A stretch of DNA of 64,000 nucleotides from Halogranum gelatinilyticum (GTDB lineage: Archaea; Halobacteriota; Halobacteria; Halobacteriales; Haloferacaceae): the NCBI RefSeq assembly GCF_900103715.1, contig NZ_FNHL01000003.1, forward strand, positions 1-64,000, read 5' to 3'. The translations under genes were made by a program, and so were the position numbers. The notes below the pieces were generated by a model. It worked only from the letters and a program-made list of their open reading frames with translations, ran no database searches and was not told the origin of the DNA. Of the stretch, positions 1 through 64,000 are shown in pieces (positions within the stretch are counted from its first letter, which is position 1; each line of letters begins with the position of its first letter).

Positions 1-548
1 GGCGTCTGTTCGGCGGGCTTCCAGACGACGGTGTTACCCTCGACCAGGGCGACGGCCATGTGCCAGAAGGGGATGGCGACCGGGAAGTTCCACGGGGTGA
101 TACAGCCGACGACGCCGCGAGGTTTGCGGCGCATATAGGCGTCCTTGGCGGGAATCTCGCTCGGGATAACGTCGCCTTTGGGGTGGCGAGCGTCGCCAGC
201 GGCCCACTCGACCATGTGGTACGCTTCGATGACGTCCGCGCGACCTTCCGAGATTTCCTTGCCGCACTCTTTGGTCACGACTTCTGCGAGTTCTTCGGTC
301 CGCTCGCGGAGCTCGTGGTAGATGTCCCAGAGATATTCCGCGCGGTCGATGTGCGACAGTTCGCGCCACTCCTCGTAGGCCTCGTCTGCCTCGGCGAGTG
401 CGACGTCGATGTCCGCCTCGGTCCCGCGCTGGAACGTGCCGAGGGTCTCGCCCGTCGCGGGGTTCTCGCTCTCGAACGTCTCCGTGCTCTCGCCGTCCGT
501 CCACTCACCGCCGATGTAGTGTTGGTATACTGTGTCGTCCTGACCCAT
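1..548 (-). CDS. Aldehyde dehydrogenase, N-terminal part (probable 1-pyrroline-5-carboxylate dehydrogenase)
   Basis: NAD(P)-dependent aldehyde dehydrogenase superfamily. The visible part is about 182 residues, beginning MGQDDTVYQHYIGGEWTDGE, and the reading frame runs off the window at position 1. The segment TPWNFPVAIPFWH followed by EGNTVVWKPAEQTP is the classic coenzyme-binding region of the family. The catalytic Cys and Glu lie outside the window. With proline dehydrogenase 850 bases away and a regulator gene between them, the likely role is oxidation of pyrroline-5-carboxylate/glutamate semialdehyde to glutamate, the second step of proline catabolism. That substrate is inferred from context; the family assignment is firm. 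Confidence 0.9.
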   Translation of the reverse strand, partial: MGQDDTVYQHYIGGEWTDGESTETFESENPATGETLGTFQRGTEADIDVALAEADEAYEEWRELSHIDRAEYLWDIYHELRERTEELAEVVTKECGKEISEGRADVIEAYHMVEWAAGDARHPKGDVIPSEIPAKDAYMRRKPRGVVGCITPWNFPVAIPFWHMAVALVEGNTVVWKPAEQT

Positions 549-654
549 GTGTGAGAGACTATCGAAGACGGTCGAATAACCACTCCCGTCCATGGGAGGG
601 ATAGTGCGTGTGAATCAGACACATACATACGTCTCCCCGAACAACGGATAGCCG

Positions 655-1377
655 ATGAGCCAGACGGAGACGGCAGCGGGGACCAGACTCACACTCGAAC
701 TGTGGCATCCGAACTGTTGGGCAATCGAGTCCACAGAACAGACCGGTGGTGGAGTACTGGCGCACGCCATCTACAACTCGCCGACGGTGACGAGCGAGTC
801 GGTCAACGGACTCTTCACGGCGTTCGGCGACAGCGAGAGCGAAGTCGAAGCCTTGCTCGACCAGATCCGGGAGTCGCCGTACGCGGGGTCGGTCCAAGAG
901 CTCCAAGAGCGGTTCGGACGCAACGTCCGCAACGACGCCCCCGGAAACGTCGTCCGCGAGTTCTTCCTCGAGTACAACCCGCGGGACATGGTGTGTCCGA
1001 CGTTGCTCAAACACGGGTTCGTCCACAGCGCGCCCGTTCGGATCGAAGACGGCCAGGAGTACTGGCAGGTCTGTTTCGCTGGCAACAGAAAAGAGATCGA
1101 ACCGAGCCTCGACGGCGTGCGCGAGGACGCCGGTGCCGAGGTCAGCGTCTCGCGTATCACCACGTCCGATACGGGGACGTCCGAGCGCGAACGGCGGATG
1201 AGTTCCCTCACGACGACCCAGCGGGAGGTGTTCGAGTTGGCACGCGACCGCGGCTACTACCAGTGGCCACGCGGCATCTCCACGCGGGAACTCGCGTCGG
1301 AACTCGGCGTCTCGAAGACGACGATGCTCGAACATCTCCGGAAGGCGGAGTCGAAACTGCTCGACCCCGACGACTGA
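655..1377 (+). CDS. Bat-type HTH transcriptional regulator (HTH_10), probable proline catabolism regulator
   Basis: 240 residues. The C-terminal part, about residues 180-235, reads SLTTTQREVFELARDRGYY, then PRGISTRELASELGVSKTTMLEHLRKAE. This is the HTH_10 helix-turn-helix found in haloarchaeal bacterio-opsin-activator-like regulators. The N-terminal 170 residues are a putative ligand-sensing domain of the type often found in these proteins. The gene is divergent from the aldehyde dehydrogenase (106-base gap) and convergent with proline dehydrogenase (22-base gap). Sitting inside a two-enzyme proline pathway, it most simply controls that pathway, but this is inference; the effector is unknown. 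Confidence 0.88.
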   Translation: MSQTETAAGTRLTLELWHPNCWAIESTEQTGGGVLAHAIYNSPTVTSESVNGLFTAFGDSESEVEALLDQIRESPYAGSVQELQERFGRNVRNDAPGNVVREFFLEYNPRDMVCPTLLKHGFVHSAPVRIEDGQEYWQVCFAGNRKEIEPSLDGVREDAGAEVSVSRITTSDTGTSERERRMSSLTTTQREVFELARDRGYYQWPRGISTRELASELGVSKTTMLEHLRKAESKLLDPDD

Positions 1378-1399
1378 GAGAAACGGGAGCCTCCGACGG

Positions 1400-2236
1400 C
1401 TATCCGAGGACGGCCCGAAGCGCGAACAGCGCGTTCTCCTTGCGCTCGCGCACGCGACGGTAGAAGTACGAGACCCACTTGCCGCCGTAGGGGATATACT
1501 GATAGACGTCGACGCCGTCGACGGCGAGCACCTCTTGGGCGTCCTCGCGCACGCCCATCAACATCTGAATCTCGAAGCTGGTGCCGTGTTCCTCGTGGAG
1601 CTCCAGGGCGTGTTCGATCATCTTCGGGTCGTGGCTGCCGACGGCGATACCACCGTCGAAGTTCGCGAACATGAACGCCAGATACTCGCGGTAGGCCTCG
1701 TCGACCTTCGACTTCTCCTTGTAGGCGACCTCCGGCGGTTCGTCGTAGGCTCCCTTCACGAGTCGGACCTTGCAGGGGACGTCGGCGAGGCGTTCGAGAT
1801 CAGCGCGCGTGCGCTTGAGGTTCGCCTGGACACAGAGACCGACGCCGCCGTCGAACTCACGGGCGACGGCTTCGAACGTGTCGAGCGTGGTGTCGATGGT
1901 GGTGTAATCCTCCATGTCGCACCAGACGAACACCCCGTGGTCGTCGCCCGCCTCGACGATGCGGCGGAAGTTCTCCGCGAAGACCTCCCCGCCCACGTCG
2001 AGACCGATCTGGGAGGGTTTGACCGAGACACAGCAGTCGAGACCGGTGCGGTCGATGCGTTCGATTAGATCGATGTACGCGTCGGCGTCGGCGTCGGCCG
2101 GTGGCCGTTCGTCGTAGTGCTCCCCGAGCAGATTGAGTATCCCCTTCACACCCGACTCGTTCAGGTCGGCGACGTGGTCGAGCGCCCCCTCGGGAGTCTC
2201 GCCCGCGACGAAGTTGTTCGCAATCGGCGGAATCAT
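1400..2236 (-). CDS. Proline dehydrogenase
   Basis: 278 residues, FAD-dependent, PRODH (beta/alpha)8 barrel family. It oxidises L-proline to 1-pyrroline-5-carboxylate and passes electrons to the quinone pool. Segments seen include DCCVSVKPSQIGLDVG, GLCVQANLKRTRADLE, VRLVKGAYDEPPEVAY and the C-terminal YIPYGGKWVSYFYRRVRER, which carries the family Tyr/Arg-Arg substrate-binding end. Length is normal for a monofunctional archaeal or Gram-positive enzyme. It is transcribed away from the amino-acid transporter at 2426. A TATA-like GGTTTAGG lies about 30 bases upstream of the ATG, suggesting a leaderless mRNA. Confidence 0.93.
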   Translation of the reverse strand: MIPPIANNFVAGETPEGALDHVADLNESGVKGILNLLGEHYDERPPADADADAYIDLIERIDRTGLDCCVSVKPSQIGLDVGGEVFAENFRRIVEAGDDHGVFVWCDMEDYTTIDTTLDTFEAVAREFDGGVGLCVQANLKRTRADLERLADVPCKVRLVKGAYDEPPEVAYKEKSKVDEAYREYLAFMFANFDGGIAVGSHDPKMIEHALELHEEHGTSFEIQMLMGVREDAQEVLAVDGVDVYQYIPYGGKWVSYFYRRVRERKENALFALRAVLG

Positions 2237-2387
2237 GCGTGGTGTCCTCTCACGATGGGATCCCCCTAAACCACCTCCCTACCAAACAATTCATCCGTGT
2301 TTTTGTGAACTAAAAATGGACCATACCGCCCAATAACGGGGGAGAAGCCGTGACGTACGGTCGGTTCCGACCATGGTAGGGTCAAGG

Positions 2388-2394
2388 TATAACA
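2388..2394 (+). promoter_or_regulatory. TATA-like box of the branched-chain amino acid transporter operon
   Basis: GTATAAC lies 32-38 bases before the ATG at 2426. Transcription would begin close to the start codon, as is usual for haloarchaeal promoters. The preceding 150 bases are shared with the divergent proline dehydrogenase gene. Confidence 0.5.
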
Positions 2395-2425
2395 ACACCC
2401 TTCGGATAGTACGTGATAGTTCGTC

Positions 2426-3763
2426 ATGAGACAACTTGACAGAGACGACGTGACGCGCAGAGATGTGCTGAAGACGACGGGCGCAGGAGGCCTCGTCGTG
2501 CTCGGATCGACCGCTGGCTGTCTGGAGTCCTCGGATGGCTCCGGTGACGGCGGGAGCGACGGTGGGTCCGGTGACGGTGGCTCCGGCGACGGCGGGAGCG
2601 AGACGACCGACAGCTCCGGCGACGGCGGGAGTATGCAGGACACGTACACCATCGGGATGGTCAACTCCCTCACCGGGTCGCTCGCGCCGTACGGCGAGCG
2701 TAACGAACGCGGGCTCCAGCTCGCGCTCGCGGACATCAACGACGTCGGTATCGGCTCGAACGGTGCGGAGTTCGCCGTCGTCCAGGAGGACAGTGAGAGT
2801 GTGAACCAATCCGGCGTCAACGCGGCCCGGAAGCTCGTCACGCAGGACGGCGTCCCGCTGCTCATCGGCGCGGTCGGCTCCGGCGTCTCCATCGCCATCT
2901 ACGACAGCGTCGTCTCCGGCACCGACGTCGTCCAGATTTCACAGAACAGTACCAGCCCCGAGCTGACAAACAAGCCCGGACTCATGCGGATGAGTCCGTC
3001 CGGCTCGGCGAAGGGACAGGCACTCGCGAATCTGGTCGGACAGGACCACGACACCGTCGCCGTCACGTGGATCAACAACGACTACGGGACGGGGCTGTCG
3101 GACGTCTTCGCCGACTCGTTCGAGGGCGACGTCGCCTACAACACCCCGCACGACCAGGACCAGTCCTCATACCGTGGCATCCTCTCGGAGATGGCCGCGA
3201 CCGACGCCACCGCGTGGGTGATGATCACCTACGCCAACGAGTTCACCATCATGGTCAACGAGGCGTACGACCAGGGCTACCACGAGCAGGTGGAGTACTA
3301 CGGCGCGGAGTCGACCGTCGCCGACGCCATCACCGAGAACACCGAGCCGGGCAGCATGGAGAGCATGACCGGTATCACGGAGAGTGCCCCGGTCGACCAG
3401 GAGAGCTACCAGAACTTCGCGAGTACCTTCGAGGACGAGTTCGGCTCGGCCCCGTCGGTCTGGTCGGCGTACGCCTACGACGCGGTGACGGTCGCGGCCA
3501 TCGCGACCGAGGCAGCCGACGAGTTCACCGGTGCGGCACTGCAGGAGGTCGTCCGCGACGTGACCCGCCCCGAGGGCGAGGCCGTCTACACCTTCGAGGA
3601 CGCGAAGGCGATCCTCGAAGACGGCGGTGGCCCGAGCGACGTCAACTACGAGGGCGTCTCCGGACCGGTGGACCTCGACGAGAACGGTGACCCGCCGGGG
3701 TTCTACCAGGTCTACGAGGTCAACGACCACACCTACGAGTTCGGCGACTTCATCACTGGCTAA
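2426..3763 (+). CDS. livJ: Branched-chain amino acid type ABC transporter, substrate-binding lipoprotein
   Basis: 445 residues. The N-terminus has a twin-arginine motif (TRRDVLKTTG) and a lipobox ending STAGC (Cys32), so it is probably exported folded by Tat and lipid-anchored. Residues about 33-70 form a Gly/Ser/Asp-rich linker. The rest is a periplasmic-binding fold of the LivJ/amide type, starting YTIGMVNSLTGSLAPYGER. It captures amino acids, amides or related compounds outside the cell for the LivHMGF genes that follow in the same orientation with tight spacing. The exact ligand cannot be read from the sequence. Confidence 0.93.
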   Translation: MRQLDRDDVTRRDVLKTTGAGGLVVLGSTAGCLESSDGSGDGGSDGGSGDGGSGDGGSETTDSSGDGGSMQDTYTIGMVNSLTGSLAPYGERNERGLQLALADINDVGIGSNGAEFAVVQEDSESVNQSGVNAARKLVTQDGVPLLIGAVGSGVSIAIYDSVVSGTDVVQISQNSTSPELTNKPGLMRMSPSGSAKGQALANLVGQDHDTVAVTWINNDYGTGLSDVFADSFEGDVAYNTPHDQDQSSYRGILSEMAATDATAWVMITYANEFTIMVNEAYDQGYHEQVEYYGAESTVADAITENTEPGSMESMTGITESAPVDQESYQNFASTFEDEFGSAPSVWSAYAYDAVTVAAIATEAADEFTGAALQEVVRDVTRPEGEAVYTFEDAKAILEDGGGPSDVNYEGVSGPVDLDENGDPPGFYQVYEVNDHTYEFGDFITG

Positions 3764-3793
3764 GATGGTCGACCAGCCACTGGAGGTGCCGTA

Positions 3794-4759
3794 ATGGTCG
3801 CAGCGAGCCAGTTCCTACAGCTCTTGGTAAACGGGCTGATCTTCTCGAGTATCATCATCCTCGCAGCAATCGGTCTCTCGCTGGTCTACAGCATCGCCGA
3901 CTTCGCGAACTTCGCGCACGGCGACCTGATGACTGCGGGGGCGTTCGGCGCGCTTGTCGCCGCCGGTGTCCTCGGTGGCGCGCCGCCGACGATCTTCGGC
4001 GTGACGCTGCCGTCGCTGCCGATTCCGGGTGCCGATATCGTGCTCTTCGAACTGCCGCTCGCGCTGTACGTCGGCATCCTCGTCGGGATGGCCTTCGCCG
4101 CGCTGGTCGCGGTCGTCACCCAGCGGTTCATCTACGAACCGCTCGACGCCGGCTCTATCGAACTGCTCATCACGAGTATCGGCGTCGCGCTCGGCTACCG
4201 CGCCATCGTCCAACTCGGCTTCGGCTCCGGCCAGCGAACCTACGAGATCGCCCGAACGGGACGCGTCGAGTGGGTCAACGACCTCATCGGGGTCTCGGTC
4301 ACGCCCCGTGACGTTGTCATCCTCGGACTGACCGCCGTGCTGGTGGTCGGGCTGCACAGCCTCCTCCAGTACACGACGCTCGGCCGCAAGATGCGGGCGA
4401 CGGCGGACAACGCCGACCTGGCCCGCGTCGCCGGTATTCGCACCGGTGAGGTCATCCTCGCCATGTGGATCATCGGCGGCGCGCTCGCCGCAGCTGGCGG
4501 CGTCTTCCTCGGGCTGGACACGCTCGTCCGCCCCCGGATGGGCTTCGACATCCTGCTCATCGTGTTCGCCGCGGTCATCCTCGGCGGCATCGGGAGCGTC
4601 TACGGCGCGATGCTCGGCGGGCTCGTCATCGGGATGGCTCACGAGCTGACGCCCGCGATTCCGTTCGTCAGCGTCGAATACTCCTCGGCAGTGGCGTTCA
4701 TCCTGATGGTCATCATCCTGCTCGTCCGTCCGAAGGGCATCATGGGGGAGGCAGCCTGA
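3794..4759 (+). CDS. livH: Branched-chain amino acid ABC transporter permease LivH
   Basis: 321 residues, very hydrophobic, about eight membrane helices. Typical LivH segments are seen: SLVYSIADFANFAHGDLMT near the N-terminus and GGIGSVYGAMLGGLVIGM near the C-terminus. It forms the membrane channel together with LivM, the next gene, which starts 2 bases after its stop codon. Thirty bases separate it from the binding-protein gene. Operon membership is clear. Confidence 0.94.
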   Translation: MVAASQFLQLLVNGLIFSSIIILAAIGLSLVYSIADFANFAHGDLMTAGAFGALVAAGVLGGAPPTIFGVTLPSLPIPGADIVLFELPLALYVGILVGMAFAALVAVVTQRFIYEPLDAGSIELLITSIGVALGYRAIVQLGFGSGQRTYEIARTGRVEWVNDLIGVSVTPRDVVILGLTAVLVVGLHSLLQYTTLGRKMRATADNADLARVAGIRTGEVILAMWIIGGALAAAGGVFLGLDTLVRPRMGFDILLIVFAAVILGGIGSVYGAMLGGLVIGMAHELTPAIPFVSVEYSSAVAFILMVIILLVRPKGIMGEAA

Positions 4760-4760
4760 G

Positions 4761-5828
4761 ATGTCGGTCAACGACGCCATCGACAAGGTCGGCAGCGAGA
4801 AATGGGTCCTCGGCGGCATCGTCGCCGTGGCCCTGCTGCTCGTCGCCAGCGTCGCGACCGGCGGTCTCACCCTGGCGTATCTGCTGCCGACGCTCGCGCT
4901 CGTCGGGATGTGGGCGTTGCTCGCGCTCGGACTCAACGTCCAGTGGGGCTACGCCGGACTCATCAACTTCTCCGTCGCCGCCTTCTGGGGTATCGGGATG
5001 TACTCCGTGGCACTCTTCACCGCGCCCGGCTCGCCGCTGGGAATCAACCAGGGCTTCTTCGTCGCGGTCGCGGTCGCGGTCGTCGCGTCGACGGTGTTGG
5101 CACTTCTCATCGGGATTCCGACGCTCCGACTGCGGACGGACTATCTGGCCATCGCCAGCCTCGGTCTCGCCGAGGTCGTCCGACTCGTCATCCTGAACGA
5201 GCGCGAGATCACGGCGGGGAGTCAGGGCATCAGTATCGACGCCCTGTTCCCGTCGCTCGTGACGTTTCTGGATAGCATCTTCGCGCCGGACGCACCGGCG
5301 TTCCCGTACCGTGGACTCGTCGACCTGCTCCTCGTCAGCGTGGGTATCCTCCTCGTGTACGCGTTCCTCCGGCGGGTTCACCGCTCGCCGTGGGGCCGCG
5401 TCATGCGGACCATCCGCTCGGACGAGGACCTCGCGGAGGCACTGGGCAAGAACACCTACTGGTACAAGATGCAGGCGTTCGTCATCGGGAGCATTCTGAT
5501 GGCACTCGCGGGCGTCTTCTACGCCTACCAGTTCCGCTACGTCGCACCGGGCGACCTCGAACCCATCAGCACGTTCTACGTGTGGGTCGCGGTCATCCTC
5601 GGCGGGACCGGCAGCAACCGTGGGGCCGTCCTCGGGGCGGTCACCATCGTCCTCATCCGCGAGGGGACGCGGTTCCTCGGCGGCGTCGGGTTCGGTCTCG
5701 ACGCGGCAGCCCTGCGGCTGTTGTTCGTCGGCCTGCTCATCATCGCGGTCGTCCGCTTCCGCTCGGAGGGACTGCTCCCGCCGAAGCGTGAGCTCATCTG
5801 GCCTGCCGCCAGGGAGGACGACTCATGA
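4761..5828 (+). CDS. livM: Branched-chain amino acid ABC transporter permease LivM
   Basis: 355 residues, second integral membrane subunit. Family features include LNVQWGYAGLINFSVAAFWG, LRLRTDYLAIASLGLAEVVR and the late GGTGSNRGAVLGA motif, with about nine hydrophobic helices. The stop codon overlaps the start of livG by 4 bases, so translation is probably coupled. It pairs with LivH to move the substrate delivered by the lipoprotein at 2426. Confidence 0.94.
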   Translation: MSVNDAIDKVGSEKWVLGGIVAVALLLVASVATGGLTLAYLLPTLALVGMWALLALGLNVQWGYAGLINFSVAAFWGIGMYSVALFTAPGSPLGINQGFFVAVAVAVVASTVLALLIGIPTLRLRTDYLAIASLGLAEVVRLVILNEREITAGSQGISIDALFPSLVTFLDSIFAPDAPAFPYRGLVDLLLVSVGILLVYAFLRRVHRSPWGRVMRTIRSDEDLAEALGKNTYWYKMQAFVIGSILMALAGVFYAYQFRYVAPGDLEPISTFYVWVAVILGGTGSNRGAVLGAVTIVLIREGTRFLGGVGFGLDAAALRLLFVGLLIIAVVRFRSEGLLPPKRELIWPAAREDDS

Positions 5829-6667
5829 GCCAGGACAGCGAGATGGTCTACGAGGGCGCGAACCTGAACAAGGGCGACGTCGTGCTCCGTGCGGAGGGGC
5901 TGCGCAAGACGTTCGGCGGCCTCGTCGCCACCGACGACGCCTCCTTCGCCGTCGAGCGCGGCAGTATCACCGGGATGGTCGGCCCGAACGGCGCGGGCAA
6001 GTCGACGCTGTTCAACCTCGTCTCGGGGTTCTATACGCCCGACGCGGGCAGCGTCTACGTCAACGACACCGAGGTGACGGCACAGGATCCACACGAGGTG
6101 GCCCGCGAAGGTCTCATTCGGACGTTCCAGACCCCCCGGAAGTTGGAGGGGATGACCGTCCGCGAGGCGATGATGGTCGGCGCGACGCCACAGGCGGGCG
6201 AGTCGATTCTCCCGCTGTTCCTCTCGCCGAGCAAGGTCACGGCGGAGGAGCGACAGAACCTCGACAAGGCCGAGGAACTGCTCGAACGGTTCGAGATCGC
6301 CCACCTCATCGACGAGCCGTCGACGGATCTCTCCGGCGGCCAGCTGAAGCTGGTCGAGCTCGCCCGTGCGATCACGACCGACCCGGACGTCCTGCTTTTG
6401 GACGAACCGGTCGCTGGCGTCAACCCGACGCTGGCGAACGACATCAAGCGGTTCATCCGCGAGCTCAACGAGGAGGGCCAGACCTTCCTCATCATCGAGC
6501 ACGATATGCCCTTTATCATGGACCTCGCCGACCCGATCATCGTCCTCGACCAGGGCCGCGTCCTCATGGAGGGGACGCCGGAACAGGTTCGGACCGACGA
6601 GCGCGTCATCGACGCCTACCTCGGCGGAGCCGACGGTGGTCGCCCCGGCGCGGGAGGTGACGAATGA
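5825..6667 (+). CDS. livG: Branched-chain amino acid ABC transporter ATPase LivG
   Basis: 280 residues, one ABC ATPase domain. Walker A is GPNGAGKST, the signature is LSGGQLKLVELARA, Walker B is VLLLDEPVAGV and the switch histidine is in IIEHDM. Compared with LivF it has the longer LivG layout, including the TFQTPRKLEGMTV region. It overlaps livM and livF by 4 bases on each side. It energises uptake through LivHM. Confidence 0.94.
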   Translation: MSQDSEMVYEGANLNKGDVVLRAEGLRKTFGGLVATDDASFAVERGSITGMVGPNGAGKSTLFNLVSGFYTPDAGSVYVNDTEVTAQDPHEVAREGLIRTFQTPRKLEGMTVREAMMVGATPQAGESILPLFLSPSKVTAEERQNLDKAEELLERFEIAHLIDEPSTDLSGGQLKLVELARAITTDPDVLLLDEPVAGVNPTLANDIKRFIRELNEEGQTFLIIEHDMPFIMDLADPIIVLDQGRVLMEGTPEQVRTDERVIDAYLGGADGGRPGAGGDE

Positions 6668-7386
6668 GCCAGCACGTGCTCCAGGCCGACGGTGTCGACA
6701 GCGGCTACGGGGAGGTACAGGTCCTCGACGACCTAAACCTCCACCTCGACGACGGCGAGATCGTCTGTCTCATCGGACCGAACGGTGCTGGTAAGTCGAC
6801 GGTGCTGAAGACCGTCTTCGGCCTGCTCGAGCCGTGGACCGGCTCGATCACGCTCCACGACGAGGAGATCGGCGGCGTCGACCCGGCTGATCTCGTCCGC
6901 ATGGGCGTCGGCTACGTCCCACAGGTCGACAACGTGTTCGGCTCGCTGTCGATCGACGAGAACCTCCGGATGGGCGGGGTCGCCCGCGAGTCCGGACTCG
7001 AAGACGTCATCGGCCGACTCTATGACCGCTTTCAGATTCTCGACGACAAACGGGGTGCCAAAGCCAGTACGCTCTCGGGCGGCCAGCGACAGGTGCTCGC
7101 GTTCGCGAGGGCACTCGTGATGGAACCCGACGTGCTGCTCATCGACGAACCGTCGGCCGGACTCGCGCCCTCTATCGTCGAGGACGTGTTCCGGAACGTC
7201 CAGACGGTCAACGAACTCGGTACCTCGATTCTGATGGTCGAGCAGAACGCCCGCGAGGGGCTGGCCATCTCGGATCGCGGCTACGTCCTCGACCAGGGGA
7301 CGGTCGCCTACGAGGGTGCCGCAGACAAGCTGCTCGACGACCCCGAGGTGTCGCAGCTCTACCTCGGCGGTGCCGACTACGAGTAG
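6664..7386 (+). CDS. livF: Branched-chain amino acid ABC transporter ATPase LivF
   Basis: 240 residues, one ABC ATPase domain. Walker A is GPNGAGKST, the signature is LSGGQRQVLAFARA and Walker B is VLLIDEPSAGLAP, the LivF-type form. It is the last gene of the five-gene transporter operon, beginning inside the end of livG. A small GC hairpin and a T run follow the stop. Confidence 0.94.
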   Translation: MSQHVLQADGVDSGYGEVQVLDDLNLHLDDGEIVCLIGPNGAGKSTVLKTVFGLLEPWTGSITLHDEEIGGVDPADLVRMGVGYVPQVDNVFGSLSIDENLRMGGVARESGLEDVIGRLYDRFQILDDKRGAKASTLSGGQRQVLAFARALVMEPDVLLIDEPSAGLAPSIVEDVFRNVQTVNELGTSILMVEQNAREGLAISDRGYVLDQGTVAYEGAADKLLDDPEVSQLYLGGADYE

Positions 7387-7391
7387 CCGCT

Positions 7392-7421
7392 GGCCGACCC
7401 GGTCGGTGCTGCGTCCTTTTT
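7392..7421 (+). terminator. Probable terminator after livF
   Basis: A short GC-rich inverted repeat (CCGAC-CCG-GTCGG) is followed after 10 bases by five T residues. Archaeal termination depends mainly on the T run; the hairpin may be incidental. Confidence 0.45.
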
Positions 7422-7525
7422 CTGCCTGCGCGAAAACGTCTTCACCGCCGGTACGGTCGCTGTCGAGATAGGTGGTCCCGCCGACCGCAACACCGAAACC
7501 CGTCCGACACGCGACTCTCGCGTAC

Positions 7526-8422
7526 ATGGTTCGGCGGTACACCTTCGCACTCGCACCCCTCGCAGCAGCGACTCTCTGGGGCGGGATGTACGTCGTCAGC
7601 AAGTGGGGGTTCGGGCTGGTCCCCCCGCTCACGCTCGGGTTTCTGCGGGTCGCGCTCGGTGCGGCGGTCCTGTATCCGCTGGTCCGTCGTCGGGACGTCA
7701 CCGTCGAACCAGACGATTACCGAGGGTTCGTTCTCCTCGGCGGCTGGGTGACGGCCACCATCGCGACGCAGTTCGTCGGCACGGAGTTGACGAACGCCTC
7801 GCAAGGCTCGTTGCTCACTGTCCTGACGCCGGTGTGTACCGTCCTGCTCGGCGTGGCGGTCCTCGACGAGCGGCTCACTCGTGGCAAGACGGTCGGCATC
7901 GCGCTCGCGACGCTCGGGACCGTCGTCGTCATCGTCGGACAGTACCGGCTCTCGTCGCTGGCGACGGGGGACCTCCTCGGCGTCCTCGCGCTCGTCGCGG
8001 CCAGTGTGTCGTGGGCGGGGTTCACCGTCTGGGGCGCGCCCTACGTCCGGCGGTACTCGGCGATCACGGCGGTGACGTACTCGACGCTCGCGTCCGTCCC
8101 GATGCTAGCCGTCCTCGCAGGCGTCGAACTCGCGGCTCGCGGTATCGACCCGACGGCCCTCCCAGTGACTGTCGAGAGCGTCGCTGCAGTGCTCTATCTG
8201 GGTATCGGGGCGACGGCCGCCGCGTGGTATCTCTGGTACAAGGGGTTGGAATACGTCGACGCAGGGACCGTCGCGGCGTTCTTCTTCGCCCAGCCGGTCG
8301 TCGGGTCGGTCCTCGGCGTGTTCCTCCTCGGCGAGGCGGTCGGCGCGACGTTCGGACTCGGCGGGGGAATCCTCGCGGTCGGCGTCTGGCTGGTGAGCGT
8401 CACGGCGGCCGACAGAGCGTAG
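7526..8422 (+). CDS. DMT/EamA-family transporter
   Basis: 298 residues with about ten membrane helices in two EamA repeats. The first begins ALAPLAAATLWGGMYVVSKW, a typical drug/metabolite transporter start. The second begins near GDLLGVLALVAASVSWAGFT. The open frame continues 18 codons upstream to 7472, but the ATG at 7526 places the first helix at the usual position. Members export or import small metabolites; the substrate is unknown. It stands alone between the liv operon and a small membrane-protein gene. Confidence 0.87.
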   Translation: MVRRYTFALAPLAAATLWGGMYVVSKWGFGLVPPLTLGFLRVALGAAVLYPLVRRRDVTVEPDDYRGFVLLGGWVTATIATQFVGTELTNASQGSLLTVLTPVCTVLLGVAVLDERLTRGKTVGIALATLGTVVVIVGQYRLSSLATGDLLGVLALVAASVSWAGFTVWGAPYVRRYSAITAVTYSTLASVPMLAVLAGVELAARGIDPTALPVTVESVAAVLYLGIGATAAAWYLWYKGLEYVDAGTVAAFFFAQPVVGSVLGVFLLGEAVGATFGLGGGILAVGVWLVSVTAADRA

Positions 8423-8425
8423 GCG

Positions 8426-8638
8426 TCAGAAGCCGGTGTAGACCCGCGCGAGCTTCGACCCGCCCAGCGCGAGTACGACGAGACCGACGATGAAGACGCC
8501 CGTCGCGACGAGCAACAGGCGTGGCGGCAGCATCGCGCCGCCGAAGAACGGTCCGCGGACGACGAGGTAGCCGGTCGTCGTCGTCACACCGAGACCGACT
8601 GCGGTCAGTACCATCCAGGGAATCGCGGCGATCTTCAT
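8426..8638 (-). CDS. Small two-helix membrane protein, unknown function
   Basis: 70 residues. Two hydrophobic stretches, about residues 5-27 (WMVLTAVGLGVTTTTGYLVV) and 40-60 (LLLVATGVFIVGLVVLALGG), suggest a helical hairpin in the membrane. No family recognised. It ends 3 bases from the end of the convergent DMT transporter gene. Composition fits the surrounding genes, so it is probably real. Confidence 0.65.
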   Translation of the reverse strand: MKIAAIPWMVLTAVGLGVTTTTGYLVVRGPFFGGAMLPPRLLLVATGVFIVGLVVLALGGSKLARVYTGF

Positions 8639-8745
8639 GAGTACGTGTCGTTACTCGCAGGACGAAAACCAGCCTCAAGAGCGTTTTCGCCGTCTCGTTG
8701 AGACGTGTCTGCCGGGCGACCGACGGATGGCAGACTCCCGTTCGC

Positions 8746-9024
8746 TCACCGACGAATCCGAAAGCCGTCCTCGCCCTGTGGCTCCTCGTACTCGGCGGTC
8801 ACGTCGTCGACGGTCGCCGCCGGACTGCCGGTGTGGCACCACTCGACCATCGCCTCGACGGCGTCCTCGCTCCCTTCGAACACCGCTTCGACGCGGCCGT
8901 CGTCGAGGTTCCGGACCCAGCCGTCGACACCGTGCTCCCCCGCGGTGTCGCGTGTGGTAGCGCGGTAGAAGACGCCCTGTACCTTCCCAGTCACGTAGAC
9001 GTGTGCGCGTGTGCGGTCGGACAT
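8746..9024 (-). CDS. acyP: Acylphosphatase
   Basis: 92 residues, normal for the family. It hydrolyses acyl phosphates such as acetyl phosphate or carbamoyl phosphate. Sequence VYVTGKVQGVFYRATTRDTA carries the phosphate-binding GxVQGVxxR loop with the catalytic Arg, and GWVRNLDDGRVEAVFEG carries the catalytic Asn. The open frame extends upstream to 9471, but the ATG at 9024 gives the proper family N-terminus. A T-rich GTTTTTG about 28 bases upstream may be its TATA element. Confidence 0.94.
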   Translation of the reverse strand: MSDRTRAHVYVTGKVQGVFYRATTRDTAGEHGVDGWVRNLDDGRVEAVFEGSEDAVEAMVEWCHTGSPAATVDDVTAEYEEPQGEDGFRIRR

Positions 9025-9116
9025 ATGCCCACGTTGCTCCGCCGCCGGCAAAAACCCAGTCGTGACTCGGCGGTGTCGCGCGCAGTGTGTGGCGAACAGA
9101 CGGCACAGTCGAGACC

Positions 9117-9153
9117 CGTGAGGCGAGTGCCGTACACCCGCGAACGCCTCACG
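9117..9153. repeat. Perfect 9-bp inverted repeat upstream of the phosphohexomutase gene
   Basis: CGTGAGGCG (9117-9125) and CGCCTCACG (9145-9153) can form a hairpin with a 19-base loop. It lies in the 252-base gap between acyP and glmM, 123 bases before the glmM start. It could be part of a leader or an operator; nothing decides between these. Confidence 0.5.
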
Positions 9154-9276
9154 GCGGTTCGTCAGCGCATGGCTGCGTCTGGTTCCGTCCTCGTATTTGA
9201 ACCTCCGCCGCGAGCGCGCCGGAGTGGCCGGTCCCGAATCGCGTCCCTCTAAGTGGACCGCGAGAAAGGTGGCTGT

Positions 9277-10623
9277 ATGGAACTCTTCGGCACCGCAGGA
9301 ATCCGCGGGAGCGTCACGGAGCGAGTGACGCCCGAGCTGGCGCTTTCCGTCGGCCGGGCGGCCGGTGTGGACGGCGACGAGTTCGTCGTCGCCCGCGACG
9401 GCCGCGTCACCGGTCCGGCACTCGCCGCCGCGATGGAAGCTGGCCTCGAATCCGCCGGCGCGACCGTCCACCGCGCCGGGATGCTGCCGACACCGGCACT
9501 CGCGTTCGCCTCACAGGGTCGTCGCGGAGTCATGCTCACCGCCTCGCACAACCCACCGACAGACAACGGAATCAAAGTCTTCGACGACGGCGTCGAGTAC
9601 GCCCGCGAGGCGGAGCAGGCCATCGAGGAGCGCGTCGAAGCCGGAGCGTCGCCCGTCGCGTGGGACGAGTGGGGCGGGGGCGACGAGGTCGAGCCGTTGG
9701 CCGCCTACCGCTCGGCTGTCACCGACTTCGCGTCGACTCGCGGTGCCGACCTCGACGGGCTTCGGGTCGCCGTCGACTGCGGCAACGGGATGGGCGCGCT
9801 GGCGACCCCGCAGGTGCTCCGCGAACTCGGCGCGCAGGTCGTCACGCTCAACGCCAACGTCGACGGCCACTTCCCCGGCCGCGAGTCGAAGCCGACGCCC
9901 GAGACGCTCTCGGACCTCCGGGAGTTCGTCGCCGACGGCGAGTTCGCGTTCGGACTCGGCCACGACGGCGACGCGGACCGTATCGTCATCATCGACGGCG
10001 ACGGCGAGGTCGTCCACGAGGACACGGTTCTCGCCATCCTCGCCGAGCACTACGTCCGCTCGGAAGACGTCGCCGACCCCGTGGTCGTGACGACGCCGAA
10101 CGCCTCGGCCCGCATCGACGAACGTGTCCGGGCGGCCGGTGGCCGCGTCGAGCGCGTCCGACTCGGCGCGCTCCACGAGGGCATCGCGTCGGCCCGCGCC
10201 GACGGCGGCGACGTGGTCTTCGCGGCCGAGCCGTGGAAGCACATCCACGTCCCCTTCGGCGGCTGGATCGACGGCGTGACGAGCGCGGCCGTCGTCGGCC
10301 GTCTCGTCGCCGACGTCGGTCTCGACGCGCTCCGCGAACCGGTTACGGAACGGCCGTACCGCAAGGTCAGTGTCGAATGTCCCGACACGGCGAAGGCGAC
10401 CGTGATGGAGACGGTGGCAACGACGCTGCCCGACGCCTTCCCCGACGCCGAGGTCGACACCGAGTACGGCGTCCGGCTTGAGTTCCCCGACGCGTCGTGG
10501 ACGCTCGTCCGTCCGAGCGGGACGGAGCCGTACGTCCGAATCTACGCCGAGAGCGACGAAGTGGACGGTCTCGTCGCCGACGTCCGCGCCGTCGTCGACG
10601 AGGCCGTCGCGGACGCCGCGTAG
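9277..10623 (+). CDS. glmM: Phosphoglucosamine mutase / phosphomannomutase family enzyme
   Basis: 448 residues, alpha-D-phosphohexomutase family. It interconverts 1- and 6-phosphates of a hexose or hexosamine, feeding nucleotide-sugar synthesis. Catalytic phosphoserine loop: TASHNPP with Ser90. Metal loop: DGDADR (230-235). C-terminal phosphate-binding loop: RPSGTEPYVRIY. The frame is open to a GTG at 9253, but the ATG at 9277 has a nearby GGTGG and gives the family start MELFGTAGIRG. GlmM rather than ManB is suggested by the N-terminal GTAGIRG but not proven. Confidence 0.88.
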   Translation: MELFGTAGIRGSVTERVTPELALSVGRAAGVDGDEFVVARDGRVTGPALAAAMEAGLESAGATVHRAGMLPTPALAFASQGRRGVMLTASHNPPTDNGIKVFDDGVEYAREAEQAIEERVEAGASPVAWDEWGGGDEVEPLAAYRSAVTDFASTRGADLDGLRVAVDCGNGMGALATPQVLRELGAQVVTLNANVDGHFPGRESKPTPETLSDLREFVADGEFAFGLGHDGDADRIVIIDGDGEVVHEDTVLAILAEHYVRSEDVADPVVVTTPNASARIDERVRAAGGRVERVRLGALHEGIASARADGGDVVFAAEPWKHIHVPFGGWIDGVTSAAVVGRLVADVGLDALREPVTERPYRKVSVECPDTAKATVMETVATTLPDAFPDAEVDTEYGVRLEFPDASWTLVRPSGTEPYVRIYAESDEVDGLVADVRAVVDEAVADAA

Positions 10624-10654
10624 GGGGCGTTACGCCCCCGTCGTCGGTGTGCTA

Positions 10655-10720
10655 GCGGACACGACAGGCCGAAGGTGTTGGCGGAAACGACAGTCCGATA
10701 ACCATATATTATATTAATAT
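10655..10720. repeat. Direct repeat and AT palindrome upstream of the BMP lipoprotein gene
   Basis: Two 18-base direct repeats matching at 16 positions, GCGGACACGACAGGCCGA (10655-10672) and GCGGAAACGACAGTCCGA (10681-10698), are followed by an AT-rich stretch with the self-complementary ATATTATAAT-like core ATATTAATAT (10711-10720). They lie 70-135 bases before the ATG at 10789 and could be a regulator-binding region for the transporter. Confidence 0.5.
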
Positions 10721-10788
10721 TTCGTCGACGGCAATGCGACGGGTTTATGCGTTCAACTCCGCGTTTGACATCTAAGGTGTCCATAGAC

Positions 10789-11913
10789 ATGGATAGACGC
10801 ACATTCATCAAAGGTACGGGTATTGCAGGAATTACCGGACTTGCGGGCTGTACGGGTGGGCCGTCCGAGGGTGGCGACGGTGGTAGCGAGAGCACGACCA
10901 CCGAGTCCTCGGGGTCCGAGGAGACGACGTCCGAGAGCACCGAGACGTCCACCTCCAGCGACGTCAACGTCGGGATGGTCTACGCGCTCGGTGGTCTCGG
11001 TGACAAGTCGTTCAACGACGCCGCCCAGCGCGGTGTCGTCCAGGCCGAAGAGGAGTTCGGAATCTCTTACAACGAGGCACAGCCGTCCTCGGCGGAGGAG
11101 TTCCCGCAGTTCCAGCGGCAGTTCGCCCAGTCGGGCAACTACGACCTCGTCTGCTGTATCGGCTTCGCACAGCAGAGTGCCCTGAACAACACGGCACCGA
11201 ACTTCCCGGATCAGGACTTCATGCTCGTCGACGCCGTCGTCGAGACCGACAACGTGGCCAACTACCTCTTCAGAGAGGAGGAAGGCTCCTTCCAGGTCGG
11301 CCATCTCGCCGGCCTGCTCACGACGCAGGACTTCTCGGCGGGCGAGGGGTCGACCAACCCCGACGAGATGACGGTCGGCTTCGTCGGCGGTGTCGACGTC
11401 CCGCTCATCCGCAAGTTCCAGGCTGGCTACGAGGCCGGTATCGCCGAGGCCAACAGCGACATCGAGGTGCTGACAGCCTACACCGGCTCGTTCAGTGACC
11501 CGACGGCGGCCAAGGAGGCCGCGCTGTCGATGTACGACCAGGGTGCCGACATCATCTACCACGCCTCCGGCGCGTCCGGTGTCGGCGTCTTCCAGGCCGC
11601 ACAGGAGCAGGGTCGCTACGCCATCGGCGTCGACTCCGACCAGTCGCAGACCGAACCGAGCTACCAGGACGTCATCCTGGCGAGCATGGTCAAGCGCGTC
11701 GACACGGCCGTCTACGAGTCCGTCGAGAACGTCGTCAACGGCGAGTACGAAGGCGGTTCGACGGTCACGCTCGGTCTCGAACAGGAGGGTGTCGCCTGCG
11801 TCTACGGCCAGTCGCTCGGCTCGGAGATCTCCAGCGACGTGAAGTCCTCGCTCGACGCCTCCGCAGAGGCGATCATCAGCGGCGACATCGACGTCCCGAC
11901 GTCGGTCGAGTAA
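10789..11913 (+). CDS. BMP-family ABC transporter substrate-binding lipoprotein (nucleoside-like)
   Basis: 374 residues. Twin-arginine motif DRRTFIKGTG and lipobox LAGC (Cys21) predict a Tat-exported, lipid-anchored protein, followed by a Ser/Thr/Glu-rich linker to about residue 58. The mature part starts VNVGMVYALGGLGDKSFNDA, typical of the basic membrane protein (BMP/PnrA) family that binds purine nucleosides in bacteria. The open frame continues upstream to 10747, but the ATG at 10789 starts the signal peptide. It is followed by matching ATPase and permease genes. Confidence 0.92.
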   Translation: MDRRTFIKGTGIAGITGLAGCTGGPSEGGDGGSESTTTESSGSEETTSESTETSTSSDVNVGMVYALGGLGDKSFNDAAQRGVVQAEEEFGISYNEAQPSSAEEFPQFQRQFAQSGNYDLVCCIGFAQQSALNNTAPNFPDQDFMLVDAVVETDNVANYLFREEEGSFQVGHLAGLLTTQDFSAGEGSTNPDEMTVGFVGGVDVPLIRKFQAGYEAGIAEANSDIEVLTAYTGSFSDPTAAKEAALSMYDQGADIIYHASGASGVGVFQAAQEQGRYAIGVDSDQSQTEPSYQDVILASMVKRVDTAVYESVENVVNGEYEGGSTVTLGLEQEGVACVYGQSLGSEISSDVKSSLDASAEAIISGDIDVPTSVE

Positions 11914-11978
11914 CGCGACTACGGCGTTCACACCGACGGATTTTCGACGCGAGTCACGTCAACGAGCCGCAGCGTTAG

Positions 11979-11993
11979 GCCGAATATTTCGGC
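11979..11993. promoter_or_regulatory. 15-base palindrome before the BMP-transporter ATPase gene
   Basis: GCCGAA-TAT-TTCGGC is a perfect 6-bp inverted repeat with a 3-base centre, about 45 bases upstream of the TTTATA box of the ATPase gene. Position and symmetry suit a dimeric regulator. Function is not known. Confidence 0.45.
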
Positions 11994-12038
11994 GCGAGAC
12001 GGCCCGAAACCCCTTTTCTCTGGAGCCGAATCCACGTC

Positions 12039-12044
12039 TTTATA
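12039..12044 (+). promoter_or_regulatory. TATA box of the BMP-transporter ATPase gene
   Basis: TTTATA lies 27-32 bases before the ATG at 12071, the spacing of a leaderless haloarchaeal promoter. The ATPase-permease genes may therefore be transcribed separately from the lipoprotein gene. Confidence 0.65.
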
Positions 12045-12070
12045 CGGAACCGTGCAAAATCTGCGGGCAG

Positions 12071-13630
12071 ATGAGTACCGCGGTTCATCTCGACGGCATC
12101 ACCAAACGCTTTCCGGGGGTCATCGCCAACGACGACGTCGACCTCTCCGTCGAGCGCGGCACGGTCCACGCGCTGTTAGGTGAGAACGGCGCGGGCAAGA
12201 CGACGTTGATGAACATCCTCTACGGCCTGTATCAACCGACAGAGGGGACGGTTCGCATCGACGGCACTGCCCGCGACTTCGACTCACCCCGTGACGCCAT
12301 CGACGCCGGGATCGGCATGATCCACCAGCACTTCATGCTGGTCGACCCCATGACGGTCACCGAGAACATCGTTCTCGGCAACGAACCCCGAAAGTGGGGC
12401 GGCCTCGCCGTGGACTCGGCGCGGGCCCGAAAGCAGGTGCGCGAACTGTCCGACCGCTACGGCTTCGACGTCGACCCCGACGCGAAGATCGAGGACGTCT
12501 CCGTCGGCGTCCAACAGCGTGTCGAAATTCTCAAAGCCCTCTACCGGGGCGCAGACGTCCTCATTCTCGACGAGCCGACGGCCGTCCTCACCCCACAGGA
12601 GGTCGACGAACTGTTCGAGGTGTTCGACGAACTCACCGACCAGGGGAAGACCATCATCTTCATCTCCCACAAGCTGGGCGAAGTGATGGACGCCGCCGAC
12701 GAGGTGACGGTCCTCCGCGACGGCAAGAACGTCGGTACCGTCGACACCGCCGACACGACCCGCGAGCAGCTCGCGGAGCTGATGGTCGGCCGCGAAGTCC
12801 TGATGGAGACCGAGACGGACGACCAAGAGGCGGGCGAGACCGTCCTCGACGTCGCCGGGCTCTCCGCCGAGGACAACCGCGGCGTCGAAGTCGTCTCCGA
12901 CGCCGACTTCGCCGTCCGCGAAGGCGAGATCTTCGGCATCGCCGGCATCGACGGCAACGGCCAGTCCGAACTGATCGAGTGTGTGACCGGTCTCAAGACG
13001 CCGACGGCGGGAGAGATCACGTACAAGAACCGCGACATCACCCACGCGCCGCGCAAGCAGCGCATCGACAGCGGGATGGCTTACATCCCCGAGGACCGCC
13101 ACGAGCGCGGGCTGGTGATGGACTTCGACCTGACGCAGAACAGCATCCTCGGCAGCCAACACAGCGAACCGTTCGCGAAGCGCGGCCGAATCAACTGGGG
13201 CCGAGCGCGGACCCACACCGACGAGATAATCTCGCAGTACGACGTGCGACCGCCGAACGCCGAGGCCGACGCGGAGTCTTTCTCCGGCGGCAACCAGCAG
13301 AAGTTCATCGTCGGCCGCGAGTTCGAGCGGGACCCCGACCTCGTCGTCGCCACCCATCCGACCCGCGGCGTCGACATCGGGGCGACCAACTTCATCCACG
13401 ACCGCCTGCTCGACCTCCGCCGAGAGGGCAAGGCCATCGTGCTCGTCTCGTCGAATCTCACCGAAGTGCAGGGGCTGTCGGACCGCCTCGCCGTGATGCA
13501 CGACGGCGAAATCATGGACGTCGTCGACCCGGCGACCGTGACCGAAGAACAGATCGGCCTGCTGATGGCCGGTGAGCACATCGACGGCGGCGAACGTGCC
13601 GCCGTGACGACGGACGGAGGGAACCGATGA
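12071..13630 (+). CDS. ABC transporter ATPase with two nucleotide-binding domains (YufO/RbsA type)
   Basis: 519 residues. The first domain has Walker A GENGAGKTT, signature VSVGVQQRVEILKAL and Walker B VLILDEPTAVL. The second domain has a degenerate Walker A (GIDGNGQSE, without Lys) and signature FSGGNQQKFIVGREF. This is the usual asymmetry of the sugar/nucleoside ATPase class. It drives uptake by the two permeases that follow and ends overlapping the first of them by 4 bases. Import of nucleosides is inferred from the neighbouring BMP lipoprotein. Confidence 0.92.
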   Translation: MSTAVHLDGITKRFPGVIANDDVDLSVERGTVHALLGENGAGKTTLMNILYGLYQPTEGTVRIDGTARDFDSPRDAIDAGIGMIHQHFMLVDPMTVTENIVLGNEPRKWGGLAVDSARARKQVRELSDRYGFDVDPDAKIEDVSVGVQQRVEILKALYRGADVLILDEPTAVLTPQEVDELFEVFDELTDQGKTIIFISHKLGEVMDAADEVTVLRDGKNVGTVDTADTTREQLAELMVGREVLMETETDDQEAGETVLDVAGLSAEDNRGVEVVSDADFAVREGEIFGIAGIDGNGQSELIECVTGLKTPTAGEITYKNRDITHAPRKQRIDSGMAYIPEDRHERGLVMDFDLTQNSILGSQHSEPFAKRGRINWGRARTHTDEIISQYDVRPPNAEADAESFSGGNQQKFIVGREFERDPDLVVATHPTRGVDIGATNFIHDRLLDLRREGKAIVLVSSNLTEVQGLSDRLAVMHDGEIMDVVDPATVTEEQIGLLMAGEHIDGGERAAVTTDGGNR

Positions 13631-14943
13631 GCGGGAGTGACTCCCAGGGCGGCGTCAAGGGCGCGCTCGAACGGCTCGTCGGTCTCTCGGGCGTCGAACG
13701 GCTCCTCATCAGCGTGGCCGCGCTCGTGCTCGCCGTCCTCGTCGGCGGCGCGCTCGTGCTCGTCTCCGGCCGCGTCGCGACCTGTGAGGCCGCCGCGGCG
13801 ACGTACTTCGGCGTCGGCTTCTGTTACGACCCGATTCAGGTGTATCTCGTACTGTTCAACGGGGCACTCGGCGGTCTGTTCGCGCTGAACGACCCGGCGG
13901 TCTTCAACCCCAACTGGAGCCTGTTCAACTTCGGACTCGCGCTGACGCTGAAGGAGACGACGCTGCTCGTCTTCACCGGTCTCTCGGTCGCCGTCGCGTT
14001 CCGCGCCGGTCTCTTCAACATCGGGACGCAGGGCCAGCTCCTCATCGGCGCGCTCACCACGGGCATCGTCGTCTTCTACGCCTCGGGGGTCACCCCCTCG
14101 GGCGTCGTCGGCGGGCTGATTCTCATCCCGCTCGGCATCACCGTCGGCGCGCTCGCGGGCGGGTTCTACGGGGCCATCCCGGGTGCGTTGAAGGCCTACG
14201 CCGACGCCAACGAGGTCATCACGACCATCATGCTCAACTTCATCGCGGCGCGCGTGGCGTTCGTCCTCGTCGACGAGTTCTTCAAGAACCCCGACAGCCA
14301 GGTCGTCGAGACGACGCCCATCCCCGACTTCGGGCTGCTCCTCCCCGTCTCGTCGTTCCTGCCGTTCGGCTTCCCGCAGGGCGGTGACTTCTCGCTCATC
14401 GCACTCGTCTTCGGACTCGTCCTCGTGGGTGTGCTCTACTTCGTCATCGAGCGCACCTCCTTCGGCTACGACCTGCGGACGAGCGGCCAACAGCCCGATG
14501 CCGCCGAGTACGGCGGCGTCGACGCCAAGCGAACCACGGTCACGTCGATGGCACTCTCGGGTGCCATCGGCGGCATCGGCGGTGCGGTCTGGGTACTGAT
14601 GGTCGTCGGCCGCTGGCAGACGGGCGTTCCCGCCTTCGGCTTCGACGGCATCACCGTCTCCATCCTCGCGGGCAACAACCCGCTCGGCGTGGTTCCGGCG
14701 GCACTGCTGTTCGGGACTCTCAAGAGCGGGTCGCTCGCGGTCCAGTTCCAGACGGGCGTCCCGAAACAGCTCGTGGGCGTCCTCCGCGGGCTGATCATCC
14801 TGTTCGTCGCTATGCCGGAGTTCTTCCGCATGATCGGCACGCGCGTCGTCGACCTGAGCGGCGACGACGACACGGCCGTCGCGGCCGACGGCGGGACCGT
14901 CGACGACGACGCTTCCGTCGAGGGAGGTGCGGACGATGAGTGA
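13627..14943 (+). CDS. BMP-type ABC transporter permease (YufP-like)
   Basis: 438 residues, many membrane helices, BPD_transp_2 family. Recognisable segments are RAGLFNIGTQGQLLIGAL and the IPGALKAYADANEVITTIMLN region. The last 30 residues are a very acidic tail (repeated Asp). It is longer than the partner permease, as usual in these heteromeric channels. Its stop overlaps the start of the next permease gene. Confidence 0.92.
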   Translation: MSGSDSQGGVKGALERLVGLSGVERLLISVAALVLAVLVGGALVLVSGRVATCEAAAATYFGVGFCYDPIQVYLVLFNGALGGLFALNDPAVFNPNWSLFNFGLALTLKETTLLVFTGLSVAVAFRAGLFNIGTQGQLLIGALTTGIVVFYASGVTPSGVVGGLILIPLGITVGALAGGFYGAIPGALKAYADANEVITTIMLNFIAARVAFVLVDEFFKNPDSQVVETTPIPDFGLLLPVSSFLPFGFPQGGDFSLIALVFGLVLVGVLYFVIERTSFGYDLRTSGQQPDAAEYGGVDAKRTTVTSMALSGAIGGIGGAVWVLMVVGRWQTGVPAFGFDGITVSILAGNNPLGVVPAALLFGTLKSGSLAVQFQTGVPKQLVGVLRGLIILFVAMPEFFRMIGTRVVDLSGDDDTAVAADGGTVDDDASVEGGADDE

Positions 14944-16030
14944 GACGGAGAACCCGCTCGCGTCCCTCAGCTACCGGCAGGGTATCGCCGCGGGGACGGT
15001 CGGCGTCTTCGCGCTCGTCGCGGTCGCGGGGCTGCTCTTCCCCGGCAGCATCGCCGCGGAGCTGTTCCGCATCATCACGAGCGAGAGTACGCTGAGTTCG
15101 GCGCTGCGGCTCGCCGTCCCCATCGTCTTCGCGGCACTCGGCGGCATCTTCGCCGAGAAGAGCGGCGTCATCAACATCGGACTGGAGGGGCTGCTCATCA
15201 TCTCGGCGTTCACGGGCGTGCTCGTCACCGACATCGTCGGCGTGGGGCAGTCGGTGCTCTTCGTCGACGCGGTCTGGGTCGGCTTCCTCGCCGGGATCGT
15301 CGCCAGCACGCTGTTCTCGCTGCTCTTCGCCATCGTCTGCATCGAGTTCCGTGCCGACCAGATCATCGCGGGGCTGGCCGTCTGGCTCATCGCGCTCGGT
15401 CTCGCGCCGTTCGCGGCGAACGTCAAGTACGGCAGTCCGAACTCCGCGAACCTCGGCAGCGCGGGCACCTTCCAGGAGTGGACGATTCCGGTGCTCTCGG
15501 ACATCCCGTTCTTCGGGGCACTGTTCAGCGCGACGCCCGTCGTCTATCTGATGCTCATCGCCGTCCCGGTCAGCTGGTTCGTCCTCAACCGGACCTCCTT
15601 CGGCAAGTGGATTCAGGCCAGCGGGGAGAACCCGAAGGCACTGGACACGGTCGGCGTCAACGTCAGCCGCGTCCGCTACGCGGGCGTGCTGCTCTCCGGC
15701 GTCCTCTCGGGCGTCGGCGGCGCGGCACTCTCGCTCAGCCTCGGCCAGTTCATCGGCAACGGTCAGACGATGGTCAACGGCAAGGGGTTCATCGCCATCG
15801 TGGCGTTCCTGTTCGGCAACTACAACCCGGTCGGCGCGTTCGGCGCGTCGTTCCTCTTCGCCGGACTGGAGGCCGTCCAACTCCGTCTCCAGCAGGTGCC
15901 GGGCTACGCCATCCCCGACACGCTCATCCAGACGGTGCCGTACGTGACGGTCATCGTCGTGCTCGCGCTCGTCGGGCGGACGAAGATTCCCAAAGCGGCA
16001 GGCGAACATTACGACTCCGGCGACGACTGA
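14936..16030 (+). CDS. BMP-type ABC transporter permease (YufQ-like)
   Basis: 364 residues, second channel subunit. The segment AALGGIFAEKSGVINIGLEGL is characteristic of the family. The ATG at 14936 overlaps the end of the preceding gene by 8 bases, giving translational coupling; a further in-frame ATG at 14927 is possible. It completes the lipoprotein-ATPase-permease-permease set. Confidence 0.92.
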   Translation: MSETENPLASLSYRQGIAAGTVGVFALVAVAGLLFPGSIAAELFRIITSESTLSSALRLAVPIVFAALGGIFAEKSGVINIGLEGLLIISAFTGVLVTDIVGVGQSVLFVDAVWVGFLAGIVASTLFSLLFAIVCIEFRADQIIAGLAVWLIALGLAPFAANVKYGSPNSANLGSAGTFQEWTIPVLSDIPFFGALFSATPVVYLMLIAVPVSWFVLNRTSFGKWIQASGENPKALDTVGVNVSRVRYAGVLLSGVLSGVGGAALSLSLGQFIGNGQTMVNGKGFIAIVAFLFGNYNPVGAFGASFLFAGLEAVQLRLQQVPGYAIPDTLIQTVPYVTVIVVLALVGRTKIPKAAGEHYDSGDD

Positions 16031-16035
16031 GCACG

Positions 16036-16064
16036 GTTTTATGCGGTTTTTGACATTTTCTCCC
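16036..16064 (+). terminator. T-rich terminator region after the BMP transporter
   Basis: Three T runs (TTTT, TTTTT, TTTT) occur within 30 bases starting just after the permease stop codon, suiting archaeal T-rich termination. Confidence 0.5.
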
Positions 16065-16128
16065 GTTGAGAGAGCCATCCGTGGATACGTCGGACGCGCG
16101 AGGACCGATTCGGGGATAAAGAGTTTTG

Positions 16129-16144
16129 CTCCCGGACCCGGGAG
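16129..16144. promoter_or_regulatory. 16-base palindrome between TATA box and start of geranylgeranyl reductase
   Basis: CTCCCGG-AC-CCGGGAG is a perfect 7-bp inverted repeat ending 8 bases before the ATG at 16153. A TATA-like GGATAAAG lies just upstream (about 16113-16120). A protein bound here would cover the expected transcription start, so it looks like a repressor operator. Confidence 0.5.
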
Positions 16145-16152
16145 ACAGAGGC

Positions 16153-17523
16153 ATGACCACACACGAGTACGACGTCGTCATCGTCGGCGCGGGTACGTCC
16201 GGCTGCTACGCCGCGGCGACCATCGCGAACGAGGGACTGGACGTCGTCGTCGTCGAGCGCAAGGACGAGGAGGAGGCGGGCCACATCGCCTGTGGCGACG
16301 CGCTCAAGGGTGCGGACGCCTTCCCCGAGGCGATTCCGAAGGAGAAGATCGAACCGGCGTTCACCAACACGGACGTCACGCACGGCCGCTTCGAGATTCC
16401 GAGCCACGACACGGTCCTCGAAATCCCGATTCCGGGCGAACTCGCGGTCCTCGACCGCTGGGAGTTCGGCCGCCTCATCATCGAGGGTGCGAAAGAGGCT
16501 GGCGCGGAGTTCCACTACGACACCGTCGTCCAAGACGTGACGCAGGACGACGACGGCACGGTGACGGGCATCACGGGCAAGCGCAAGGGCGAGGCCGTCG
16601 AATACGACGCACCCATCACCATCGACGCCGCGGGCGCGCTGTCGCTCCTGCAGGACAAGGTCGACTTCTCCGATGCGACCTTCGACACCAACGTCTCCTA
16701 CTCGCAGTTCTGTTCGGCCTACCGGGAGATCGTCGAGGTCGAGGAACCCGTCGAGTGGGACGACGCGCTCGTCTTCAAGCCGACGAAGCGCGCGGCGGGC
16801 TACCTCTGGTACTTCCCGCGGACGGACACCGAGATCAACGCTGGCCTCGGCTTCCAGATGAACGAGCAGCCGATGAAGCTCGTCGAGGACCTCAAAGAGG
16901 ATCTCCGCAACCGCGAGGAGTTCAAGGGCGCGGAAGTGAAGGACAAACTCGGTGCCTCGCTGCCGACGCGACGGCCCTACGACTCGGCGGTCGCGCCGGG
17001 CTACATGGCCATCGGCGACGCCGCGGCCCACGTCAACCCGACGACCGGCGGCGGCATCGCCGGCGCGGCCTACGGCGGGAAGTACGCGGGCGAGCAGGCC
17101 GTGAAAGCCGTCGGCGACGGCGACGTCTCCGAAGCGAACCTCTGGCGGTACAACCAGCGGATCATGGAGCACTTCGGCGGCCGCTACGCCGCGCTCGACG
17201 TCTACAACATCCTCGTCACCGCCGGCGAGGTCGACGACCTCGAGAGCCTGCTGGCCGCACTGCCGGGCGAGCAGATCTCGGAGGCGCTCTACGCCGGGAA
17301 GACGAACATGAGCTGGAAGCTCAAGGCACAGGTCGCCATCCAGAGCCGCGACTACTGGGACGTCCTCTACACCTTCTACAAGACGAAGCAGCTCGCCGAC
17401 AAGCTCATCGACCACTACGACCGCTATCCGAGCCGCCCGGGCGCGCTGTCGGGCTGGCAGAACTACCGCGACGAGCTGATGGACCGCATCTACGAGACGA
17501 CCGGCGCGGAACCCAAGTACTAG
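16153..17523 (+). CDS. Geranylgeranyl reductase family FAD-dependent oxidoreductase
   Basis: 456 residues. Digeranylgeranylglycerophospholipid reductase or related enzyme that saturates isoprenoid chains of archaeal lipids. FAD-binding GAGTSG at residues 12-17, then VVVVERK; Cys47 within HIACGDALKG is near the position of the conserved family Cys. A second FAD motif is YMAIGDAAAHVNPTTGGGI, and the family segment YLWYFPR is present. The frame opens at 16126, but the ATG at 16153 matches family starts. It stands alone, with its own promoter. The substrate could instead be a quinone or carotenoid side chain. Confidence 0.88.
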   Translation: MTTHEYDVVIVGAGTSGCYAAATIANEGLDVVVVERKDEEEAGHIACGDALKGADAFPEAIPKEKIEPAFTNTDVTHGRFEIPSHDTVLEIPIPGELAVLDRWEFGRLIIEGAKEAGAEFHYDTVVQDVTQDDDGTVTGITGKRKGEAVEYDAPITIDAAGALSLLQDKVDFSDATFDTNVSYSQFCSAYREIVEVEEPVEWDDALVFKPTKRAAGYLWYFPRTDTEINAGLGFQMNEQPMKLVEDLKEDLRNREEFKGAEVKDKLGASLPTRRPYDSAVAPGYMAIGDAAAHVNPTTGGGIAGAAYGGKYAGEQAVKAVGDGDVSEANLWRYNQRIMEHFGGRYAALDVYNILVTAGEVDDLESLLAALPGEQISEALYAGKTNMSWKLKAQVAIQSRDYWDVLYTFYKTKQLADKLIDHYDRYPSRPGALSGWQNYRDELMDRIYETTGAEPKY

Positions 17524-17557
17524 GCCGCGAGCGGACCCCATCTGTCGGGACGGGAGT

Positions 17558-17785
17558 CTACCCGCTGTCGCTGGGGCGGTTGAACAAGGCCACGATGGTG
17601 TATCCGCCGTAGAATCCGAGCGTGTGAATCACGACCTCGGTGGCGAATTCAGCGGTCGTTTGGATGTCTTTGAAGCCGATGAACAGTACGTCAGTCGTCA
17701 GGACGAAGACCGTGAGGCCGAGACAGAGGACCAACCGGAGACTGCTGAAGAGCGGGCTCGACCGGACGAACTCTAGCATCCTCAC
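17558..17785 (-). CDS. Small membrane protein, unknown function
   Basis: 75 residues with two hydrophobic stretches (about 15-38 and 48-68), including LRLVLCLGLTVFVLTTDVLF. No family recognised. It is convergent with the geranylgeranyl reductase gene and downstream of the M20 hydrolase in the same orientation, with an 88-base gap. Confidence 0.6.
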   Translation of the reverse strand: MRMLEFVRSSPLFSSLRLVLCLGLTVFVLTTDVLFIGFKDIQTTAEFATEVVIHTLGFYGGYTIVALFNRPSDSG

Positions 17786-17873
17786 ATTTATCGCATGAGA
17801 CTGGGATCGTGAAGAAACTTGTTTGTCGCTCGGACGTTGGCTCTCGGTGCAGGCTCGGACGGCTCTCCTCGGT

Positions 17874-19148
17874 TCAGGGCCGCTCTTGGGCCAGCTTCAG
17901 AATCGCACCTGAGAGGACGTCGATGCCGATTCCGAGCGACTCCTCGTCGACGTCGAACGTGCTCGTGTGGTGGCCGCCGGGGTGGTTCGTGCCGACGCCG
18001 ATGTAGGCCGCCTTGCCGCCGTGCTCTTGGACGCGCTGCATGAGGAACGTCGCGTCCTCGCTGCCGCCGAGCGAGTCGGTCGGGAGGACGTTGGTGACGC
18101 CCTCGGTGGTGCCCGCGACGTCGGCGACGACGTTGCGAATCTCGTCGTCGCTGCGGGCACTCGGAGCCATGCCTTCGGTCTTGACGTCGACCTCGCAGCC
18201 GTGCATCTCGGCTGCAGAGCGCATGACTCGCTCGGCCTTCTCGCGCATATACTCCATCAGCTCGGTCGTCTCGCCGCGAACCTCGCCCTCGATGAACGAC
18301 TCCTCGGGGATGATGTTCGTCGCGGTGCCACCGCCGACGAGTCCGGCGTTGACGCGGGTCGCGCCGTCTGAGTGCCGCGAGATGCTGTAGAGGTTCTGGA
18401 TGGCCGTCGCCATCGCGAGGACGGCGTTGTCGCCCTCCTCGGGCTTCGCACCGGCGTGTGAGGGGTACCCCGTGAAGTCGGCGTGGAAGTGGTGCACCGC
18501 GAGGAAGCCGTCGATACCGGCGACGATCTGCCCGGTCGGATGGTCGAGACCGAGATGGGCAGCGAGGAGGTAGTCGACGTCGTCGAGATGGCCGCTCTCG
18601 GCCATCGGCTTGCCGCCCGCGATCTGCTCCTCGCTGGGCTGGAAGAACACCTTCAGCGTGCCCTGGAAGTCGCTGTCGATGACGGCGTCCAGGACGCCGA
18701 GACCGAGCGTCGCGTGGCCGTCGTGGCCGCAGGCGTGCATGAACCCCTCGTGTTCCGAGCGGAAGCCGTTGGCAGCAGGATGGTGGCCGTCGGACTCGGA
18801 TTCCAGGATGGGAAGCGCGTCGATGTCGACGCGGAGACCGATGGTGGGTCCCTCACCGCGCTTGAGGACGGCGAGCGCGCCCGTGTTGCCGCCCGCGACC
18901 TTCTCCAAGAGGTCCTCGCGCGCACCGTCGGCGCGGGCCTGTTCGAGCCACTCGTCGAGCGTCGCCTCGTCGGGGAGTGCGAGTCGCTCGTCGGTGAGGA
19001 CCTCGCTGCCGACGTAGAGTTCGTCGAGCGGGCGCGTCTCCAGTTCGTCGACGATGCGGGCGGTGGTGTAGAACTCGCGCCAGGCGGGCTCGGGATGGCG
19101 GTGCAGGTCGCGACGGAACGCGACGAGTTCCTCGGAGAGACTGCTCAT
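17874..19148 (-). CDS. M20-family amidohydrolase (AbgB/HipO-like)
   Basis: 424 residues. Zinc-dependent aminoacylase/carboxypeptidase family that splits N-acyl or p-aminobenzoyl amino acid conjugates. Metal and catalytic motifs are HACGHDGH (Cys140, His142), QPSEE (Glu173/174) and GTNHPGGHH. An upstream in-frame ATG exists at 19187, but a TATA-like CTTATC sits 25-30 bases before the ATG at 19148, supporting the shorter form. It is divergent from an NhaC-type antiporter, which might move the substrate or product. Substrate unknown. Confidence 0.88.
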   Translation of the reverse strand: MSSLSEELVAFRRDLHRHPEPAWREFYTTARIVDELETRPLDELYVGSEVLTDERLALPDEATLDEWLEQARADGAREDLLEKVAGGNTGALAVLKRGEGPTIGLRVDIDALPILESESDGHHPAANGFRSEHEGFMHACGHDGHATLGLGVLDAVIDSDFQGTLKVFFQPSEEQIAGGKPMAESGHLDDVDYLLAAHLGLDHPTGQIVAGIDGFLAVHHFHADFTGYPSHAGAKPEEGDNAVLAMATAIQNLYSISRHSDGATRVNAGLVGGGTATNIIPEESFIEGEVRGETTELMEYMREKAERVMRSAAEMHGCEVDVKTEGMAPSARSDDEIRNVVADVAGTTEGVTNVLPTDSLGGSEDATFLMQRVQEHGGKAAYIGVGTNHPGGHHTSTFDVDEESLGIGIDVLSGAILKLAQERP

Positions 19149-19263
19149 ATCTCGTCGGAGGCTGTCGGGGGTGATAAGTGATGACATCCGGGGTGTGTCA
19201 CGGCCGAGACAGTCGCCGGAGGGGAGGGGTTCCGTCGGGTGACAGGAGACAAATTCCGCACGA

Positions 19264-19270
19264 TTTTATA
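19264..19270 (+). promoter_or_regulatory. TATA box of the NhaC-type antiporter
   Basis: TTTTATA lies 26-32 bases before the ATG at 19296, consistent with a leaderless transcript. Confidence 0.6.
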
Positions 19271-19295
19271 CTGTGGTCGGTATCGTCCCGAGTAG

Positions 19296-20834
19296 ATGAG
19301 CAACGTCGAAACCAGTTCATCGACCGAACCAGAGCTGTCGTTCCGTGGGGGGCGTCTCGTCAGCGCGCTGCCCATCGCATTCTTCATCGCCTGGGCCATC
19401 GTCCAGAGCGGACTGCTCGGAATCGGGGACACAACAGGACTGGTCGCCGGGATGCTCGTCGGCCTCATCGTCGGTCTCTTCTTCGTGAAGGGACCGTGGA
19501 AGACCTACGCCGACGTCATCTTCGAGGGGATGACCCGCCGGGTCGCCGCGACCGCCATCGTCGCGTGGCTCTGGGCCGGGATGTTCGCCCAGACCATCCA
19601 GGTCGGCGGCTTCGTCGACGGTCTCGTGTGGGCGTCGACCGCCCTGAACGTCGGTGCCGCGCTCTTTCCGGCACTGACGTTCCTCTTCGCCGCGCTGCTG
19701 GCGACGGGCATCGGGACCGGCTACGGGACCGCCATCGCCTTCACCGGTCTCGTCTTCCCCGCCGGTATCCTGCTCGGGGCGAACCCCGTCCTGCTGTTCG
19801 GTGCCATCCTCTCGGGAGCCGTCTTCGGCGACAACCTCGCACCCGTGAGTGACACCACCATCGTGTCCGCGGTGACGCAGAACGCCGACATCGGTGGCGT
19901 CGTCGCCTCCCGTGTCAAGTACGCGATTGTCGCGGCCGTACTGGCGTTCGTCGCCTACCTCGTCGCCGGTGCGCAGCTGGCCGGTCAGCCGATGGAGGTC
20001 GGCAGCGACGTGGCCGCGGGCGTCGGTCCGCTCGGTCTCGTCCACCTGCTCTCCATCGCGGTGGTCATCGTGACGGCCGTCGCCGGCCGCCACATCATCG
20101 AGGCCGTCTCGTGGGGACTCGTCGTCTCCGCGGTGCTCAACCTCGTGCTCGGTCTCGCCGCGCCGAGCGACATGATCGCCTTCAACGCGCCCGAGGGCGC
20201 AGCACTCGTCTCCGTCCTCGACAGCCTCCCGGTCTTCGGGGCGTTCGTCGTCCCGGTCGACCCGGCCAACGCCGGTGTCGGCGGCAGCCTCTATACGGGC
20301 GCAGCGGGCTTCTTCCCGCTCATCGTCCTGACCGTCCTGCTCGTCGCCAGTGCCGAGATCATGCGCGCCGGTGGCGGCTTCGACGCGATTCAGGACTTCC
20401 TCGTCAGCACCGTCGCCACGACGGTCCGCCGCGCGGAGATGACGATGGTGCTCGGCACCGCGCTCGTCAACGCGACGGTCACCATCAACACCGCCGCCGA
20501 GATCGCCATCGCGCCGTACATCCGCAGCCTCGGCGAGCGGTTCAACATCAACGGCTACCGCCGCGCCAACATCCTCGACGCCAACACCTCCGCGCTCGGA
20601 TACATCTTCCCGTGGGGCGGCGGTCTGCTCGCGGGCTACGGGGCGATGCAGAACCTCGTCGGCTCGCAGGCGACCCCGTGGTTCACCCAGTCGATGATGG
20701 TCAATCCGGCGTCGGTCTTCCCGTACGTCTTCCACGGCTGGTTCCTCGTCGCCGTCTTCATCGTCGCCGCGTGGACCGGCTTCGGCCGTGAGTACGTGCC
20801 GGACCGCCAGAGCGAGGAGGTGAGCCGCGTATGA
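19296..20834 (+). CDS. NhaC-family Na+/H+ antiporter-like transporter
   Basis: 512 residues, about 12 membrane helices. Family features include GIGTGYGTAIAFTGLVFPAG, FGDNLAPVSDTTIVSAVTQ and the late NTSALGYIFPWGGG. NhaC-type proteins exchange sodium for protons, and some exchange amino acids or organic acids. The divergent M20 hydrolase suggests an organic substrate is possible. The stop overlaps the start of a small gene by 4 bases. Confidence 0.9.
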   Translation: MSNVETSSSTEPELSFRGGRLVSALPIAFFIAWAIVQSGLLGIGDTTGLVAGMLVGLIVGLFFVKGPWKTYADVIFEGMTRRVAATAIVAWLWAGMFAQTIQVGGFVDGLVWASTALNVGAALFPALTFLFAALLATGIGTGYGTAIAFTGLVFPAGILLGANPVLLFGAILSGAVFGDNLAPVSDTTIVSAVTQNADIGGVVASRVKYAIVAAVLAFVAYLVAGAQLAGQPMEVGSDVAAGVGPLGLVHLLSIAVVIVTAVAGRHIIEAVSWGLVVSAVLNLVLGLAAPSDMIAFNAPEGAALVSVLDSLPVFGAFVVPVDPANAGVGGSLYTGAAGFFPLIVLTVLLVASAEIMRAGGGFDAIQDFLVSTVATTVRRAEMTMVLGTALVNATVTINTAAEIAIAPYIRSLGERFNINGYRRANILDANTSALGYIFPWGGGLLAGYGAMQNLVGSQATPWFTQSMMVNPASVFPYVFHGWFLVAVFIVAAWTGFGREYVPDRQSEEVSRV

Positions 20835-21097
20835 ACGTCAAGAAACTGCTCGCCGGCTGGAGCTTCCGGACGAGCACGCCCGACTACGCCGTCGGCGACG
20901 AACTCACCGCCTTCGTCACCGGGACGGACGGCTCGACGCCCATCGTCCGCATCGGCGACACGGTGATTCAGCTGCCGGACGCAGACGGCGACGGCGAACT
21001 CGTCGAGAAGCGGGTTCGACTCCGCGTCACCGAGTTCGACGCGCAGCGTCACGAGGGCGCAGGCGAACTACTCTCCGTCTTCGACGACGAGGAGTAG
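20831..21097 (+). CDS. Small soluble haloarchaeal protein, unknown function
   Basis: 88 residues, acidic. The region DYAVGDELTAFVTGTDGSTPIVRIGDTVIQLP has an alternating pattern suggesting a small beta-barrel of OB or TRAM type. The start overlaps the NhaC stop by 4 bases, so the two are translated together and may act together. No function is known to me. Confidence 0.72.
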   Translation: MNVKKLLAGWSFRTSTPDYAVGDELTAFVTGTDGSTPIVRIGDTVIQLPDADGDGELVEKRVRLRVTEFDAQRHEGAGELLSVFDDEE

Positions 21098-21112
21098 TCG
21101 GTTCGAGTCTTC

Positions 21113-21119
21113 CTTTTTC
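21113..21119 (+). terminator. T-run terminator after the NhaC operon
   Basis: CTTTTTC lies 16 bases after the stop codon of the 88-residue gene. Confidence 0.4.
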
Positions 21120-21160
21120 AGGTATCGAGACGAAACGACACGGAGCGACAGTTCTACGGG

Positions 21161-21247
21161 CGACTGAGAGAGCCACGGCACGGAGCGGTGGCTCCGCGAC
21201 CGACTGAGAGGACCCCACCGCACGGAGCGGCGGCTTCGCTGGTCGAC
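21161..21247. repeat. Tandem imperfect hairpin repeats
   Basis: Two adjacent units of 40 and 47 bases both begin CGACTGAGAG. Both contain CACGGAGCGGYGGCT. Each can fold, for example AGCCAC...GTGGCT in unit 1. A further partial copy of the motif precedes (near 21137) and another follows (21248-21264). The array fills most of the 175-base gap between two convergent genes. Confidence 0.6.
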
Positions 21248-21272
21248 CGACCGAGACTGCAGAGAGGAGAGA

Positions 21273-21605
21273 TCAGTTGCGGCGGTGGCCGAGCGGCTTC
21301 TTCTGTTCGACTTCGATCTCGACGTGGACGCTCGCGGGGAACTCCATGTGGCCGACCTCGCGCGCGATGTGGTCGGCACCGTGGATCTCCAGTTTGCGCG
21401 CGTAGACGGTGTAGTCCCACGACGAGAACTCGTCGCCGGGGGCGAGGTTGCGGTACTGTGGGACGCGGACGTGCTCGGGCGGCGACGAGTGGGGGCCTTT
21501 ACACTCCGCGCCTTTGCGTTCGATCATGGCTTTCAGGTCGGAGACCACGTCGTCGAGGACGGCGCGGTCACCGCTCTGAAAGCTGAGTTTGGTGACGAAG
21601 GTCAT
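21273..21605 (-). CDS. uS10-family ribosomal protein paralogue
   Basis: 110 residues. Resembles ribosomal protein S10 in layout (DVVSDLKAMIERKGAECKGPHSSPP, then VYARKLEIHGADHIAREVG, then VHVEIEVEQ), but differs from the standard haloarchaeal S10 encoded beside elongation factor 1A. It is probably the second, divergent S10-like protein seen in many haloarchaea. It could be a ribosome component or an associated factor. The gene is convergent with the NhaC operon and has no ribosomal neighbours. Confidence 0.78.
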   Translation of the reverse strand: MTFVTKLSFQSGDRAVLDDVVSDLKAMIERKGAECKGPHSSPPEHVRVPQYRNLAPGDEFSSWDYTVYARKLEIHGADHIAREVGHMEFPASVHVEIEVEQKKPLGHRRN

Positions 21606-21746
21606 AGCTGGGGGTGACTATCACGTACTGGGGACATCCAGCACCAAAAACGCATCTACACCGCCGCGCCGCGTGACACCCCCACATGACGAAGTGGCTC
21701 ACACTCGGTCCCGCCGACCGGTTTTCGGGTCTCTCGTCCGATATTC

Positions 21747-21752
21747 TCTTAA
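21747..21752 (+). promoter_or_regulatory. TATA-like box of the Nudix gene
   Basis: TCTTAA lies 25-30 bases before the ATG at 21777, supporting that start over the upstream ATG at 21759. Confidence 0.5.
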
Positions 21753-21776
21753 CGGCCCGTGGTTTACATCCGCGCA

Positions 21777-22238
21777 ATGACGGTAGAAGCGGTCAGTGCT
21801 GGAGCCATCCTCTTCCGCGATACCCGCGGCCGACGGGAGTATCTGCTCCTGAAGAGCCGCCCGGGGGACTGGGAGTTCCCGAAGGGCGGGGTCGAGGGGA
21901 ACGAGGAGCTTCAGCAGACGGCAATCAGAGAAGTCAAAGAGGAGGCGGGCATCGGTGATTTCCGCCTCATCGACGGATTCCGCGAGGACTACGACTACGT
22001 GTTCGAGGCGAATGGCAAGACCATCCACAAGACGGTCCATCTGTTCATCGCCCGCTCGTTCGAGGCCAGCGCGGAACTGTCGAAAGAGCATCGCGACCTG
22101 CAGTGGCGCGACTACGAGCAGGCCATCAACACCATCACGCAGGACGGTCCCCGCGAGATTCTCGAACGCGCCCACCAGTATCTCGACGACCTGGCCGAAC
22201 AGGACGAGGAGGACGGGACGACGACCTACCTCGGCTGA
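21777..22238 (+). CDS. Nudix hydrolase (Ap4A hydrolase-like)
   Basis: 153 residues. The Nudix box is complete: GGVEGNEELQQTAIREVKEE followed by AGI. Together with WEFPKGG and the C-terminal layout this suits bis(5'-nucleosyl)-tetraphosphate pyrophosphohydrolases, which remove dinucleoside polyphosphates. The DUF5787-like gene starts 4 bases after its stop, so they are probably co-transcribed. Confidence 0.88.
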   Translation: MTVEAVSAGAILFRDTRGRREYLLLKSRPGDWEFPKGGVEGNEELQQTAIREVKEEAGIGDFRLIDGFREDYDYVFEANGKTIHKTVHLFIARSFEASAELSKEHRDLQWRDYEQAINTITQDGPREILERAHQYLDDLAEQDEEDGTTTYLG

Positions 22239-22241
22239 GCC

Positions 22242-23243
22242 GTGACCTACGGCGACGCCGAGTTCGGCTTCGAACTGCTCGCCTGCCGGTGGGCCGAGTT
22301 GGCCTGGCCGCCCGACGAGCGACGCGACTCGGCCGTCTTCGTCTCCCGCCAGTTGGGCACGCAGAAGCGTCGCTGGGACACCATCGTCGTCGAGTGCGAC
22401 CCGGAGGGATTCGCTGCTCGCGCGCAGTTCGGCGAGGACGCGCTCGACTCCGACCTCCTGCACGTCGTCCGCAACGCACCCGCAGAGTGGACGTACTACC
22501 GCGACGCGCTCCCCCATCCGGGCTATCCGTGGCGCTACGTCCGTGAGGCCATCCACCGCGCGGCGGCTCGCGGCGTCGTCGAGAAGCGAAAGCAAGGAAA
22601 TCGAATCGAGATCCGGCGGGTCGCGCCGTACCCCGACTGGGTGCGACGCATCGTCGCCATCGAGAACAAGCCGGACCTCGACGCCAGCGCGGCGCGCGCG
22701 CTCTCGGCCCAACTCGAACACGACGTCGAGACCGCCCTCGCCGACGAGGTGTGGGTGGCGACGGCGGCGACGGGCGCGAGCGTCGAACCCGCCTTGCTCG
22801 AAGACCTGCCGGTCGACGTGGGCATCCTCACGCTCGACTTCTCGCGGGGCGTCGTCGCCGACGCGGCCGACGTGGTGTGGCATCCGAGCACGCTCGACGT
22901 CGCGAGCGACAGCGACGCCTTCGACGCCGACGAGAAGGCCGACCGTCGCCTCGAAATCGCCGAACGCGCCTACGGCAAGGGTTGGCGGTCGTTCCACGAG
23001 ACGATGCGGCCGGACTGTCGGGGCTTCGAACTCCGGCGGGAGGGTCGCGCGCTCGTCCCGTGGTGTGCGACGAAAGAGTGTGGCCAGACTGCCGCGCAGT
23101 GTTCGGGGTCCTGTGCGGAGTTCTCGCCCGAGCCGCCGCAGTGGCGGACGGGCGGCTGGCCAATCGAAGGCGGACCGGGAAAAGGCATCAAGCAGCTGTT
23201 GGAGGGGCGGCGCGAGTGGGTCCGAGAAAGGGAAACAGAGTAA
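22242..23243 (+). CDS. DUF5787-like haloarchaeal protein, unknown function
   Basis: 333 residues, GTG start 4 bases after the Nudix stop. The N-terminus (FGFELLACRWAELAWPP) and the central AIENKPDLDASAARALSAQL are reminiscent of nuclease-like folds: the acidic IENKPDLD resembles an E-x-K core. The C-terminal quarter has a Cys cluster, PWCATKECGQTAAQCSGSC, that could bind zinc or an Fe-S cluster. I recall the family name DUF5787; the function is not established. Confidence 0.72.
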   Translation: MTYGDAEFGFELLACRWAELAWPPDERRDSAVFVSRQLGTQKRRWDTIVVECDPEGFAARAQFGEDALDSDLLHVVRNAPAEWTYYRDALPHPGYPWRYVREAIHRAAARGVVEKRKQGNRIEIRRVAPYPDWVRRIVAIENKPDLDASAARALSAQLEHDVETALADEVWVATAATGASVEPALLEDLPVDVGILTLDFSRGVVADAADVVWHPSTLDVASDSDAFDADEKADRRLEIAERAYGKGWRSFHETMRPDCRGFELRREGRALVPWCATKECGQTAAQCSGSCAEFSPEPPQWRTGGWPIEGGPGKGIKQLLEGRREWVRERETE

Positions 23244-23606
23244 CCACATGTGGCGACAAGTGAATCGATCACCCCGGCGCGTGGCTTCGTGCCGTTTCAT
23301 CGGCGCGAGCCACTCACGCGAGGGATGAGAAGCGCAGGGAGCGATAGCGACCGAGCATCGTAATCGGTTGGGGAGGGTGTGGCGGTGGCGGGTGGGACTG
23401 AAAGGGGACGCACTGTCGACGAACCCGGCTGAAGTAAGCACCGCAGCGAACAGAGTGAGTGAGGAGCGAAGCGAAGCCCGGGAGTCGACAGTGCGTGGGC
23501 TTTCGAGGGAGTTCCGTAACTTCTGCCGAGACATGACCAACCGACGGGACCCATGTATCGAAAACGAGGTCCCGACACACGAAGCAGAGACCGCACTACA
23601 GACTAT
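23244..23606. other. 363-base gap without a gene, holding one long hairpin
   Basis: No open frame with a good start is seen. The middle holds the inverted repeat described at 23409-23495. The rest is ordinary GC-rich sequence with short repeats of the type gagtgagtgaggagcgaagc. The genes on both sides are convergent, so no promoter is required here. Confidence 0.6.
23409..23495. repeat. Long hairpin: perfect 12-bp inverted repeat with inner stem
   Basis: CGCACTGTCGAC (23409-23420) pairs exactly with GTCGACAGTGCG (23484-23495). Just inside, ACCCGGCT and AGCCCGGG allow a second imperfect stem. The enclosed loop carries CAGCGAACAGAGTGAG and GAGCGAAGCGAAG. It lies between convergent genes and may be a bidirectional terminator, a small RNA, or a dispersed repeat. 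Confidence 0.6.
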
Positions 23607-24110
23607 TCAGACGACTTCGACTTCCACGTCGTCGCGTTCGACAGCCAGCTTGAACGTCGGGACGGTCCGGTAGACGACTTCGACGACGCCCTTCCGGCGG
23701 AGGCTCTGCAGAGCACTCCGGACGTCGCCCGCCTCGGGGTCGATGTCGAACTCCGCGCGGAGTTTGTTGAGCACGCTGACGACGCTCTCCGAGCGGTCGT
23801 CGGGACCGGCGACGACCTGGAAGACCTGCGATTCGAGTTCGGGGACGCGGATGATACTCGGGACGCCGCCCTCCTCGGCCTCCTCGCCTTCGACGCCGGG
23901 GTCGACGCCGACGAGTTCGGCCGCCTCGGCCGTCGCGCGAATCAGACTCTTGTCGTCGCGGTAGTAGTAGTCCTTCAGATGGCCTTCGAGATACTGGTGG
24001 ACCTCGCTGCCGCTCTCCAGCCCCCACCGCTTCTGGAGTTCCTTGTTCTTCGTCGGCTGGAGTTTGACGATATCCACCAGCCGCTCTTGTTCCTCCTCGT
24101 CGAGTGTCAT
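23607..24110 (-). CDS. DUF5797-like winged-helix protein
   Basis: 167 residues, acidic. The N-terminal LVDIVKLQPTKNKELQKRWG and the region LQSLRRKGVVEVVYR near the C-terminus look like winged-helix elements, so a DNA-linked or regulatory role is plausible. I recall the haloarchaeal family name DUF5797. It is convergent with the DUF5787-like gene across the 363-base gap and divergent from the enoyl-CoA hydratase gene. Confidence 0.72.
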   Translation of the reverse strand: MTLDEEEQERLVDIVKLQPTKNKELQKRWGLESGSEVHQYLEGHLKDYYYRDDKSLIRATAEAAELVGVDPGVEGEEAEEGGVPSIIRVPELESQVFQVVAGPDDRSESVVSVLNKLRAEFDIDPEAGDVRSALQSLRRKGVVEVVYRTVPTFKLAVERDDVEVEVV

Positions 24111-24256
24111 TGTCTGCGTGTCGGCAGCGGGGACATATTTACGTTCTGGAACAGTCAGTTTGCACCTCCTGCCCGCCCCCTATCCACTGATTCCGCTCGC
24201 CACGGCCGCCCGTCCCCTGCCGAACGGTTATCACCGTTCCCGACGACGGCTCTGTC

Positions 24257-25030
24257 ATGTCTTGGGACACCGTGACACTCGACTTCGACGGCGACGTCGC
24301 CACGCTGACCGTCAACCGCCCCGACGCGATGAACGCGCTCAACGTCGAGACGCTCGAAGCGATGGGCGAGGCACTCGACGAGGCCGAAGCCGAGGGGGCG
24401 CGTGCGCTCGTCATCACCGGCGCGGGCGACAAGGCGTTCATCGCCGGCGCGGACATCAGCCATATGCGCGAGCTCTCGACGACGGAGGCGCAGGCCTACT
24501 CCGAACTCGGCCACCGCGTGTTCGACGCCATCGAGTCGTTCCCCGCGCCGGTCATCGCCGCGGTCAACGGCTACGCCTTCGGCGGCGGCTGCGAGGTCGC
24601 GCTCGCCTGCGACCTCCGAGTGGCGAGCGAGCGCGCCGTCATCGGCCAGCCCGAGATCGACCTCGGGCTGGTTCCGGGCTGGGGCGGCACCCAGCGGCTC
24701 CCCCGACTCGTCGGCGACGAGCACGCTCGGCGGCTGATCTTCTTCGGCGAGCGCGTCGACGCCAGCGACGCCTACGAACTCGGTCTCGTCGGCGAGGTCG
24801 TCGCCCACGACCAGCTGGACGGGCACGTCGCCGACATGGCCGCCGAACTCGCCGCGAAGCCGAAACACGCGATGCGAGTCGCGAAAGAGGCACTCAACGC
24901 GGTCCACGAGGAGCCACAGCAGGCGGGACTCGCCTTCGAACGCCGGGCGTGGAGCGGACTGTTCGGCACCCACGACCAGCGTGAGGGAGCCGCAGCGTTC
25001 CTTGAGAAGCGCGACCCTGACTTCGAGTGA
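24257..25030 (+). CDS. Enoyl-CoA hydratase/isomerase family protein
   Basis: 257 residues, crotonase superfamily. It hydrates trans-2-enoyl-CoA in fatty acid or amino acid breakdown. Oxyanion-hole segments are KAFIAGADISHM and AVNGYAFGGGCEVALACDLR; the catalytic Glu region is IGQPEIDLGLVPGWGGTQRL. Both typical Glu positions appear to be present. The N-terminus VTLDFDGDVATLTVNRPDAMNAL is standard. It stands alone, so the pathway is uncertain. Confidence 0.9.
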   Translation: MSWDTVTLDFDGDVATLTVNRPDAMNALNVETLEAMGEALDEAEAEGARALVITGAGDKAFIAGADISHMRELSTTEAQAYSELGHRVFDAIESFPAPVIAAVNGYAFGGGCEVALACDLRVASERAVIGQPEIDLGLVPGWGGTQRLPRLVGDEHARRLIFFGERVDASDAYELGLVGEVVAHDQLDGHVADMAAELAAKPKHAMRVAKEALNAVHEEPQQAGLAFERRAWSGLFGTHDQREGAAAFLEKRDPDFE

Positions 25031-25097
25031 GCGATCCGTCGGGAAGACAGACAGTACCGGTGAGGCTAAGTATCTGAGAAGCGAATGATTATTCGTT

Positions 25098-25352
25098 ATG
25101 AATATGGTGAAGCTGAGCCGAGTCGAATCGCTGTTCGAAGACCTCGACTTCCCGGTGACGCGTGACGAGGCGGCGACAGAGTTCTCGGACACGACGGTTC
25201 AGTTGGCCGACGGCGAGGCCAACCTCGGAGAGATGCTCTCGGAGGCACAGGCAGAGCGGTTCCACGGGGCGGACGAACTCTACGCGGCACTGAACAACAC
25301 GCTCCCCATCGAAGCCGTCGGCGAGCCGGGACAGTCCGACGGCGACGCCTGA
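25098..25352 (+). CDS. DUF5789-like small haloarchaeal protein
   Basis: 84 residues, acidic and soluble. The pattern LSRVESLFEDLDFPVTRDEA, then LADGEANLGEMLSE matches the small haloarchaeal family I recall as DUF5789. No function is known. A second in-frame ATG lies two codons in. It precedes the TFS gene in the same orientation by 95 bases but has a separate promoter region. Confidence 0.72.
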   Translation: MNMVKLSRVESLFEDLDFPVTRDEAATEFSDTTVQLADGEANLGEMLSEAQAERFHGADELYAALNNTLPIEAVGEPGQSDGDA

Positions 25353-25414
25353 GGTCTCTCCGCGTCGATAACGGTGAATACGCCGTCGTTCGGTTCTGGT
25401 GGGGGAATCCCCGG

Positions 25415-25421
25415 CTTTAAG
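25415..25421 (+). promoter_or_regulatory. TATA box of the transcription factor S gene
   Basis: CTTTAAG lies 27-33 bases before the ATG at 25448, which supports that start and a leaderless transcript. Confidence 0.55.
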
Positions 25422-25447
25422 TGGCCGAGACGAGTCATAGACCAAAT

Positions 25448-25768
25448 ATGGAATTCTGTGACGACTGCGGTTCGATGATGAAGACGGATGGCGACCACTG
25501 GGTCTGCGGCAGCTGTGGCGCGGAGAAGCTCCGCGACAGTGCCAAGGAAGCGCAGATGGTTACGACGCAGGGCCAACAGAAGAGCGAAATCGTCGACGTC
25601 AGCGACGCCGAGGACAAGGGACTGCCGACGACGAAGGTCCACTGTCCGAAGTGTGAGAACGACCGCGCCTACTGGTATATGCAGCAGATCCGCTCCGCCG
25701 ACGAGTCCGAGACACGCTTCTTCGTCTGTACCGAGTGCGAACACAAGTGGCGCGAGGACGACCACTAG
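25448..25768 (+). CDS. tfs: Transcription factor S (TFS), RNA polymerase cleavage factor
   Basis: 106 residues. Two zinc ribbons: Cys4, Cys7, Cys20, Cys23 at the N-terminus and Cys66, Cys69, Cys94, Cys97 at the C-terminus. The acidic pair Asp85-Glu86 in RSADESETRF is the catalytic hairpin tip that stimulates transcript cleavage by backtracked RNA polymerase, as in TFIIS. It thus looks like an active TFS and not a polymerase-subunit-only homologue. The next gene starts directly after its stop codon. Confidence 0.93.
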   Translation: MEFCDDCGSMMKTDGDHWVCGSCGAEKLRDSAKEAQMVTTQGQQKSEIVDVSDAEDKGLPTTKVHCPKCENDRAYWYMQQIRSADESETRFFVCTECEHKWREDDH

Positions 25769-26380
25769 ATGGCCACGTTGCCAGCCGTCGCGAGCGACCG
25801 CATCGACGGCTGGCGACTCGTCGACGAACGCGTCGAGACGCCGTTCGACGTCCGACTCGTCACAGTCACGGCGGCGACGGCCGTCTACGAAGACCCCGAA
25901 CTCGCGACGGCCGTCCGTGACGCGACAGGGAGCGACGGTCCGGGCCGGTTCTTTCTCACGAGTCACGTATCCCTCAAGCCACAGCCCCCGGTATCGGGGA
26001 CGCTCCGAAAACTCGTGACCGACCGCGCGAGTCGGAGCTTCGCGGACCAGCTCCGCGAACGGGGCTTCACTCGGGTCGAACGGACCGACGAACGCGCGTT
26101 CTCCGTCGCGGGCGCGGACGCTCGGCTCGTCGCCTACGACGGGCAGTGTCCGGTCGGCGACCTCACGGTCGACGTCCAGGGCTGGCTCGCGGTCTGGGAG
26201 ACGGACGGCGACTTTTTCCTCGCCGGTGGCGCGTATCCGACCGGCGTCAGCGGTGGACGGCGTGACGGCGGCGACGCAGCTCAAGAGGTCGAAGAACTAC
26301 AGAAGCGGTTGGAACCGGGTCGGTTCCGCGAGGAGCTGTTCGAACTCGTTCGGTCGGTACAGCCGGGCGAGCGTCGGTAG
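25769..26380 (+). CDS. Haloarchaeal protein of unknown function, coupled to TFS
   Basis: 203 residues. The ATG follows the TFS stop codon with no gap, so the two are surely co-transcribed. No domain is recognised. A mixed alpha/beta pattern is seen: VRLVTVTAATAVYEDPEL, FLTSHVSLKPQPP, and TVDVQGWLAVWETDGDFFLA, ending in a charged helix (QEVEELQKRLEPGRFREELF). A link to transcription is guilt by association only. Confidence 0.75.
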   Translation: MATLPAVASDRIDGWRLVDERVETPFDVRLVTVTAATAVYEDPELATAVRDATGSDGPGRFFLTSHVSLKPQPPVSGTLRKLVTDRASRSFADQLRERGFTRVERTDERAFSVAGADARLVAYDGQCPVGDLTVDVQGWLAVWETDGDFFLAGGAYPTGVSGGRRDGGDAAQEVEELQKRLEPGRFREELFELVRSVQPGERR

Positions 26381-26443
26381 CGCGCCGACACGTCCCGCGC
26401 GCCGTGCGTCTCGTGACGGCCGACTACTGGCTACCGGCTACTG

Positions 26444-27163
26444 CTACTCGTAACGCGCGAACGTCAGATAGGCCGTGTGGCCGACACCCGCGGTCGACGG
26501 CCGCGAGCCGCGGTCGCCGAAGTCCATATGCCGCTGGATGGTCTCGAACGTCTCGATATCTGTCAGTCCGGCCTCGCGGGCAGCCTCGACCGAAGCGCGC
26601 GAGTTTTCGACGAACGGCGAGTAGACGGCGACGAAGCCACCCGACACCAACAGGTCCGGCGCGTGTTCGACGACCTCGGGCGCGTTCTCCGTGTCCAAGG
26701 TCAGCAGGTCGAAGCCCGAGAGGTCGTCGAGATGGTCGGTCACGTCGCCGGTGCGCACGTCCACGTTGTCCGTGACGCCAGCGAGGTCCATGTTCTCGCG
26801 GGCGACCTCGGCGAACTCGGCTTTCCGCTCGTAGGTGGTCACCTCGGCACCAAGTCGGCCGAGATACGCCGAGAGGACGCCCGTTCCGGTTCCGGCGTCC
26901 AGTACCTTGTCACCCATCGCCGCGCCGGTGTGGCCGACGAGGAGCCCCACGTCACGCGGCATCATCGGCGCGCCGGTCCGCTCGAAGTGGTTGAACAGGT
27001 CCGGGCCGCGCGGCTCGCGGACGACGAACTCGTCGCCCAGATGTGACTCCAGTACCTGTCCGGGTTCGACGTCCTCGGGCACCTCGACGATGCCGAGGTC
27101 GGTGTGTAGTTCGTCGCCCGGTGCGCGGAGATACTCTCGGTCGCCGTGGACGAGGAGTATCAC
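26444..27163 (-). CDS. trmI: tRNA (adenine-N1)-methyltransferase TrmI
   Basis: 239 residues. SAM-dependent methylation of adenine 57/58 in the tRNA T-loop. SAM motif [16 protein letters not shown], second motif [18 protein letters not shown], and the catalytic-region [14 protein letters not shown] are seen; the N-terminal domain ([20 protein letters not shown]) is typical of archaeal TrmI. The start codon overlaps the end of the NAC gene by 4 bases, making a coupled translation-linked operon. Confidence 0.92.
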
Positions 27164-27540
27164 TCGAGCCGGGAGATGGCGGCCGCGAGGTCGCCGTTCT
27201 CGGCTTCGAGAGCTTCGCGTGCCTCGTCCTTGCCGACGCCCGCGCGCTGGGCGACGATCTGGATGTCCGAGTCCGGGATGTCGCTGCCGGCGGACTCCTC
27301 ACCGGCCTCGACGGCGCTGGCGTCGCCAGCACCGACCGGCCGCGACGTCGGCTCGCCGACGATCTGGTAGGTCTCCTGGCCCTGCGCGTCCATGCGCGTG
27401 ACCTGCGCGCCGTCGAAGACGAGCTCCTCGTCGGCCGTCCGGATGATGACCTCCTCGGCCTCGAGCTCCGTGACGTCGATGCCCATCTGTTTCATCATCT
27501 GCTTCATCTTCCGCGGGTTCATACCGCCGCCTCCAAACAT
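27160..27540 (-). CDS. nac: Nascent polypeptide-associated complex protein (archaeal NAC alpha)
   Basis: 126 residues. It binds nascent chains at the ribosome exit tunnel as a homodimer. Residues 1-60 form the NAC domain, with a Met- and Gly-rich start ([20 protein letters not shown]). The C-terminal 40 residues ([20 protein letters not shown]) form a UBA domain. The frame is open far upstream to 28143, but the ATG at 27540 gives the standard family start. It overlaps trmI and is divergent from the propeller gene. Confidence 0.93.
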
Positions 27541-27639
27541 ACCCGGAGAGTCGGGGTCCGGTACAAAAAGGGTGACGAAGCCCTCAGCTCCTCGCTGCCG
27601 GACGTCAGCTATTTGTCCGGTTGCGGCGAAGCGCGGCGC

Positions 27640-28893
27640 GTGGTCCCCAACAGCCCTCTCTCCCGTCGAGCAGTGCTCGGTGTTGGCGGAACCGTCGCCG
27701 CCGGTGGTCTCGCCGGGTCGGTGCTTGCGACGACTGGAGACGCGCAGTCGGTACAGCCGGGAGAATCGACGTTTTCCGACTGGCCGCTCGAACGCTACGA
27801 CCCCGCCGGGACGGGCTACAACCCGGACGTGTCGGGACCGGGTGAGTCCGTCCAAGTGAAGTGGCGCACGGAACTGAACGACTTCCGCGGCGGGCGAGCC
27901 TCCCCGATTCTCGTCGACGACACGCTGTACGCCGTCGGGGCGGGTGTGGCCGCGCTCGACGCACGCGACGGTACCGTCCAGTACGCCGTGGAGGGGTCGT
28001 ATCTCTCGGGACCGGGGGTGGTCCCGGCGGAAGCGTACCGTTCGAAGACGCTCGTCGTCGCGGGTTCGCAAGGCTACGTCGGTCTCAACAGCCGCGGTGG
28101 CGCGACCCTGCTCGGGAGACGGTTCGGATTCGAACGGTGGCACCAGGGCGGCGAGCCGCCATCACGCTTCACTATCGGTGCTCTGCCGACCGCCTCTCCA
28201 CCCGTCGTCGCCGACGGCGTCGTCTACGTCGCCGACGCGGTGACGGACCGTCTCGCTGCACTCGACCCGAGCAGTGGCCGCGAACGGTGGCACACCGAGG
28301 TCGGCCACGAGAACGCCAGTGGCCAGCCCGGTCGCCCCGCCGTCCACGACGGCACCGTCTACGTCGGCTGGTGGCCACAGGGAGCCGGAGCCTACGACGC
28401 ACAGACGGGTGTACAGCTGTGGCAACAGGAGGTCGACGGCGACATCGTGTTCTCGCCGACTGCGATGGACGACCGTGTCCTGTTCCCCGACCCGGAAGGC
28501 GTGACGGCACTCGACCCGGCCGACGGGAGCGAACTGTGGCGTTTCGACCACGCTGGCAACGTGACCGACGACGGGGCCGTCGCCGTCGCCGACGGCACGC
28601 TCTTCGTCGTCTCGGACACCGAAGACCGGTCGTTGCACGCCGTCGACGTGACGACGGGCGAGGAGCGGTGGCGGGTTCCCGACGTGGCGCGGGAGGCCAC
28701 CCCGGTCGTCGCCGACGGCGTCGTCTACCTCGCTGCCGACGGCTTCGACGTCGTCGCTGTCGACGCCGGAGACGGGACGGTTCACTGGCGGTTCGAGACG
28801 GAGAACGGCGCGGGGACTCCAGCGGTGAGCGACGGCGTGCTCTTCGTGTCGGGCGGGTACGAGTCCGTCTACGCGCTGGAGGCGGGACGGTGA
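27640..28893 (+). CDS. Exported PQQ-like beta-propeller repeat protein
   Basis: 417 residues with a GTG start. The twin-arginine signal [17 protein letters not shown] has no lipobox Cys, so the protein is probably released or held by other contacts. The mature part has repeated blades of the type [75 protein letters not shown] and [17 protein letters not shown]. This is the BamB/PQQ-dehydrogenase propeller pattern, here without an obvious cofactor site. It ends overlapping the next gene by 4 bases. Confidence 0.85.
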
Positions 28894-29726
28894 GTGCAGA
28901 AAGTGGCTCCGACAGCAGCGAGCCGAGCCGATACGACGCCCGTGCAGAACGGCTCACGTCGACCGGTCTCACCGGCGACGCTGGCCGCCGCCTCGTGGAC
29001 TCGCCGTCGCTCGCACTCCCGTTTCTGCTGGCCGCACTCGTCGCCGCTGGCGTCGACTTGCTCCGACTGCGGATCCCAGTCCCCGTCCGCACGACGACTT
29101 ACGGCTTCGAAACCGGCGTCGATATCCAGGCCTCGCTCTATCCGACGGTCCTCTCGCGGACGACGACGTCGCTAAACGCGATCGTCGACCTGAAGCTCCA
29201 GTATCTCGCGTTGGTCGTGGGGGTCGAACTCGTCGCCGGACTGGCGGCCGTCGTCGCGGGTGCGGTCGTCATCGCTCGTGTGATTGGCGGGGGACTCTCG
29301 GCTGTCGCCCTCGCACGCTACGCCGCCTTCGTCGTCTTCCTGTGGCTCGTCCCGGAACTGACGCTGTCGGGCGGTGCCGCCGTCGTCGGCCTGCCGCTGT
29401 TCGTCGGGGCGACCTACGTAACCGTCCGGCTGTTCGTGATTCCGGCGTATCTTGTGCAGGGAGACGGCTTCCGAGCGGCGGCCCAACGGAGTTGGGTCGC
29501 GACGTCCGGCCGGGGCTGGTCGGTCTTCGGTGTCCTGCTCCTGCTCGGTCTCGGCTACACGCTGCTCGCCGCCGTCCCCGTCGTCGGTCCCGTCCTGAGT
29601 TCGGCCGTCTTCGGGACGCTCCACGCGGTCGTCCTCGGCCTGTTCGTCGAACGGGTGGCCGCGCAGGCAGCCGAGACGGACTCGGGGGCGTCGGCGACCG
29701 CCGGGCCGAACGCAGCCAACCTGTAG
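28890..29726 (+). CDS. Multi-pass membrane protein coupled to the beta-propeller gene
   Basis: 278 residues with a GTG start overlapping the propeller stop by 4 bases. After an acidic 40-residue N-terminus there are about five to six membrane helices; DGFRAAAQRSWVATSGRGW forms a cytoplasmic-looking loop. The layout resembles DUF4013-type haloarchaeal membrane proteins, but I cannot assign it. Coupled translation suggests a membrane partner for the exported propeller. Confidence 0.78.
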   Translation: MSAESGSDSSEPSRYDARAERLTSTGLTGDAGRRLVDSPSLALPFLLAALVAAGVDLLRLRIPVPVRTTTYGFETGVDIQASLYPTVLSRTTTSLNAIVDLKLQYLALVVGVELVAGLAAVVAGAVVIARVIGGGLSAVALARYAAFVVFLWLVPELTLSGGAAVVGLPLFVGATYVTVRLFVIPAYLVQGDGFRAAAQRSWVATSGRGWSVFGVLLLLGLGYTLLAAVPVVGPVLSSAVFGTLHAVVLGLFVERVAAQAAETDSGASATAGPNAANL

Positions 29727-29767
29727 CCCGACCACAGCTTCTTCTCTCCTGCCCGCGACGAGCGACC

Positions 29768-30565
29768 ATGTACCTCGCCGACCAGACGTGGCCCGACCTC
29801 GGAGACTACGTCGCCGAGGAGTCCGTCGCTATCGTCCCGCTCGGGTCGACCGAACAACACGGCCCACACCTCCCGCTGTCGACCGACCACACCATCGCCG
29901 AGTCGCTGGCGCGGGAGGCCGCCGAGCGGACGGGCTTTCTCTGCACGCCGACGATCAACGTCGGCGTCAGCCCCCACCACCGACAGTTCCACGGGACGAT
30001 GTGGGTCGACCCGCCGCAGTTCCGCGACTACGTGGAGTCCTTCACGCGAAACCTGACCTACCACGGCATCGACCGCGTCGTCTACGTCAACGCCCACGGC
30101 GGCAACGTCCAGCATCTCCGCGAGGTGGGCCGTCGGCTCCGTGACGACGGCGAGTCCTACTGCATCGAGTGGATGTGGGACGAGTCCATCACGCCGCTCG
30201 TCGAGGAGCTGTTCGAGACGCCCGGTCCCCACGGCGGGCCGAAGGAGACCTCGATGATGTTGCATCTCGACCCTGACAACGTCCGCGAGGACAGAATCGA
30301 GGATGCCGCCGAGGGCGGCTGCCGGAACTTCCCCGAGGACGTCGACACGGTCCGACACGGTTCGCGGACGTTCTACGACGCCGCCGACAACACTGCCAAC
30401 GGGGTTCTCGGCGACCAGACCGACGCCTCCGCGGAGAACGGTGAGCAGCTGTTCGAGGCCGCGACGGAGCAGCTGGTCTTCCTCTTGGAGTGGCTCGACG
30501 AGCAGGCCTTCGCGGACCTCCTGCCGAAGCCGCACGTCGACCCACAGCCAGGGAGTAAACGCTAG
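29768..30565 (+). CDS. Creatininase-family amidohydrolase (ArfB-like candidate)
   Basis: 265 residues. Metal-binding motif GSTEQHGPHLPLSTDH (Glu29, His31, Asp40) and YVNAHGGN are diagnostic of the creatininase family. In archaea one member, ArfB, removes a formyl group in riboflavin and F420 biosynthesis; haloarchaea also carry homologues of unknown substrate. No riboflavin gene is adjacent, so only the family is firm. Confidence 0.88.
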   Translation: MYLADQTWPDLGDYVAEESVAIVPLGSTEQHGPHLPLSTDHTIAESLAREAAERTGFLCTPTINVGVSPHHRQFHGTMWVDPPQFRDYVESFTRNLTYHGIDRVVYVNAHGGNVQHLREVGRRLRDDGESYCIEWMWDESITPLVEELFETPGPHGGPKETSMMLHLDPDNVREDRIEDAAEGGCRNFPEDVDTVRHGSRTFYDAADNTANGVLGDQTDASAENGEQLFEAATEQLVFLLEWLDEQAFADLLPKPHVDPQPGSKR

Positions 30566-30679
30566 TATTTCTTGAAAGTCTGTATTTACAGAGAGATTTT
30601 GGCGAGTAATGTGGACACAGTTCGGAGAGATTTGGGAAAAGCTTCAGATTCTCGTCGTCGCTACGGTTTCAGTGACGGT

Positions 30680-31474
30680 ATGAACACACAACGACGCGAC
30701 GTACTGAAAGCGGTCGGTGGCGTGGTGCTCGTCGGCGGCCTCGCCGGCTGTGCGGGGCAGGGCGGCGAGACGACCACGGCCGAGCCGACGCCCGAACCGA
30801 CGGCGACGCCAACGGAGACGCCGACCGAGACAGCCGAGCCGACGGCGACGCCGGAACCCGAGACCGGGATGGTCCGCGTCGCTCACGCCTCGCCGGACGC
30901 ACCGAACGTCGACGTCTACGTCGACGGAAGCGTCGTCCTCGAAGACGTCCCCTTCCGCGCGGTGAGCGACTATCTCATGGTTCCCGTCGGCCCACACACG
31001 GTGACCATCACCGCCGCGGGCGACGCCGAAACCGTGGCGTTCGAGGGCGAGGTCGAGGTCGGCAGCGGTGCCTACACCGTCGCCGCCATCGGTGAACTCA
31101 CGAGCGAGGACACGGAGTTCGGGCCGCTCATCGTCGAGGACTACCTGAGCGACCCCGGCGACGACACGGCCCGCGTCACGCTGGTCCACGCCTCGCCGGA
31201 CGCACCTGCGGTCGACGTGACCGTCGGCGACGGCGAGACGGTCCTCTACGACGGCGTCGCGTTCGGTGAGACGAGTACCGTCGAAGTCCCCGCTGGCGAC
31301 TACGGCCTGGAGATCCGCGGCGATACCGAGAGCAACGACGGCGACGTCGTCACGACGGTCGACGTGAGCCTCGCAGGCGGCGCGGTCTACAGTGCGATGG
31401 CACTCGGCTATCTCACGCCGGACGACGAACCGACCGACGAGGCGTTCGGTCTCGCACTCGTCCAGAACAACTGA
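30680..31474 (+). CDS. DUF4397-domain lipoprotein
   Basis: 264 residues. Twin-arginine motif (TQRRDVLKAVGG) and lipobox LAGC (Cys24) predict a Tat lipoprotein. A Thr/Pro/Glu-rich spacer follows to about residue 68. Then two repeats of the DUF4397 beta-sandwich follow: VRVAHASPDAPNVDVYVDG and VTLVHASPDAPAVDVTVGDG. A surface, possibly adhesive, role is likely but not known. The open frame to 30572 is unlikely to be coding. Confidence 0.9.
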   Translation: MNTQRRDVLKAVGGVVLVGGLAGCAGQGGETTTAEPTPEPTATPTETPTETAEPTATPEPETGMVRVAHASPDAPNVDVYVDGSVVLEDVPFRAVSDYLMVPVGPHTVTITAAGDAETVAFEGEVEVGSGAYTVAAIGELTSEDTEFGPLIVEDYLSDPGDDTARVTLVHASPDAPAVDVTVGDGETVLYDGVAFGETSTVEVPAGDYGLEIRGDTESNDGDVVTTVDVSLAGGAVYSAMALGYLTPDDEPTDEAFGLALVQNN

Positions 31475-31502
31475 GTCCCCGCCGACACGCTTCGGCCCAC
31501 TC

Positions 31503-31515
31503 CGCTTTTCTCTGA
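31503..31515 (+). terminator. Possible T-rich terminator after the DUF4397 gene
   Basis: CTTTTCTCTGACC lies about 30 bases after the stop codon; only four consecutive T residues are present. Confidence 0.25.
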
Positions 31516-31610
31516 CCTCTCTGGCGACAGCGACGACAGCCACGGCAACAGTTCGCTGACAGAACTCCCGTTCTGGAAAGGTTGAACTGTCACCCGACGC
31601 AGGTTCAGCT

Positions 31611-32702
31611 ATGGATCCCCGAATCGAACGACACGCGGAGATTTTGGTCGACTACAGTATCGAAGCCGAGGCTGGTGACGAGGTCGTCGTCAGCGCGGCA
31701 CCCGAAGCCGAGGACCTCGTCGTCGCCATCGCCGAGAAACTCGGCGAGCGGGGCGCGAATCTCACGACGAAACTCTCGTCCTCGCGTGCCGGCCGCGCGC
31801 ACATGAACGCCAAGGACGAAGAGGACATCACGGAGAACGCCGTCGAGCGGGCGATGACCGAGACGACGGACGCCTTCGTCTACATCCGGTCGAATCGAAA
31901 CAGCTACGAGTTCAGTGACGTCCCTCCGGAGAAGATGACGGCGACCCAACGCGCCAACAAGGAGACGAGCGAGATTCGGATGGGCAAGCGGTGGGTGCTG
32001 ACCCAGTTCCCGACCGAGGCCGACGCACAGAACGCCGAGATGCCGACGGACGTCTACGAGGGCTTCGTCTGGAACGCCATCAACCGCGATTGGCAGGAGC
32101 AGTACGACCACCAAGCGCAGTTCACCGAGATGCTCGACGAGGCTTCGGAGGTCCACATCGTCAGCGGCGACACCACGGACATCCGCATGAACGTCGAGGG
32201 GATGCGCGCGGCCAACGACCACGGGAAGCACAACATGCCCGCTGGCGAGGTCTTCACCGCGCCGAACCCCGAGAGCGTCGAGGGCGAGGTGCTGTTCGAC
32301 ATGCCGCTCGTGACGCGCGGCCGCGAGGTGACGAACGTCCGACTCGTCTTCGAGGGCGGTGAGGTCGTCGAACACAGTGCCGACAAGAACGAAGACCTCC
32401 TGACGGCGATGCTCGACACCGACGAGGGTGCGCGACGGCTCGGCGAACTCGGTATCGGGATGAACCGCGGCATCGACCGCTTCACGAAGAACATGCTCTT
32501 CGACGAGAAGATGGGCGACACCGTCCACATGGCCATCGGCCGCGCCATCGACGAAAACGTCCCCGAGGGTAAGGAGGCCAACGACAGCGCGGTCCACACC
32601 GACATGATCGTCGACATGAGCGAGGACTCCTACATCGAACTGGACGGTGAGGTCGTCCAGCGGGACGGGACGTTCAAATTCGAAGACGGGTTCGGCGCGT
32701 AG
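31611..32702 (+). CDS. M29-family aminopeptidase
   Basis: 363 residues, normal for the thermophilic aminopeptidase T/AmpS family, metal-dependent N-terminal peptidases. Family features are AGEVFTAPNPESVEGEVLFD, TRGREVTNVRLVFEGGEVV, LGELGIGMNRGIDRF, and NDSAVHTDMIVDM near the C-terminus. Metal-binding Glu/His/Asp residues fall in these segments. It has a clear ATG and no operon partner. Confidence 0.9.
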   Translation: MDPRIERHAEILVDYSIEAEAGDEVVVSAAPEAEDLVVAIAEKLGERGANLTTKLSSSRAGRAHMNAKDEEDITENAVERAMTETTDAFVYIRSNRNSYEFSDVPPEKMTATQRANKETSEIRMGKRWVLTQFPTEADAQNAEMPTDVYEGFVWNAINRDWQEQYDHQAQFTEMLDEASEVHIVSGDTTDIRMNVEGMRAANDHGKHNMPAGEVFTAPNPESVEGEVLFDMPLVTRGREVTNVRLVFEGGEVVEHSADKNEDLLTAMLDTDEGARRLGELGIGMNRGIDRFTKNMLFDEKMGDTVHMAIGRAIDENVPEGKEANDSAVHTDMIVDMSEDSYIELDGEVVQRDGTFKFEDGFGA

Positions 32703-32720
32703 ATACACGCCTCTTCGCGG

Positions 32721-33389
32721 TCACTCCACGCGCGTACTCACGGCGATCCCCTCGTCGACGGGGAGCACGACTGTCTCGAAGGCGTCGTCGGCGCGGACAG
32801 TATCGAGGTACTCGGCGATACCCTGTGTGTCGTCGCCCGCGTCGGCTACCGCGTCGTCGTCGCCTTCGAAGTACGCGAGCAGGGCGTCGAAGTCGACCGG
32901 TCCCTTCATGACGTTGTCGGCGACGACGACGCCGCCGACCGCGACCTTTTCGCGTACTTTCTCAAATGCCTCTGCGTAGCGATGTTTCTGGTGGTCGACG
33001 AGGACGAGGTCGAACGGGCCGTCGTGGTCGTCGACGATGGCGACGGCGTCGCCCTCCTCGAACGTGGCGCGCTCCGTGAGACCAGCCCGCTCGAAGAAAT
33101 CCCGTGCCATGTCGAGTTCGTCAGCGTCGAACTCCGTCAGGACGACATCGCCGTCGTCGCCCATCCCCCGCAGGAACCAGTACGCCGAGTAGCCGTAGCC
33201 CGACCCGAACTCGAAGACGCGCTCGGCGTCGGTCAGGCGCGCGAACAGCCGGAGGACGGCACCGGCCTCCGGGCCGATGATGGGAAAGCCCTCGCGCTCG
33301 GCGTAGTCGACCATCTCTCGCTGAATCTCGTCGTGTTCGGGTGCGGTGGCGCGGACGAACCGCGCGAGGTCGTCGGGGAGGACGCTCAT
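32721..33389 (-). CDS. Class I SAM-dependent O-methyltransferase family protein
   Basis: 222 residues. O-methyltransferase (COMT/CCoAOMT-type) fold: SAM motif [18 protein letters not shown], acidic [18 protein letters not shown], metal-site-like [17 protein letters not shown] and [12 protein letters not shown]. The start at 33389 gives the family-like N-terminus; the open frame extends to 33497. It is divergent from methylmalonyl-CoA mutase. Substrate unknown. Confidence 0.85.
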
Positions 33390-33465
33390 GGGTGGCGGTT
33401 CGTTACAGTCGCCCTTCAAGTTTCGTCGGAAGGGTCGAAAGCCGTCACGCACGCAGCATCCAACA

Positions 33466-33470
33466 CTTAA
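33466..33470 (+). promoter_or_regulatory. TATA-like box of the methylmalonyl-CoA mutase gene
   Basis: CTTAA lies 27-31 bases before the ATG at 33497, supporting that start. Confidence 0.45.
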
Positions 33471-33496
33471 GTCGTGACCAATCGTCACCTTCGACA

Positions 33497-35173
33497 ATGT
33501 TCGACCCCGACGACTTGGAGAAGATCCGCTCCGCGCAAGACGAGTGGGAAGAGGAGACCCTCGACCCGACGCTGGAGCGGTTCGGGGAGCGCGAGGAGGA
33601 GTTCACGACCGACACCGGCGGTCAGACCGTCGACCGGCTCTACACGCCCGACGACGTGGGCGACCTCGACTACCTCGACGATGTCGGCTTCCCCGGCGAG
33701 GAACCGTACACACGTGGCGTCTACCCGACGATGCACCGCGGCCGCCTGTGGACGATGCGGCAGTACGCGGGCATGGGCACCGCCGCCGAGACCAACGAGC
33801 GGTTCCGCTACCTCATCGACAACGGCTCCTCGGGGCTGTCGATGGCGTTCGACCTGCCGACGCAGATGGGCTACGACTCCGACGCCGCGATGTCGGCGGG
33901 CGAGGTCGGGAAGTCCGGCGTCGCCATCGACACGCTCGAAGACATGGAACGCGTCTTCGAGGGCATCCCGCTCGACGAGGTGTCGACGAGTATGACCATC
34001 AACGCGCCCGCCTCCGTCCTGCTGGCCATGTATATCGCCGTCGGCGACAAGCAGGACGTCGACCGCGGAGAGTTGCGAGGAACCATCCAGAACGACGTGC
34101 TGAAGGAGTACGTCGCGCGCAACACCTACATCTACCCGCCCGCGGCATCGATGCGCATCATCACGGACATCTTCGAGTTCTGCGCCGAGGAGACGCCGAA
34201 GTTCAACACCATCTCCATCTCGGGGTACCACATCCGCGAGGCCGGGTCGACGGCGGCCCAGGAGATCGCCTTCACGCTCGGAAACGGCATCCAGTACGTC
34301 GAAGCTGCCATCGACGCCGGACTCGACGTCGACGAGTTCGCGCCGCAGCTCTCCTTCTTCTTCAACGCCCACAACAACATCTTGGAGGAAGCAGCGAAGT
34401 TCCGCGCGGCCCGCCGGATGTGGGCCAAGATCATGGAGGACCGCTTCGGCGCGGAGAATCCCAAGTCCAAGCAGCTCAAGTTCCACACCCAGACCGGCGG
34501 GTCGACGCTGACGGCCCAGCAGGTCGAGAACAACGTCGTCCGTGTCGCCTACCAGGCACTCGCGGCCGTCCTCGGCGGGACGCAGTCGCTCCACACCAAC
34601 GGGAAGGACGAGGCGCTGTCGCTGCCGACCGAGCAGTCCGTCCGGACGGCACTCAGAACGCAGCAGATTCTCGCCCACGAGTCCGGCGCGGCCGACACCA
34701 TCGACCCGCTGGCGGGCAGCTACTACGTCGAGTCGCTGACCGACGACTTGGAGGAGGAAGCCTTCGAGATTCTCGACGAGATCGACGAGCGCGGCGGGAT
34801 GCTCGACGCCATCGAGAACCAGTACGTCCAGCGGGAGATTCAGGACGTCGCCTTCGACCGCCAGCGCGAAATCGAAGACGAGGAGCGAATCATCGTCGGC
34901 GTCAACAAGTACGAAGTCGACGAGGAAGAGGAGATGGACATCGAGGAAGTCGCCGAAGAAGAGGAGCAGAAACAGGTCGAAGCAGTCGAGGCCGTCCGCG
35001 AGCGACGCGACAGCGAGGCCGTCGAGGCCGCACTCGACGACCTCCGGGCAGCCGCAGAGGGCGACGGAAACGTCCTGCCGCCCATCGTCGACGCGGTGAA
35101 GGCCTACGCGACAGTCGGCGAGATCTGCAACGTCATGCGCGACGTGTTCGGCGAGTACCAGCAGGGGTACTGA
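33497..35173 (+). CDS. Methylmalonyl-CoA mutase large (substrate-binding) subunit
   Basis: 558 residues, the (beta/alpha)8 substrate domain without the C-terminal B12-binding domain; this split form is usual in archaea. With coenzyme B12 it converts methylmalonyl-CoA to succinyl-CoA, joining propionyl-CoA assimilation to the citric acid cycle. Typical segments are [54 protein letters not shown] and [16 protein letters not shown]. The B12-binding small subunit and epimerase are not in the window. A variant acyl-CoA mutase is possible. Confidence 0.92.
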
Positions 35174-35208
35174 GGCAGTACCCACGCCGAGTGCCCGCCG
35201 TGACGAGG

Positions 35209-36231
35209 TTAGAAGACTCGGCGGACGGTGAAATCCGAGTCGTACCAGCGGTCACCGAACGAGAACACAACGTCGTCGAACGAGAGTCGCTGAGAGACGT
35301 CGTCGGGGATGTGTGACGACAGTCCGAGGCGAGCAGTCACCTCGGCGAGCCCGTCCGACATCGTGCCGTCTTCTGAGCGCTCGGTGTGAATCCGGCCGTT
35401 GCCGACGCTCGTCGCGTCGCGAAGCACGGCCGTCGCCGGAGCGTCCGCGTCGGGGTCGAAGTCGGCGACGACGACGTTCGAGGCGACGTGTTCCGCCAGC
35501 TCTGCCTGCGAAGTCGCGACTTCTTCGATACGGTACGTGTAGCGCGTCAGGTCGATCGGCCCGCGCTCGGCCCGCGGGACGAGATACCAGTCGTCCAGCC
35601 GCAGGTAGTCGAACGGAGCCGACGGCACGAGGTCGCTCGTCTCGGGGTCCAGTTCGTGGTGGAAACTGGGACCGCGCCCGTCGAGCGGGCGGCCGTCGAC
35701 GTCGCCGTGCATCCGGACAGTCTCGACCGCACGTTCGACGAGCAGTCGGTCCGTCTCGGAGAGCGACGACGGGGGGCCGGTCACGACCGTGTCCGACGCG
35801 GTCGGCTCCTCGTCGACTCGGTCGAGGTAGAACACCCACCGCTGTTCGGTGAACGTGGTCTCGTCGGTTCGGAAGACCGCGTAGTAGCGGCCGTCACGTT
35901 CAAGGAAGCGTGTCAAGGGACGGCTCGTCGTCCCGAAGTCGGTGTCGTAGGTGAGTTCCCACTGGACGGCGTCGGCCCGCCCGTTCTCGAAGAGCGTGTC
36001 GACGACGGACCGCTTGTAGTCGTCCGAGTAGTCGACCGCCTGTTGGGCCTGAATCGCCGTCGGGTCCGACAGGACGAAGCCGTCCGTCACCTCGGCGAGC
36101 GAGTCGCCGAGTGGACGCGTGTAGAGAGAGAACTTCGTCTCCTGGAGACTGCCGAGACAGCCAGCACTCGCGGCGATACCTGTGGTCGCAGCGAGCCCAG
36201 AGAGGAACCGTCGGCGGGGGACCGGGGACAT
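35209..36231 (-). CDS. Tat-exported lipoprotein, unknown function
   Basis: 340 residues. PRRRFLSGLAAT is a twin-arginine signal and ASAGC a lipobox (Cys25). The mature part is alpha/beta with repeated phrases such as RFLERDGRYYAVFRTDE and RWVFYLDRVDEE, but no family is recognised. It is convergent with the methylmalonyl-CoA mutase gene and shares no operon. Confidence 0.82.
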   Translation of the reverse strand: MSPVPRRRFLSGLAATTGIAASAGCLGSLQETKFSLYTRPLGDSLAEVTDGFVLSDPTAIQAQQAVDYSDDYKRSVVDTLFENGRADAVQWELTYDTDFGTTSRPLTRFLERDGRYYAVFRTDETTFTEQRWVFYLDRVDEEPTASDTVVTGPPSSLSETDRLLVERAVETVRMHGDVDGRPLDGRGPSFHHELDPETSDLVPSAPFDYLRLDDWYLVPRAERGPIDLTRYTYRIEEVATSQAELAEHVASNVVVADFDPDADAPATAVLRDATSVGNGRIHTERSEDGTMSDGLAEVTARLGLSSHIPDDVSQRLSFDDVVFSFGDRWYDSDFTVRRVF

Positions 36232-36296
36232 ATGCGGACTGCCGACCGCTCAGATAAATGTCTTGTCCGTCGCGGGAGAAACGTCGGCTGTCGGCG

Positions 36297-37637
36297 TCAG
36301 TTCTCCAGTTCGTCAAGAATCGGCCGGTACTTCAGTTGTACCTCGTCCCACTCTCTGTCCGGGTCGCTGTCGGCGACGACGCCCACGCCGGCGAAGAGCG
36401 TCGCGACGTCGCCCGAGGCGACCGCCGAGCGGAGCGCGACGGCGAAGGAGCCGTTGCCGGCGGCGTCGATCCAGCCGACGGGGGCGGCGTACCAGCCGCG
36501 GTCGAAGGGTTCGGTGTCACGAATCGTGTCGAGTGCCTTCTCGGGTGGCAGTCCGCCGACGGCAGGGGTCGGATGGAGTGCCTCCACGAGGTCGAGGACG
36601 TGCTGGTCGCCAGCGAGTTCGGCGGTGATGGGCGTCCAGAGATGTTGGACCGTCGCCAGCCTGCGGACGGTCCGGTTACCCGTCGACATCGACGCCGTGA
36701 AGGGGCTGAGCTGGTCGCGGATGGCGTCGGCGACGAGTTCGTGTTCGTGGACGTTCTTTTCGGAGTCCATCAGTTCCTCGGCGAGCCACTCGTCCTCGGC
36801 GGGGGTCTCCCCGCGGCCGGTCGTCCCGGCGAGCGCGCCCGTCTCGACAGTCCGGCCGTGGAGCGTCACGAGCCGCTCGGGCGTCGCGCCGAAGAAGCTG
36901 GCGTCGCCGGAGACGGGTTCGACGAGGAACCGGTGGCAGTCGGGATACTTGCCCGCGAGCCGGTCGAGGATGTCCGGAATCGAGAGTTCGGAGTCGAGCG
37001 AGCACTCCAGTGCCTGCGCGAGGACGACCTTCCGGAGTTCGCCCGACCGGATTCGCGAGACGGCGGCGTCGACACCGGCGCGCCAGTCGTCGAGGTCGGT
37101 GGTGCGGGTGCGGTCGCGGACGCCCGGCGGGTCACAGACCGGGCCGGGGTCCGGGAGGCTCTCGAGGCGGTCGCGCTCCTGTTCGAGGCGGTCCTCGACG
37201 GCCTCGGGGGTGACGTCCGGGCCGACGGCGTTGACCGTGAGCCACGTGCCGTTGTCGGCGTAGGTCACCTGCACGCGCGGGAAGACGAAGCGCGCGCCGG
37301 GGAAGTCGGTCCACGGGGGGCGTTCGGCCCCGTCGTCGTGGAAGGCGAAGCCGCCGAAAAGTCGGGGGCAGGCTGCCTCCGTCCCGGCGTGGACGTCTCC
37401 GGTGGCGAACAGCGCCTCCGCTCTGTCGCGGATACGCTGGAAGCGGTCGGGACCGTCTGCGGTGAGTGTCGCGGCCGTGCCACTGCCGACGACCGTCGCC
37501 TCGTCGGGGGCACTCCAGACCGTCCGCGGCGCGTCGGCGTCGGCGAGAACTGCCCGGAACGGTGGCGGTGAAATCTGCACAGCCCGGCTGACCAAGCCAT
37601 CGGAGACGGTCGCCGGGTCGCGTTGCGGCGCTCCCAT
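36297..37637 (-). CDS. menF: Isochorismate synthase MenF
   Basis: 446 residues, chorismate-binding family. It converts chorismate to isochorismate, the first step of menaquinone synthesis; haloarchaea use menaquinones as respiratory quinones. Typical segments are GELRKVVLAQALE, ATPERLVTLHGRTVETGALAGT, LHPTPAVGGLPPEKAL and YAAPVGWIDAAGNGSFAVALRSA. The usual men neighbours (menD and others) are not seen here. A different isochorismate-using pathway is unlikely. Confidence 0.92.
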   Translation of the reverse strand: MGAPQRDPATVSDGLVSRAVQISPPPFRAVLADADAPRTVWSAPDEATVVGSGTAATLTADGPDRFQRIRDRAEALFATGDVHAGTEAACPRLFGGFAFHDDGAERPPWTDFPGARFVFPRVQVTYADNGTWLTVNAVGPDVTPEAVEDRLEQERDRLESLPDPGPVCDPPGVRDRTRTTDLDDWRAGVDAAVSRIRSGELRKVVLAQALECSLDSELSIPDILDRLAGKYPDCHRFLVEPVSGDASFFGATPERLVTLHGRTVETGALAGTTGRGETPAEDEWLAEELMDSEKNVHEHELVADAIRDQLSPFTASMSTGNRTVRRLATVQHLWTPITAELAGDQHVLDLVEALHPTPAVGGLPPEKALDTIRDTEPFDRGWYAAPVGWIDAAGNGSFAVALRSAVASGDVATLFAGVGVVADSDPDREWDEVQLKYRPILDELEN

Positions 37638-37681
37638 TAAAAAACGGTCAGGGCCGCGGACTCTTTACCCTAACTATACCG

Positions 37682-38275
37682 TTAGCTGTAGCGCTCCTCG
37701 TTCCACGGGTTGGCCGTGTCCGAGTAGCCACGTTTCTCCCAGTAGCCCAGCTCGTGCTCCGTGAGGAACTCGACGCCCGAGACCCACTTCGCGCCCTTGT
37801 AGGCGTATTTGTGCGGGGTGACGACGCGGAGGGGACCACCGTGGTCCGCGGGGAGGGGTTCCCCGTCGTACTCGTAGACGAACATGACCTCGTCGCGCAT
37901 GCACTCCTCGAGGGTGAGGTCCGTCGTGTAGCCGTCGAGCGCGTGGAACATGACGTGGACCGCGTCGTCGGTGACTCCTGCGGTCTCTGCCAGCGTCGGG
38001 AAGGTGACGCCCGTGAACTCGCAGTCGAACTTGCTCCAGCCGGTGACACAGTGGAAGTCCTGGACTTGGGTCTCCGACGGGAGGTCTCTGAACTCGTCGA
38101 ACGTCAGGGTGAGTTCCTCGTCGACCGCGCCCCAGACTTCGAACTTCCACGAGTCGCGGTCCCAGGAAGGCGTCCCGCCCTTCGAGAGGACCGGAAAGCG
38201 GTCGGTCTCGCGCTGGCCCGGCGGGAGTCTGTCCTCACCGTACGCCTGATAGAGATCGGTGACGTCAGTAACCAT
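37682..38275 (-). CDS. Sulfite oxidase-like molybdopterin-dependent oxidoreductase
   Basis: 197 residues, the Oxidored_molyb (YedY/sulfite oxidase) core domain only. Cys76 in QDFHCVTGWSKFDCEFTGV is the conserved molybdenum ligand. GYTTDLTLEECMRDEVMFVYE and LPADHGGPLRVVTPHKYAYKGAKWV are also typical. There is no signal peptide and no heme or membrane partner nearby, so it acts in the cytoplasm unless exported in complex. The substrate is unknown. Confidence 0.9.
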   Translation of the reverse strand: MVTDVTDLYQAYGEDRLPPGQRETDRFPVLSKGGTPSWDRDSWKFEVWGAVDEELTLTFDEFRDLPSETQVQDFHCVTGWSKFDCEFTGVTFPTLAETAGVTDDAVHVMFHALDGYTTDLTLEECMRDEVMFVYEYDGEPLPADHGGPLRVVTPHKYAYKGAKWVSGVEFLTEHELGYWEKRGYSDTANPWNEERYS

Positions 38276-38430
38276 ATCCGTGAGTTGGTCTCGGTTTACC
38301 TATGGTTACCGAATCGGCGGCGGATTTTGCCATCGGCATGAATCTCGGGGACGATACAGTAACTGTGCTTTTTGAGGTAACAAAATATCTTCGCGGTACT
38401 CGTACGCACGGACCCCAATGCCCCGGTACA

Positions 38431-38438
38431 TTTAAATA
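38431..38438 (+). promoter_or_regulatory. TATA box of the RHH regulator gene
   Basis: TTTAAATA lies 29-36 bases before the ATG at 38467, a strong haloarchaeal TATA element. Confidence 0.65.
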
Positions 38439-38466
38439 CGCCCTATCCAAAGCGTCGGACGTTCAG

Positions 38467-38679
38467 ATGCCGAAAGTAGAGATCAACATCCCCGAACACC
38501 TCGAGATGCAGATCGCCCAGATGGTCGAACAGGGCGAGTTCCTGAACCGCGAGGAGGCCATCGAGGACCTCCTCTCAACCGGGATGAAGGCGTACAAGAC
38601 CAGTGGTCCGATGGACGACAACGAACCGGGATTCGAAGACGACGGTATGATGGGCCACGAAGACGAGTACGTCTTCTGA
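38467..38679 (+). CDS. CopG/ribbon-helix-helix family small protein
   Basis: 70 residues. The first 45 residues (PKVEINIPEHLEMQIAQMVE then GEFLNREEAIEDLLSTGM) form a ribbon-helix-helix DNA-binding unit, followed by an acidic tail (DDNEPGFEDDGMMGHEDEY). The start is fixed by the TATA box and by the family N-terminus; the longer open frame from 38302 is not likely. Probably a small transcription regulator; target unknown. Confidence 0.85.
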   Translation: MPKVEINIPEHLEMQIAQMVEQGEFLNREEAIEDLLSTGMKAYKTSGPMDDNEPGFEDDGMMGHEDEYVF

Positions 38680-38765
38680 GCTGTCAGGACGTCACATGAC
38701 TACTCCCCACGCTATGCTAGGGGAACGCAACAATTCTTAAAACGCCGACTCGCGTAACTGTGTCC

Positions 38766-39044
38766 ATGCACAAAGACGAACTCCTCGAACTTCACGAGCA
38801 GATGGTTACCATCATGGACTACTTCCGCTCGCAAGACAACGTCGACTCCGAACTCTTCGAACCGTACGAACAGCTGAGCGTCGACCCGTCGCACGTCCAC
38901 AAATCCAAGAGCGAACACAAACACGCCGTCTTCGTGCTCGGCAACGCACTCGCCAGCGCGATGAGCGAAGACGAGTTCTCCAGTGCCGGCCGCGTCGGCA
39001 AGCGCATGGAAGAACTCGCCGAAGACGCCGAGTCGAAACTCTGA
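38766..39044 (+). CDS. UPF0058-family small protein
   Basis: 92 residues, all-alpha. MHKDELLELHEQMVTIMDYF and HKSKSEHKHAVFVLGNALA are characteristic of UPF0058, an archaeal family of unknown function. A TATA-like TTCTTAAAA at 38734-38742 suits the ATG at 38766. Confidence 0.85.
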   Translation: MHKDELLELHEQMVTIMDYFRSQDNVDSELFEPYEQLSVDPSHVHKSKSEHKHAVFVLGNALASAMSEDEFSSAGRVGKRMEELAEDAESKL

Positions 39045-39160
39045 GCGCGGACGCCTGACTGCGGAGTCTCCACAGCCGGAGCGGCCGCTCCGGCCCGCAA
39101 CCCCGCGGCGACCCCCGCCCCGACCACGGGGTTCAAGCGGGGGCGGGCGTAGTGTGAGAT

Positions 39161-40906
39161 ATGTTCGCTGGTATCGAGACGGTGACACTCCACCGCGCGG
39201 CCGTCGTCGCCGCGGGGCTGCTCGCGCTCGCCGTCCTCTGGCGGCTCGACGCGTCGGGCCGCGTGGGCCGACGGCTCCGCGAGCGGTTCGTCCTCGGGGT
39301 GCCGTGGGGCACCGTCGTCTCCGTTCTCCTCGTCCTCTCCGTCTATCTCTTCGTGCAAGGCGGTCTCGACTACTGGTACTCGCCGACGGTCGTCCCCTTC
39401 ACCGCGTGGTCCTACAGCTATCCGCTCGGGATGCTGACCGCCGCGTTCTCACACTCCGGCGCGGGCCATCTCGTCGGCAACCTCGTCGGCACCCTAACTT
39501 ACGGCGTTGTCGCCGAGTACGCGTGGGGCCATTATCCGCGTCGGCGCGGCGTCTCGACGTTCTCCTCGTGGCGGACGAACCCCTACGTCCGGGCGTTCGT
39601 CGTCTTCCCGGCCGCCGTCGTCGTCGTCGGGACGCTGACCTCGCTGTTCGGACTCGGCCCGGTCGTCGGCTTCTCGGGCGTCGTCTTCGCCTTTGCCGGG
39701 TTCGCGCTCGTCTCCTACCCGCTGACGACCGTGCTCGCACTCGTCACCGGGCGGGTCGTCAATCTGACCTACAACGCCTTCTTGAACCCTGTCGTCGGCG
39801 CGCGGAGCCAGCCGGTCTTCTCGACGCCGTGGTTCGCCGACATCGCCATCCAGGGCCACGCGTTCGGACTTCTCGTCGGCGTGTTACTCGGGCTGTGGCT
39901 CGTCCAGCGTCGGGGCGACGACCTCCCCCCAGTCAGGCGGCTCTGGGCCGGGATGCTCTTGTTTGCGGTGTCGCAGTCGCTGTGGGCGGTCTACTGGTAT
40001 CGCGGCAACAGCCAGTACGTCCTCTACCGCGCCGGAGGGCTGGCACTCGTCACACTTCTCGCGACGCTCGTCGTCGCGGCCGTCCACGCGAGTGACAGTC
40101 GGCCGCTGGCGTGGCTGGCCCGCACGGCCGACCGGGGACAGCCGACCGAGGTGGGGCGCGCCGACGGAGGCCGCCCGGACGCCGACCGACAGTCGGACGA
40201 CGAGACGGTCCGGGGCTGGCTCGCGAGTCTGTCGAGCCGACAGCTCGCCGCCGCGCTCCTGCTGTTCAGCACGGCCGCGCTCGCCGGACCGGCCGTCGGC
40301 GTCAACCTCCTCACCAACGCCGACAGCGGTCTCGACGGTCCCGGCGTCGACGTGCGCGACTACCGAATCACCTACGCCGAGGACGTCCAAAACGAGATGG
40401 TCGCGGTCGTCGACGTGGAGTTCTTCGGCGAGACGACGACCGTCGACACCTCCGGCGTCATCGTCACCAGCGACGAGCGCGACATCTGGACGACCGCCGT
40501 CTCGAAGTCACGCTTGGCGTTCGACGGCAGCGTCCCGGTCCGCGTCGGCGGCGTCGGCTGGCGCGAGACGCTGACAGCGACCCGCCAGGGCTGGACGGTC
40601 GTCGGCGGCGACCCCGTTTACCGGGTCACGCTCACCCACGACGGCGAGACGGTGCCGGTCTACGCGTCGCCGGAGCGTCAGGCGGGACCGGTACTCGCCG
40701 GTCACAACGTCTCCTTTGCGGCCAACGCGACGAACTTCACCGTCGGCGTCGAGACCGACTCGGGCGTCGTGCGCGCGCCACTTCCGGGGAAAAACGAGAC
40801 GGTGACGCTCGCGGGCATCGACTTCACGCGCGAGAAGCGGACCATCGTCGCGCGGACGACCGACGGGACGGAGCTACGGATTGCGGCGAAAGAACAGTAC
40901 GAGTAG
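39161..40906 (+). CDS. Rhomboid-family intramembrane protease with large C-terminal extension
   Basis: 581 residues. Residues 1-330 hold the membrane core: GHLVGN (His103, Asn107), GFSG with the catalytic Ser172, and QGHAFGLLVG with the catalytic His233. After a hydrophilic stretch (about 330-365) comes another membrane helix near 368-388 (AAALLLFSTAALAGPAVGV). Then comes an approximately 190-residue extracellular beta-rich domain (for example VDVEFFGETTTVDTSGVIVT). The extension may recruit substrates or sense the surface. A long 48-residue insert between helices (GHYPRRRGVSTFSSWRTN region) is also seen. Confidence 0.88.
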   Translation: MFAGIETVTLHRAAVVAAGLLALAVLWRLDASGRVGRRLRERFVLGVPWGTVVSVLLVLSVYLFVQGGLDYWYSPTVVPFTAWSYSYPLGMLTAAFSHSGAGHLVGNLVGTLTYGVVAEYAWGHYPRRRGVSTFSSWRTNPYVRAFVVFPAAVVVVGTLTSLFGLGPVVGFSGVVFAFAGFALVSYPLTTVLALVTGRVVNLTYNAFLNPVVGARSQPVFSTPWFADIAIQGHAFGLLVGVLLGLWLVQRRGDDLPPVRRLWAGMLLFAVSQSLWAVYWYRGNSQYVLYRAGGLALVTLLATLVVAAVHASDSRPLAWLARTADRGQPTEVGRADGGRPDADRQSDDETVRGWLASLSSRQLAAALLLFSTAALAGPAVGVNLLTNADSGLDGPGVDVRDYRITYAEDVQNEMVAVVDVEFFGETTTVDTSGVIVTSDERDIWTTAVSKSRLAFDGSVPVRVGGVGWRETLTATRQGWTVVGGDPVYRVTLTHDGETVPVYASPERQAGPVLAGHNVSFAANATNFTVGVETDSGVVRAPLPGKNETVTLAGIDFTREKRTIVARTTDGTELRIAAKEQYE

Positions 40907-40911
40907 TCGGA

Positions 40912-41535
40912 TTACGTCCACTCGATGCGGTAGACCTCGGTGTCGATCTCTTTGGACTCGGCGTCGTGGAAGTCGAACTGCCGGTCGAGGGTGAAGGTGG
41001 CGCGGAAGGCGTGAGTCACCTCGCCCCCGTTGTCGGCGGCGAAGGCCTCGACGAACTCCTGGCTCCCGGCGTTGTGGACGGAGTACGAGACGTCCGCGAC
41101 TTCGGCGGCGGTGACGAGGAAGGCTCTGTCCGCGCCCTCGTGGCCGTCCTGCGCGCCGAATGGCGGGTTCATGACGACGGTGACGGGTTCTTCGATACGG
41201 AGCGGTGCGCGGGTCGCGTCGGCCTGTATCCAGTGGATGGGTGTGGTCGTCCCGACGCGGACGCGGTTCGTCTGGGCCGTCGCGAGCGCGTCGCGGTCGA
41301 CCTCGACGCCGACGACGCGGGCCGGGCCGCGCAACGCCGCGCCGAAGGCGAGCATCCCCGTGCCCGTCCCGAGGTCGACGACCGTCCGGCCGTCGATGTC
41401 GCCCTGGAGGTCGGCGACGTGGATGACGTGGGCCGCGATCTCCGGCGGCGTCGGATACTGTTCGAGCGCGGCCTGGGGGTTTTCGAAGCCGGCGACGACC
41501 GACAGCTGGGCCTCCAACGCGCGTTTCGTCGCCAT
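40912..41535 (-). CDS. METTL5-like N6-adenine methyltransferase
   Basis: 207 residues. SAM motif VVDLGTGTG (54-60) and catalytic NPPF (123-126) identify an N6-adenine methylase of the METTL5 type, which methylates rRNA in eukaryotes; archaeal homologues probably modify RNA. The N-terminal QYPTPPEIAAHV is typical. The start codon overlaps the stop of the upstream gene, so the pair is translated together. Confidence 0.9.
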   Translation of the reverse strand: MATKRALEAQLSVVAGFENPQAALEQYPTPPEIAAHVIHVADLQGDIDGRTVVDLGTGTGMLAFGAALRGPARVVGVEVDRDALATAQTNRVRVGTTTPIHWIQADATRAPLRIEEPVTVVMNPPFGAQDGHEGADRAFLVTAAEVADVSYSVHNAGSQEFVEAFAADNGGEVTHAFRATFTLDRQFDFHDAESKEIDTEVYRIEWT

Positions 41536-41942
41536 CAGGAGGAGAGCGAGACGTCCGTGTCGCCGTCGACTGTGAGTCGCACGCCCTCGCGACCCGCCCG
41601 TTCGGCGAGCGCGTCGAGTGCTGGCTCGACCTTCTCGGCGTTGGCGACGGCGTCGAGTTCGACCGACAGCTGGCCGACACCGAGGAACGCCGCCGCGCGG
41701 ACGTACTCACGGAGGTCGTCGGCTTCGGCCTGGGTCGCGAGCGAGCAGTCCTCGTCGAAGCTCGCCGGGACGGTGAGCGTCGCTGGCTGGTAGCCCGCGT
41801 CGGCGAGTTCGCCCTTCAAGTCGCGAAGGTAGGCGGGGGCCGTCGACTCCAGCGCCGTCGCGTCCAGCGCGACCGGCGTGACGTCCGCGGGCCGACACGC
41901 CGAGACCGCGCGTTGCACACCGGGTGAGTGAGTCGTACTCAT
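41535..41942 (-). CDS. Haloarchaeal conserved protein coupled to the METTL5-like gene
   Basis: 135 residues, soluble, alpha/beta. No domain is recognised; LSVELDAVANAEKVEPALDALAE and VRLTVDGD suggest part of a Rossmann or TIM-like fold. It is upstream of, and overlaps, the METTL5-like gene, so a role linked to RNA modification is possible but unproven. A weak TATA-like TTGTATTA lies about 28 bases upstream. Confidence 0.7.
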   Translation of the reverse strand: MSTTHSPGVQRAVSACRPADVTPVALDATALESTAPAYLRDLKGELADAGYQPATLTVPASFDEDCSLATQAEADDLREYVRAAAFLGVGQLSVELDAVANAEKVEPALDALAERAGREGVRLTVDGDTDVSLSS

Positions 41943-42086
41943 ACTGTCTATACATATTCAAAGGTAATACAAAAGTCTTTGTCTATGTCTGAGAGTTATC
42001 TTCGGATGTGGTGGAGACGTCACTCCGAGTGATTGTCACCCGAAGTCGGCCTAGTGACTAATGAGAACGCGGCACAAGACAGTATC

Positions 42087-42105
42087 GGGGAGTCACACGC
42101 TCCCC
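42087..42105. repeat. GGGGAG...CTCCCC hairpin
   Basis: Perfect 6-bp inverted repeat with a 7-base loop, located in the 246-base gap between two genes on the same strand (135-residue gene start and nuclease gene end). It has no following T run. Confidence 0.4.
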
Positions 42106-42188
42106 TCCCCCTTACCGAGATTCTGGATGCTCCCGGGAGCTGTCACATTGCGGTGCCGCTGCGGTCCGTCAGGCTTGGTATCGCAGTC

Positions 42189-43205
42189 TCATCCGTAGGT
42201 CCGAGTCGCAGCCGTCGTCCCTCGGGCGTCGCGGACGGTCACGGTATCGCCGTCGTTGTTCCAGACGGGGGAGTTCCGACCCCAGTAGCGGTCGGTCTCG
42301 GTGTCGCTCCCGCTGCCGGTGTACACCGTGAGCGACCCACCGGGGGCAATCGTCGTCCCCTCGGAAATCCTGTAGACGTGGTCCGCCTCGTCGCTGACCG
42401 TCCAGCCGCCGACAGCGAGGGCGTCGTCGCCCGTGTTGGTGAGCGTGACGTACTCGTCGGTCAGGTTGTCGCCGTCGGGTCCGGCCGCGTCGGCGTGGAC
42501 CGAGATGTCGAGCGTCGCGTCGGCCGTGCGCTCGGCTTGGCCGCCGTCGCTGGCTGTCGTCTCACCGCCGTCCGCGGTGGCCGTCGTACAGGTCCAGAGG
42601 CCGCGGCCAGCGTCGCGGGCACGTTCTTCGGCTGCGTAGTACCGCTCGCCTTCGACGAACTCGCTGTCGTAGACGCGGGCGTGGCCTTCGGCGACGAGGC
42701 GGTAGTTGACCTGTTCGCCGTCGAGGTAGACGTAGGCGAGCAAGCGGTCGTAGTAGCCGCGGCGACCCTCGTTCTCGTCGAAGCCGAGTCCGACCCGCTC
42801 GCCCGCGAGCCGGTCTTCGACGACGTTGCTCGCGCGGACGCCGGACTGGCGGAGACACTGCCGGGCCTGCTCGGTGTCGGGGACGCCCTCGAACTCGCCG
42901 GGCGTGTTCTCCGCGTGGACTTCGGGCGTGTCGATGCCGAGCAGCCGGACGGTGTCGCGGGTCCCGTTGTCGTACCGGATCTTCACGGTGTCGCCGTCGA
43001 CGACTTCGACGACGGTGGCCCGGACGACCGGCTCGGTGGAGGGCACGGGCGTCCCGGGGAGGTCGTCTGCGACGGTCGCGGTCGCAGTCTCCGTCGAGGC
43101 GTCGCCAGCGGCCGGGGTCAGCTCCCCAACTCCGGCCGGTGAGAGACAGCCAGCAGAGACGAGAAGTACGGCGACTACGACGACGAGCGAACGCGCGCCA
43201 GCCAT
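42189..43205 (-). CDS. Thermonuclease-like lipoprotein with lamin-tail domain
   Basis: 338 residues. Signal peptide with lipobox SAGC (Cys20), Sec-type (no twin Arg), and Thr-rich spacer to about residue 58. Residues 60-205 are a staphylococcal nuclease domain: VVDGDTVKIRYDNG, VRLLGIDTPE, VGLGFDENEGRRGYYDRLLA and WTC. Residues about 228-338 are a lamin-tail domain (DEYVTLTNTGDDALAVGGWTV and FPG-like APGGSLTVYTG). It probably degrades extracellular DNA at the cell surface. It is divergent from tfb. Confidence 0.9.
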   Translation of the reverse strand: MAGARSLVVVVAVLLVSAGCLSPAGVGELTPAAGDASTETATATVADDLPGTPVPSTEPVVRATVVEVVDGDTVKIRYDNGTRDTVRLLGIDTPEVHAENTPGEFEGVPDTEQARQCLRQSGVRASNVVEDRLAGERVGLGFDENEGRRGYYDRLLAYVYLDGEQVNYRLVAEGHARVYDSEFVEGERYYAAEERARDAGRGLWTCTTATADGGETTASDGGQAERTADATLDISVHADAAGPDGDNLTDEYVTLTNTGDDALAVGGWTVSDEADHVYRISEGTTIAPGGSLTVYTGSGSDTETDRYWGRNSPVWNNDGDTVTVRDARGTTAATRTYG

Positions 43206-43230
43206 TTCCTCATTTAATCGGAACGAGAGT

Positions 43231-43238
43231 ATATAAAG
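43231..43238 (-). promoter_or_regulatory. TATA box of the nuclease lipoprotein gene
   Basis: On the minus strand CTTTATAT lies 26-33 bases before the ATG at 43205, consistent with a leaderless transcript. Confidence 0.6.
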
Positions 43239-43332
43239 GCTAACACACAGACCGATAGATTTCTAACCTTGCCGCTAACTATCGGCAATTCCTTCCGCAA
43301 GACTGGTATATCTCGTCGTACCCGTACAAAGG

Positions 43333-43339
43333 TTTAAAT
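43333..43339 (+). promoter_or_regulatory. TATA box of the tfb gene
   Basis: TTTAAAT lies 25-31 bases before the ATG at 43364, consistent with a leaderless transcript. A second AT stretch (TTATAATG) abuts the start codon. Confidence 0.6.
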
Positions 43340-43363
43340 TGGCTCTCGTCCACAAACCTTATA

Positions 43364-44317
43364 ATGGAGCGTCCTACCCGTCAGCGTCAGCAAGCGCAAG
43401 AGGTCGAACAGGAAGCGGACGAGAACGTGAACTGTCCGGAGTGTGAATCGACGGACATCATCACGGACGCAGACCAGGGGGAGTTGGTGTGCAACGACTG
43501 CGGCCTCGTTATCGACGAACGCTCCATCGACCGCGGTCCCGAGTGGCGGGCGTTCAACCACTCCGAACGGCAGTCGAAATCGCGTGTCGGTGCTCCCATC
43601 ACCGAGACGATGCACGACCGCGGGCTGACGACGACAATCGACTGGAAGGACAAGGACGCCTACGGCCGGTCGCTCTCCTCGGAGAAACGAAGCCAGATGC
43701 ACCGCCTCCGCAAGTGGCAGGAGCGAATCCGGACGAAGGACGCGGGCGAGCGTAACCTCCAGTTCGCACTCAGCGAGATCGACCGCATGGCGAGCGCGCT
43801 CGGCGTTCCCCGGTCGGTACGCGAGGTCGCATCGGTCATCTACCGACGCGCGCTCAACGAGGACCTGATTCGCGGCCGCTCCATCGAGGGCGTCGCCACG
43901 AGCGCGCTCTACGCCGCCTGCCGACAGGAGGGTATCCCCCGAAGCCTCGACGAAGTTGCCGAAGTCTCACGGGTTCCCCAGAAAGAGATCGGCCGTACCT
44001 ACCGCTACATCTCCCAAGAACTCGGTCTCGAACTCAAGCCCGTCGACCCCAAGCAGTTCGTCCCCCGGTTCGCGAGCGCGCTGGAACTGAGCGAAGAGGT
44101 CCAGGCGAAGGCCGTCGAGATCATCGACGTCTCCGCCGAGAAGGGTCTCCTGTCCGGCAAGTCGCCGACTGGGTTCGCGGCCGCCGCCATCTACGCTGCC
44201 TCGCTACTCTGTAACGAGAAGAAGACCCAACGGGAGGTCGCCGACGTCGCGCAGGTGACGGAGGTCACCATCCGCAACCGGTATCAAGAACAGATCGAAG
44301 CGATGGGCTTCCGCTGA
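43364..44317 (+). CDS. tfb: Transcription initiation factor TFB
   Basis: 317 residues. N-terminal zinc ribbon with Cys24, Cys27, Cys43 and Cys46; B-reader/linker region [21 protein letters not shown]; two cyclin-like repeats (about 115-210 and 215-310), the second ending [19 protein letters not shown]. It bridges TBP-TATA and RNA polymerase. Haloarchaea carry several TFBs with different promoter preferences; which one this is cannot be told from sequence alone. Confidence 0.95.
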
Positions 44318-44347
44318 GTCGCCCACTGATCGCCCCAGAGACGCTCC

Positions 44348-44361
44348 GTTTTCGGTTTTTC
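44348..44361 (+). terminator. T-rich terminator after tfb
   Basis: GTTTTCGGTTTTTC begins 30 bases after the tfb stop codon and suits archaeal T-run termination. Confidence 0.5.
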
Positions 44362-44385
44362 ACGTCGTGAGCGACAGCACTCCAC

Positions 44386-46020
44386 CTACTGTCGCGTGTA
44401 GACGACGACCTCACGGTTCCACAGCGCGAGTTCGTACTCCGTCATCCGGTAGCCGTCCAATCGGCTGTCGAGCGTGCTGCGGTACTGTGGGTCGGCGACG
44501 ACGACGGGTGGCTGTGACTCGAACTCGTCGAGGCGGCTGGCGTTGACGATGCTCGCCGTCTCGGCGTCGGCCCGCTCGAAGTACCACGGCAGCGGCAGCC
44601 GTTCGCCCCACGCCTCGGGGACCGGCGGCTGGCCGTTGGACGCTTCCGAGACGGTAAAGAACCGGTCGCCGACGTAGACCACGTCGATGCCGCTGTTGTC
44701 TGCCATCGCGGCCGAGGCGTTTTGATGCAGCGCGTGGAGGTCTCCGGCGGGCTGGCCGTACTGGGCCAGCCGGTTGTCGCGGTCCGACTCGCCGTAGACC
44801 GACGAGGCCGTGAGTGCTCCGGCCTGGACGACGACGGCGACGAGCAGGAGTGCCGCGATACCGGTTCGAGCGGCGTTCCGGTCGGCGACCGCGCGGCGGC
44901 CGAAGGCGACGACCTTTCCGCCGCCGACGGCCGCGAGGATGCTCAGCGGCGCGAGGCTGTGGAGGACGACCCACGGCGCGTTCAACTCGGTGATGACCGG
45001 GAAGAAGAGCAGCGACGCCCCCGCCCAGTAGCTCGCGAAGGCGACGACGGGGCGGTTCTTCCCGAGGTAGCGCTCGACGACGAAGCCGACCAGCGCGAGG
45101 ACGACGACGGGAGCCGCGAGCACGACGAGCAGTTCCGCGTAGCCGACGACGTACGAGAGGAACTCGTGGCCGTCGCGGAACTCGACGCGGACGCCGACGA
45201 ACTTCCGCACCGACCCGAACAGTGCCTCGTCGAGGACCGCGGGGATGGTCAGTGGGTCCCAGAGGTCGGCTCCCTCCAGCCCGCGGGGTGCGTAGAAGAA
45301 GACGACGACGGCGAACGCGAGGAGGAAGCTCCGAGCGAGTGGCGTCGCCCAGTCACGGAGCGTCCGCGTGTAGCGTGTCAGCCGGTCGAGAACGGTCTGT
45401 CGGTCCTCGCCGTAGACGCGGGCGTGGTCGAAGAGCAGTGCGGCCGCGGCGAGCCACGCGGCGACGTAGCCGACGACGAAGCCCGAGGTCGTCACCGCGA
45501 GCGCGCCGGCGAGCGTCGCGCCGTAGAGATACCGGCGGCGGCCGGTGTCGACGAGTCGGACGAGACAGCCGAGGGCGACGAGCGAGAAGGCCGCAAGCGG
45601 GAGGTCGCCACGGAGGAACCGCGAGTAGTAGACGAACGTCGGCGAGAACGCGAGAATCGTCGCGAAGACGAGTGTCTCGTCGTCGGTGAGCCGGCCGCGA
45701 AAGAGGAGGGCAGCGAGCGGGAGCAGGCCGCCGATGAGCGCGACGACGAGGCGGGCGGAGGCGTCAGTGACGCCGAGCAGCGCGAAGACGGGCTGGTCGA
45801 CCAGATAGAGGAAGGGACCACCGGCGACGGGGCGGTACTCGAAGACGCCCGACTCCATGGCGCGGAGCGTCCAGTAGCCGACACGGGCCTCGTCCCAGTG
45901 GAAGGGCCGCGAGCCGAGACCGACGAGACGCGCCGTCAACGCGAGGAGGGCGACGGCGGCGACGGCGAGGGTGACCCGACTCCGTCCGGACGACGGCGTG
46001 GGGTCGCGCGCGTTCGACAT
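44386..46020 (-). CDS. Agl23-like flippase-associated membrane protein (GT39-like)
   Basis: 544 residues, about 10-12 membrane helices. The N-terminal GLGSRPFHWDEARVGYWTLR has the Asp-Glu pair of GT-C/PMT-type glycosyltransferases. It resembles the family annotated as flippase activity-associated protein Agl23, linked to lipid-linked oligosaccharides in haloarchaeal protein glycosylation. No other agl gene is adjacent. The C-terminal 130 residues (from GALTASSVYGESDRD) are likely outside the membrane. Confidence 0.8.
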   Translation of the reverse strand: MSNARDPTPSSGRSRVTLAVAAVALLALTARLVGLGSRPFHWDEARVGYWTLRAMESGVFEYRPVAGGPFLYLVDQPVFALLGVTDASARLVVALIGGLLPLAALLFRGRLTDDETLVFATILAFSPTFVYYSRFLRGDLPLAAFSLVALGCLVRLVDTGRRRYLYGATLAGALAVTTSGFVVGYVAAWLAAAALLFDHARVYGEDRQTVLDRLTRYTRTLRDWATPLARSFLLAFAVVVFFYAPRGLEGADLWDPLTIPAVLDEALFGSVRKFVGVRVEFRDGHEFLSYVVGYAELLVVLAAPVVVLALVGFVVERYLGKNRPVVAFASYWAGASLLFFPVITELNAPWVVLHSLAPLSILAAVGGGKVVAFGRRAVADRNAARTGIAALLLVAVVVQAGALTASSVYGESDRDNRLAQYGQPAGDLHALHQNASAAMADNSGIDVVYVGDRFFTVSEASNGQPPVPEAWGERLPLPWYFERADAETASIVNASRLDEFESQPPVVVADPQYRSTLDSRLDGYRMTEYELALWNREVVVYTRQ

Positions 46021-46119
46021 ATGCGGCCATGCATTCCGGCGTAGGAGAAAGCTTTCGACTTGCCGGACGCTTCGAGCGAGTTCGCAAGCGTCAACACCGT
46101 CGCCACCCCTCTGTCCTCT

Positions 46120-46479
46120 ATGGCGTTTCTCGACTCGCTCCCGCCGCGGCCGCTCGACGACGGCGAGGTCGCCTCGCTGAACCGCTCGGAGTCGGTCTCA
46201 CTGGCCGTCGCCGTCGACGACGACGGTCCCACCGACGCCGTGTTGCTCGCGACCGACTCGTGGGTGAAGGGACTGCTCTTCGCCGACGAGGGCTGGTCGG
46301 TCGTCGAGACGGTCACGCTCGACGACGAGACCGAACGGTACGAGGGACTCAGAGTCTGCGAGGAGACCGTCCGGGCGGTTCGTGACGGCGACGCCGATGC
46401 GGGCGATAACTCTGACGGCGACGCCGATGCGGACGACAATCCTGACGACGACACCGACACCGACGCGGACGACAACTAA
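46120..46479 (+). CDS. Small acidic haloarchaeal protein with Asp-rich repeat tail
   Basis: 119 residues. The N-terminal 88 residues (MAFLDSLPPRPLDDGEVASL ... ATDSWVKGLLFADEGWSVV) form a compact unknown domain; the last 30 are a low-complexity repeat of GDADAGDN-like units. The UspA gene starts 26 bases downstream in the same direction. The open frame back to 46060 is less likely to be coding. Confidence 0.7.
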   Translation: MAFLDSLPPRPLDDGEVASLNRSESVSLAVAVDDDGPTDAVLLATDSWVKGLLFADEGWSVVETVTLDDETERYEGLRVCEETVRAVRDGDADAGDNSDGDADADDNPDDDTDTDADDN

Positions 46480-46504
46480 GTTCTCTGCGCGCGTACATTC
46501 GAGG

Positions 46505-46957
46505 ATGTACGCCGAAATCCTCCTCCCCAGCGACGGCAGCGACGCGGCGGCCGTCGCCACCGAACACGCACTGAACCTCGCCCAGCGGTACGACGCACAG
46601 CTCCACGTCCTCTACGTCGTCGACCAGTCGGCGGTCGGAGGGATGATGAGCGAGTCACAACTCGTCGCCAGCGCGCTCGAAAGGGAGGGGAATGAGGTGG
46701 TCGAGGCGGTCGCACAGCTCGCCGGTGACCACGGCGTCGACGTCACCACGAGCGTCGTCACCGGCCATCCCTCGCGGACGATTCTGGACTACGCGGCCGA
46801 CCACGACGTCGACCTGGTCGTCATGGGCACACACGGCCGGAGCGGTATCGACCGCTATCTGCTCGGCAGTGTCACGGAGCGCGTCGTCCGCAGGGCCGAC
46901 GTGCCGGTGTTGGCAGTTCGTGAGACCGAATATTCGGCGTCGGCGGACCGCGACTAG
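46505..46957 (+). CDS. Universal stress protein UspA family
   Basis: 150 residues, one Usp domain. ATP-binding motif [21 protein letters not shown] (G-x2-G-x9-GS) and N-terminal [19 protein letters not shown] are intact, so it is the ATP-binding type. It probably acts as a stress or energy-state switch protein in the cytoplasm. It overlaps the 3' end of the convergent membrane-protein gene by 4 bases. Confidence 0.92.
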
Positions 46958-47301
46958 CCGGTTCGTCGTCGTCGGTCGAGCAGATAGACCACGCAGACCG
47001 GCGGGAAGAGCAGTGCGACCCCCGCGTAGACCCACTTCAGCCGACCGAACTCCACGTCGTCGAGACCGAGCATCCGCGTGTCCTGCACGAGCGCGGCAGC
47101 GGCGAGCGGGGCGAAGACCAGCGCGTAGAGCGACCGGACGGTCGCCCAGAGGAACGTCCCCTCGCTCAGGAGCCGCCAGTCCAGCGTCGCCAGCGCGGCC
47201 CACGCGACGGTGGCGACGACGAGAATCGCGAGCCACGGTCCGGCCTCGTCGTCGGCGTCGGGGCGGTCCTCGGGGTGGAGCACGGGGTCGGCGTCGAACA
47301 C
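46954..47301 (-). CDS. Small membrane protein, unknown function
   Basis: 115 residues from the GTG at 47301 ([18 protein letters not shown]); the frame is open to an ATG at 47400, which would give 148 residues. The start is uncertain. Three hydrophobic stretches follow the acidic N-terminus (about residues 22-40, 50-68 and 88-105), ending [10 protein letters not shown]. No family recognised. Confidence 0.62.
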
Positions 47302-47432
47302 GTCCGAGTCTTGGGCTGGATGGAGTTGAACCGCGCGGTCCCTGCCACTTGCCGCCGTCGCATCGACGGCGACAGTCCGAACTCTTGTCGCGCTCCACAA
47401 TCCACTTCACCCCGCGCCGAGTCGTGGGAGTA

Positions 47433-48149
47433 ATGACACGCGTCACCGTCTGGAACGAGTTCCGTCACGAGAAGGACAGCGAGGAGGTCGCCGACATCTA
47501 CCCCGACGGCATCCACACCGCCATCGCCGACGGGCTGGAAGAGTACGGCTACGACACCCGAACCGCGACGCTCGACGACCCCGAACACGGGCTGACGCAG
47601 GGCGTCCTCGACGACACGGACGTCCTGACGTGGTGGGGTCACCGCGCCCACGACGAGGTCTCGGACCACATCGTCGAGCGCGTCCACGAGCGCGTCCTCG
47701 ACGGGATGGGCCTGCTCGTGCTCCACTCGGGGCACTACTCGAAGATATTCAAGAAGCTCATGGGCACCTCCTGCTCGCTGAAGTGGCGCGAGGCGGGCGA
47801 GAAAGAACGCCTCTGGACCGTCGAGCCGAGCCACCCCATCACCGAAGGCATCGAGGAATACTTCGAGGTCCCGCAGGCCGAGATGTACGGCGAGCGGTTC
47901 GACGTGCCCGCGCCCGAGACGCTGGTCTTCAACTCCTGGTTCGAGGGCGGCGAGGTCTTCCGCTCGGGCTGCTGTTACACCCGCGGCTCGGGCCGTATCT
48001 TCTACTTCCGGCCGGGCCACGAGACCTACCCCATCTACTACCAAGACGAGATCAAGCAGGTGTTGGCCAACGCGGTCGACTGGGCCGCGCCGGTCGACGG
48101 GCCGACGCCGTCGTACGAGAACGCCGACCCCATCGAAAAGCTGGACTAA
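47433..48149 (+). CDS. ThuA-domain protein (trehalose utilisation-like)
   Basis: 238 residues, class I glutamine-amidotransferase-like fold. Features are [55 protein letters not shown] and [19 protein letters not shown]. ThuA proteins take part in disaccharide use in some bacteria; their reaction is poorly defined. It converges on a nucleoside hydrolase gene 4 bases away. Confidence 0.9.
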
Positions 48150-48153
48150 CTCC

Positions 48154-49116
48154 TCAGAGCACCGACTCCGGTGCTTCGCCCTGCAACATCGCCAGCGACA
48201 TCTCCGCAAAGAGGTCCGCGTCCAGTGACTCGACGATTCGGGTGTTCGGTGCTTCGTCCATTACGCCGTTCTCGTCGACGAGGCTGTAGCCGCGGGTCAT
48301 CCCTTCGCGCTCGTCGACGTCGACGTAGTACTCACTAATTTCGCCGCGGAGTTCGGGAGCGAGCATCAGTGCCGCCGCCAACGAGTCGGGATGCGTCACC
48401 GCGTCGACGCCCTGCTGTTCGCGGGTGAACTCCCGAACGTGGCCCGTGACCGTCCGGTAGAAGTCGGCGTAGGGCGTCTCCATCGCGTCGATCTGATCGA
48501 GAATCTCGGGACCGAACGCGCCGTACTCCATGCAGAGCCCCCAGTCGACGAGCGTCGTGTCGAGTTCGTCGACGACGATCTTGGCCGCGTCGGGGTCGAC
48601 CCAGAAGTTGTACTCCGCGCTCGGCGTGTCGTTGCCGAGGACGTTGACCGCGCCGCCCATCACCCACACCTCGTCGAGCAGGTCGTTCAGCTCCGGCTCC
48701 TGTTTGCAGGCCAGCGCGATGTTGGTCAGCGGGCCGATGCAGAGCAGGGAGACTTCACCCGGATGCTCGCCGGCTTTCTCGACGATGACGTCGGGACCGT
48801 AGCCGTTGGCGGACTCGATACCAGTGTCGGGGAAGAGGTCACCGCCGAGACCGCCCTCGCCGTGGACGTGGTCGGCGAAGACGTGGTCTTTCAGCAGCGG
48901 ACTGCGCGCGCCCTCGTAGAGCGGGACGCCCTCTGCGTCGCCGAGCTGGAGGGTGTACTTCGCGTTCTCGACCTCGTAGTCGAACTCGACGTTGCCCGCA
49001 ACGATCGTCACTGCCTCGACGGAGAGCCGTTCGGAGGCGAGCGCCATGAGAATCGCTTGCGTGTCGTCGCCAGCGGTGTCGGTGTCGACGATGACACGAC
49101 GTGACTCGTCACTCAT
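48154..49116 (-). CDS. Inosine-uridine type nucleoside hydrolase
   Basis: 320 residues. Calcium-binding motif VIVDTDTAGDDTQA (Asp11, Asp17, Asp18), LLCIGPLTNIALACKQEP, EVWVMGGAVNVLGN and AEYNFWVDPDAAKIV identify the IUNH family that splits nucleosides into base and ribose. The start at 49116 places the motif at residue 9-22 as usual; the frame extends to 49176. It may use nucleosides taken up by a BMP-type transporter such as the one at 10789, though the genes are far apart. Confidence 0.92.
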   Translation of the reverse strand: MSDESRRVIVDTDTAGDDTQAILMALASERLSVEAVTIVAGNVEFDYEVENAKYTLQLGDAEGVPLYEGARSPLLKDHVFADHVHGEGGLGGDLFPDTGIESANGYGPDVIVEKAGEHPGEVSLLCIGPLTNIALACKQEPELNDLLDEVWVMGGAVNVLGNDTPSAEYNFWVDPDAAKIVVDELDTTLVDWGLCMEYGAFGPEILDQIDAMETPYADFYRTVTGHVREFTREQQGVDAVTHPDSLAAALMLAPELRGEISEYYVDVDEREGMTRGYSLVDENGVMDEAPNTRIVESLDADLFAEMSLAMLQGEAPESVL

Positions 49117-49194
49117 GATGGTGGTGTCGGGGTCGGGGGTGAAGTCGGTTACGCCCCGCGCGGCCCGTGTGTCCACGCCGGGCCGTCGGCCGAT

Positions 49195-49356
49195 TCACCA
49201 GCCGCTGATGACGTTCGTCGATCCACATTCGGGACACTGCGTCAGCCGCCCCAACGGCGGCGACTCGACGCGGTCCCACTCGGTCCCGCCCGCGGGTGCG
49301 TCGAATCCACAGTTCAGGCATCTCGACCGGTTCGGGGCAGTGGCTTCTGTTTCCAT
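49195..49356 (-). CDS. 53-residue zinc-ribbon-like protein
   Basis: Very short gene, 53 residues starting METEATAPNRSRCLNCGFDA and ending CPECGSTNVISGW. Two CxxC pairs (Cys13/Cys16 and Cys41/Cys44) make a small zinc ribbon. Such proteins are common in haloarchaea and are often missed by annotation. It lies between the nucleoside hydrolase and a tiny membrane-protein gene. Function unknown. Confidence 0.72.
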   Translation of the reverse strand: METEATAPNRSRCLNCGFDAPAGGTEWDRVESPPLGRLTQCPECGSTNVISGW

Positions 49357-49454
49357 GTGTTACCAATGTGCACGGTTGTTCATAGTCGTTGCGTCGGGAG
49401 GCGACTGACAGCCGCTACCGTGCGAACTAAGCGAATCGAGGCCCTGCTACGACC

Positions 49455-49568
49455 ATGGCTCAACCGACCTCCGGCCAGCGCCGACTCATGTTCGGCCTGT
49501 TCGCGTTCGCGATACTCATGACGGTTCTGGGTATCGTCGTCATCTGGTTCCTCTCCGGCGGCGCGTAG
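49455..49568 (+). CDS. 37-residue single-helix membrane protein
   Basis: Short gene encoding one membrane helix: MFGLFAFAILMTVLGIVVIW inside a 37-residue protein with a polar N-terminus (AQPTSGQRR). ATG start and TAG stop are clear, and the hydrophobic run of 22 residues is unlikely by chance. It ends 5 bases before the end of the convergent TIM-barrel-like gene. Confidence 0.6.
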   Translation: MAQPTSGQRRLMFGLFAFAILMTVLGIVVIWFLSGGA

Positions 49569-49573
49569 GGCAC

Positions 49574-50425
49574 TTAGGTCCCGTCGAACGTCTTGCCCTC
49601 TTGCTCGTCGGCCTTCATCCGCCTGAGCGTCGCCGCCGCGTTGCTCGCGTCGTAGCCGAAGAAGACGTCCTTCGCGTAGGCGTCGGCGACCTCCACCGCG
49701 TGGATGAGGTCGTCGATGTCGACCTCGACCGCGTAGAGTTCGATGGAGAAGGGCGTTCCCTCCTGCTCTTCGGGCGACCAGTTCAGCAGGCTGTTGAAGC
49801 CCTTCGCGATGGTTTCGAGCCAGTAGGTCGTCCCGTAGTCGACGTCGTACAGCGGCACGACAAACTCGTCGACGTGTTCGGCGAGCGCGTCGATGTCGAG
49901 ACCGGCTCGCTCGTAGAGATGGCCCGGATAGGGGTCGGGGTAGAGCGTGAGATAGGTCCGGCCCGGAATCCGCTCGGCGGCCTCGGCGACGAACTCGGTG
50001 ATGACCGAGGCGCGCCACGCGAACCAGTCGTCGTAGTCGCTCTCCTCGAACAGGCGTGTGCAACGCTCGCAGTGACAGTACTCCGCGCGGGGGAAGCCGA
50101 CGTCGTCGAGGCGGACGTCGCCGTTCTGTTCGGCACAGTCCTCGACGATTTCGAGGAGTCCAGCGCGGTACTTCTCGTTCGTCGGGCAGATGTAGGCCCA
50201 GTCGAAGTAGGTGCGGTCGCGGGTGGCGAGGTTGCCCTCGTCGTCGACGGGGACGAGCTCGGGGTTCTCGTTGGCGGCGGCGTTGTCGCCGAAGCACGAG
50301 ACCATGTTCACGGCATTGGGAAGCGGTGCGGCCGCCCGGCCCGTGACGTCCTTGACCTCGTAGAAACCCATGTCGAAGTCGGGCCAGTCGACCTCCGGTG
50401 CGTTTCGCGTGACGACGCCGTACAT
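49574..50425 (-). CDS. TIM-barrel-like protein resembling glycoside hydrolase-like families, unknown function
   Basis: 283 residues. The middle (VRLDDVGFPRAEYCHCERCT, with Cys117, Cys119 and Cys122) matches the pattern beta-strand with acidic residues followed by CxCxxC seen in hypothetical glycosyl-hydrolase-like barrels. It is followed by RTYLTLYPDPYPG and DEFVVPLYDVDYG strands and FSIELYAVEVD. Asp107/Asp108 could be catalytic or metal-binding. No signal peptide. The substrate is unknown, and the glycosidase link is an inference from pattern only. Confidence 0.6.
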   Translation of the reverse strand: MYGVVTRNAPEVDWPDFDMGFYEVKDVTGRAAAPLPNAVNMVSCFGDNAAANENPELVPVDDEGNLATRDRTYFDWAYICPTNEKYRAGLLEIVEDCAEQNGDVRLDDVGFPRAEYCHCERCTRLFEESDYDDWFAWRASVITEFVAEAAERIPGRTYLTLYPDPYPGHLYERAGLDIDALAEHVDEFVVPLYDVDYGTTYWLETIAKGFNSLLNWSPEEQEGTPFSIELYAVEVDIDDLIHAVEVADAYAKDVFFGYDASNAAATLRRMKADEQEGKTFDGT

Positions 50426-50474
50426 GACTCGCGGTTGGGCCGCCCGGTGGGTAAGTCGTTCGTTCCCCCGTCGA

Positions 50475-50527
50475 GTCGCCCTAACGCAGTCGCCCTAACG
50501 CAGTCGCTCCAACGCAGTCGCTCGGCA
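50475..50527. repeat. 14-bp tandem repeat, nearly four copies
   Basis: Units GTCGCCCTAACGCA at 50475-50488 and 50489-50502, GTCGCTCCAACGCA at 50503-50516, then a partial GTCGCTCGGCA. This short microsatellite-like array lies in the 131-base gap upstream of the TIM-barrel-like gene. Confidence 0.75.
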
Positions 50528-50556
50528 GTGTGAGAAAAACCGAAGGAGGGGTCAGC

Positions 50557-50661
50557 TTACGATTCGACTTCGACTTCGACCGGCTCGCTGCCGCCGGAGG
50601 CGAAGACGTAGACCAGTGCGACTAGTGCGAGGGCGACGACGAATTTCGCTTTCGTGGACAT
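50557..50661 (-). CDS. 34-residue membrane protein
   Basis: Short gene: MSTKAKFVVALALVALVYVF begins it, followed by a Gly/Ser turn and an acidic tail (EPVEVEVES). One membrane helix with a positively charged start and acidic end, a typical small haloarchaeal membrane protein. No function known. Confidence 0.6.
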   Translation of the reverse strand: MSTKAKFVVALALVALVYVFASGGSEPVEVEVES

Positions 50662-50716
50662 ACACGCTAGTGGACACCACACCGTCAAAATCTTTCTGGA
50701 GCGGTCAGACGCACGT

Positions 50717-50738
50717 CAGCCAGCTGTCCGTCTGGCTG
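50717..50738 (-). terminator. Hairpin downstream of pyrI
   Basis: CAGCCAG and CTGGCTG form a 7-bp stem with an 8-base loop, 34 bases after the pyrI stop. About 30 bases further along the minus strand is a GATTTTG T run. Possibly the end of the pyrB-pyrI transcript. Confidence 0.4.
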
Positions 50739-50771
50739 TCGTCGAAGGAGTGAAAGTGGCGGTTCCGGGAC

Positions 50772-51233
50772 TTAAGCGACGTCGAGGTGGGCGGCGATGT
50801 CCTCGCGGACGATCTCGCCACAGTAGCTACAGCGGACGCCGTCGGCGACGACGTCGAACTTCGAGGCGACGGGTTCGTTGCCCTGCGTGATGCAGTTGCG
50901 GTTCGGACAGGAGAGGACGCCCGTGACGACCTCGGGCCGTTCGACGCGGAGCTTGTCGACGACTTCGTAGTCGCGGACGATGTTGATGGTCGCCTCGGGA
51001 GCGATGAGCGAGAGGACGTCCACCTCGGACTGGCTCAGCTCGCGGTCTTCGACCTTGACGATGTCCTTCTTGCCGAGGCGGTCGGAGGGGACGTTCATCC
51101 CGATAGAGACCGACTCGCCGGACGCGCCGTCGATGCCGAGGATGGCCAGCACGTTGAGTGCCTGGCCGCCGGTGACGTGGTCGATGACGGTACCGTTGCG
51201 GATCTTCGAGACGCGGAGTTCGTGTTCACTCAT
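50772..51233 (-). CDS. pyrI: Aspartate carbamoyltransferase regulatory chain
   Basis: 153 residues. N-terminal nucleotide-binding domain ([20 protein letters not shown]) and C-terminal zinc domain with Cys109, Cys114, Cys135 and Cys138. It assembles with PyrB and gives allosteric control by nucleotides. The start overlaps the end of pyrB by 4 bases, the usual archaeal pyrBI arrangement. Confidence 0.96.
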
Positions 51234-52144
51234 CGGTCGTCCTCCAGGAGAGCGTCGAGCAGCGCCATCCGAACCGGGACGCCGTTGTGTGCCTGTTCGA
51301 AGTATTTCGCGTGTGTCGTGTCGTCGATCTCGGGGGCGATCTCGTCGACGCGCGGCAGCGGATGCATGACGGTCAGGTCGTCGCTCGCGGCTTCGAGCGT
51401 GTCGAGGTCGATCTGGTACTCTCCCGCCACTTTGTGGTACTCGTTCTCGTCGGGGAACCGCTCGCGCTGGATGCGCGTGACGTAGAGCACGTCGAGGTCG
51501 CCGAGGACCTCTTCGAGTTCGGTGTGTTCGCGGACCTGCGCGCCGGCCTCGTGGAGGTCGAAGCGGACACCGCGCGGCAGGCGGAGGCTCTCGGGGCTGA
51601 TGAAATGCTGGCGGGCGTCGAAGTTCGTCAGTGCCATCGACAGCGAGTGGACCGTCCGGCCGTATTTCAGGTCACCCATGATGCCGATGGTGAGGTCGTC
51701 CAGTCCGGCGTTCTCGCGGATGGTGAAGAGGTCCAAGAGGGTCTGGGAGGGATGCTGACCCGCGCCGTCGCCGGCGTTGACGATGGGGACGTCGGTGAAC
51801 TCCGCGGCCATCTTGGCCGCGCCCTCGCTCGGGTGGCGGAGGACGATGGCGTCGCCGTAGCCCTCGATGACGCGGATGGTGTCGGCGAGGCTCTCACCCT
51901 TCTTGACGGAGGAGGACTCGACCGACCCCATGTCGGTGGTGTCGCCGCCGAGCCGCTTCATGGCCGTATCGAAGCTCATCTTGGTTCGGGTACTCGGTTC
52001 GAAGAAACAGAGCGCGAGGACCGACCCGGCGCGTCGTTCCCGGAACGCCGCGGGGTCGTCGGCGATGTCGGCCGCCCGGTCGAGCACCGCCTCGATGTCC
52101 TCCCGCGTGAGCTGGTTCGCGGAGATGAGGTGGTCGTGACGCAT
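51230..52144 (-). CDS. pyrB: Aspartate carbamoyltransferase catalytic chain
   Basis: 304 residues. It joins carbamoyl phosphate and aspartate, the committed step of pyrimidine synthesis. Carbamoyl-phosphate loop [20 protein letters not shown], the [15 protein letters not shown] loop, and the HPLPRVDEI motif are intact. The ATG at 52144 gives the usual start ([16 protein letters not shown]); a further in-frame ATG at 52153 is less likely. A TATA-like GATTCAAG lies about 31 bases upstream. Confidence 0.96.
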
Positions 52145-52378
52145 CGTTTTCACTCGGTCGGTGCAGCGGCTTGAATCAATCGGGTCTCTGTGAGGAGGTG
52201 GTTATGCGCGGACGTGTCTAGGTCGGTGGTGCGTCGTCGGCTGCGTCCCAGCGTTTGTCAGCCGTGGTGTGACGCGGTAAGCGAAAGGAAACTTCAATGA
52301 CTTCCGGTGTCGTCGTCGGTTCGGTGAACAGGAGCACAGACGGAGATTCGGCGGGTCGAGTCCCGACGGTGCTTCAGC

Positions 52379-53635
52379 TCAGGGCCAGTTACCGCCTTGC
52401 GTGTAGGCCTTGGCGACGCGGTCGATGGCGACGACGTAGGCCGCCGTCCGGAAGTTCGGGAGGTCGTTGGACTCGTAGGCGTCGACGAGGTTTTCGAAGG
52501 CGTCGACGATGATGCGTTCGAGTTCGTCGTTGACGCGCTCTTCGGTCCAGTAGAACCGCTGGCGGTTCTGGACCCACTCGAAGTACGAGACCGTCACGCC
52601 GCCGGCGTTGGCGAGGATGTCCGGGAAGACGTAGACGTCGCGCTCCGTGAGGACGTCGTCGGCGTCGGGCGTCAGCGGCCCGTTCGCGGCCTCGACGATG
52701 ACGTCGGCCTCCACCTCTTTCGCGAGGTCGCCGTCGATGGCGTTTTCGAGGGCTGCGGGGACGAGTAAGTCGACGTCGAGCGTCAGGAGCTCTTCGTTCG
52801 TGAGTTCCTTCTCCGCGCCTTCGTAGCCCGTGACGCTGCCCGTCTCGGTCTTGAAGTCCTTGACCGCCTTGGGGTCGAAGCCTGCTTCCGAATAGATGCC
52901 GCCGCTGGAGTCGGAGACGGCGACGACGTTCGCGCCGAGTTCGTCGATGAGCTTGGCCGCGACCCAGCCGGCGTTGCCGTAGCCCTGGACGGCGACGCTC
53001 GCGCCCTCGATGTCCTTGCCGAGGTAGTCGAAGGCCTCGCGGGCGGTCAGCATCGTCGAGCGACCCGTCGCCTCGACACGGCCCGCACTGCCGCCGGAGT
53101 CGGGTGCTTTACCGGTGATGACGCCCGGTGCGGTGGTGTTCTCCAGCGTCTCGTAGGTGTCTTTGATCCAGTTCATCTCGCGCTGGCCGGTGTTGACGTC
53201 CGGCGCGGGGATGTCCTTGTCCTCGCCGATGAACGGCCGCAGTTCCTTGGCGAACGAGCGGGTGATGCGCTCCAGCTCGCCGTCGCTGTAGTCGGCGGGG
53301 TCGATGACGATACCGCCCTTGCCGCCGCCGTACGGGATGTCGACGACGGCGCACTTGTAGACCATCCAGCCCGAGAGCGCCTTCACCTCGTCGCGCGAGA
53401 CGTCCGGGTGGTAGCGGATGCCGCCCTTGTACGGCCCGCGGTCGCCGTTGAACTGCGAGCGGAACGCTTTGAAGACGCCGAGCGTGCCGTCGTCCATCTC
53501 GACGGAGAGGTTCGTCTCCAGCACGCGCTCGGGGTGCTTTAGACGGTCGATGACGTCCGGTGCCACGTCCAGATACGCGGCTGCGTCGTCGATCTGCTCC
53601 TGCAGGGACTCGAACGGATTTGCCTCATCCGACAT
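52379..53635 (-). CDS. gdhA: Glutamate dehydrogenase
   Basis: 418 residues, hexameric GDH family. It interconverts glutamate and 2-oxoglutarate plus ammonia. Substrate-site segments are [36 protein letters not shown] (catalytic Lys) and [10 protein letters not shown]. The dinucleotide motif is GYGNAG. A CTTAA box lies 26-30 bases upstream, so the mRNA is probably leaderless. A second GDH gene is 1.1 kb away on the same strand, with a CitE-type lyase gene between them. Confidence 0.95.
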
Positions 53636-53660
53636 AACCGATATACGACTCGGTGATACG

Positions 53661-53665
53661 TTAAG
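53661..53665 (-). promoter_or_regulatory. TATA-like box of gdhA
   Basis: CTTAA on the minus strand, 26-30 bases before the ATG at 53635, inside an AT-rich stretch. Confidence 0.45.
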
Positions 53666-53782
53666 TGTGACGAAACAATATCATAGAGAATAATTAAGAT
53701 ACCTTGTATGTGTTCCAGTTACACGATACGTCCTCGACTGCGGCACGGGACACGGCCCAGCGGCCGGACGTGAGAGACAGAC

Positions 53783-54631
53783 CTACCAGACGCCCGCAGC
53801 CTCGGCTCGCTCGCGGACCCGCTCGGCCTGTGCGATGAGCGGCACGTCGATCATCTCGTCGTCGACGCGGAAGACGCCACGCCCCTCCGCTTCGGCCTCG
53901 TCGCGGGCGGCGAGCACTTTCTTCGCCCACGCGACGCGCTCGGTCTCGGGCGTGAACGCGTCGTTGATGACGTCCACCTGTGAGGGATGGATGGCCATCT
54001 TGCCGTCGTAGCCGAGCGTCAGGGCGAACTCGGTCTCCTCGCGCAGGCCCGAGGGGTCCGAGAAATCCGTGTAGACGGTGTCGACTGCGTCGACGTCCGC
54101 CGCGCTCGCCGCGAGCACGACGTGTTCGCGGGCGTAGAGCACCTCAGTTCCCTCGTCGGTTCGGACCGCGCCGACGTCGGCTGCGAGGTCCTCGGCACCG
54201 AAGACGAGCGCGTCCGTCGCACTCGCGGTGGCGATGGAGGCCGCGTTCAGCACACCGGCAGCACTCTCGACGAGCGTGAGCAGCGGGAGGTCGAAACCCG
54301 CCTGCGTCACGCGCTCTTCGACACGGACCACGTCGTCGAGACCGCTCACTTTCGGGACCATCACGGCGTCGAGTCGGAGGTCGGCGTCCAGTATCGCATC
54401 GAAGTCCGCTGCTGCCGCGTCACCAGGGTTGACCCGGACACACACCTCGGCGTCGGGGTCGAACGCAGGGTCGGAGAGCACGTCGCGGACGGCTGCCCGC
54501 GCCTCGTCCTTCCGCGACGGCGCGACGGCGTCTTCGAGGTCGAAGACGACCGTGTCGGCACCGGTCTGGGGTGCTTTTCGCATCAGCTTCAGCTGGTCAC
54601 CGGGCGAGAACATGACGCTACGTCGGGACAT
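53783..54631 (-). CDS. HpcH/HpaI-CitE family acyl-CoA lyase (beta-methylmalyl-CoA lyase candidate)
   Basis: 282 residues. CitE-type TIM barrel: RRSVMFSPGDQLKLMRKAPQ, ADTVVFDLEDAVAPSRKDEA, VCVRVNPGD, MVPKVSGLDDVVRVEE and LVFGAEDLAADVG, with the metal-binding Glu and Asp in place. In haloarchaea such enzymes split beta-methylmalyl-CoA or act with malyl-CoA. The GDH neighbours and the MaoC gene at 56258 suit the methylaspartate cycle. Citramalyl-CoA or malyl-CoA remain alternatives. Confidence 0.85.
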   Translation of the reverse strand: MSRRSVMFSPGDQLKLMRKAPQTGADTVVFDLEDAVAPSRKDEARAAVRDVLSDPAFDPDAEVCVRVNPGDAAAADFDAILDADLRLDAVMVPKVSGLDDVVRVEERVTQAGFDLPLLTLVESAAGVLNAASIATASATDALVFGAEDLAADVGAVRTDEGTEVLYAREHVVLAASAADVDAVDTVYTDFSDPSGLREETEFALTLGYDGKMAIHPSQVDVINDAFTPETERVAWAKKVLAARDEAEAEGRGVFRVDDEMIDVPLIAQAERVRERAEAAGVW

Positions 54632-54695
54632 ATCTCCTCTGTCGTCGGCGACGGGTTTGAAACCGGAGGGCGAGTGCAGAAGTACAAGTACGAAG

Positions 54696-54745
54696 CCGCG
54701 GCCAGACGCCCCGTGACCTGACGACAGCCACGGGGCGGCCAGCGG
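54696..54745. repeat. Extended intergenic hairpin between second gdh gene and citE-like gene
   Basis: CGCCCCGTG (54707-54715) pairs perfectly with CACGGGGCG (54729-54737) around a 13-base loop. Outside, CCGC-GGC and GCC-A-GCGG allow the stem to extend. It lies just downstream of the second GDH gene in its direction of transcription. It could be a terminator, processing site or attenuator. Confidence 0.55.
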
Positions 54746-54793
54746 CTGTGTGGCCGACCGCCTCGTGCGACGACCGGCCACCTGTTTGCCTGC

Positions 54794-56071
54794 TTACGGC
54801 CAGAGACCGCGTGCGTCGTGTGCCTCGGCGACGCGCGAGAGGGCGACGATGTAGGCGGCGTCACGCCACGTCACGTCGCGCGCCTCGTACTCCTCGCAGA
54901 CGGCGTCCCACGCCTTCAGCATCTCCGCCTCCAACTCCTCGGTGACGCGTTCGAGCGTCCACTGCCGACGGTTGATGTCCTGCAGCCACTCGAAGTACGA
55001 GACCGTCACGCCCCCGGCGTTGGCGAGGATGTCCGGCAGGACCGGAATCCCACGCTCCTCGAAGACCGCGTCGGCGGCCGTCGTCGTCGGCCCGTTCGCG
55101 CCTTCGACGATCATCCGTGCCTGCACGTCGTTGGCGTTGTCGGCCGTGAGGACGTTGCCGATAGCGGCCGGGATGAGGATGTCGACGTCGAGTTCCAAGA
55201 GATCGGAGTTCGAGAGCTTCTCCGGGGCGTCGTAGCCCGAGACCATCCCGGGAACCTCGTCGTGGCCTTCGACGTCCTTCGTGTCGAGCCCGTCGGGATC
55301 GTAGATGGCTCCGTTGACGTCGGAGACGGCGACGACCGTCGCGCCCCAGTCGTCCAGCGACCGCGCTGCGTTGGCACCGACGCTCCCGAAGCCCTGCACG
55401 GCGACGGTCGTGTCCTCGATGTCCCAGTCGTAGTAGTCGATAGCCTCGCGGGCGACGATGGCGACCGAGTGACCGGGCGATTCCTCACGCCCGTACGAGC
55501 CGCCGATGACCGGCGGCTTGCCGGTGACGACGCCCGGCTGGGTCTCGCCCTCCTGCATCGAGTAGGCGTCCATGAACCACGCCATCGTCTGGGGGTCCGT
55601 CCCCATGTCGGGTGCGGGGATATCCTTCATCGGTCCGACGACCTCTCGGAGTTCCTCGGCGAAGCGACGGGTGAGCCGCTCTTTCTCGTCGCGGCTGAGG
55701 TCCTTCGGGTTGACGACGATGCCACCCTTGCCGCCGCCGAAGGGGAGGTCCATCACGGCGCACTTCCAGGTCATCCACATCGAGAGACCGATACACTCCT
55801 CGGCGTCGACCTCGGGATGGTAGCGCAGACCGCCCTTGAACGGGCCGCGGACGCTGTCGTGCTGTGCGCGGTACCCGGTGAGGATCTCCGTGTCGCCGTC
55901 GTCGCGCTTCAGCGGAATCGACACCTGGTGGACTTTGTCGGGATGTTTGAGCCGTTCGATGGTGCCGGGGTCGACGTCGAGATGGGCCGCGGCGCGTTCG
56001 AGCTGCCGACGGGCGGTCTCGACGGCTGTCTCCTGTGCCTCGGGTTCGGATGTGCCGGTTTGTTGTGTCAT
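54794..56071 (-). CDS. Glutamate dehydrogenase, second copy
   Basis: 425 residues, same family as the gene at 52379 but clearly divergent: [50 protein letters not shown], and dinucleotide motif GFGSVG. The ATG at 56071 has a GGAGG 11 bases upstream; an in-frame ATG at 56116 would add 15 residues. A TATA-like sequence (near 56176-56181) is about 105 bases upstream, so this gene seems to have a leader. The two copies may serve opposite directions or different coenzymes. Confidence 0.94.
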
Positions 56072-56190
56072 GGGTGGGTCGTCCTCCGACTCACGGTGTG
56101 TCGCCACCGCGAGCAACTGGCCCGACTGGCCTGCGTGCCGGTCGGAGCTGTTTCCCGAGGGTTACCCGCCACGGTGTATAATTGTTCTTA

Positions 56191-56240
56191 ACTACTGTTG
56201 GTAGTGACACATCCTGCCAATCGTCACGGTTTTCTGTGAC
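56191..56240. promoter_or_regulatory. Two short palindromes in the gdh-maoC divergent promoter region
   Basis: ACTAC-TGTTG-GTAGT (56191-56205) and GTCAC...GTGAC (about 56222-56239) occur in the 186-base region between the divergent second GDH and MaoC genes. Such symmetry suits a shared regulator but is weak evidence. Confidence 0.35.
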
Positions 56241-56257
56241 ACGGCTGCACGAGGTGT

Positions 56258-56719
56258 ATGGCAGGACGGTACTACGAGGAGTTCGATGTCGGCGAGACCA
56301 TCGAACACGACAAGCGGCGAACCGTGAGCGAGAGCGACAACCAACGGTTCTGCGACATGACGATGAACCAGCAGCCCCTCCATCTCGACGCAGAGTTCGC
56401 TGCCGACACGCAGTTCGGCGAGCGGCTCGTCAACGGTATCTACACCCTCGCGCTCGCCGTCGGCGTCTCGATCCCCGACACGACTGAAGGGACCATCGTC
56501 GCCAATCTCTCGTACGACGATATCTCGCATCCCCATCCAGTCTACCACGGCGACACCATCCGCGCGCAGTCGACCGTGACCGACAAGCGAGAGACCTCCG
56601 ACGGCGAGCGCGGGGTCGTCACGATGCACGTCGAAGTCTTCAATCAGGACGACACGCTCGTCTGTGAGTTCGACCGGACAGTTCTCTCGTTGAAGCGCGA
56701 GAGTCGAGCGTCAGAGTAA
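56258..56719 (+). CDS. MaoC-family dehydratase/hydratase with Asn in place of catalytic Asp
   Basis: 153 residues, one hotdog-fold domain. The hydratase motif reads MTMNQQPLHLDAEFA: aligning to the family GD-x-N-P-L-H, the usual Asp is Asn37, the Asn is Gln39, and the catalytic His is His42. The end of the domain (YHGDTIRAQSTVTDKRETSD) is standard. It is divergent from the second GDH gene and close to the CitE lyase, suggesting action on a mesaconyl- or methylmalyl-CoA-like ester. Its 3' end overlaps the convergent DUF5658-like gene by 9 bases. Confidence 0.85.
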   Translation: MAGRYYEEFDVGETIEHDKRRTVSESDNQRFCDMTMNQQPLHLDAEFAADTQFGERLVNGIYTLALAVGVSIPDTTEGTIVANLSYDDISHPHPVYHGDTIRAQSTVTDKRETSDGERGVVTMHVEVFNQDDTLVCEFDRTVLSLKRESRASE

Positions 56720-57166
56720 CACGTCGGCGAGCAGGAGGCTGTTACTCGTCACTGCGACTCCCCACAGGAGAACGAGTCCGAGAGGGACGATACCACGGTG
56801 TGGCTTCGGCATCGCCCACCAGGCGAGGAGTCCAACGAGCATCGCCAACCCCTTGAGTAAGGTGAAGGTCCCAGCGAGTCCGAGCATCGGTAACAAGTAG
56901 TTGACAACCGGATTCATCTCGGCAAGTCCAACCTGAAGACCGTACGTGGTCGTCACGATGTCGAGGACGAGCGCGACCACAGCGAGCACCCACAGCGTCG
57001 CCTGATGAGCGGTGGCCAGCTCGCTGGCCTTCGAGAGCCAACCGATGGTGGTGGTTCGGGCAGCGGGGAGTCGAGGTCTGGGTAGGGTGGACAAGCGGGT
57101 CACCTCCGGGCACAGCAGTCCCCGGCTACCTGCCACTTCGGACGACTCCTCCCTTAGTAGACGCAT
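56711..57166 (-). CDS. DUF5658-like membrane protein
   Basis: 151 residues. A polar N-terminal 45 residues precede four membrane helices, with the motif LDIVTTTYGLQVGLAEMNPVV in the first helix region; this D-TT-G-E-NP pattern marks the family I recall as DUF5658. Start uncertain; ATG at 57166 has a TTAATC element about 12-17 bases upstream. Function unknown. The 3' end overlaps the MaoC gene. Confidence 0.75.
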   Translation of the reverse strand: MRLLREESSEVAGSRGLLCPEVTRLSTLPRPRLPAARTTTIGWLSKASELATAHQATLWVLAVVALVLDIVTTTYGLQVGLAEMNPVVNYLLPMLGLAGTFTLLKGLAMLVGLLAWWAMPKPHRGIVPLGLVLLWGVAVTSNSLLLADVLL

Positions 57167-57216
57167 CCTATCTCGGGATTAACAGACAGTTCAATCCAAC
57201 CAATACATGGCCGAGC

Positions 57217-58971
57217 CTAGAGGACGGTCCCGTGTTTCTTATCCGGCAGCGACTTCTCGACGGTCTCGTAGAACGCAAAGCGGTTGACGAGTTCCTGGCG
57301 GAGCGTGCTCGGCGGCACCACCTCGTCGATGACGACCTCGCTCGCCATCCGGTGGATGTCGATGTCGCGGCGGTACTCCTCGCGGAGTTCTTCTTCGCGT
57401 TTCGCGCGCTCCTCGGGGTCGTCGATGGCGTTCAGCTTGTTCGCGTAGACCGCGTTGATGGCCGCTTCGGGACCCATGATGCCGATCTCGCCCGACGGGA
57501 GCCCGATGACGCTCTCGGGGTCGTACGCCGGGCCGCCCATCGCATAGATGCCCGCGCCGTAGGCCTTCCGGACGACGACGGTCTGCTTTGGGACTGTTGC
57601 CGACGACGTGGCGTAGATGAACTTCTTGCCCTTCTCTAGGATGGCGTCCTTCTCGACCTGCGACCCGGCCATGAAGCCCGGCGTGTCACAGAGGTAGAGC
57701 AGCGGAATCTCGTAGGCGTCACAGGTCCAGATGAACTCCGCGGCCTTCTCTGCGGCGTCGGGGAAGATGGCTCCCGAGCGTTGGGTGGGCTGGTTGGCGA
57801 CGACGCCGACCGGGCGGCCGTCGATGCGGCAGAAGGCCGTGACGATCTCGGACCCGAAGTCGGGCTTCAACTCGAACACGGACTCGGCGTCGGCGATCCG
57901 GTCGAGCAGGTCGAAGACGTCGTAGGGGCGGTTCGGTGCCTCCGGGATGAGTTCGTCGATGCCGTCGGGCGAGTATTTCGGTGGCTTGGGTTCGGACTTC
58001 GGCGGCTTCTCGCCCGCTTTGTCGGGGAGATAGGTGACGAGTTGGGAGACGAGTTCGCGGGCGTGAGCCTCGTCGCTGGCGACGAGGTCGGCACTCCCGG
58101 AGTGTTTCGCGTGAACCTCGGGGCCACCGAGGTCCTGCATATCGATATCCTCGCCGGTGACCATCTTGACCATCCGCGGGGAGGCGATGGCCATCGCGCT
58201 CATCCCCTCAACCATGACCGTGAAGTCCGCGAAGACCGGCGTGTAGGCCGCGCCAGCGATACACGGACCGTAGAGCACGCAGATCTGTGGGACGCGCCCC
58301 GACAACATCGAGTGATTATAGTAGTATTTCCCGATTCCCTCGCGGTTGGCGAAGAAGCCGGTCTGTTCGTCGATGCGGCCGCCCGAGGAGTCCATCAGAT
58401 AGAGCACCGGCTTGCCGGTTTTCAGCGCGCGCTGCTGCATCCGCAGGAACTTCTCGACGCCGCGCTCGGCCATACTCCCCGCTTTGACGGTGAAGTCGTT
58501 GGCCATGAAGTGCAGCTCTCGGCCCTCGAACTCCGCCGCGCCAGTGATGAGTCCGTCCGTCGGCAGGCGGCTGTTCTCGTCGGCCTCGTCGACGTTCGGG
58601 GAGTTCTCGTGCCAGCCGTCGAAATGTGCGAACTTGCCGTCCTCGAACAGGATACCGTCCTCGCCGTCGCCGAACCAGAGGTCGAGTCGGTCGCGGACGA
58701 ACAGCTTACCCTGGTCGGGCAGCCGCTGTTTGTACTTCTCGGGACCGCCCGAGAGGATGTCGTCGATCTCCTCGCGGAGTGCGGCCTCCCGCTCGGTCGG
58801 GCCGAGATCGTCGTCGAGCGGATAGTCGACCTCAGGCGGTTCGGCGGTGGCCGCGGGTTCGGCGGCGTCGCCGACGTGGACCTCGATGTCGACGCCGAGA
58901 TGTTCGGCGAGCGCGCTCGCGATGGCACTGGCTTCCTCCTCGGTCGCACCGGAGCCGACGTGGACTTTCAT
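57217..58971 (-). CDS. Acyl-CoA (propionyl-CoA) carboxylase beta chain fused to epsilon-like N-terminal domain
   Basis: 584 residues. Residues about 75-584 are the two-crotonase carboxyltransferase: GGRIDEQTG, GPCIAGAAYTPVFADFTVMV, CDTPGFMAGSQVEKDAI and YGAGIYAMGGPAYDPE. It transfers carboxyl from biotin to propionyl- or acetyl-CoA. The first about 50 residues (MKVHVGSGATEEEASAIASA) resemble the small epsilon/PccX subunit, here apparently fused, followed by a Pro/Ala/Glu linker. The usual beta chain is about 515 residues. The biotin carboxylase subunit is not in the window. Probably pairs with methylmalonyl-CoA mutase at 33497 in propionyl-CoA use. Confidence 0.9.
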   Translation of the reverse strand: MKVHVGSGATEEEASAIASALAEHLGVDIEVHVGDAAEPAATAEPPEVDYPLDDDLGPTEREAALREEIDDILSGGPEKYKQRLPDQGKLFVRDRLDLWFGDGEDGILFEDGKFAHFDGWHENSPNVDEADENSRLPTDGLITGAAEFEGRELHFMANDFTVKAGSMAERGVEKFLRMQQRALKTGKPVLYLMDSSGGRIDEQTGFFANREGIGKYYYNHSMLSGRVPQICVLYGPCIAGAAYTPVFADFTVMVEGMSAMAIASPRMVKMVTGEDIDMQDLGGPEVHAKHSGSADLVASDEAHARELVSQLVTYLPDKAGEKPPKSEPKPPKYSPDGIDELIPEAPNRPYDVFDLLDRIADAESVFELKPDFGSEIVTAFCRIDGRPVGVVANQPTQRSGAIFPDAAEKAAEFIWTCDAYEIPLLYLCDTPGFMAGSQVEKDAILEKGKKFIYATSSATVPKQTVVVRKAYGAGIYAMGGPAYDPESVIGLPSGEIGIMGPEAAINAVYANKLNAIDDPEERAKREEELREEYRRDIDIHRMASEVVIDEVVPPSTLRQELVNRFAFYETVEKSLPDKKHGTVL

Positions 58972-59183
58972 GTCTCGGTGTCCGAGGGGCTATTCAAAAT
59001 TGTTTTCCATGTGGTTTCTGCCAATTCGTGTCAGATCAGTATCGACTGGCGCGGGGCGACGAGCGAGCGAACCGTGACGGAAGACTGCCGAGAGAGAACA
59101 GAACGGTCACGCACGCGACCGGCCGTTATCACCGCTGAAAATTGGCACGCGAGATACATATACTGGAGAGTGAGAGCTACCGT

Positions 59184-60671
59184 ATGGTCCAACAGCGTGG
59201 TTCTCGGCGACGGATTACTGATGCCGAGCGGAGCAGTGTTCGGGGCGGAGAACTGGCGGAGAGCATCGGGTTGACGAGTCACGAGATCCAGTGGCGAAAG
59301 GACTTCACCGGCTTCCAACACAGCGACGTCCAGCGGTTGACAGCGATGGAGTCGGACATCACGAGCCGTGCCGACAGTATCGTCGAGGAGTTCTACGACC
59401 ATCTCGAAGCGTTCGACGAGACGGTCGAAATCTTCGGCCGGTCGACCAAGACGGTCGACCAGCTGAAGCAGACCCAACACCAGTATCTCCGCGGGCTGGT
59501 CGGCGGGCAGTACGACGAGCGGTACTTCGAGAACCGCGCACGGGTCGGGAAGATTCACGATATGCTCGGTCTCGGGCCGAAGATCTACCTCGGTGCCTTC
59601 TCCATCTACTTCCGCAATCTCCTCGGAGCCGTCGTCGACGACCTGAAGCGGAGCGACACGTCGCGCGACGAAGCACTCGACGAGCTGGCCGAGAACGCGC
59701 TGTCGGTGTTCAAGATCATGAACCTCGACCAGCAGGTGGCGATGGACACATACATCGAGTCGTACAACCGGCGGCTGGAGGCGGCAATCGACGACCAGCA
59801 GGCGTTGATGCGCGAAGTCGAGGACGGTCTCCGCCAACCGGTCGAAGAGATCTCCGCGACGGCAGCGACCGTCAGCGAGACCAGCCAGCGTATCAGCACG
59901 ACGGCCGACGAGCAAAACCAGTCGATGGACGAGGTCGCAGACGAGGTCGCCGACATGAGCGCGACCATCGAGGAGATCGCGGCGACGGCCGACGGCGTCG
60001 CGGCGACGAGTCGGGCCGCAGAAGAGACCGCGGAACACGGACAGGAGGCCGCCCAGCAGGCCGTCTCGGTCATGCACGAGGTCGACGACGCGGTCGACGC
60101 GGTCCGGACGGACATCGGCGGCTTGCAGGCACAGGCGGCCGAGATCGACGACATCGTCGAGGTCATCAACGACATCGCCGACCAGACGAATCTCCTAGCA
60201 CTGAACGCCTCTATCGAAGCGGCGCGGGCGGGCGAGGCGGGTGACGGCTTCGCCGTCGTCGCCAACGAGATCAAGCGACTCGCGGGCGACTCACAGGACC
60301 ACGCGAACCAGATCGAGGAAACGGTCCGGGAGATTCAGACCGAGACCGTCGAGAGCATGGAGAGTCTCGAACAGGTCACGACGCAGGTCAACGACGGCGT
60401 CTCGCAGGTCGAGACCGCGATGAACCAACTCGAAGACATCGTCGAAGCGATCAACGAGGCGTCGCAGGGTATCCAGGAGGTGTCGGCTGCGACCGACGAC
60501 CAGTCGGCGTCGACCGAGGAGGTCGCGAGCATGGTCGACGAACTCGCCGACGGCATCGAGGACATGGCGGAGCAGGTCGACGAGCTGGCGACCGCAAACG
60601 AACAACAGCGGGCACGGATTCAGACGGTCGCGGAGACGGCACGTCAACTCGACGGCCAGCGGACGGCCTGA
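59184..60671 (+). CDS. hemAT: HemAT-type globin-coupled aerotaxis transducer
   Basis: 495 residues, close to the known haloarchaeal HemAT size. Residues about 35-200 are a sensor globin with proximal His125 in [20 protein letters not shown]. Residues 220-490 are a soluble methyl-accepting signalling domain; the hairpin tip is [20 protein letters not shown] (331-350) then [17 protein letters not shown]. No membrane helix, so it is a cytoplasmic oxygen sensor signalling to CheA. The ATG at 59184 is 14 codons inside a longer open frame; AT-rich sequence (GATACATATACT) lies 20-32 bases upstream. Confidence 0.94.
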
Positions 60672-60707
60672 GTCCGCCGCGTACCCCTCCGGTCGACGAC
60701 CTGCGTG

Positions 60708-60728
60708 ACTGACCCGTGACAGGTCAGT
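60708..60728. promoter_or_regulatory. ACTGACC...GGTCAGT inverted repeat upstream of the SDR gene
   Basis: Perfect 7-bp inverted repeat with a 7-base spacer, 45-65 bases before the ATG at 60773 and upstream of a TATA-like CCTAAG (60744-60749). The position suits an activator or repressor site for the sugar dehydrogenase-like gene. Confidence 0.5.
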
Positions 60729-60772
60729 AGCTCGACCTAGATGCCTAAGGGGCCGTCTCCCGCGTTGCTCGT

Positions 60773-61603
60773 ATGGACGTCCTTGTCACTGGTTCTCACG
60801 GAACGGTCGGTACGGCCCTCACCGAACAGCTCCCCGAAGCGTACGACTACACGCTTCTCGACAGACGGAGGGTCGACGGCGACCATCCGCACGCGACCGA
60901 CGAGTACGAGACCGTCGTCGCCGACGTCGCCGACTACGACGCCATCCGCCCGGCGTTCGACGGCCAGGACGCCGTCGTCCATCTCGCGGGCCACACCGAC
61001 CCAGAAGGGACGTTCGACGACCTGCTCGACACCAACATCGTCGGCACGCACACCGTCTTCGAGGCGGCGCGCGACGCCGGCGTCAACACCGTCGTCTTCG
61101 CGTCGACGAACCACGTCGTCGGGATGTACGAGGTCGCCAACGAGCCGGACATCTACTTCGGCACGGACATCGAGGTCGACCACGAGTCGCCAGTTCGGCC
61201 GGACTCGGAGTACGCCTCCTCGAAGGCGGCGGGCGAGGTCTTCGGCAGACAGTACGCCGAGAACCACGGCATGAACGTCTACGCGCTCCGCATCGGCAGC
61301 GTCCGCGACCCGGCGTACGACCATCCCTTCGGCGACGCCGAGCGCGGCGTCGACGAGGGACGCTGGGCGCGCGACAGCGACGACTACCGGACGCAGGCCG
61401 CCCGGATGAGCTGTCTCTGGCAGTCTCGGCGCGACATCGCACACATGGTCGACTGCAGTCTCCAGGACGACTCGGTCCGCTTCGACGTCTTCTACGGGCT
61501 CAGTGACAACGAGCGCGCGTGGTTCGACATCGACCACGCTCGCGAGAAAATCGGCTACGACCCGTACGACAGTGCCGACGACTGGGATATGCCGCCGAGG
61601 TAG
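60773..61603 (+). CDS. NAD-dependent epimerase/dehydratase family protein (sugar dehydrogenase-like, Azf-related)
   Basis: 276 residues, extended SDR. Cofactor motif VTGSHGTVG (Gly7, Gly10, Gly13), acidic Asp30 after the second strand (favours NAD), and catalytic Tyr147-Lys151 in EYASSKAAG. FASTNHVVGMYE and FYGLSDNERAWFDIDHAREKIGYDP are reminiscent of haloarchaeal NAD-dependent glucose-6-phosphate dehydrogenase Azf and uronate dehydrogenases. The neighbouring fbp and fba genes support a sugar-phosphate role. The exact substrate is not proven. Confidence 0.85.
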   Translation: MDVLVTGSHGTVGTALTEQLPEAYDYTLLDRRRVDGDHPHATDEYETVVADVADYDAIRPAFDGQDAVVHLAGHTDPEGTFDDLLDTNIVGTHTVFEAARDAGVNTVVFASTNHVVGMYEVANEPDIYFGTDIEVDHESPVRPDSEYASSKAAGEVFGRQYAENHGMNVYALRIGSVRDPAYDHPFGDAERGVDEGRWARDSDDYRTQAARMSCLWQSRRDIAHMVDCSLQDDSVRFDVFYGLSDNERAWFDIDHAREKIGYDPYDSADDWDMPPR

Positions 61604-61609
61604 GGCGAG

Positions 61610-62494
61610 TCAGTCCAGTGCGGCTTCGAGTCGCTCGACGAGTCCCTCGTTGCCGACGTGGACCGGGACGCGCTGGTGGAGGTCAGTCGGCTCGACGTCG
61701 AGGATAGAGCCGCTCCCGTCCGATGAGCGGCCGCCCGCAGATTCGATGATGAAGCCGATAGGGTTGCCCTCGAACTGGAGGCGGAGCTTGCCGTTCGGGG
61801 CGGACTGGAGTGCGGGATAGCTGAAGACGCCGCCGTAGGTCAGGACCTGATTGATGTCGCCGATCATCGCGCCGCCGTAGCGCAGTTTCATCGTGTCGTC
61901 GGCTTCGACCTCGTCGGCGTAGTCTGCGAAGTCCGCGGGCCAGTCAGGGACGCGGCCGCCGAAGCCGTAGACCGACGGCTCCTCGGGCAGCGTGACGTCC
62001 TCGCGGATGACCTGTCGTGTCCCGTCGTCGACGAGATACTCGGTGACGCCCTCGTCGTCGGCGGTAATCATCGTCGTGATGGGACCGAAGAGAACGTACG
62101 CGGCACCGACGAGGTCCGCGCCCGACGCGGGCAGCGGGGCGTCGTAGACAGCGACGATGGTCCCCATCGTGTTGTTCGACTGGAGGTTCGACGAGCCGTC
62201 CAGCGGGTCGATGGCGACCGAGAGGTCGCCCGCGTCGTAGTTCTGGCCGTCGTCGTCGGTGTGGACCGCCTTCGTCCGCTCCTCGCTCGCGTACTCGACG
62301 ACGCCGTCGAGGTCGCCGAGACGGTCGAGAAACAGTTCGTCCGCGTAGGAGTCGGCGGCGAGCTGTGTCTCGCCGCTAGGGTTGGTCTCGTCGCTCTTGA
62401 CCCGTCGGCCGGGCAGTGCCTCGCGTATCTCGGGGGCGAGTGCCGCGACGGTGTCGAAGATTTCGGTCAGTCCCTCGGCGTGTTCCGTGGCCAT
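61610..62494 (-). CDS. fbp: Fructose-1,6-bisphosphatase, class I
   Basis: 294 residues. Metal and substrate motifs EYASEER (Glu71, Glu72) and [10 protein letters not shown] (DPLDGSSN at 96-103) are typical. [29 protein letters not shown] and the end [17 protein letters not shown] complete the enzyme. It commits carbon to gluconeogenesis. The ATG at 62494 overlaps the stop of the upstream aldolase gene, so the two are co-translated. Confidence 0.95.
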
Positions 62495-63324
62495 CAGTCG
62501 GAGGTCGCGTCGACGCGGTCGGTCTCGGTACTCGACATCACGCTGAGGGCTTCCTCGGTCGTCTTGTCCTCGAAGATGACCTGCTCGAGTCCGTCGAGCA
62601 ACGCCGTCGGGTTCTCGCGCTGGAAGACGTTGCGGCCGACGGCGAGACCGGAGGCACCGGCGTTCATCGCCGTCTCGACCGTCTCGAGGAAGTCGCGGTC
62701 GCTCGCCTTCGAACCGCCGGACATGACGACCTTCGACTTGCCCGCCACGTCGCAGGCCCACTTCATCGCGTCGGCGGAGCCGGGATACTTGATCTTCGTG
62801 ATGTCGGCCCCGAGTTCGAGACCGAGCCGGGAGGCGTAGGCGATGGTGCTCGCGCTGGTGTCGTTCTTGAGGCCCTGTCCGCGCGGGTAGGACCACATGA
62901 CGACGCCCATGTCGTGATCGCGGGCGGCCTCCTGTGCCTGGCGGAACTCCTCGGCCATCTCGACTTCGTTGTTCGAGCCGCCGTAGAGCGTGAAGCCGAT
63001 GGCGTCCGCGCCCAGTTCGGCGGCGTTCTCGACGGACCAGTTGACCGCGGAGTCCGGCTCGCCCATCCACATGTTGGAGGTGCCGTTGAGCTTCGCGAGG
63101 AGCGTGATGTCGTCCTCGTAGGAGGGGTAGTAGGCCTCTGCGATGCCCTTCTGGACGGCGAGCGCCGTGACGGCGTCGTGGGTCGCGACGTCGAACACCG
63201 TCTCGGGGTCGGCCGATGCGGGGACGTCCGCGAAGTCGACGGGACCGTGCTCCAGCCCGTGGTCGTAGGCGAGAATCAGTGCTTTGTCGTCGCGCGTGAT
63301 CGCGTCGTCGGCGAGCGGGATCAT
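62494..63324 (-). CDS. fba: Class I fructose-bisphosphate aldolase (archaeal type)
   Basis: 276 residues, DhnA-type archaeal aldolase. [37 protein letters not shown] and [19 protein letters not shown] are seen; the Schiff-base Lys is Lys177 or Lys179. [17 protein letters not shown] forms the phosphate site. With fbp immediately after it forms a two-gene gluconeogenic operon. An ADH synthase-type aldolase role is a less likely alternative. Confidence 0.9.
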
Positions 63325-63348
63325 CTACTACAATTTCCGGTAACCGTG

Positions 63349-63356
63349 TATAAAAA
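63349..63356 (-). promoter_or_regulatory. TATA box of the fba-fbp operon
   Basis: TTTTTATA on the minus strand lies 25-32 bases before the ATG at 63324, consistent with a leaderless transcript. Confidence 0.65.
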
Positions 63357-63450
63357 TCATTTGACCAGTCGCAAATACCGCGAACGCGAGAAATGTCCGT
63401 GTAGAACGCACCTCGCGTAAAGAAATGGGCGATTCGTTTGAGCAATCAAC

Positions 63451-63468
63451 TTACTACTCAGATAGTAA
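63451..63468. promoter_or_regulatory. TTACTA...TAGTAA inverted repeat upstream of fba
   Basis: Perfect 6-bp inverted repeat with a 6-base spacer, about 127-144 bases before the fba start. The spacing does not fit the published TrmB site TACT-N7/8-GAGTA. It may be an operator of another kind. Confidence 0.4.
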
Positions 63469-63531
63469 AGAATCGGCCACGTCCGATGTGGGACCGCGTC
63501 GGGTCTCCGTCGAACGGAGCCGTCGTGTCCG

Positions 63532-64000
63532 TCAATCGCGGTGTCGCCGTGCAGTCGCCCGCCAGCGACGGACCGTCTCCTCGTCGAGCGCGAGCGCGTC
63601 GGCGACGGTGACGGCGTCGACCGTTGCGAGCCGTCTGACCGACCGGATGCCCCCCTCGTGGAAGCGGGCGACGAGGTCGGCGTCGATGTCGGGAAGCGTC
63701 GAGAGCGCTGTTGGCCGCGACAGCACCTCCCAGACGCTTCCGAGTTCGGGTGTGTCGGCGTCGTCGCCGGGGTGGTTACCGGCGGCCCGTTCGGACGCTT
63801 CCCAGTCGCCGGAGCTTGCCGCGACCCAAGCGCGTTCGGCGTCGCCAAGACCGCGAACCTGGGCGGACCGGCGTTCGAGATCCGCGCCGTCCGAGGTGAA
63901 CGACCACGAGAGCGAGTGTGCACGGCGGATGCGCGCGGCGACACCGGGATTGACGCCCGCGTCGACGAGGTCCGTGTACGAGACGCGCTTGTCGTCGATG
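63532..64000 (-). CDS. Partial protein of unknown function with helix-hairpin-helix-like segments
   Basis: The frame enters from beyond 64000, so the N-terminus is missing; 155 residues are visible. Two stretches, DLVDAGVNPGVAARIRRAHS near the entry and TLPDIDADLVARFHEGGIRS near the end, look like helix-hairpin-helix or related DNA-binding repeats. The middle (SWSFTSDGADLERRSAQVRG) is unlike any family I can name. The C-terminal part (ATVDAVTVADALALDEETVR) could be a second such repeat. Confidence 0.75.
   Translation of the reverse strand, partial: IDDKRVSYTDLVDAGVNPGVAARIRRAHSLSWSFTSDGADLERRSAQVRGLGDAERAWVAASSGDWEASERAAGNHPGDDADTPELGSVWEVLSRPTALSTLPDIDADLVARFHEGGIRSVRRLATVDAVTVADALALDEETVRRWRATARRHRD

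Follow-up and report, generated by a model that had tools for sequence, protein, structure and literature searches.

A haloarchaeal carboxylase beta chain with an N-terminal domain resembling one half of PccX

The window analysed here, a stretch of 64,000 nucleotides from Halogranum gelatinilyticum, contains a gene for the beta (carboxyltransferase) chain of an acyl-CoA carboxylase whose N-terminus, judged by sequence comparison, probably corresponds to half of a PccX protein and not to a whole epsilon subunit. PccX is the small subunit of haloarchaeal propionyl-CoA carboxylase (PCC) and the counterpart of the epsilon subunit. On balance we favor a reading in which this fused beta chain is part of a biotin-dependent carboxylase specific to the Halobacteria, with a PccX-derived half domain, a shared alpha chain, no need of a separate PccX, and a substrate like that of methylcrotonyl-CoA carboxylase (MCC). 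Coordinates are collected in Table 1.

Table 1. Features of the fused beta gene and its surroundings in the window, and members of the second fused-beta family in other loci.
Feature	Position	Strand	Remarks
Beta (carboxyltransferase) chain with N-terminal PccX-like half domain	57217..58971	-	584 aa
PccX-like half domain, residues 1-36	58864..58971	-	strand 2-5, helix 11-25, strand 29-33 (predicted)
Variable Pro/Ala/Glu/Asp linker, residues 37-57	58801..58863	-	short strand 41-43 predicted
Carboxyltransferase part, residues 58-584	57220..58800	-	Carboxyl_trans (PF01039) 433.7 bits against a cut-off of 22.3, residues 107-582; MCC-like insert FFANREGIGKYYYN; motif YGAGIYAMGGPAYDP
Promoter-like element CATGGAAAACAATTTTGAATA, BRE/TATA-like, conserved	58991..59011	-	TATA-like part -20 to -28 from ATG
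MaoC-type (R)-specific enoyl-CoA hydratase, RipB/Ich-like	56258..56719	+	121.7 bits, under cut-off 340
CitE-type CoA-ester lyase	53783..54634	-	citE 214.7 bits, RipC/Ccl 183.9 bits, both under cut-off
Glutamate dehydrogenase GdhB, conserved neighbour	54794..56107	-	above cut-off
Second glutamate dehydrogenase, conserved neighbour	52379..53635	-	
Second fused-beta family members	L184:8062-9771, L185:7032-8726, L186:7734-9599, L188:7088-8785		
Second fused-beta family, further members	L189:7376-9073, L190:8577-10277, L191:8197-9984, L192:6610-8331		

Gene structure and start codon

The open reading frame is real, and its product begins with MKVHVGSGATEEEASAIASALAEHLGVDIEVHVGD, followed by a linker rich in Pro, Ala, Glu and Asp and then by the Carboxyl_trans domain. 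An earlier note on this DNA had remarked on the unusual length of the chain and on a Pro/Ala/Glu linker behind the added N-terminus, and both observations hold. The ordinary PccB of the same genome (the other beta chain, C2:237483-239012) has 516 residues and aligns to the fused beta chain only from residue 60, and with the best-matching solved carboxyltransferase chains the alignment starts at about residue 61-69; the N-terminal 57 residues are an addition. The fused beta chain is 94% identical to a Halogranum counterpart.

The assigned start is credible because the initiating methionine is invariant among 45 aligned orthologs and because a conserved promoter-like element precedes the ATG. 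The end of CATGGAAAACaaTTTTGAATA lies 20 nt upstream of the ATG, and the element, which is kept among close relatives, suits a TATA/BRE and a leaderless start as its putative function. In codons 2-36 close relatives differ mostly at third codon positions, and a wrong start codon was rejected on the strength of these differences together with the invariant methionine and the upstream element. Mean pairwise identity is 68% in the helix (residues 9-25) compared to 42% in the linker. We note that the promoter-like element (CATGGAAAAC) contains an ATG of its own, which is in frame in some relatives and leads to falsely long starts (MENG...).

Relationship of the N-terminal domain to PccX

The N-terminus had been read in the earlier note as an epsilon- or PccX-like subunit. 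This stands for residues 2-28 of the half domain, which match the N-terminal half of PccX and carry the similarity, but not for the C-terminal half, which is missing. The PccX of the source genome is an 87-residue protein whose gene lies directly 3′ of pccB. With a profile built from this protein and its relatives, hhalign places residues 2-28 of the fused beta chain on PccX residues 6-32 (Prob 92.8, score 34.7, E 4e-7 as a single comparison), a matched segment of only 27 residues that is rich in Ala and Glu. The controls score well below this: the maximum among 32 other haloarchaeal families is 21.1, the reversed profile gives 9.4, and none of 100 column shuffles is as good, with a maximum of 18.6. 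When 29,093 six-frame ORFs were searched with an HMM of the N-terminal domain, PccX proteins took the first 19 places among the non-fused matches, the best score going to that of genome G317 (MQLHIPEDASDEEAAAIAAAIGAHL); this ORF set is enriched in PccX loci, although the enrichment does not force the ranking. In the reverse search, a PccX profile against the whole of genome G031, which has no pccX, the best match is the N-terminus of the fused beta chain (E 0.0025), and the comparison with PccX that had been proposed is thus significant in both directions.

At the level of single residues, conserved positions of the fused beta chain and PccX coincide without gaps (A9/A13, E13/E17, A14/A18, A16/A20, I17/I21 and H24/H28), and the N-terminal signature of PccX, a strand followed by an AxxxEAxAIxxxLxxH helix, is present in the extension. 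Neither profile comparison nor alignments revealed a counterpart in the fused beta chain of the C-terminal half of PccX (WdGeRWrFAGR...PTDaWTAAGRtDRF), and the aligned fused beta chains have no conserved Trp between the half domain and the carboxyltransferase part, whereas W47, W52 and W78 are invariant in PccX.

The ACC_epsilon profile (PF13822), which the earlier note had proposed as a check, matches none of 28 fused-beta members, and a search of residues 1-76 against Pfam and NCBIfam gave no epsilon match; the failure of PF13822 is not decisive since genuine PccX also falls below its threshold. Four Streptomyces epsilon proteins give a weak profile alignment at the same place as PccX (P 0.0025).

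Modelled alone, the N-terminal domain has a pLDDT of 92 and is predicted to fold as strand, helix, strand and short strand (Table 1); in the full-length AlphaFold model the carboxyltransferase part has a mean pLDDT of 59, too poor for placing the domain. Searches with the domain model by Foldseek and VIA-align gave no clear relative, a result that is evidence neither for a new fold nor against kinship, and PDB sequence searches with PccX and with the fused-beta N-terminus returned nothing meaningful. The domain could instead have no kinship with PccX and be a small alpha/beta unit, such as one like the end of FakA-like_C, that has grown PccX-like and serves as a dimerisation or regulatory appendage. 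The predicted strand-helix-strand-strand order, with a second strand where PccX has a run of Ala, would fit this, as would the shortness of the motif and sub-threshold FakA-like_C matches in 10 of the 28 members (best E 0.0023). We consider it unlikely nonetheless, as the PccX similarity is far above the controls and is found in both search directions, the conserved positions coincide gap-free, and both proteins belong to carboxylases that apparently use the same alpha chain.

Distribution and origin of the extension

With the first 84 residues as query, 345 of the 391 Halobacteria genomes gave a match (E <= 0.01), which is far above chance and shows that the extension is not peculiar to the source genome; a one-off fusion was rejected for this reason. 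Weak matches in G002 and G125 were set aside, that in G002 being a false positive with no carboxyltransferase, which leaves 342 genomes that also have biotin carboxylase and one genome that is 82% complete. The extension is absent from non-halobacterial archaeal carboxyltransferase homologs in a phylum-wide sample, those listed aligning from residue 56 or later, and it looks both old and specific to the class.

A second family of beta paralogs, about 52% identical, has the same N-terminal domain (Table 1), and the two families form one clade with support of 100/99. The simplest reading is one fusion event before the duplication into two paralog families, in which the N-terminal half of PccX would have been joined to a beta chain through a flexible linker. 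Genes of the second family are often found beside those for acyl-CoA dehydrogenase, enoyl-CoA hydratase-like and 3-keto acid cleavage (KCE-type) proteins.

Two individual genes depart from the common arrangement. In G009 (C1:982173-984022) the N-terminal domain and the carboxyltransferase domain are encoded by separate open frames of 209 and 646 aa, reflecting a sequencing error, a frameshift or a real split. The beta chain at L079:10001-11680 lacks the second strand, as well as the greater part of the linker, and retains the strand and helix (MKVRISDGATDEEASAIAEALAQHV), which are perhaps the minimal retained unit.

The alpha partner

The source genome has a single biotin carboxylase (alpha) gene, located in the pccB-pccX neighbourhood, and both beta chains therefore probably share this one alpha chain. 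A search for a separate pccX, as the earlier note had advised, found it retained beside the ordinary pccB, which means that in this genome the fusion exists alongside PccX and is not a genome-wide replacement. Among the 391 Halobacteria genomes, fused beta and biotin carboxylase occur together in 342 of the 343 with a fused beta, and 15 of the 16 without biotin carboxylase are also without fused beta, the exception in both counts being the 82%-complete genome (Fisher p 3.6e-14, uncorrected for kinship, with joint absence in several genera). In L183, L187 and the Natrinema plasmid L199 the fused beta gene is directly 3′ of an alpha gene, with no pccX between them.

In genome G031, which is 99% complete, genes for alpha and fused beta are present (L212:7321-9120, L213:8109-9971), and neither PccB nor PccX was found. 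PccX is missing from 10 of the 145 genomes searched, nine of which are without biotin carboxylase, the tenth being G031. In G317 (L210:7195-11080) and G359 (L211:5790-12298) pccB-pccX lies upstream of fused beta on the same strand, directly adjacent in G317, an arrangement that hints at how the fusion could arise; the alpha gene is about 90-100 kb from fused beta in both.

The carboxyltransferase part, gene neighbourhood and likely substrate

Sequence identity of the carboxyltransferase part is 39% with PccB and 32% with MCC beta. Two of its features, the insert FFANREGIGKYYYNHSMLSG and the motif YGAGIYAMGGPAYDP, resemble those of MCC (FPDRDHFGAIFYNQAQMS, FGAGNYGMCGRAYRP) and not PccB, and YGAGIYAM stands in the place of the YGGAYDVM of PccB. 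In a tree with a small reference set, the fused-beta carboxyltransferases are a clade of their own (100/99), outside both PCC/ACC and the annotated MCC beta chains and no closer to the classical MCC clade than to PCC.

Within 10 kb of fused beta, MaoC genes are present in 38 and CitE genes in 30 of 67 loci with full flanks, and in seven Natrialbaceae-type loci MaoC is directly 3′ of fused beta on the same strand; in many Halorubrum neither MaoC nor CitE was found near it. Loci with their own alpha gene have the order acyl-CoA ligase, acyl-CoA dehydrogenase, alpha and fused beta, to which L183 and L199 add an adjoining MaoC, and this order mirrors an annotated Sinorhizobium cluster of isovaleryl-CoA dehydrogenase, MCC beta, alpha, MaoC and CoA ester lyase. 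A leucine-breakdown context is thus present at fused beta, though the neighbours score under the equivalog cut-offs. In Natrialbaceae a pair of UbiD-type decarboxylase genes (L199:60-2956, also L187:331-3224) is upstream of the ligase-dehydrogenase-alpha-fused beta operon. In the window, a small membrane-protein-like ORF (56711-57166, minus strand) overlaps the end of the MaoC gene and was detected in only four full-flank relatives.

Because the MaoC and CitE-type neighbours and, in some species, the acyl-CoA dehydrogenase and own alpha match the bacterial methylcrotonyl-CoA carboxylase cluster, MCC is more likely than PCC for the fused beta chain, and a methylcrotonyl-type function is, in our estimate, somewhat favored. 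The substrate would be 3-methylcrotonyl-CoA or a similar branched acyl-CoA; once carboxylated, it would be hydrated by MaoC and cleaved by the CitE-type lyase during the breakdown of leucine or branched acids. In Mycobacterium tuberculosis, a CitE-like protein acts in leucine breakdown as an (R)-HMG-CoA lyase (PMC6689899). The lack of a classical HMG-CoA lyase was considered as an argument for such an R-route and dropped, since one is also present in the source genome.

The main competing account accepts a PccX-derived N-terminus and takes the enzyme to be a second propionyl- or acetyl-CoA carboxylase. It agrees with the position of the sole alpha gene with pccB-pccX, with a carboxyltransferase that is no more distant from PCC than from MCC, and with the location of pccB-pccX just upstream of fused beta in G317 and G359; we regard it as rather unlikely in view of the conserved MaoC/CitE/acyl-CoA dehydrogenase context, the MCC-like insert and YGAGIYAM motif, and the complete pccB-pccX-alpha set already in the genome. 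The glutamate dehydrogenases, MaoC hydratase and CitE-type lyase in the neighbourhood could also suggest the methylaspartate cycle, with its propionyl-CoA carboxylase, mesaconyl-CoA hydratase and beta-methylmalyl-CoA lyase. We consider this highly improbable, since MaoC reaches only 66/560 bits with the methylfumaryl-CoA hydratase model for haloarchaea and the lyase 66/500 bits with the haloarchaeal model for malyl-CoA lyase, and since the cluster is present in Haloferax loci too, whereas the cycle is in use in about 40% of haloarchaea (PMC5592240).

A proposed model for PccX-independent assembly

In the methylcrotonyl-type reading that we prefer, the fused beta chain would assemble with the same alpha (biotin carboxylase/carrier) chain as PccB-PccX. 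The covalent tether would make a beta-anchoring role of PccX unnecessary, and the built-in half domain would cover the task that is left over, rendering a separate PccX superfluous; the fusion may also fix the stoichiometry, as had been suggested earlier. The retained strand and helix would then act on the alpha chain itself or at its interface with beta. More tentatively, and with somewhat less than even confidence, we speculate that the tethered half-PccX replaces the separate subunit, that the fused carboxylase works without PccX and shares one alpha chain with the PccX-dependent PccB carboxylase of the same cell, and that the retained half acts on alpha while the lost Trp-rich half only anchors PccX to beta.

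The fused beta chain bears on the question of which part of epsilon or PccX does the work in tri-subunit carboxylases. It is a natural construct of long standing, found across the class, in which only the first half of PccX is kept beside a full PccX in the same genome, and it makes the roles of the parts directly testable in haloarchaea, among which Haloferax volcanii is genetically tractable; genome G031, without PccX and PccB, is a natural experiment on PccX-independence. Furthermore, haloarchaeal genes that are easily taken for a second propionyl-CoA carboxylase may instead be methylcrotonyl-type and act in leucine breakdown.

Comparison with known systems

The closest likeness is to haloarchaeal PccX, which shares with the fused beta chain the strand and the AxxxEAxAIxxx(L/V)xxH helix, gap-free from near the start codon, but is a separate protein with a Trp-rich C-terminal half. 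The actinobacterial epsilon subunits (AccE, PccE and AccE5; PF13822) similarly have a G-x-(x)-A/P-T-x-E-E start followed by a helix, but they too are separate proteins, with a C-terminal Trp motif and a weak profile match. In Streptomyces it is established that a single alpha chain serves several beta/epsilon modules (PMC13118682). Carboxylase structures that include AccE5 are available in the PDB (30hu, 9t97). The PccB/AccB beta chains share the Carboxyl_trans domain and a similar length of the carboxyltransferase part, but they have no extension, belong to a separate clade, and differ in the motifs around both presumed oxyanion holes. MCC beta chains have similar motifs (FPDRDHFGAIFYNQ and FGAGNYGMCGRAYRP in Sinorhizobium MCC beta) and a shared gene context of acyl-CoA dehydrogenase, alpha, MaoC and CoA-ester lyase, but those examined have no PccX-like domain and are the more distant in identity; the fused-beta clade stands between PCC/ACC and MCC.
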